DNA of 20,865 nt from Candidatus Desantisbacteria bacterium CG1_02_49_89 (lineage in GTDB: Bacteria; Desantisbacteria; UBA1551). The notes below the pieces were generated by a model. The model was not told where the DNA came from. It searched no databases and saw only the letters and a list, made by a program, of their open reading frames with translations. This document shows positions 1 through 20,865 of the stretch, in pieces (the stretch's first letter is position 1; the number at the start of each line of letters is the position of its first letter). The position numbers and the translations under genes are program-made. The stretch spans positions 1 through 20,865 of the forward strand of contig MNUP01000066.1 in the NCBI GenBank assembly GCA_001871075.1, written 5' to 3'.

Positions 1-515
1 CTGAACAACCAAAAATTAGCACAGATGATTTTAAAGGAGAGGGTACCTTTAAAAATGACCTTAGAAATATTGAATATTTATCGGAAAAAAGCATGATTAA
101 AGGATTGGTGAATCTATTGGGAAGTAAATTTAAGGAAAGTGTTTTAAATGATGAAGGTGAATTCTATTGGACACATCATACAAAATGTCCAAGTAGAAAA
201 AAAAATCAAACTAAACCGAAATGTGCACAGAACTATCTTTTGAGTGATATTGAGATTTTTCCTAATCTCGAAGTAATAATAGCAGTGTCAGCAGATGCCG
301 CAAATTATCTGCTACACGAATTTAAAAAAAGTGAGAATAATAACGATTGGATTTGGTTAGAAATAGGTAAAATATTCGGTGCAAACAAAGAAAAATTTGA
401 AATAACAATTAAAAATATGAAGCTTAAGTTTTTATCTTTTCCTCATACAAGTGGTGCTAACCCATGCAATTGGTTAAACGAGAAATTATCAATATTATTA
501 AAAGATATTGTATAA
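1..515 (+). CDS. Uracil-DNA glycosylase-like protein, 3' part (5' end lies outside the window)
   Basis: The frame is open from base 3 to the stop at 513-515, with no stop before the first internal ATG at 93, so the gene very likely begins upstream of the window and about 170 codons are visible. Two patches resemble the uracil-DNA glycosylase superfamily. The first is WTHHTKCPSRK, then a second Cys 12 residues on, then FPNLEVIIAVSADAANYLL, which matches the family's TNxxKCxP...C...PkvIvaLG layout including two Cys that could bind an Fe-S cluster. The second is FPHTSGANPCNW, matching the catalytic HPSgxN motif. Such enzymes excise uracil from DNA in the cytoplasm. The N-terminal active-site motif cannot be seen, so activity and exact family are open. 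The gene is AT-rich and Lys/Asn-rich compared with the genes after 2.9 kb, which suggests it was acquired. Confidence 0.68.
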   Translation, partial: EQPKISTDDFKGEGTFKNDLRNIEYLSEKSMIKGLVNLLGSKFKESVLNDEGEFYWTHHTKCPSRKKNQTKPKCAQNYLLSDIEIFPNLEVIIAVSADAANYLLHEFKKSENNNDWIWLEIGKIFGANKEKFEITIKNMKLKFLSFPHTSGANPCNWLNEKLSILLKDIV

Positions 516-565
516 ATAAAGGATGTAAAATTGGGCGACGGTTCTATTTTCCCAGCCGACATATT

Positions 566-596
566 CAGTGTCCAGTATCCAGTATCCAGTGTCCAG
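566..596. repeat. Heptamer tandem array, unit CAGTRTC
   Basis: Four exact 7-bp steps are visible (cagtgtc, cagtatc, cagtatc, cagtgtc) followed by cag. It lies 50 bp after the first gene's stop. It shares its 7-bp period, but not its sequence, with other arrays in this window. Confidence 0.85.
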
Positions 597-636
597 CTTG
601 AAACTGTATAGGCAGGGATGATTCTATCTCTTAAAT

Positions 637-700
637 AGATAAAAATCAAACTGAAGCAATAAAAAAAGAGACAATCGCTATGAAAACCAACATCACTTTT
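637..700 (+). repeat. 64-bp direct repeat, copy 1 (truncated gene start)
   Basis: This block matches 925-988 at 63 of 64 positions; the only difference is c at 693 versus t at 981. Weaker similarity extends upstream (ttctatctc versus ttctatttc). The block includes the presumed leader, ATG and first codons of the 68-codon ORF at 968. Here the sequence diverges after 700 into a REP-like motif, so copy 1 is a decapitated start. Confidence 0.9.
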
Positions 701-745
701 CGTAATTCCGGGTAATTCCGGGGACACAATACTTAATTCCTTAAA
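701..745. repeat. REP-like sequence resembling flanks of IS200/RAYT-type transposases
   Basis: The motif taattccgggtaattccgg is followed by ggacacaatacttaattcc. From memory this resembles sequences next to Y1-transposase (RAYT) genes. The motifs ending GACGGTTCTATTT nearby are of the same kind. No Y1 transposase ORF is present, so this would be a non-autonomous remnant. Confidence 0.45.
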
Positions 746-748
746 TAC

Positions 749-776
749 CGTCGAACGTCGAACGTCGTAAGTCGAA
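749..776. repeat. Heptamer tandem array, unit CGTCGAA
   Basis: Four 7-bp units: cgtcgaa, cgtcgaa, cgtcgta, agtcgaa, then cgtg. The period is the same as at 566-596 but the sequence is unrelated. Confidence 0.85.
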
Positions 777-792
777 CGTGATAAAAATAAGG

Positions 793-847
793 AACTCGGA
801 CCCCCATGTCTGTTCGCAGACCTATACGGGGGTCTGCCTTGTAGGCA
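793..847. repeat. Nested-hairpin repeat element, copy 1
   Basis: This 55-nt element folds as an outer stem (GACCCCC with GGGGGTC) around an inner stem closed by a TTCG loop (GTCTG-TTCG-CAGAC), followed by a small TGCC...GGCA hairpin. Copy 1 has one mismatch in the inner stem. Related copies lie at 849-906 and 1226-1280. Confidence 0.85.
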
Positions 848-848
848 A

Positions 849-906
849 AACTCGGACCCCCAGGTCTGTTCGCAGACCTACACGGGGGGGGTCTGCCTTA
901 TAGGCA
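849..906. repeat. Nested-hairpin repeat element, copy 2
   Basis: This tandem neighbour of copy 1 follows after one base. Its inner stem is perfect (AGGTCTG-TTCG-CAGACCT) and it has three extra G in the outer-stem run (eight instead of five). It is followed directly by an ACGGTTCTATTT motif. Confidence 0.85.
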
Positions 907-924
907 ACGGTTCTATTTCCTAAC

Positions 925-988
925 AGATAAAAATCAAACTGAAGCAATAAAAAAAGAGACAATCGCTATGAAAACCAACATTACTTTT
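925..988 (+). repeat. 64-bp direct repeat, copy 2
   Basis: Second copy of 637-700 with one mismatch. It contains the leader and start codon of the ORF at 968. In this copy the reading frame continues past the repeat end. Confidence 0.9.
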
Positions 989-1174
989 AAGCGGAAATGC
1001 CGCCTGGCAAGAATGGCAGTGCAGTTAGACCCGTCCACTGTGTCGGGCGTAAAGCACATCATTAGATTAGCCAGGAGAAGCGGGCTCAGCCTTGACAGGC
1101 TCGTTTCCTACCTGAACGCTTATGAGACGGCGGGCGAATCCGGCATAATAAAGGGGACGGGTTCATTTAATTAA
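968..1174 (+). CDS. Small hypothetical protein (68 aa), doubtful
   Basis: I do not recognise a family. The predicted protein is basic (RKCRLAR near the N-terminus) with a helical-looking stretch around residues 24-50. The only upstream ribosome-binding candidate is a weak gaga about 10 nt before the ATG. The start and first seven codons are duplicated at 681-700, where the frame is lost. The C-terminus (IIKGTGSFN) is the translation of an aaggggacgggttc repeat motif, so the end of the ORF is repeat-derived. It may be a degraded gene fragment carried by the repeat cluster and not a working gene. Confidence 0.25.
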   Translation: MKTNITFKRKCRLARMAVQLDPSTVSGVKHIIRLARRSGLSLDRLVSYLNAYETAGESGIIKGTGSFN

Positions 1175-1225
1175 AAGGTTCAAAGGAAGAAACGTTCTTG
1201 AAAGCAAAAGGTTCTTTATAGGCAG

Positions 1226-1280
1226 AACTCGGACCCCCAGATCTGTTCGCAGACCTACACGGGGGTCTGCCTTATAGGCA
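1226..1280. repeat. Nested-hairpin repeat element, copy 3
   Basis: Same architecture as 849-906: GACCCCC/GGGGGTC outer stem, inner stem ATCTG-TTCG-CAGA(C) slightly imperfect, and a final TGCC-TTATA-GGCA hairpin. It is preceded by ttataggca, which looks like the tail of a further truncated unit. Confidence 0.85.
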
Positions 1281-1290
1281 AAGAAACCAT

Positions 1291-1309
1291 TTCCACCTCG
1301 CAGGTGGAA
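1291..1309. repeat. Short perfect hairpin
   Basis: TTCCACCT-CGC-AGGTGGAA is an 8-bp perfect stem with a 3-nt loop. No T-run follows, so it is not an obvious terminator. It probably belongs to the repeat cluster. Confidence 0.5.
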
Positions 1310-1360
1310 CCGGTAAAAATCTTTGCGAAGAATAGCGCCGTAATCGGACATTTTTTTGAT

Positions 1361-1405
1361 ATATGCTATTTTTATCTTGACTTTTTTAGCATATTGTGTT
1401 AAAAT
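1361..1405 (+). promoter_or_regulatory. Sigma70-type promoter with flanking inverted repeat
   Basis: A -35 box TTGACT (1377-1382) and a -10 box TAAAAT (1400-1405) are separated by 17 nt, and the ATG of the AAA_14 gene follows 18 nt later. An 8-bp perfect inverted repeat, ATATGCTA (1361-1368) and TAGCATAT (1387-1394), brackets the -35 box and reaches into the spacer, which is a plausible repressor site. The promoter is read from the bases; regulation is inferred. Confidence 0.65.
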
Positions 1406-1423
1406 AGTCCTAAAGGGGATAAT

Positions 1424-2698
1424 ATGGAACTTCTTGACAGAGAAATTATAGATAAGATAAAACCCTGGTTGGACAAACCCGAGATCATAGTGCTTTTAGG
1501 AGCAAGGCAGGTAGGCAAAACCAGCATAATGAAAATTATTGCTGAAAAAGTGCCGGGTAAATCCATGTATTTTGACCTGGAAGATACATATAATCTTAAT
1601 ATTTTTGGTTCAGTGGATAATTTCTTATCTTACCTTAAAAGCCAGGGTATTGATGAAAAGGAGCGGACTTTTGTTTTTATAGATGAAGTACAGTATCTTC
1701 CCCGGACATCCAATTTCCTGAAAATTATTCACGACCATTATCCCAATATTAAATTACTCGTTTCAGGCTCTTCTTCTTTTGACATAAAGAAGAAATTCAG
1801 CGACAGCTTAACCGGCAGGAAGATAGTATTTGAAATTTATCCCTTAAGTTTCGCGGAATTTCTTAAATTTAAGCAAAGCGAATATGCTAAAATTAAGGCC
1901 GGCGTAAACCTTCACGGCGTTCTTGAAAATTTTGAGCATTTTGCCGCGTTGGAAATTATGACAAAAAAGATCGCCCCCTTATTTGAGGAATACGCCCGTT
2001 TTGGAGGGTATCCCCTGCCGGCGCTTACTCAACGCGAGGAAGAGCGTGTCCTGAGACTTAAAGAAATCCACAATACCTATATCCAGAAAGACATTAAGGA
2101 CCTTGCCCGCATTGAGAACATCCTTGAGTTTAACAAATTCGTATCCTATCTTGCGGTTCAGATCTCCAATCTTTTGAATATAAATGAAGTTACCAAAGAG
2201 GCAGGCATATCCAGGAGGACCGCCGAGCGTTATATTTCCATTCTTGAAAAAACCTTTGTTTTAAACCTGGTAAAACCTTTTTATAAAAACAGGCAAAAGG
2301 AAATAACAAAAATGGCAAAATTATATTTCACGGATAATGGCTTGAGAAACGTAAATATAGGGGACATAAGGCCTCTTGAAGTGAGGCAGGATAAAGGAGC
2401 TTTGCTGGAAAATACTTTTTATATGGAGCTGATTAGAAACAAGGAACCGCTTGAAGAAATTTATTTCTGGCGCGCCAAAGATAAAAATGAGGTTGATTTT
2501 ATTATTTCAAAAAGCAGAGAATTGGTGCCCCTGGAAGTAAAATACCAAAATTTTAAACTTCCATCCATACCTAATTCACTTAAATCTTTCATTGCAAAGT
2601 ATTCGCCCCCGAAAGCAGTGATTCTCACTAAAGATTATATACAGAAAACAGCATATCTGAAAACAGAAGTTTATTTCATGCCTTTGTGGATGGCATAG
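1424..2698 (+). CDS. AAA_14-family ATPase with DUF4143 C-terminal domain
   Basis: The N-terminal P-loop domain has a Walker A motif GARQVGKTS (residues 26-34, Lys32) and a Walker B motif FVFIDEVQ (Asp87-Glu88), followed by SGSSSFDIKKKFSDSLTGRK and the PLSFAEF segment typical of the family. The C-terminal half (from about residue 215) is DUF4143: a winged-helix-like stretch (INEVTKEAGISRRTAERYI) and a PD-(D/E)XK-like core, EVDFI with Asp358 and LEVKY with Glu371 and Lys373. The length of 424 aa is normal. The start has a good Shine-Dalgarno (AAGGGG, 5 nt before ATG). The gene stands alone with its own promoter amid repeats. These genes are widespread, often horizontally acquired, and of unsettled role. 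Confidence 0.93.
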   Translation: MELLDREIIDKIKPWLDKPEIIVLLGARQVGKTSIMKIIAEKVPGKSMYFDLEDTYNLNIFGSVDNFLSYLKSQGIDEKERTFVFIDEVQYLPRTSNFLKIIHDHYPNIKLLVSGSSSFDIKKKFSDSLTGRKIVFEIYPLSFAEFLKFKQSEYAKIKAGVNLHGVLENFEHFAALEIMTKKIAPLFEEYARFGGYPLPALTQREEERVLRLKEIHNTYIQKDIKDLARIENILEFNKFVSYLAVQISNLLNINEVTKEAGISRRTAERYISILEKTFVLNLVKPFYKNRQKEITKMAKLYFTDNGLRNVNIGDIRPLEVRQDKGALLENTFYMELIRNKEPLEEIYFWRAKDKNEVDFIISKSRELVPLEVKYQNFKLPSIPNSLKSFIAKYSPPKAVILTKDYIQKTAYLKTEVYFMPLWMA

Positions 2699-2790
2699 TT
2701 TTTTCAATAAGAGGGTCTAATTAATTCACGTGGCTGATTTCAGTGCTGGTGTCCAGTTTAAAGATTGTTTAGCAAAAATATGATTTAACC

Positions 2791-2810
2791 CCCCGCGGCT
2801 TGCCGCGGGG
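2791..2810. repeat. Perfect GC hairpin
   Basis: CCCCGCGG-CTTG-CCGCGGGG has an 8-bp perfect stem. The following bases (taattcaaaattttg) are not a T-run, so a terminator for the AAA_14 gene is possible but not well supported. A degenerate gtgtccagttt echo of the 566-596 array lies just upstream. Confidence 0.6.
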
Positions 2811-2828
2811 TAATTCAAAATTTTGTTT

Positions 2829-2899
2829 TCATTGCGGACGAAAGCGAAGCAATCCAGACCTTTTAGATTGCTTCGTCACTGCTGTTCCTCGCAATGACA
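2829..2899. repeat. TGTCATTGCGA-family palindromic element (full)
   Basis: The arms TCATTGCG (2829-2836) and CGCAATGA (2890-2897) are inverted, with inner arms GAAGCAATC and GATTGCTTC around a short loop. The right end lies a few bases before the Shine-Dalgarno of the next gene. It is one of several family members in the window. Confidence 0.88.
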
Positions 2900-2914
2900 A
2901 TGTTAAGGAAAAAA

Positions 2915-3289
2915 ATGATTTCATATGAAGACGCGCCGGACATAAGGGCGAAGATAGAAAGCATAATTGCGGCAGCAGGGCTGGCGCACATAAAACAGGA
3001 GTCGCTGACCTGCATGCGGTCGCGGGGGACAAATTCGCGCCGCGTCATAGCCAGGTGCCACGCCCTGCCAAGGATAATGCAGAAAGCGCTTGGTGCCGTG
3101 CCGCACTACGTTATAGAGATCGTAAGCGAAAGGTTCGACAAGCTTTCCGAGGAAGAAAGGACAAAGACCCTTATCCACGAGCTCATGCACATACCGAAGG
3201 CTTTCGGCGGCGGGTTCGTGCACCACAACATGGTCAACGCGAGGGAAGTTGAGAAAGTTTGGAAAAAGATTGCCAAGGGATTATTATGA
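2915..3289 (+). CDS. PhageMetallopep-like putative metallopeptidase
   Basis: The 124-aa protein has a zinc-binding motif HELMH (His88-Glu89, His92) followed by IPKAFGGG and a His pair at 103-104 that could supply a third ligand. The layout YVIEIVSERFDKLSEEERTKTLIHELMHIPKAFGGG, read in pieces, fits the putative phage-type metallopeptidase family (PF18894). There is no signal peptide. In-frame ATGs at 2894 and 2900 lie in or at the edge of the repeat; I chose 2915 because AAGGA ends 5 nt before it. The stop overlaps the next start (ATGA), so it is probably co-translated with the patatin-like gene. Its substrate is unknown. Confidence 0.82.
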   Translation: MISYEDAPDIRAKIESIIAAAGLAHIKQESLTCMRSRGTNSRRVIARCHALPRIMQKALGAVPHYVIEIVSERFDKLSEEERTKTLIHELMHIPKAFGGGFVHHNMVNAREVEKVWKKIAKGLL

Positions 3290-4098
3290 GGGGAATAGGT
3301 CTGGCGCTTGGGGGCGGGGGAGTGAAGGGTTTCGCGCATATCGGCGTGCTGCGCGTGCTGAAGCGTGAAAAAATACCGATCGGCGCAATATGCGGGACAA
3401 GCATGGGCGCGATCATCGGCGGGCTCTACTCTCTCAATGAAGACCTGGAAAAAGTCGAGAGCATGGTGTTTGGATTGCTTGAGCGTGAGGGTTTTGACCA
3501 GCTGGCAAAGCCGGATAAGAAGCACCTTCCTTTTGATATAAAGGGCTACAGGGACATAAACAAGATGGAAAAGAAGATGAAAGAATCCCTGCCGGATAAA
3601 GAAATGAAAGACACAAAGGTGCCGTTCGTCGCGGTCGCAACGGACCTGAGCAACGGGGCAAGGGTTGTGATAAAGGAAGGTTCTATGAGGGATGCCCTGT
3701 CTGCAAGCTCAAGCGTGCCCGGCGTGCTTGACCCGGTAAAATACCGGGAAAAATACCTGGTGGACGGCATTCTGTCCGACAACGTGCCTGTGCGGGAAGT
3801 GAAAAAAATGGGCGCGAAGAAGATCCTCGCGGTGCACGTTACGCCCAGCATCAGTTTTAAGGAATCGCCAAAAGGCAGGATCGACGTTCTCCTTAAGAGT
3901 TTCCTTTTAATGCTGAACAGGATGTCCCTGGGGTCCGGAGACGAAGCAGACCTGCTTCTTGAGCCGGACCTTGAAGTGATCCCTTACGCGGATTTCCGCT
4001 ACGCGCGGCTCTGCGCTGACCTGGGCGAAAAAACGGCGGGCGAGAACATTGAAAAGATAAAGAAGATGGTGAGCTTGCTGGACCTTTTATTCAGATAA
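3286..4098 (+). CDS. Patatin-like phospholipase
   Basis: This 271-aa protein has the patatin signature in order: oxyanion-hole glycine-rich GGGGVKGFAHIG (about residues 8-19), nucleophile motif GTSMG with Ser39, and the dyad Asp in VDGILSDNVPV (Asp160). It resembles bacterial NTE/RssA-type lipid acyl hydrolases acting in the cytoplasm or at the membrane face. No signal peptide or transmembrane segment is evident. An upstream in-frame ATG at 3259 lies inside the previous gene; 3286 is preferred because AAGGGA sits 5 nt before it and the ATGA overlap suggests translational coupling with the metallopeptidase. The lipid substrate cannot be told from sequence. Confidence 0.92.
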   Translation: MRGIGLALGGGGVKGFAHIGVLRVLKREKIPIGAICGTSMGAIIGGLYSLNEDLEKVESMVFGLLEREGFDQLAKPDKKHLPFDIKGYRDINKMEKKMKESLPDKEMKDTKVPFVAVATDLSNGARVVIKEGSMRDALSASSSVPGVLDPVKYREKYLVDGILSDNVPVREVKKMGAKKILAVHVTPSISFKESPKGRIDVLLKSFLLMLNRMSLGSGDEADLLLEPDLEVIPYADFRYARLCADLGEKTAGENIEKIKKMVSLLDLLFR

Positions 4099-4111
4099 AT
4101 AAGGAAAAACA

Positions 4112-5215
4112 ATGACAGAAAGAGAAAGACTTCTTGCGGTTTTCAGGGATGAGAAGCCGGATATGACCCCGTGGTACGCCGACCTTTCCTACTGGTATAC
4201 CGGCAGGAAGGCAATGGGCAGTCTTGACCGAAAATACGAAGGCGAGGAGGGTTATGTCGGCCTGCACAGGGATGCGGGAGCAGGCATATACCTGTTTGCG
4301 CCACAGGTCTGGAAGGAGGAAGCCGGGGAGGGCATAAAGGTCGAGCAGGAAAGGAACGGCAACGAAATATTCACGGGTATTTCCACTCCTGCCGGAAAGA
4401 TCAGGTCTGTTGAAAGATACCTGCCGGGATCATACACGACCGCGTACGTGGAACACTATATCAAGGAGCCCGGGGACCTGAAGGTGATGCGCTATTATTT
4501 TAAAAACCGCAGGATAAGCCCTTCGTTTGACGACTTTAACAGGATCGACAGGCTCTGGGGAGAGTGGGGGATGCCGGTTCTTCTCTCGCCGGTATGCACA
4601 TCACCCCTGCAGACCCTGATAACGCGCTGGGCAGGGATCCAGACAACCGTTTTCCTGCTTGCGGACGCGAGGGAAGAGGTGGAGCGGACGATATCCGAGA
4701 TCGAGGAGAGCGACAGCGCGATCTTTGAGATAATCGCAGGGTCGCCTGCCCGGATAGTTGAATTTCCGGAAAATCTTTCCGGTGAAGTTACCGGCGCGAA
4801 GCTGATCGAGAAATACGAAATGCCCTACTGGAAAAAAAGGATAAAGCAGCTGCGGGACACAGGCAAGCTCCTGGCGATCCACAATGACGGCACATTAAAG
4901 CAGTCCCTGCCCCTTCTTATTGACACGGGGTTTGACGCTGTTGAGTCCATAACCCCCGCGCCTGTGGGGGATATGACCAATGAAGAGATAAGGGAGATGG
5001 CAGGCGACAGGCTGATCGTCTGGGGAGGGCTGCCCGCCGCGCTTTTCTCGCCGGTTTACTCCGAGGATTTCTTCGCGGAATACCTTAATAAAGCCCTGGA
5101 TATTTTCCCGCCTGGCTCAAAATTCATCCTCAGCGCGGCTGATGAGGTCCCGCCGGACTCGGAGTTTGAGCGTATATGCCTTGTGCGCAAAATACTGAAC
5201 GCGCGCAGGAGATAA
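4112..5215 (+). CDS. URO-D-family (uroporphyrinogen decarboxylase/methyltransferase-like) protein
   Basis: At 367 aa with an N-terminus RERLLAVFRDEKPDMTPWYAD and a C-terminal VWGGLPAALFSPVYSEDFF, this fits the URO-D fold family (PF01208). It lacks the classical heme-pathway PxWxMRQAGR signature. In the methylcobamide:CoM methyltransferase branch a zinc-binding HxC is expected at the IHNDGT position; here the residues are His257-Asn258-Asp259, so that Cys is missing. It is therefore neither a clear HemE nor a clear MtbA-type enzyme. Shine-Dalgarno AAGGA is 6 nt before the ATG, and it follows the patatin-like gene by 13 nt. Divergent URO-D proteins are common near sulfatases and glycosidases in PVC-type bacteria; the reaction is unknown. 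Confidence 0.85.
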   Translation: MTERERLLAVFRDEKPDMTPWYADLSYWYTGRKAMGSLDRKYEGEEGYVGLHRDAGAGIYLFAPQVWKEEAGEGIKVEQERNGNEIFTGISTPAGKIRSVERYLPGSYTTAYVEHYIKEPGDLKVMRYYFKNRRISPSFDDFNRIDRLWGEWGMPVLLSPVCTSPLQTLITRWAGIQTTVFLLADAREEVERTISEIEESDSAIFEIIAGSPARIVEFPENLSGEVTGAKLIEKYEMPYWKKRIKQLRDTGKLLAIHNDGTLKQSLPLLIDTGFDAVESITPAPVGDMTNEEIREMAGDRLIVWGGLPAALFSPVYSEDFFAEYLNKALDIFPPGSKFILSAADEVPPDSEFERICLVRKILNARRR

Positions 5216-5235
5216 TCAATGAAGGTGGTTGCACG

Positions 5236-5796
5236 ATGAAAATCGTAAAGATAATGTTTGCGGCAATAATTCTGATGTGCGCGATATCCTCCGCCCGCGC
5301 GGAGACAGTAACCCTGGACGCAAAAGCCGTTTACTGCAACCTGATGGAAAGCTCGCCGGGCAGGATAAAGAACGCGCAGCTGTACGCGTGCTGCGGAAGC
5401 CCTGAAGACATCAGGAAAGACCTTTCCGGCAGCATCGTGCGCGGGGAGAAGCGGCCGCCTGCGATATTCTCGGAGAACGACGCGGTCACGCTTGTTGTGT
5501 TCAGGGGCCTTTTTTGGAACGGAGGGCGCAGCGTCCGCATAGAAAAGGTGGAAAGGGCCGGTAATACATTTTACGTTCACGCGGCCTATATCAACACGGC
5601 GCGGGGCTTATTCGTCATTCAGGCGCGCACATATCCTGCCGCGCTTGTGGACATAGGCAGGCTGCTGAAGGGCAAGTACGAGGCAAAGCTCATGGTAACA
5701 AGGGTGACCCGTGACTGGAAAGGCGGGTATGTGGACATTGTGCAGGAGAAGGAAAAAGACAAAGAACGCGCAAGCATTTCCTTTGAAATAAAATAG
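5236..5796 (+). CDS. Small secreted protein, PrcB C-terminal-like (tentative)
   Basis: The 186-aa protein starts with a clear Sec signal peptide (MKIVKIMFAAIILMCAISSARA, charged then hydrophobic, ending ARA before Glu23). The segment NGGRSVRIEKVERAGNTF, then VHAAYI...QARTYPAALVDI, resembles the PrcB C-terminal beta domain (GGYsVeI...kkggkllV...tqPy), but the match is by eye and weak. An upstream in-frame ATG at 5176 overlaps the URO-D gene and would bury the signal peptide; 5236 is preferred, with AAGGTGG about 8 nt upstream. It is the last gene of the 2915-5796 block, 20 nt after the URO-D gene. A heptamer array begins at its stop codon. Confidence 0.75.
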   Translation: MKIVKIMFAAIILMCAISSARAETVTLDAKAVYCNLMESSPGRIKNAQLYACCGSPEDIRKDLSGSIVRGEKRPPAIFSENDAVTLVVFRGLFWNGGRSVRIEKVERAGNTFYVHAAYINTARGLFVIQARTYPAALVDIGRLLKGKYEAKLMVTRVTRDWKGGYVDIVQEKEKDKERASISFEIK

Positions 5797-5837
5797 GTCA
5801 AATGTCAAAAGTCAAAGGTCAAATGTCAAAAGTGAAA
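5796..5837. repeat. Heptamer tandem array, unit NGTCAAA, starting at a stop codon
   Basis: Six exact 7-bp units follow each other: ggtcaaa, tgtcaaa, agtcaaa, ggtcaaa, tgtcaaa, agtgaaa. The first base varies in the order g, t, a, g, t, a, so there is also a 21-bp higher-order period. The first unit uses the last G of the TAG stop codon. Confidence 0.92.
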
Positions 5838-5910
5838 ACGAGTTTAGCCGGTTTGATCTGTTAAGCCAGTTTTGAACCTTAATCTCAATCTAAATTTTCA
5901 TCTGTTATTG

Positions 5911-5938
5911 CGATGCACGATGCACGACGGACGATGCA
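5911..5938. repeat. Heptamer tandem array, unit CGATGCA
   Basis: Four units (cgatgca, cgatgca, cgacgga, cgatgca) end 6 nt before the AAAGGAG that serves the rhamnosidase. The preceding 5838-5910 holds nothing I can identify. Confidence 0.85.
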
Positions 5939-5956
5939 CAAGAGAAAGGAGAAAAG

Positions 5957-8539
5957 ATGATACAGGCGGCAAAGGATCTAAGGACCGAGTACGCGGTGGA
6001 ACCGGTTGGGATAGACAGTGCGCAGCCGAGGTTTTCGTGGTGCCTTGAGCATGCGGAGCGGGGTCAGAAGCAGACAGCGTACCAGGTGGTCGTATCAGAC
6101 GGCAAAAAGGACGCGTGGGACACCGGGAAGGTGGTGTCAAGCGAAAATTTTGGGATAGTTTACGGGGGGAAGCCGCTTGAAAGCAATAAAACTTATTGTT
6201 GGAAGGTGAAATGGTGGGACAAGGACGGCGCAGAGAGCCTTTTCACCGGGTCTTGCTTTGACACCGGGTTACTGCAAGCGTCGGACTGGAAAGCGAAATG
6301 GATATGGGGCAAGAACCTTCTGCGCGGAACCTTCAAGATCGAGAAGGAAGTAAAAAGAGCGCGCGTTTTTGTCTGCGGCCTGGGTTTCCATGAACTCTAT
6401 ATCAACGGGAAGAAAGCCGGGGACAGGAAACTTGAGCCGGGGTGGACTGATTATAAAAAAATAGTTCTGTATTCTACGTTTGAAATTGAAGATCTGCTCA
6501 GAAAAGGCGAGAACGCGGTCGGCATAATGCTTGGGAACGGAAGGCACGTGCCGGATTATAAATATAGCAAGCCCAAGGCGATAATGCAGATCGAGATAGA
6601 GTTTACCGAAGGCGTGAGGCAGACCGTTATTACCGATGAGGCGTGGAAGACATGCCAGGGGCCGATTGTTTCCGACGGTATTTATCTGGGGGAAACATAT
6701 GACGCTCGTGAGGAAAAAAACGGCTGGGACATGCCGGGTTATGACGACGGTTCCTGGGAAAGGGCTGAGACCGCTGAACCTTCGGGCGGCAAACTTGTTT
6801 CTTCAGCCGGACTTTCGCCCGTCAGGATTGTGAAAACAATGCAGCCGAAGAAAATGACTGAACCGAAACCCGGGGTCTTCATTTTTGATTTCGGGCAGAA
6901 CTTCTCCGGATGGCTGAGGCTGCGCAGGTTGAAAGGCGCGAAAGGGACAGCCGTCACGATAAGGCATTCTGAGCTCGTCCGCGATGACGGAAACCTGAAT
7001 GCGATCCCCATGGGAGGGGCTAAGGCGGCAGACGTTTATATAATGAAAGGTGAAGGTATTGAAACATATGAGCCGCGGTTCACGTACCACGGTTTCAGGT
7101 TCGCCGAGATCACGGGTTTCCCTGGAATGCCGTCTCTTGACGACATCGAGGCAAAGGTCGTGCACTCAGACGTGGAACAGACAGGCAGCTTTTCCTGCTC
7201 TGACGACCTCATCAATGCTATTCACAAGATCATCCTGTGGGGACAGGTCTCAAACCTTATGAGCGTTCCCACTGACTGCCCGCAGAGGGCCGAAAGGATG
7301 GGCTGGATGGGAGATGCGCAGCTCTCAGCAGAGGAGGCGGTGCACAACTTCGATATGTCCGTGTTCTACCCCAAATACATCAGGGATATGAGGCACGCCC
7401 AGAAGGAATCAGGGGATGTGCCTGACGTGGTGCCGCCGTACTGGGACCCAGATCCGTCTGACCCGGCGTGGGGGACCGCGTATATTACGATATCCTGGCA
7501 CCTTTACCTTTATTACGGGGATAGAAGGATACTTGAGGAAAATTATGAGGGATTTAAAAAATGGATCTCGTACCTGGGTTCTGTTTCAAAAGATCTCATA
7601 GTGATGAAAAATACCTACGGGGACTGGTGCCCGCCCATGCAGGTAAAATCCTATTACACTCCCGGAGAGTTAACTTCAACCTGGTATTTTTACGAGAACT
7701 GCCTGCTTATAAGCCGCATAGCCAAACTCCTGGGAAACCCGCGGGACGAAAAGGACTACGCGGCGCTTGCCCAGAAAGTAAAGGAGGCGTTCAATAAAAC
7801 CTTCCTGAAAGAAACCTTTTACTGCGACCCGTACAGCCAGACAGCTAACCTCCTGCCGCTTTTCCTGGATATGGCGCCGCCTGAAAAACAGCAGAAGGTT
7901 GTTGAAACGCTTGTGAACACCGTGGTGGTGAATAACAGCTATCATCTTAACACAGGCATTATCGGAACCCGGTTCCTGTTCGAAACGCTTACGAAGTTTA
8001 ACAGGCCGGACATTGCTTTAAGGATAATAAAACAGGAGTCGTTCCCGGGATGGGGCTATATGATAAGGGAAGGCGCCACAACCGTATGGGAAAGGTGGGA
8101 GTACCTGGATGACGGTGGAATGAACTCGCACAACCACATAATGCTGGGAAGCGTGGACGCCTGGTTCTACAGGAAGCTTGCCGGCATACAGGTTGACCCC
8201 GATAATCCCGGTTTTGAGAAAATGACCATAAGCCCGTATTTCGCGCCTGATTTGAAATTCGCCGGCGCTTCAATGCGCACCGTCCGCGGGTTTGTTTCAT
8301 CCGGATGGGAGAGGAAAAACGGGAACACTGTCCTGAAGATCAGTATCCCTGTAGGCAGCACGGCTTCAGTGGTCCTGCCCGCGAAAGAAAGCTCTGCGGT
8401 CACGGAAAGCGGCAAGGCGGTCTGGAAGGACGGGAAATTCGTGTCCGGGAGCGCCGGCGTAAAGAACGCTGAAGTTGAGCAGGACAACATTGTGATAGAG
8501 GTCAGCTCTGGGAACTATTTGTTTGAGATTAATAAATAA
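5957..8539 (+). CDS. Alpha-L-rhamnosidase, GH78
   Basis: This 860-aa enzyme hydrolyses terminal alpha-L-rhamnose. Visible order: N-terminal Ig/Fn3-like domain (about 1-110), Bac_rhamnosid_N domain (about 115-290, FRG-type beta with LYINGKKAGD and PGWTDY), a concanavalin-like domain with FDFGQNFSGW (about 310-400), the six-hairpin catalytic domain (about 410-760) and a C-terminal beta domain. The catalytic signature DCPQRAERMGWMGDA starts at Asp440, with likely general acid Glu446; GATTVWERWE carries the likely base Glu712. There is no signal peptide, so it should act in the cytoplasm on imported oligosaccharides. Shine-Dalgarno AAAGGAG is 5 nt before the ATG. The length is typical. Its position upstream of the sulfatase cluster suggests a shared carbohydrate substrate. 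Confidence 0.96.
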   Translation: MIQAAKDLRTEYAVEPVGIDSAQPRFSWCLEHAERGQKQTAYQVVVSDGKKDAWDTGKVVSSENFGIVYGGKPLESNKTYCWKVKWWDKDGAESLFTGSCFDTGLLQASDWKAKWIWGKNLLRGTFKIEKEVKRARVFVCGLGFHELYINGKKAGDRKLEPGWTDYKKIVLYSTFEIEDLLRKGENAVGIMLGNGRHVPDYKYSKPKAIMQIEIEFTEGVRQTVITDEAWKTCQGPIVSDGIYLGETYDAREEKNGWDMPGYDDGSWERAETAEPSGGKLVSSAGLSPVRIVKTMQPKKMTEPKPGVFIFDFGQNFSGWLRLRRLKGAKGTAVTIRHSELVRDDGNLNAIPMGGAKAADVYIMKGEGIETYEPRFTYHGFRFAEITGFPGMPSLDDIEAKVVHSDVEQTGSFSCSDDLINAIHKIILWGQVSNLMSVPTDCPQRAERMGWMGDAQLSAEEAVHNFDMSVFYPKYIRDMRHAQKESGDVPDVVPPYWDPDPSDPAWGTAYITISWHLYLYYGDRRILEENYEGFKKWISYLGSVSKDLIVMKNTYGDWCPPMQVKSYYTPGELTSTWYFYENCLLISRIAKLLGNPRDEKDYAALAQKVKEAFNKTFLKETFYCDPYSQTANLLPLFLDMAPPEKQQKVVETLVNTVVVNNSYHLNTGIIGTRFLFETLTKFNRPDIALRIIKQESFPGWGYMIREGATTVWERWEYLDDGGMNSHNHIMLGSVDAWFYRKLAGIQVDPDNPGFEKMTISPYFAPDLKFAGASMRTVRGFVSSGWERKNGNTVLKISIPVGSTASVVLPAKESSAVTESGKAVWKDGKFVSGSAGVKNAEVEQDNIVIEVSSGNYLFEINK

Positions 8540-8584
8540 TCCCCCTTAAATCCCCCTTTAGAAAAGGGGGAGAGAGGGGGATTT
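8538..8584. repeat. CCCCCTT palindromic repeat
   Basis: Inverted AATCCCCC (8538-8545) and GGGGGATT (8576-8583) bracket an inner CCCCCTTT-AGA-AAAGGGGG hairpin. Repeats of this kind are common between genes in many bacteria. It overlaps the rhamnosidase stop and ends 1-2 nt before the AAGGAG of the PIN gene, so it forms almost the whole intercistronic gap. Confidence 0.85.
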
Positions 8585-8596
8585 GAAGGAGATAAA

Positions 8597-9277
8597 ATGA
8601 CCAAAAAGTTCTTTTTGCTGGACGCGAACGTGATAGTGGATTATTACCTGGGCAGGCACGAGGTCCAGCGGGTTTTCAATGACCTGCTGCGCAGAAGGCA
8701 GGAGGGCAGGTGCCTGATCTTCATACCGGATTTCTGCATAAGCGAGATCTTTTCCACCTTTGCCAAGAAATGCTATTACGAGAAGGACGCGCGGGACAGG
8801 ATCTCCGAGCAGCAGTTCAGGAAGGCGAAGTGGGATTTCATAGACGATACTTCCAGGGACCTTGAATACAAAAGGGCCCAGCCGTACACGCACGTGGAAC
8901 TGAGCCAGAACCACCTGATAAACGCCCACCTCGTTTACCAGCCTGCGTGGGATTTTGTGAAGAAAGAGCATGTCAGGAAAAAGCTTGTCCGCAAGGACGG
9001 CACCTATAAATTCCCCAGCACCTTCGACCTGCTCGTAATAGCGCAGGGCGTGGAAATGGCAAAGCTGTATTCGGACGAGGATTTTGTGATCCTGACCTCG
9101 GATGAGGTGATGCTTGAGATATGCAGGCACCTGCGCAACCTGAGGCACGCCGACAAGGTGTCGTATATAAAAAGGAATGAATCAAGGCTTGAAGCCTACC
9201 ACAACCTGCCGTCCTTTAAATATCCCCGCGCGATAAACGCCAGGAATTACGGGGAAATAAAGGCGTTCCTGAGATGA
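8597..9277 (+). CDS. PIN-domain protein, putative ribonuclease
   Basis: The 226-aa protein begins with the PIN signature FLLDANVIVDYYL (Asp9) and has the other expected acidic positions: Glu50 in CISEIFSTF, Asp144 in FDLLVIAQ and Asp169 in ILTSDEVM. PIN domains are metal-dependent RNases, often VapC toxins, but VapC is usually about 130-150 aa and paired with a small antitoxin gene; no such partner is adjacent here. The middle (about 55-125) is a charged insertion. Shine-Dalgarno AAGGAG is 5 nt before the ATG. It may be a stand-alone PIN nuclease; the target is unknown. Confidence 0.82.
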   Translation: MTKKFFLLDANVIVDYYLGRHEVQRVFNDLLRRRQEGRCLIFIPDFCISEIFSTFAKKCYYEKDARDRISEQQFRKAKWDFIDDTSRDLEYKRAQPYTHVELSQNHLINAHLVYQPAWDFVKKEHVRKKLVRKDGTYKFPSTFDLLVIAQGVEMAKLYSDEDFVILTSDEVMLEICRHLRNLRHADKVSYIKRNESRLEAYHNLPSFKYPRAINARNYGEIKAFLR

Positions 9278-9284
9278 ATAACCA

Positions 9285-9347
9285 GCCCGCCCGTCCCGAA
9301 AGGCGGGCGAGGTCTCGCCCCGATATTGATCGGGGCGGATGACAAGT
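9285..9347. repeat. Paired GC hairpins
   Basis: GCCCGCC (9285-9291) pairs with GGCGGGC (9302-9308), and GCCCCGAT-ATTG-ATCGGGGC (9317-9336) is a second perfect hairpin, followed by gcggatgacaag. The second hairpin stem is the same as the one in the right arm at 13734-13754, and the ending recalls the CGCAATGACAA terminus, so this is probably a degenerate TGTCATTGCGA-family member. It could also act as a terminator region for the PIN gene, though no T-run follows. Confidence 0.6.
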
Positions 9348-9354
9348 GACCAGC

Positions 9355-9381
9355 AAAAAAGGGCGCCGTTTTCCGGCGCCC
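9355..9381 (-). terminator. Rho-independent terminator of the outer-membrane-type gene
   Basis: On the minus strand GGGCGCCG-GAAAA-CGGCGCCC is followed directly by a TTTTTT run (9360-9355), the classic intrinsic terminator form, about 50 nt past the stop of the gene at 9430-9954. On the plus strand the hairpin is followed only by ttcgtcttt, so it works mainly for the minus strand. Confidence 0.88.
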
Positions 9382-9429
9382 TTCGTCTTTATCGCTGCCA
9401 TCTTTTTTTGATCGCTGTAATCGGATACA

Positions 9430-9954
9430 TTAAAACAAATAATACCTCGCACCCACTTCCCATGTCATACCAGGCACAAGAGCAGGAAAACTTAGCGGAC
9501 CGAATGATAAAAGACATATCGTGGTTCCATAACCAATTCCGCCGTAAATTCCCAGATTTCCCAGCCTGCCTTCTACTCCTGCTTTTGCTTCGATTTCCAT
9601 TATGGTAAATCCGGTTGGGATTCCATAGAATGAATAAGTGCTGTTTGGAATGAAGAAATAGGTGAATTCACCGCCTATATACGGCTTAACAAGCGGCAAA
9701 GGAAATTTACCGACAGCACCTACAGAAAGCGGATATACCGTCAGTCCGCTACCTAAATCCGCATATCCAATTGCAACGTTGATCGGACCCAGAACCACTT
9801 CTCCCTGGATCGCACCGAGACTCGTAACCGGAATTGAGGAAAAATTGGTAAACACGCCTAAACCTGCATACCTTACCCCTGCGCCTATGTCAAAAGCGCA
9901 GGCTGATCCCGCCGCAAGTGCTAATACCGCCAGAACAACCAGCAGTTTCTTCAT
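9430..9954 (-). CDS. Outer-membrane beta-barrel-like protein
   Basis: This 174-aa protein has a strong signal peptide (MKKLLVVLAVLALAAGSACA, cleavage before Phe21), then alternating amphipathic glycine-rich strands (GAGVRYAGLGVF, GEVVLGPINVAIGYADLG, YGGIGYG) and a C-terminal aromatic ending GARYYLF, typical of BAM-inserted barrels. It is most likely a small outer-membrane protein of unknown function, and it supports a Gram-negative host. An upstream in-frame ATG at 9990 would translate the repeat; 9954 is chosen because GGAGG lies just upstream and the signal peptide starts there. It is monocistronic, with its own promoter (10051-10078) and terminator. Confidence 0.85.
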   Translation of the reverse strand: MKKLLVVLAVLALAAGSACAFDIGAGVRYAGLGVFTNFSSIPVTSLGAIQGEVVLGPINVAIGYADLGSGLTVYPLSVGAVGKFPLPLVKPYIGGEFTYFFIPNSTYSFYGIPTGFTIMEIEAKAGVEGRLGNLGIYGGIGYGTTICLLSFGPLSFPALVPGMTWEVGARYYLF

Positions 9955-9964
9955 GTTCCCTCCA

Positions 9965-10033
9965 TTGTCATTGCGAGTGAAACGAAGCAATCTCTAACCG
10001 AGATTACTTCGCACTTCGTGCTCGTAATGACAA
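9965..10033. repeat. TGTCATTGCGA-family palindromic element (full), in the leader of the minus-strand gene
   Basis: TTGTCATTGCGAG (9965-9977) and CTCGTAATGACAA (10021-10033) are inverted with one mismatch; inner GAAGCAATCTC and GAGATTACTTC surround the loop taacc. It lies between the minus-strand promoter and the Shine-Dalgarno, so it should be transcribed as a 5' leader hairpin. Confidence 0.9.
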
Positions 10034-10050
10034 AATTATTACATATATAT

Positions 10051-10078
10051 ATTATATTCATTTTTTAAAAAAAGTCAA
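10051..10078 (-). promoter_or_regulatory. Promoter of the outer-membrane-type gene
   Basis: Read on the minus strand, TTGACT (10078-10073) and a consensus TATAAT (10056-10051) are spaced by 16 nt. Transcription would start near 10043, giving a leader of about 90 nt containing the palindrome at 9965-10033. Confidence 0.75.
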
Positions 10079-10111
10079 ATATGCCATAATAGGAAAAAAG
10101 TCCTTATAAAC

Positions 10112-10139
10112 TTGAAAAATTTCAAAATTATGTTATTAT
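10112..10139 (+). promoter_or_regulatory. Promoter of the sulfatase gene run
   Basis: TTGAAA (10112-10117) and TATTAT (10134-10139) are spaced by 16 nt upstream of the sulfatase at 10200. The -35 box lies within the palindrome TTGAAA-AA-TTTCAA. This is the only clear plus-strand promoter I see between 9.4 and 20.5 kb. Confidence 0.55.
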
Positions 10140-10173
10140 ATTGATGTTATTACATTAGATATAACATCAATAT
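10138..10173. promoter_or_regulatory. 13-bp perfect inverted repeat, probable operator
   Basis: ATATTGATGTTAT (10138-10150) and ATAACATCAATAT (10161-10173) are perfect inverted repeats with a 10-nt spacer. The site overlaps the end of the predicted -10 box and the expected start of transcription, 27 nt before the sulfatase ATG. This suits repression by a dimeric regulator; no regulator gene is in the window. Confidence 0.7.
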
Positions 10174-10199
10174 TGAATATATAGGATGGAGTCTCATAT

Positions 10200-11579
10200 A
10201 TGAAACCGAACATAGTGCTTATCCTCGCGGACGATATGGGGTACGGCGATTTCGGGGTTTTCAACAAGGGGCTGTCCCGCACCCCGATCCTTGACTGGCT
10301 GGTAAAGGAAGGGGTGTGCCTGACACAGCATTATTCCGGGTCCCCTGTATGCGCTCCCGCGAGGGCATCCCTTATGACCGGCAGGTACCCGCACAGGACA
10401 GGCGCCATAGATACACTTGAAGGCAGGGGCCTTGACAGGCTTTCGCTCAAAGAAAGAACTATTGCCGATGCCTTAAAGTCCGAGGGATACGCCACAGGCC
10501 TTGTCGGCAAGTGGCACCTGGGCGCGCTTGACCCAAGGTATCACCCCAACTCCCGCGGATTTGACGAGTTTGCGGGATTCAGGGGCGGGTGGCAGGATTA
10601 TTACCAGTGGCGGCTTGACCGGAACGGGTCTTTTCAGAAGGCTGACGGAAGGTATCTTACGGATGTTTTCACCGAGGAAGCGGTTTCGTTCATAAGGCGG
10701 CACAGCAAAGAGCCGTTTTTCCTGCACGTTACCTACAACGCCCCGCATTTTCCCTTCCAGGTCCCGGAAGAGGAACATGAATATTTCGTTAATAAGGGCA
10801 AATTTACAAAAGGCGTCAGCCTGATCTACGCGATGATAGCCAGGATGGACAGGGGGATAGCGCAAATAATCGAAGAACTCAGCAAACAGGGCATTGAGGA
10901 AAATACCATTGTTGTTTTCACCAGCGACAACGGGCCCCAGTTCGGCGGCGAAGGCGATATGTGCACGACCCGTTTCAACTGCGGTTTCAACGGGTCAAAA
11001 GGCATTGTGTATGAAGGCGGGATACGGGTGCCGGCGATCGCGCGCTGGCCCGCGGGCCTGGAAAAAGGAATGCAGGTCAACGAAATGGTGCATTTTACAG
11101 ACTGGTTCCCCACGCTTCTTGCCGCGGCAGGGGCGAAGGTTCCCCCGGACCTTAAGATCGACGGCTGGAATGTCCTGCCGGTGTTAAAAGGCAAAAAAGG
11201 CAGGGTGAACACTAAGCGGTTCTGGCAGTGGAACAGGTACACGCCTGTAATAACTTCAAACGCCGCGATGAGGGACGGGCCCTGGAAACTCATGCGCCCT
11301 GTGCTGCATGAGTCCTTTTTTGTCACCCGTGAAGACGGGCAGATGGACATGGCGCTGAAATACGAACCCGAAAAATTTATTGACATATGCCGTGACCCAG
11401 AGCCTATGCGCAGGATACCGCCGGCTTTACCGGCCCAGCTCTATAACATAGACATAGACCCCCTTGAAAGGAATGACAGGGCTCCATCAGAACCTGAAAG
11501 GGTTGAAAGGATGCTCAATCAACTGGAAGACTGGTTCTACGAAGTTGAGCAGGACAGGAAAAGCATAAAAGACAGTTAA
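10200..11579 (+). CDS. Sulfatase, Cys-type (arylsulfatase-like)
   Basis: The 459-aa protein opens with NIVLILADDMGYGDFG, including the metal ligands Asp11-Asp12. The formylglycine motif CAPARASLMTGRYPHRTG gives Cys51, Pro53 and Arg55 of CxPxR. Further expected parts are GKWHLG, the TSDNGPQ metal-site loop and the Lys in GFNGSKG. It should remove sulfate esters after Cys51 is converted to formylglycine by a maturase that is not in this window. There is no signal peptide, so it is predicted to be cytoplasmic. GGAG lies 8 nt before the ATG. It is first in the plus-strand run behind the predicted promoter and operator. Confidence 0.95.
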   Translation: MKPNIVLILADDMGYGDFGVFNKGLSRTPILDWLVKEGVCLTQHYSGSPVCAPARASLMTGRYPHRTGAIDTLEGRGLDRLSLKERTIADALKSEGYATGLVGKWHLGALDPRYHPNSRGFDEFAGFRGGWQDYYQWRLDRNGSFQKADGRYLTDVFTEEAVSFIRRHSKEPFFLHVTYNAPHFPFQVPEEEHEYFVNKGKFTKGVSLIYAMIARMDRGIAQIIEELSKQGIEENTIVVFTSDNGPQFGGEGDMCTTRFNCGFNGSKGIVYEGGIRVPAIARWPAGLEKGMQVNEMVHFTDWFPTLLAAAGAKVPPDLKIDGWNVLPVLKGKKGRVNTKRFWQWNRYTPVITSNAAMRDGPWKLMRPVLHESFFVTREDGQMDMALKYEPEKFIDICRDPEPMRRIPPALPAQLYNIDIDPLERNDRAPSEPERVERMLNQLEDWFYEVEQDRKSIKDS

Positions 11580-11581
11580 GA

Positions 11582-11716
11582 AGTTTAGAAGTCTTGGGGT
11601 CGAGGAGTCTGGGGGTCTAGGGGTCAAGGCTTTGACTCCAAGACTCCAGGTTCCGACGCAAAGTCGGGACGACTCTTAGACTCTAAGGCTCGCTATTTTT
11701 CAACGCGAGCCGACTC
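11582..11716. repeat. Octamer island, copy 1 (RGTCNNGG array with inverted arm)
   Basis: After the stop, a degenerate unit and five octamers (agtcttgg, ggtcgagg, agtctggg, ggtctagg, ggtcaagg; 11590-11629) lead to an inverted arm containing CCAAGACT, a small hairpin ccgac...gtcgg and further inverted pieces. It ends in tatttttcaacgcgagccg plus actc (11694-11716); that 23-nt tail is identical at 17401-17423. GGCTCGC (11687-11693) also pairs with GCGAGCC (11705-11711) in this copy. The island fills most of the gap before the next gene. Confidence 0.88.
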
Positions 11717-11739
11717 ATTAATTCATAAAGGAGAAAGAC

Positions 11740-13350
11740 ATGCGCGGACAAAAGAACGTTCCGGTGGAGTTTTACCTGAAATCCGAGAAAAGCCACCCGG
11801 ATATTTTCAATAACATAGAGGTGGACGTTATTTTCACAGGCCCTGAAAGGGACGAGTGGAAGGTGCCTGCGTTCTGGGCAGGGGGAGACTTGTTCGGGGT
11901 AAGGTTTTCAGCGCCTGAGCCGGGCAGATACACATGGGTCAGTCTGTGCTCGGACACGAAAGAAACAGGGCTTCACAGCAGGACAGGGGAGGCTGAGGTT
12001 GTTCCTTACGAGGGCGCCAACCCGCTTTTTAAGCACGGCCGCGTGCGCTGCGCGCGCACGAAGCGCACGTTTGAGCATTCGGATGGGACCCCGTTCTTCT
12101 GGCTGGCGGACACCTGGTGGATGGGCCTGTGCAAAAGGCTGGGGTGGCCGGAGGATATCAGGATGCTTGCCGCTGACAGGATTTCAAAGAACTTTTCCGT
12201 CATTCAGGTCGTGGCAGGCCTTTACCCGGACATGCCCGCGTTTGACCAGCGCGGCGCCAACGAAGCGGGTTTCCCCTGGGAGAAAGATTACGCGCGCATT
12301 AACCCGGCGTATTTTGACATGGCTGACCTGCGCCTTGAATGGCTTGTGCGGGCAGGGCTTGTACCCTGTATCGTGGGGTGCTGGGCGTATTTCCTTCCCT
12401 GGATGGGCATTGAAAAAATGAAGAAACACTGGCGCAACATCGTTGCCAGGTATGGAGCGTATCCGGTCGTGTGGTGCCTTGCCGGTGAAGGCGCGATGCC
12501 GTATTATTTGTCCAAGGACAAGGAAAAGGATATCGAGGTCCAGAAAAAAGGATGGACAGAGCTCGCGAGATACGTTCGTTCAATTGACCCGTTCCATAAC
12601 CTTATAACAATACATCCCACGAATAACGCGAGGGACCAGGTTGAAGACCCGTCTGTGCTGGATTTTGAAATGATGCAGACAGGGCATTCTGACAGGCAGA
12701 GTCTGGGCAACACGGTTACAAGCGTGACTGACGCTTACAAGCGGGAACCGGTGATGCCGGTGCTTGTCGGTGAGGTTTGCTATGAAGGCATAGGCGAGGC
12801 ATGCAGGCAGGAAGTGCAGAGGCTTATGTTCTGGGCGAGCGTGCTGAACGGTTCATGCGGGCACACGTACGGGGCGAACGGGGTCTGGCAGGTTAACACG
12901 AAAGGAAAACCGTACGGCCCTTCGCCGCACGGGATGTCCTATGGAAATGTCGCCTGGGAGGACGCATATCAGCTGCCGGGATCAGGCCAACTCGGGCTGG
13001 CGAAAAAATTCCTTGAGCGTTTCGAGTGGTGGAGGTTTGAGCCCCACCCGGAATGGGTAAAACCGGCCTGGACGAAGGAAAACCCGTGCGCGCCGTACGC
13101 TGCCGGAATACCCGGAGAGGCGCGGGTCGTTTATTCCCCGCTGCCGTGGGGAGTTCCGGAGGTCAGGGGCTTAGAGATCGGGGTGAGGTACAAGTCCGCT
13201 CTTTTCAATCCTGTAAACGGAGAGATCACCGACATCGGCCCAGTGAACGCGGATGAGAACGGCGACTGGGTCCCGCCCCTGGGCAACGATCCCTGGCGCG
13301 TTATGCCGGTTTTCCAGGACTGGGTCATTTTCCTTGAAAGAATAAGATAG
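11740..13350 (+). CDS. DUF5060/DUF4038 glycoside hydrolase-like protein (GH140-type)
   Basis: The 536-aa protein has an N-terminal DUF5060-like beta domain (about 1-95), a DUF4038 TIM barrel (about 100-440, with FFWLADTWWMGL and ISKNFSVIQVVAGLYPD) and a C-terminal beta domain (about 455-536, VYSPLPWGV...ALFNPVNGE...WVIFLER) like the putative collagen-binding domain PF12904. Candidate catalytic acids are Glu250 in LAGEGAMPY and Glu345 in VGEVCYEG. DUF4038 includes the GH140 apiosidases, but the exact sugar cannot be predicted. There is no signal peptide, so it is likely cytoplasmic. AAGGAG is 6 nt before the ATG. It lies between the first sulfatase and the isomerase-like gene. Confidence 0.88.
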   Translation: MRGQKNVPVEFYLKSEKSHPDIFNNIEVDVIFTGPERDEWKVPAFWAGGDLFGVRFSAPEPGRYTWVSLCSDTKETGLHSRTGEAEVVPYEGANPLFKHGRVRCARTKRTFEHSDGTPFFWLADTWWMGLCKRLGWPEDIRMLAADRISKNFSVIQVVAGLYPDMPAFDQRGANEAGFPWEKDYARINPAYFDMADLRLEWLVRAGLVPCIVGCWAYFLPWMGIEKMKKHWRNIVARYGAYPVVWCLAGEGAMPYYLSKDKEKDIEVQKKGWTELARYVRSIDPFHNLITIHPTNNARDQVEDPSVLDFEMMQTGHSDRQSLGNTVTSVTDAYKREPVMPVLVGEVCYEGIGEACRQEVQRLMFWASVLNGSCGHTYGANGVWQVNTKGKPYGPSPHGMSYGNVAWEDAYQLPGSGQLGLAKKFLERFEWWRFEPHPEWVKPAWTKENPCAPYAAGIPGEARVVYSPLPWGVPEVRGLEIGVRYKSALFNPVNGEITDIGPVNADENGDWVPPLGNDPWRVMPVFQDWVIFLERIR

Positions 13351-13361
13351 AAGTCTATCAG

Positions 13362-13404
13362 TGTCATTGCGACCCGCCAATGTTTATGGCGGGGAAGCAA
13401 TCCC
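13362..13404 (+). repeat. TGTCATTGCGA-family left arm flanking the GIY-YIG gene
   Basis: TGTCATTGCGA, a small hairpin (CCCGCCA 13373-13379 with TGGCGGG 13387-13393), then GAAGCAATCCC. It ends 3 nt before the GIY-YIG start codon. Its inverted partner is at 13723-13765. Confidence 0.88.
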
Positions 13405-13407
13405 AAT

Positions 13408-13695
13408 ATGAAAAACCAATATTATATTTATATAATGACCAACAAAGGAAACACCGTTCTTTATACGGGAGTAACCAATGATTTGAAACGGAGAGTTTGT
13501 GAACATAAAGAAAAACTTGCCGAAGGGTTTACAAAGAAATATAATGCCGTAAAACTTGTATACCATGAAGTTTTTAATGATATACGTGATGCAATCACGA
13601 GAGAAAAACAGATAAAAGGTGGTTCGAGAAGAAAGAAAATTGATATGATAAATAGCTTTAACAAAAAATGGAAAGACCTGTACAATGAGATTTGA
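13408..13695 (+). CDS. GIY-YIG domain protein, putative endonuclease
   Basis: The 95-aa protein is close to a bare GIY-YIG domain: YYIYIMTN and LYTGVTNDLKRRVCEHK provide the YIY/YTG signature and the catalytic-type Arg, and REKQIKGGSRRKK holds the conserved Glu. Such proteins (UrvC/UPF0213-like) are nucleases in principle; the cellular role is unknown. I see no Shine-Dalgarno before the ATG, which lies 3 nt after a repeat arm. The gene is AT- and Lys-rich compared with its neighbours, and it is enclosed by inverted arms of the TGTCATTGCGA repeat (13362-13404 and 13723-13765). It interrupts an otherwise carbohydrate-related gene run, so it is probably a mobile passenger. Confidence 0.92.
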   Translation: MKNQYYIYIMTNKGNTVLYTGVTNDLKRRVCEHKEKLAEGFTKKYNAVKLVYHEVFNDIRDAITREKQIKGGSRRKKIDMINSFNKKWKDLYNEI

Positions 13696-13722
13696 TATGT
13701 GAGCGCGGCAAGATTTTGTTAC

Positions 13723-13802
13723 GGGGTTGCTTCGCCCCGATTTTATATCGGGGCTCGCAATGACAGGGGGGTTGCTTCGTCGCAAGTTCCTCGCAATGAC
13801 AA
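13723..13802 (-). repeat. TGTCATTGCGA-family right arms flanking the GIY-YIG gene (two in tandem)
   Basis: The first arm (13723-13765) reads, on the minus strand, TGTCATTGCGA, hairpin GCCCCGAT...ATCGGGGC, GAAGCAACCCC: the same order as the left arm but with a different internal hairpin. A second right-end copy (13766-13802) follows with no such hairpin. Its terminal CAATGACAA runs straight into the AAGGAG of the isomerase-like gene. Confidence 0.88.
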
Positions 13803-13814
13803 GGAGAAGAAGTA

Positions 13815-14657
13815 ATGATTTACGGAGTGCAGCTCGGAGCGGTGACGGTCGGAAGGGACCTTCGGCAGGGCATGGCAGACTGTGAATACTGGAGGAAGGA
13901 AGCGGGCCTGGAAGCGGTGGAGATAGATTTTTCCCATCCCGCGCTTTTTTCCGACGGGTTAAAGGCAAGGGTGCTCATATCTGAAGTTGACGGAGCCCTG
14001 GAAAAGGAGATCATCGCATTCGGCAGGAATTACAGGATAAAAGGGGGACACCTGCTGTGGACTTCAATGGGAATAAGGCTTGTTTCCGCGGATGAGCGCG
14101 TGCGCGCGGCTTCTTTTAAGACCATTGAAGACAGCCTTAAGAAAGCATCTGAGCTCAGGCTGGATTACGCGACCCTGCACGCCGAAGGATGCACCGAAGA
14201 TTTTAAGGGCATACTTGCAAGGCTGTCAAAAACAGCAGAAGGATGCAAGGTAGCGCTGGTTGTTGAAAATATGGGCGGGGACGAAGAATGGCTTGCGAAG
14301 ACAGTAAGGGAAATAAACAGCCCGCGTCTGAGTATGACCCTGGACGTCGGCCATTTCTATAATTTCCACATATCCAAAAGTAATAAAACCGCGGGCGAGC
14401 TGACCCCGCTGCTTGCCGGTTTCATAAAGACCTGTAAAGGCGTTCTTGGCAACGTGCACATGCACGATCACTCAGGCCAGACAAAAACCCATCCCGTGGA
14501 CCACCTGCCCATCGGAAAAGGCGTCCTGGATTTCAGGCCGCTGATCAGCGCTCTGGGAGCCATCGGTTATAGCAATTCAGTAAATCTTGAATACGGTTCG
14601 GCGGACAGGCGCGATATCGTCGAGAGCGTGAAGATCCTCCGCTCCGCTGAAAAATAG
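13815..14657 (+). CDS. Sugar phosphate isomerase/epimerase-like TIM barrel (AP_endonuc_2 fold)
   Basis: The 280-aa protein fits the xylose isomerase-like TIM barrel family (PF01261). The four expected metal ligands are visible: Glu151 in VVENMG, Asp177 in LDVGHF (with His180), the His cluster HMHDH (215-219) and Glu259 in VNLEYG. Family members isomerise or epimerise sugars or cyclitols in the cytoplasm; the substrate is not predictable. The Shine-Dalgarno AAGGAG (13801-13806) is 8 nt before the ATG and merges with the end of the upstream repeat. Its position fits conversion of sugars released by the rhamnosidase and the GH140-like enzyme. Confidence 0.88.
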   Translation: MIYGVQLGAVTVGRDLRQGMADCEYWRKEAGLEAVEIDFSHPALFSDGLKARVLISEVDGALEKEIIAFGRNYRIKGGHLLWTSMGIRLVSADERVRAASFKTIEDSLKKASELRLDYATLHAEGCTEDFKGILARLSKTAEGCKVALVVENMGGDEEWLAKTVREINSPRLSMTLDVGHFYNFHISKSNKTAGELTPLLAGFIKTCKGVLGNVHMHDHSGQTKTHPVDHLPIGKGVLDFRPLISALGAIGYSNSVNLEYGSADRRDIVESVKILRSAEK

Positions 14658-14691
14658 CTCAAAGCTCAAAACTAAAATTTCCACGCTTTTG

Positions 14692-14729
14692 ATTCATAAT
14701 TCATAATTCATAACTCATAATTCATAATT
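14692..14729. repeat. Heptamer tandem array, unit ATTCATA
   Basis: Five units (attcata, attcata, attcata, actcata, attcata) plus att. It lies 35 nt after the isomerase stop and 24 nt before the next Shine-Dalgarno. Confidence 0.92.
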
Positions 14730-14763
14730 GAAGTTAAACCAGATACTTGTTACAGGAGAAAAG

Positions 14764-16227
14764 ATGCGGATCGTTTATTTCGACCTGGACTGCTTAAGGC
14801 CTGACCATTTAAGCCAGTACGGGTACCTCAGGAACACTTCGCCCAGCCTGGACAGGATCACCGGGGACGCGGTTATTTTCAACCGCTGCTATACCAGCAA
14901 TTCTCCCTGCGCCCCGTCCAGGGCGGCTCTTTTTTCCGGAAGGTTCGGAATAAACAACGGGGTTATCGGCCACCACGGCTATGGCGAGAAGTTCAATTAT
15001 CCGGGGGACAGCTTCTGGCACGATCCTTCAAAGCCGATGCTTATGCGCTGGCTGCGCCTGCGCGGCGTTAAGACCGTGAGCTTCTCAAGTTTCGCGGATA
15101 GGCACACTGCCTGGTGGTTCTGTTCCGGGTGGAGCGAGCTGCACACGTTCACGAACAAGCAGGGCCAGGAAACAGCGGACGAGGTGAACAGGGCGGTCCT
15201 TCCATGGTTGAAGGTCCACGCGAAAGACGACAATTACTTCCTGCACGTCCACTACTGGGATATCCACTCGCATTACCGGCTGGATGAGAAGCAGTACCGG
15301 AAATTCGCTGATAAGCCTGCTCCTGACTGGCCTGATGAAAAAGCGATCAAAGATAATACGGGCATTTACGGCCCGCGCACAGCCCTTGACCTGTATACCG
15401 GGTACCCGGACGAAGACAGGGCGCCTGTTAAGGGAATGCCTGATAAAATTACAAACAGGGAAGAATTCAAAATGCTCATAGACGGTTATGACGCGGCGAT
15501 AAATTTTGTTGACAGGCATATCGGCGAACTCCTGGATGTTTTTGAAAGCCAGGGAGTTCTCGAAGACACTGTTTTTATAGTAAGCAGCGACCACGGGGAC
15601 TGCTTCGGGGAGATGGGCCAGTACATGGACCACTGGGTAGGCGCGGAACCGATACACAATATTCCGCTTATGATCCGCATTCCGGGCGTGACGAAGAAAA
15701 GCAAGTGCGCGGAATATGTTTACAACCTTGACCTGGCGCCGACACTGTGCGACCTTTACGATTTTCCGGTCCCCGGGAAATGGGACGGCAGATCCTTTAT
15801 TGACGCCATAAAGGGAAAACCGTTTGCCGGAAGGGAAACGCTTGTGTGGGACCACGGGCACGGAAGCCTTATGCGCTGCGCCCGCACGAAAAAATGGCTT
15901 TTCACGAAAATACTGCACCCGGGTTTCTACCCGTTTGAAGAACCGTATATGCTCCACGATATGGAAAACGACGTTCATCAGACACAGAATGTCGCAGATA
16001 AAAATCCACAGATCGTAAAAGAAATGCAGGAAATAATTGCGGACTGGCATGAAGAGCAGATGAATAAACACGGACCGCACGATGACAACCTGCAGCAGAT
16101 GGTCCCTGTCGGGTTTTTAAAATGGTATTCGCTGCGCAGGATGATTGACAGGCTGAAAAAGACCGGCAGGGCTGACCAGGTTGAAGGGCTTGTCAAAAGG
16201 CTTCAGAAATATCATAAGGACCTGTAA
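14764..16227 (+). CDS. Sulfatase, Cys-type (second)
   Basis: At 487 aa, it begins RIVYFDLDCLRPDHLSQYGY (a DxDxxRxD-type metal loop) and has the formylglycine motif SPCAPSRAALFSGRFG with Cys49, Pro51 and Arg53. The C-terminal metal loop is SSDHGDCFGEMG. It belongs to a different branch from the sulfatase at 10200, judging by its N-terminus and the long middle insertion around residues 150-240. There is no signal peptide, so it is likely cytoplasmic. The in-frame ATG at 14728 lies by the heptamer array; 14764 is preferred because AGGAG sits 5 nt before it and the beta strand starts at once. It needs a maturase not found here. Confidence 0.93.
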   Translation: MRIVYFDLDCLRPDHLSQYGYLRNTSPSLDRITGDAVIFNRCYTSNSPCAPSRAALFSGRFGINNGVIGHHGYGEKFNYPGDSFWHDPSKPMLMRWLRLRGVKTVSFSSFADRHTAWWFCSGWSELHTFTNKQGQETADEVNRAVLPWLKVHAKDDNYFLHVHYWDIHSHYRLDEKQYRKFADKPAPDWPDEKAIKDNTGIYGPRTALDLYTGYPDEDRAPVKGMPDKITNREEFKMLIDGYDAAINFVDRHIGELLDVFESQGVLEDTVFIVSSDHGDCFGEMGQYMDHWVGAEPIHNIPLMIRIPGVTKKSKCAEYVYNLDLAPTLCDLYDFPVPGKWDGRSFIDAIKGKPFAGRETLVWDHGHGSLMRCARTKKWLFTKILHPGFYPFEEPYMLHDMENDVHQTQNVADKNPQIVKEMQEIIADWHEEQMNKHGPHDDNLQQMVPVGFLKWYSLRRMIDRLKKTGRADQVEGLVKRLQKYHKDL

Positions 16228-16228
16228 A

Positions 16229-16403
16229 TTGTAATTGCGAGCGTGGTGTGTCATTGCGAGAAGTGAAACGACGAAGCAATCTCGTTTTTGTAGCGGGGTT
16301 GCTTCGCCGTTACGCTCTCCCCTGTAATTCCGATTAAACCGGAATTTAATACAGGGGCCTTCGAGTCAGAGCTGGGTTGATGACTCTACGGTCGCAATGA
16401 CAA
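16229..16403. repeat. TGTCATTGCGA-family composite element, expanded right half
   Basis: A partial left end (attgcgag, 16233-16240) precedes a full left end TGTCATTGCGAG (16249-16260) and GAAGCAATCTCG. The right half has GGTTGCTTCG and ends TCGCAATGACAA (16392-16403), but between them are two added hairpins: CCCCTGTAATTCCG with CGGAATTTAATACAGGGG, and GAGTCA with TGACTC. The end merges with the AAGGAG of the esterase gene. Confidence 0.85.
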
Positions 16404-16415
16404 GGAGATGATGAA

Positions 16416-17231
16416 ATGGCTGAAATAGGCGCAGGAATAACCTGGATGAGAGATGTTGTTTACGGCACGGGCAGTAACCGGGAGCTCAGGATGCACGTGT
16501 TGATGCCGAAAAATCTCACTGGCAAGCCGCTGCCGGCGGTTATCTGGATCCACGGAGGCGGGTGGGAGGCAGGGAATAAGGAAGACGGGTTATACAGGAG
16601 CGCGCTTCTTTGCGATAAGGGCTATATCTGTGCGAGCATTGAGTACAGGTTCAGCCAGGAAGCGATTTTCCCCGCGCAGATAGAAGACTGCAAATGCGCC
16701 GTAAGGTTTCTACGCGCAAAAGCAAAGGAATACGGTATCAATCCTGACCGCATTGGGGTCTGGGGCGCTTCCGCGGGCGGTCATCTTGTTGCGCTTTTAG
16801 GAACGTCAGGCGGGATTAAGGAATTAGAGGGAAACGGCGGCAGTCAGCAGGCATCAAGCAGTGTGCAGGCGGTATGCGACTGGTGCGGGCCGACTGATTT
16901 TTTAAACTGGAAGGAGATACCCGAAGCGAACAAACCGGCCATCGAAGCGGTTATCACTAAGCTTTTCGGCGCAGCTGCAGAGCAGAAGAGGGAGCTTGCG
17001 GTTTTGGCCAATCCCATAACCCATATAAAGAAAAATGCGCCGCCGTTCCTGATAATACACGGGGACTTAGACGATCTGGTTCCCCTGAACCACAGCATAA
17101 TGCTTGACGAAGCGCTGAAAAAAGCGGGCGGCAGGTCTGAGCTGATGGTAATGAAGGGATGCGGACACGGGTTTAACGAGGCTGAGATATTTCCGAAAAT
17201 ATTCGGCTTCTTTGACAGAAACCTGAAATAA
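16416..17231 (+). CDS. Alpha/beta hydrolase, HSL/BD-FAE-type esterase
   Basis: The 271-aa protein has the oxyanion motif HGGGW (46-50), nucleophile elbow GASAGG (Ser119), acid in HGDLDDLVP (Asp219) and catalytic His251 in GCGHGF, a complete triad. The family hydrolyses short acyl esters, often deacetylating sugars, which suits a glycan locus. There is no signal peptide. AAGGAG (16402-16407) is 8 nt before the ATG and is contiguous with the upstream repeat. Other ATGs at 16408 and 16411 are out of frame. An octamer array starts at the base after the stop codon. The precise ester is unknown. Confidence 0.93.
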   Translation: MAEIGAGITWMRDVVYGTGSNRELRMHVLMPKNLTGKPLPAVIWIHGGGWEAGNKEDGLYRSALLCDKGYICASIEYRFSQEAIFPAQIEDCKCAVRFLRAKAKEYGINPDRIGVWGASAGGHLVALLGTSGGIKELEGNGGSQQASSSVQAVCDWCGPTDFLNWKEIPEANKPAIEAVITKLFGAAAEQKRELAVLANPITHIKKNAPPFLIIHGDLDDLVPLNHSIMLDEALKKAGGRSELMVMKGCGHGFNEAEIFPKIFGFFDRNLK

Positions 17232-17423
17232 AGTCTGGGAGTCGAGGGGTCTGGGGGTCTGGGAGTCTGGGAGTCGAGGAGTCTTGGGGTCTGGGAGTCG
17301 AGGAGTCTTGGGGTCTAGGAGTCTAGGGGTCAAGGCTTTTAACTCCAAGACTCCAGATCCCGACATAAAGTCGGGATGACTCCCAGACTCTAAGACTCAA
17401 TATTTTTCAACGCGAGCCGACTC
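17232..17423. repeat. Octamer island, copy 2 (13 RGTCNNGG units with inverted arm)
   Basis: Thirteen uninterrupted octamers (17232-17335) start at the base after the esterase stop: units such as agtctggg, agtcgagg, ggtctggg, agtcttgg, ending ggtcaagg. Then cttttaact leads to an inverted arm with CCAAGACT, CCCAGACT and CTAAGACT around a central hairpin ATCCCGAC...GTCGGGAT. It ends with the same 23-nt tail as copy 1 (17401-17423), 6 nt before AGGAGG. This is the intact form against which the interrupted copy at 20544-20865 can be compared. Confidence 0.93.
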
Positions 17424-17440
17424 CTAAACAGGAGGTTGCA

Positions 17441-18814
17441 GTGAATATTATTGTGATCGTAACCGATAGCATGAGGGCGGATTATGTTGGTTACCTGGGC
17501 GGAAAGACGAAAACGCCGAACATAGACAAATTCGCGAAGGAAGGGACGGCTTTTGAAAAGGCGTTCTCCGAAAGCCTTCCGACCATGCCCACGCGCACAA
17601 CCTGGTGGACAGGCAAGACCAATTTCCCGTTCAGGGGATGGCAGCAGTTCGACCACTGGGATTACCTGCTCGCGGAGGTTTTATACAGCCGCGGGTATAC
17701 TTCCGCGCTGATCAGCGATACTTACCACATGCACAAGCCGGTTTATAACTGCGGCAGGGGATTCGACACGGTTGTGTGGGTGCGGGGCCAGGAATATGAT
17801 CCCTGGATAGTTGACCCCAAATTAAAGGTGGATATAAGAAAATTATACCGTTTGCGAGGCGATGCGTCAGACGCGACGTGGAGGTCTCACGCCGAGCAGT
17901 ACATACGCAACATTTCGGTCAGGAAAAAGGAAGAGGACTATCAGATACCAAAGGTAATGAAAGAAGCGATGCTTTGGCTTGATCGTATAACTCAAAAGCA
18001 GAAGGATAACCTGTTTTTATGGGTGGACTGCTTTGACCCGCACGAGCCCTGGGACCCGCCTGAGCCGTTCTGGAGCATGTATGACCCGGGTTATAAAGGT
18101 CTGAACATCATTGACCCGGTGCCCGGACCTGTGAAAGGATATATGACCGAAGAAGAAGTGAATCATACCAAAGCTTTATATGCGGGGGAAGTGAGCTTCG
18201 TGGACAAGTGGGTCGGGATCTTCCTGGACCACGCGCGCAAACTCGGTCTTTTTGAGAACAGCGTTATAATGCACACCACTGACCACGGTGAGCCATTCGG
18301 CGAGCACGGGATAATACGAAAGGCAGCTCCGTGGAATTATACCGAGTTGGTGCATATCCCCTGGGTTATATATCATCCGGAAATCGGGAAAGGTAAGAGG
18401 ATAGGATCAATAGTCCAGACAACAGATCTGATGCCTACGGTCCTGGACGCGCTCAAGATCCCGGCAACGCTTGAACTTCCTTTCCTCGCTCCGGCAAAAA
18501 CAGGCACGTTCCCGCAGGATGAGGTAATGGGGAAGAAAATAATCTCGATGGACGGAAAAAGCCTGCTTCCCCTTTTGAAAGGCGAAGTGCCTAAGATCAG
18601 GGATTTCGCGCTGATAGGTCACGCTTTCCAGTCCCACACAATAAGGGGAGATGATTGGAGCTATCACCTTTACATTGACAAAAGCAAGCCTTCTGAACTG
18701 TTTGACCTGAAACAGGACTGGTGGGAGCAGAAGAACGTGATTGATAACAACAAGGCGCTTGCGAATGACCTTGAAAAGACGATGGAGAACGCGATCGCCT
18801 CGCTTAGTAAATAA
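17441..18814 (+). CDS. Sulfatase-fold (alkaline phosphatase superfamily) protein with Thr at the formylglycine position
   Basis: The 457-aa protein has the sulfatase fold: NIIVIVTDSMRADYVGYLG at the N-terminus and the metal loop TTDHGEPFGEHG. At the active-site motif it reads PTMPTRTTWWTGK, so Thr48 replaces the Cys or Ser of C/SxPxR while Pro50 and Arg52 are kept. Formylglycine cannot be made from Thr by known maturases. Thr is the nucleophile in relatives such as nucleotide pyrophosphatases and LtaS/EptA-type phosphotransferases, so a phosphoester or phosphonate substrate is possible. It starts at GTG, supported by a perfect AGGAGG 5 nt upstream. There is no signal peptide. The octamer island lies before it and an octamer array begins at its stop. 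Confidence 0.88.
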   Translation: MNIIVIVTDSMRADYVGYLGGKTKTPNIDKFAKEGTAFEKAFSESLPTMPTRTTWWTGKTNFPFRGWQQFDHWDYLLAEVLYSRGYTSALISDTYHMHKPVYNCGRGFDTVVWVRGQEYDPWIVDPKLKVDIRKLYRLRGDASDATWRSHAEQYIRNISVRKKEEDYQIPKVMKEAMLWLDRITQKQKDNLFLWVDCFDPHEPWDPPEPFWSMYDPGYKGLNIIDPVPGPVKGYMTEEEVNHTKALYAGEVSFVDKWVGIFLDHARKLGLFENSVIMHTTDHGEPFGEHGIIRKAAPWNYTELVHIPWVIYHPEIGKGKRIGSIVQTTDLMPTVLDALKIPATLELPFLAPAKTGTFPQDEVMGKKIISMDGKSLLPLLKGEVPKIRDFALIGHAFQSHTIRGDDWSYHLYIDKSKPSELFDLKQDWWEQKNVIDNNKALANDLEKTMENAIASLSK

Positions 18815-18846
18815 AGTATCAGAGTATCAAAGTATCAGAGTGTCAG
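18815..18846. repeat. Octamer tandem array, unit AGTRTCAR, starting at a stop codon
   Basis: Four 8-bp units (agtatcag, agtatcaa, agtatcag, agtgtcag) begin at the base directly after the TAA stop of the preceding gene. Confidence 0.92.
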
Positions 18847-18870
18847 AGCAATAACAAGGAATATTATTGT

Positions 18871-18966
18871 CCCGAAGGTCCCAAGGGGATCCCTTTGGGA
18901 GATCCCTTCGGGGTAACTCAGGGCTTCAGCCCTGATAGGATAAGCAAGGCTGAAGCCTTGCGTTAC
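18871..18966. repeat. Two palindromic elements before the orphan secreted-protein gene
   Basis: First, CCCGAAGG (18871-18878) pairs with CCTTCGGG (18905-18912), enclosing TCCCAAGGGG/TCCCTTTGGGA. Second, GTAACTCAGGGCTTCAGCC (18913-18931) is inverted with GGCTGAAGCCTTGCGTTAC (18948-18966) at 17 of 19 positions, and each arm itself folds (CAGGGCTTCAGCCCTG and GCAAGGCTGAAGCCTTGC). The second kind is a common intergenic repeat in many bacteria. Confidence 0.85.
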
Positions 18967-18997
18967 TCATGACTAATAAAGTCAGGGAAGAAGTCTA

Positions 18998-20101
18998 ATG
19001 AAGAAAAATCTATCAGCGATTTTATTTATATTCCTTCTGGCAGGAGTCAGTGCTATGGCGCAAGGCGCGGCGGTATCAAAAATTGAACCCAGGGTGTGGA
19101 TGTGCAAGGGGAATTTCGCGGAGCTTGCGGCTGTGGACCAGAGGACCTGGAGGTTCGTGCAGGCTTACTGCAAGGTGATCAAGGTCTATATAGACGAAAT
19201 ACCAAAGGTCAGGATCGAGGACCTGCGCAAATTCGCGGAGTTGTGCGCGGCAAACAGGATAGAGGTCGCGGTGGAATGCGCGGGGTTGTGCGATTGGCGC
19301 TCAAGCGCCGGCAAAAATACCGCCAAGCTCTCTTTTCAGGATGAATTTGCGAAAGTGAAGAGGTATATAAAGCCCGTTGAGGAAGGCGGAGCAGGCGGGA
19401 AAATAAAATACCTGGACATGGACCACCCGATAACAAGACTGATATACCAGACGGTTAACGGCAGGGAAACGAAGGCGGATTTTCACACGCTTGGATCCGC
19501 TTCTGACCAGCTTGTAGAAGTGATGAAGCTGTGGCGCGACAAGATACCGGATATAGAGTTCTGTTTCCTGACAAATTTCCCGAATTACGGGTGGGCGGAT
19601 TATCCCGCGTACCATGCCTGGGATTTTACCGGAGAGGGAGAAAAGGGCTATTACGACGCGAAGGCTGAGCTGGAAACCGTTATTAAAAAGACAGCCGCGG
19701 CAGGCATCCCGCTGAAAGGGATCACGGTTGACAACCCCTACGACTACGCCACAGGCCAGCATTTCTCGAACCAGCCTTCCGTAACAACCGGGGTTGACTG
19801 GGTCCAGCGCCTGCGCGATTTGCAGGATTTCTGCAAACAGAACAAGCTTGAGTTCGGGCTTATTTTCAATTCCGAAAGGGCGGGCAGCGAAGGTTCAGGT
19901 TCGGATGAACTCTATTTCAAGGAAACGCTGGATTTTGTAGATCTCTACTGTTCAACCGGCAGTATTCCGGACTACTATATAATCCAGAGCTGGTATAAGC
20001 ACCCGTCAGCATACGTTCCGGAGACAGAGCCGTACACAATGACCAACCTTGTGATGGAAGTTATACTAAAGCTGCGGCCGGACGTTAAGGTCTTCAAATG
20101 A
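18998..20101 (+). CDS. Secreted protein of unknown family, possible TIM-barrel glycosidase-like
   Basis: The 367-aa protein has a Sec signal peptide (MKKNLSAILFIFLLAGVSAMAQG, cleavage near residue 21). The rest alternates predicted strands and helices in a TIM-barrel-like rhythm: CKVIKVYIDEIP, NRIEVAVECAGL, GKIKYLDMDHP, PDIEFCFLTNFPNYGW, IPLKGITVDNPYDY and KLEFGLIFNSERAG. Acidic residues sit at strand ends (DMD, VDNP, SERAG), as in glycosidases, but I cannot assign a family. It is the only exported protein in the plus-strand run. A weak AGGGAAG lies about 8 nt before the ATG. No downstream partner is close other than the repeat-embedded four-helix gene. Confidence 0.75.
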   Translation: MKKNLSAILFIFLLAGVSAMAQGAAVSKIEPRVWMCKGNFAELAAVDQRTWRFVQAYCKVIKVYIDEIPKVRIEDLRKFAELCAANRIEVAVECAGLCDWRSSAGKNTAKLSFQDEFAKVKRYIKPVEEGGAGGKIKYLDMDHPITRLIYQTVNGRETKADFHTLGSASDQLVEVMKLWRDKIPDIEFCFLTNFPNYGWADYPAYHAWDFTGEGEKGYYDAKAELETVIKKTAAAGIPLKGITVDNPYDYATGQHFSNQPSVTTGVDWVQRLRDLQDFCKQNKLEFGLIFNSERAGSEGSGSDELYFKETLDFVDLYCSTGSIPDYYIIQSWYKHPSAYVPETEPYTMTNLVMEVILKLRPDVKVFK

Positions 20102-20106
20102 CAGTT

Positions 20107-20131
20107 ATCCCGACAAAATAACTGTCGGGAT
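20107..20131. terminator. Hairpin after the secreted-protein gene (terminator-like or repeat core)
   Basis: ATCCCGACA-AAATAAC-TGTCGGGAT is a 9-bp perfect stem, 5 nt after the stop. No T-run follows, so termination is doubtful. It resembles the central CCCGAC...GTCGGG hairpin of the octamer islands and leads directly into octamers. Confidence 0.4.
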
Positions 20132-20170
20132 CTGGAGTCTAGGGGTCTGGGAGTCTGGGAGTCGAGGAGT
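20128..20170 (+). repeat. Octamer array upstream of the four-helix-bundle gene
   Basis: Units ggatctgg, agtctagg, ggtctggg, agtctggg and agtcgagg run to 20167, followed by a partial unit agt and then aactg before the ATG. It is the same RGTCNNGG family as 17232-17335. Confidence 0.9.
20165..20169 (+). promoter_or_regulatory. Shine-Dalgarno formed by the octamer repeat
   Basis: AGGAG spans the junction of the unit agtcgagg and the next agt, 6 nt before the ATG at 20176. The same agtcgagg-agt junction occurs at other places in the arrays where no gene follows. Confidence 0.75.
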
Positions 20171-20175
20171 AACTG

Positions 20176-20541
20176 ATGGGAAAAATAGAAAGATTTGAGG
20201 ACATGCAGGCCTGGCAGAAGGCAAGAGAGCTGAACAAAGAAATAAATAAAATCATAAAGAAGCCATTGTTCTTTAAGGACTTCTTTTTACGTGACCAGAT
20301 ACGCAGGGCTTCGGGTTCTATAATGACCAATATTGCGGAAGGTTTCGGAAGGAGAACAGATAAAGAGATGTCTAATTTCCTTAACATGGCGCACGGTTCA
20401 GCCGCTGAGGTGCACTGCCATCTTTATGCCGCGCTGGATATGGAATATATAACCAGGGAAGAATTTAGAGATTTATATGAAAAGGTCGAGACGGTTTCAA
20501 GGATGATCCAGAGTTTTATGAACTATTTGAATAAGAACTAA
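20176..20541 (+). CDS. Four-helix-bundle protein (S23 / 23S rRNA-intervening-sequence family)
   Basis: The 121-aa protein matches the four-helix-bundle family PF05635: FEDMQAWQKARELNKEIN at the N-terminus, LRDQIRRASGSIMTNIAEG (helix 2 hallmark), FGRRTDKEMSNFLNMAHGS and a helix with EVHCHLYAALDMEYI. The length is usual. Family members include proteins encoded in 23S rRNA intervening sequences and relatives of the diversity-generating-retroelement accessory protein Avd; most have no known function. The gene is flanked on both sides by RGTCNNGG octamers (20128-20167 and 20544-20631), and its Shine-Dalgarno comes from the upstream array. No rRNA gene or reverse transcriptase is in the window. It looks like a passenger of the repeat. 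Confidence 0.93.
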   Translation: MGKIERFEDMQAWQKARELNKEINKIIKKPLFFKDFFLRDQIRRASGSIMTNIAEGFGRRTDKEMSNFLNMAHGSAAEVHCHLYAALDMEYITREEFRDLYEKVETVSRMIQSFMNYLNKN

Positions 20542-20642
20542 AGGGTCTGGGAGTCTAAGGGTCTAGGAGTCTTGGGGTCTGGGAGTCTAAGGGTCTAGGA
20601 GTCTTGGGGTCTAGGAGTCTAGGGGTCAAGGCTTTTAACTCC

Positions 20643-20806
20643 TAGTGTGGTGTCTCTAACAGATCTTTACATTTGGGCTTTGCGAGGAGTGTTAACGACG
20701 AAGCAATCTCGACCTAAAAATCGAGATTGCCACGCTCCCTTTGGTCGCTCGCAATGACAACTCAAAGCAGAATCAAATGTCAAGGGATTTATGTGACACC
20801 ACACTA
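20643..20806. mobile_element. MITE-like element with TA target duplication
   Basis: The terminal inverted repeats GTGTGGTGTC (20645-20654) and GACACCACAC (20795-20804) are perfect and each is flanked by TA (20643-20644, 20805-20806). Imperfect inverted similarity continues to ACATTTG (20669-20675) and CAAATGT (20774-20780). There is no transposase ORF. Flanking TA and short TIRs fit an IS630/Tc1-mariner-type mechanism. It sits inside the inverted arm of octamer island copy 3, and it contains a TGTCATTGCGA-family palindrome. Confidence 0.85.
20679..20760. repeat. TGTCATTGCGA-family palindrome inside the MITE
   Basis: TTTGCGAGG and GAAGCAATCTCGA form the left half, and TCGAGATTGC and GCTCGCAATGACAA the right half, around the loop cctaaaaa. 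The left terminus has diverged (the expected TCA before TTGCGAG is lost). Confidence 0.85.
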
Positions 20807-20865
20807 GACTCCAGATCCCGACATAAAGTCGGGATGACTCCCAGACTCTAAGACTCAATATTTTT

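What the first reader, a model, noticed from the sequence alone, without database searches (positions are those of the whole stretch)
20128..20631. A four-helix-bundle gene embedded in an octamer tandem array that supplies its ribosome binding site
The gene at 20176-20541 has RGTCNNGG octamers ending 8 nt before its start and resuming 2 nt after its stop. Its Shine-Dalgarno AGGAG is the junction of two repeat units (agtcgagg + agt). Two other islands of the same family (11582, 17232) have no gene. The gene may be a cargo or the mobility/RNA-binding partner of the array. The family is known from 23S rRNA intervening sequences and as Avd in diversity-generating retroelements, both involving structured RNA. 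The link to short tandem arrays is my inference and I know of no description of it.
Basis: partly seen in the sequence, partly recalled or inferred. Interest (0 to 1): 0.78.

Follow-up and report, generated by a model that had tools for sequence, protein, structure and literature searches.

The report
Mobile element with repeat-array ends
A small bacterial gene of unknown function (the "23S intervening sequence" four-helix-bundle family) turns out, in this genome and across many bacterial phyla, to sit inside a mobile DNA element whose two ends are mirror-image stacks of 7-8-base repeats, which ties together a mysterious protein family and a mysterious class of bacterial repeats.

Summary
In detail: the gene at 20176-20541 is PF05635/TIGR02436 and sits between RGTCNNGG octamer arrays. 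The arrays are inverted arms (a mirrored third arm lies at 20804-20865), and the two "gene-less islands" are short hairpin versions of the same element. All nine testable PF05635 genes in this genome have matching inverted flanks. Eight have 7-8-bp arrays, each with its own unit. Nine units have gene-less arrays elsewhere in the genome. In 66 independent sites from many phyla, about 47 (72%) have inverted array-type flanks. Control ORFs score 5/105, PIN genes 1/27, small GIY-YIG genes 2/13; a second orphan family, GxxExxY (PF13366), scores 17/20.

Cyanobacterial plasmids show gene and arms arriving together at three sites whose close relatives have neither gene nor arrays; one relative carries a gene-less hairpin there. 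So this is a mobile element with tandem-repeat inverted ends. I found no description of it. How it moves is inferred: no catalytic enzyme is encoded, and co-occurrence with Y1/HUH transposases (17/17 vs 11/24 genomes, p=1.5e-4), but not with DDE transposases or reverse transcriptases, suggests help in trans. The array-derived Shine-Dalgarno is incidental.

The parts
20105..20133 (+). Left outer terminus: GTCGGGAT palindrome and the start of TGTCGGGATCTGGAGTCTAG (20123-20142), perfectly inverted at 20804-20823
   Evidence: inverted repeat I3, 100%
20134..20170 (+). Left arm: about 4.6 copies of the octamer RGTCNNGG, G-rich strand pointing into the element; contains the AGGAG used as Shine-Dalgarno
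20176..20541 (+). Four-helix-bundle gene (PF05635 23S_rRNA_IVP / TIGR02436), 121 aa
20541..20631 (+). Inner array: about 11 octamers in direct orientation, directly after the stop codon; the Balneolaceae locus L113 has the same arrangement
20642..20807 (.). Nested insert with a 34-nt inverted repeat (CTAGTGTGGTGTC...GACACCACACTAG) around a REP-like palindrome (about 20680-20765), interrupting the right terminus
   Evidence: I1; absent from the aligned copies
20804..20865 (-). Right terminus and inverted right arm (CTAGACTCCAGATCCCGACA...GACTCCCAGACTCTAAGACTC); runs to the contig end
11582..11720 (+). Gene-less copy of the same octamer element (hairpin version)
17232..17425 (+). Gene-less copy of the same octamer element, 13 octamers plus inverted 3' terminus

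Best explanation
The gene and its flanking arrays form one small mobile element, about 0.5-0.75 kb. Its termini are inverted arms built of short tandem repeats (7-8 bp unit, G-rich strand pointing inward) and its only gene encodes the PF05635 protein. Shown: the inverted arrangement, its recurrence across phyla, its specificity compared with other genes, gene-less hairpin relatives, and arrival of gene plus arms as a unit at plasmid sites that are array-free in relatives. Inferred: the arms fold into a long hairpin in single-stranded DNA or RNA; the PF05635 protein, whose crystallised relatives have five chains per entry, recognises its cognate arms and helps copy or keep the family; the strand-transfer chemistry is supplied in trans, most likely by a Y1/HUH single-strand transposase of the RAYT/IS200 kind, as proposed for REPINs. 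Confidence: about 0.85 for the mobile unit, about 0.45 that the protein acts on its arms, about 0.3 for HUH help.
For: Own genome: all nine testable PF05635 loci score 17-34.5 for upstream flank against reverse-complemented downstream flank, above every cross-locus pairing; the tenth is cut by a contig end. 80 contigs plus the window (1.03 Mb) hold 495 arrays of period 7-10, against 2 in shuffles, and almost none of period 2-6. Nine units used by PF05635 loci fall in nine different unit families (3-42 arrays each); a second genome shows the same pattern. Controls: 81/110 loci at score 17 or more against 5/105 ORFs; 47.4/66 after collapsing orthologous sites, Fisher 6e-21; PIN 1/27, GIY-YIG 2/13. 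Inward G-rich polarity 67/76. Integrase site: occupied in L209/L210, empty in L219-L221 with only 3-5 bp between stop and ATG. TraM site: occupied in L211/L212, empty in L218, L222, L223, gene-less hairpin in L217 and a different one in L292. Third site: gene in antisense in L289, empty in seven relatives. HUH: Y1_Tnp in 17/17 PF05635+ against 11/24 PF05635- genomes (p=1.5e-4), copy-number Spearman 0.67; reverse transcriptase and DDE transposase show no association.
Against: No transposition was watched and no excision product seen. No target-site duplication is evident at the three sites, but the flanks are 8-25% diverged and some target sequence differs. About a quarter of PF05635 loci lack detectable inverted arms; some are fused or long ORFs and one sits beside a reverse transcriptase (L023). 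At an orthologous site in Anaerolineales the gene has stayed put across many species, so not all copies are active. HUH co-occurrence is a correlation over 41 genomes and could be confounded. At least two of the four window-family copies lie next to sulfatase genes, so duplication of gene cassettes is not fully excluded for that family. Presence/absence could not be tested at the window site itself.
Confidence: 0.8

Rival explanations
1. RNA-level element, like the 23S rRNA intervening sequences. The arms pair in the transcript so that the gene sits in the loop of a long stem; the stem is what is selected (RNase III processing, mRNA protection, autoregulation by the protein), and spread goes through RNA.
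For: The family is named for ORFs inside rRNA intervening sequences, and IVP ORFs occur in both 16S and 23S insertions of CPR bacteria (PMC11270868). The transcript of the L211 element folds with arms fully paired, z = -5.3. The two arms stay more alike within a locus (0.51) than across species (0.39) at an orthologous site.
Against: The polarity is inward versus outward and the same on both strands, and gene-less hairpins are abundant without any ORF; one element lies antisense to its operon. Reverse transcriptase presence does not track PF05635.
Confidence: 0.3
2. Passenger model: the inverted-array hairpins are moved by an unrelated HUH enzyme and the PF05635 gene is mere cargo with another role.
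For: Y1_Tnp tracks PF05635 presence and copy number. Gene-less hairpins outnumber gene-bearing elements. A second cargo family, GxxExxY, sits in similar arms of 8-10-bp units.
Against: Each PF05635 gene in G000 has its own unit family, and protein identity and arm similarity correlate (Mantel 0/500), though the closest pairs are orthologous sites.
Confidence: 0.3
3. Coincidence: these genomes are so full of short arrays that any intergenic gene will have them nearby.
For: 45% of ordinary ORFs (60-400 aa) in G000 have an array within 250 bp on some side, and 15% on both sides.
Against: Inverted same-unit bracketing is rare for other ORFs (4 of 811) but found at 5 of 10 PF05635 loci by the strict array rule. 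The broad sample agrees, and empty sites lack arrays altogether.
Confidence: 0.03
4. The gene moves between pre-existing arrays by homologous recombination.
For: Arrays of the same unit are scattered through the genome.
Against: The empty sites have no array.
Confidence: 0.05

Closest known systems
REPINs and their RAYT transposases (PMC3116915)
   Same: Inverted repeats forming hairpins, extragenic, many gene-less copies, repeat families tied to particular protein genes, mostly non-autonomous
   Different: Arms are tandem 7-8-bp arrays rather than single REP palindromes; the gene is a four-helix bundle, not a HUH transposase
23S rRNA intervening sequences with an IVP ORF; IVP in CPR rRNA insertions (PMC11270868)
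   Same: Same protein family; inverted ends can place the ORF in the loop of a stem (from my own knowledge of intervening sequences)
   Different: Copies here lie between protein genes or in operons, not in rRNA; the arms are tandem arrays
Heptamer arrays GGGAATC (Xanthomonas) and GGGGAYT (Nostoc) (PMC4692102), TAACTGA (PMC4679880), Geobacter inverted octanucleotide 'regulator sites' (PMC2700814), cyanobacterial STRR
   Same: The gene-less counterpart: short tandem arrays, often in inverted pairs
   Different: Described as simple repeats, G-quadruplex sites or regulator sites; PMC4692102 generally found no association with mobile elements; none of these is linked to PF05635
Avd of diversity-generating retroelements (PF22296 bAvd)
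   Same: Related family; some plasmid proteins hit bAvd weakly
   Different: No reverse transcriptase beside the window gene; the one copy next to a reverse transcriptase (L023) has no arms

Membership tests
PF05635 / TIGR02436 four-helix-bundle (IVP) protein | Profile match over curated cut-off along the full length | tested here: met
   120.5 bits against cut-off 33.8, profile positions 1-105/106; TIGR02436 115.5 against 24
23S rRNA intervening sequence | Located inside an rRNA gene | tested here: not met
   No Rfam match in the window
Diversity-generating retroelement (Avd) | Adjacent reverse transcriptase | tested here: not met
   The only RVT_1 hit in G000 is on another contig, C119
Diversity-generating retroelement (Avd) | Template repeat / variable repeat pair | not tested
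   No search for a TR/VR pair was made
REPIN / RAYT system | Gene in the element is a Y1/HUH transposase | tested here: not met
   Pfam gives PF05635 only
REPIN / RAYT system | Inverted hairpin-forming repeats dispersed between genes | tested here: met
MITE-like mobile element | Terminal inverted repeats and presence/absence at orthologous sites | tested here: met
   on plasmid relatives; no close relative of the window genome is held, so not tested at the window site itself
MITE-like mobile element | Target-site duplication | tested here: inconclusive
   None evident at three sites, but the flanks are diverged
Simple sequence repeat / STRR | Short tandem array as an independent feature in one direction | tested here: not met
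   Arms come and go with the gene and are inverted

The most novel reading that the evidence does not exclude
PF05635 proteins are the dedicated drivers of a previously unrecognised, pan-bacterial class of mobile elements in which each protein reads its own 7-8-bp tandem unit. rRNA intervening sequences are the same elements caught inside rRNA, and much of the unexplained heptamer-repeat content of bacterial genomes is their debris. GxxExxY nuclease-fold genes drive a parallel class with 8-10-bp units.
Probability: 0.35. Interest if true: 0.95.

Novelty: new variant of a known kind. Interest (0 to 1): 0.85.

Why it matters
It joins two long-standing puzzles: what the very widespread PF05635 proteins do, and where the 7-8-bp tandem arrays of many bacterial genomes come from. 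It offers a reading of sites filed as regulator-binding or G-quadruplex repeats. It suggests that PF05635 genes seen inside CRISPR operons (cas6-cas4, cmr2-cmr3) are insertions rather than Cas parts. It also predicts that PF05635-rich genomes will be rich in unit-matched gene-less hairpins, and gives array-free alleles with which to study mobility.

Tried and rejected
Array-supplied Shine-Dalgarno as a general feature: rejected. A shared GT core in all units: not above shuffled composition, z = 1.3. Reverse-transcriptase partnership: no co-occurrence. Weak-arm PF05635 loci being rRNA insertions: none of 19 such loci tested (plus L214) has rRNA. Protein-unit correlation as proof of specificity: weakened, because all the most similar pairs checked share flanking genes. 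An empty cas6-cas4 site for Anabaena sp. 90: the 99%-identical relative carries a different palindromic insert there.

Full report
OBSERVATION. The window gene (20176-20541) is a confident PF05635/TIGR02436 protein, and the octamer arrays on both sides are real and far beyond chance. A 166-bp insert with its own 34-nt inverted repeat and a REP-like core (20642-20807) splits the right terminus. The islands at 11590 and 17232, and one on contig C81, align with the right part of the gene-bearing copy and share its 3' terminus, so they are gene-less copies of one element.

OWN GENOME. G000 has about ten PF05635 genes. Reading their flanks showed short arrays on both sides of most, with the downstream unit the reverse complement of the upstream one and a different unit at each gene. 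Aligning each upstream flank to the reverse complement of its own downstream flank gives 17-34.5, above every cross-locus pairing, for all nine testable loci; L007 has no clear period-7/8 array. In 1.03 Mb of the genome there are 495 arrays of period 7-10 and almost none of shorter period; shuffled sequence gives 2. Of twelve inverted same-unit array pairs 250-600 bp apart, seven bracket a PF05635 gene; 32 inverted pairs less than 60 bp apart are gene-less hairpins. Units cluster into families, and nine PF05635 loci use nine different ones with 3-42 arrays each. By a strict rule, inverted bracketing is found at 4 of 811 other ORFs and 5 of 10 PF05635 loci.

OTHER GENOMES. PF05635 loci were taken from scattered genomes and from 80 named contigs of Chloroflexi, Neomarinimicrobiota, Omnitrophica, Elusimicrobia, Nitrospirae, Verrucomicrobia, Bacteroidota, Cyanobacteria and others. 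Inverted flank score of 17 or more: 81/110 against 5/105 control ORFs in the same loci. Two of the top controls were themselves a GxxExxY gene and a Y1 transposase with REP palindromes, a known positive. Many Chloroflexi loci are one orthologous site; collapsing such sites leaves 66, of which about 47 pass (Fisher 6e-21), with inverted beating direct about 56 to 10. Other small genes do not show it: PIN 1/27, GIY-YIG 2/13. GxxExxY does: 17/20, with units of 8-10 bp. A second genome reproduces the unit-per-gene pattern. The G-rich strand points inward at 67 of 76 PF05635 loci and 33 of 38 gene-less hairpins.

PRESENCE AND ABSENCE. Plasmid records gave the strongest evidence. Downstream of an integrase gene, two Calothrix plasmids carry the gene bounded by AAGGGTATAGGGTGTAGGGTGTGGGGTGTAG and its inverse, while Tolypothrix (92% identical), Aulosira (90%) and Nostoc carneum have 3-5 bp there and no array. 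After a TraM-like gene, two Nostoc plasmids carry the gene with GGGAACA arms, three relatives are empty, Nostoc ATCC 53789 (94%) has a gene-less GGGAACA hairpin and Nostoc C057 p057_H a different gene-less one. In Aulosira plasmid2 the gene lies antisense between two genes with TTCAAAA arms; seven relatives are empty. Arms and gene therefore move together. PF05635 genes with arms also sit between cas6 and cas4 and between cmr2 and cmr3.

MECHANISM. The proteins share W13, S48, N52-G56, F68, S75 and E78 (window numbering) but show no catalytic signature that I recognise (inference). Relatives in the PDB (2gsc, 2rld) have five chains each. Arms pair fully in a predicted transcript, and the gene-less copies fold as DNA hairpins. 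Across 41 genomes PF05635 tracks Y1_Tnp and GxxExxY but neither reverse transcriptase nor DDE transposase. The best-supported reading is a small non-autonomous element whose protein tends its own arms and whose strand transfer is borrowed, most likely from a HUH enzyme; this last step is correlation only. At the orthologous Chloroflexi site the two arms of a locus resemble each other more (0.51) than arms of different species (0.39), so arm pairing appears to be maintained; arms were chosen by their within-locus match, which favours this result somewhat.

PRIOR WORK. Heptamer arrays were described as simple or G-quadruplex repeats (PMC4692102), as TAACTGA repeats (PMC4679880) and as Geobacter regulator sites (PMC2700814). 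PF05635 was noted in rRNA insertions (PMC11270868) and in a figure legend of a CRISPR survey (PMC10910872). REPINs are the nearest functional model (PMC3116915). No paper found links PF05635 to tandem arrays; most subscription papers were not searchable.

Noticed in passing
L173:6371-6988, L199-L202, L264-L288: GxxExxY (PF13366) genes are also bracketed by inverted 8-10-bp-unit arms (17/20) and co-occur with PF05635 genomes (10/17 vs 1/24).
   Followed up: partly
13408-13695 and flanks: Small GIY-YIG gene flanked by an inverted REP-type sequence (TGTCATTGCGA...GCAATCCC); most other GIY-YIG genes tested lack such arms.
   Followed up: partly
20642-20807: Nested palindromic insert with a REP core inside the right terminus of the element.
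   Followed up: partly
562-596, 749-779, 5797-5838, 5911-5957, 14692-14729, 18815-18848: Other 7-8-bp arrays of different units between genes or overlapping gene ends; two begin directly at the stop codon of the upstream gene.
   Followed up: partly
G000 gene-less hairpins, e.g. L172:6632-6735, L161:3986-4098: About 20 hairpins with AATTATG arms share a palindromic loop (CAACnGCAAGGA...TCCTTGCnGTTG); a hairpin with octamer GCGTGTCA arms has the same kind of loop, so loop and arms can be exchanged. No PF05635 gene uses the AATTATG unit.
   Followed up: no
G009 contigs C2, C3, C7, C12, C13: Many PF05635-like small genes in close, oppositely oriented pairs (for example C7:104028-104225 minus and 104402-104554 plus), unlike any other genome seen.
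   Followed up: no
L215/L216 and L294, L295: PF05635 genes within type I-D and III-B CRISPR operons on cyanobacterial plasmids; the Dolichospermum relative carries a different palindromic insert at the same cas6-cas4 spot.
   Followed up: partly
L191 (G000:C114) 4832-10304: Y1 transposase, PF05635 gene and two GxxExxY genes within 6 kb.
   Followed up: no
L043 and up to 19 related loci: A PF05635 gene kept at an orthologous site across many Anaerolineales, suggesting some copies are long settled.
   Followed up: partly
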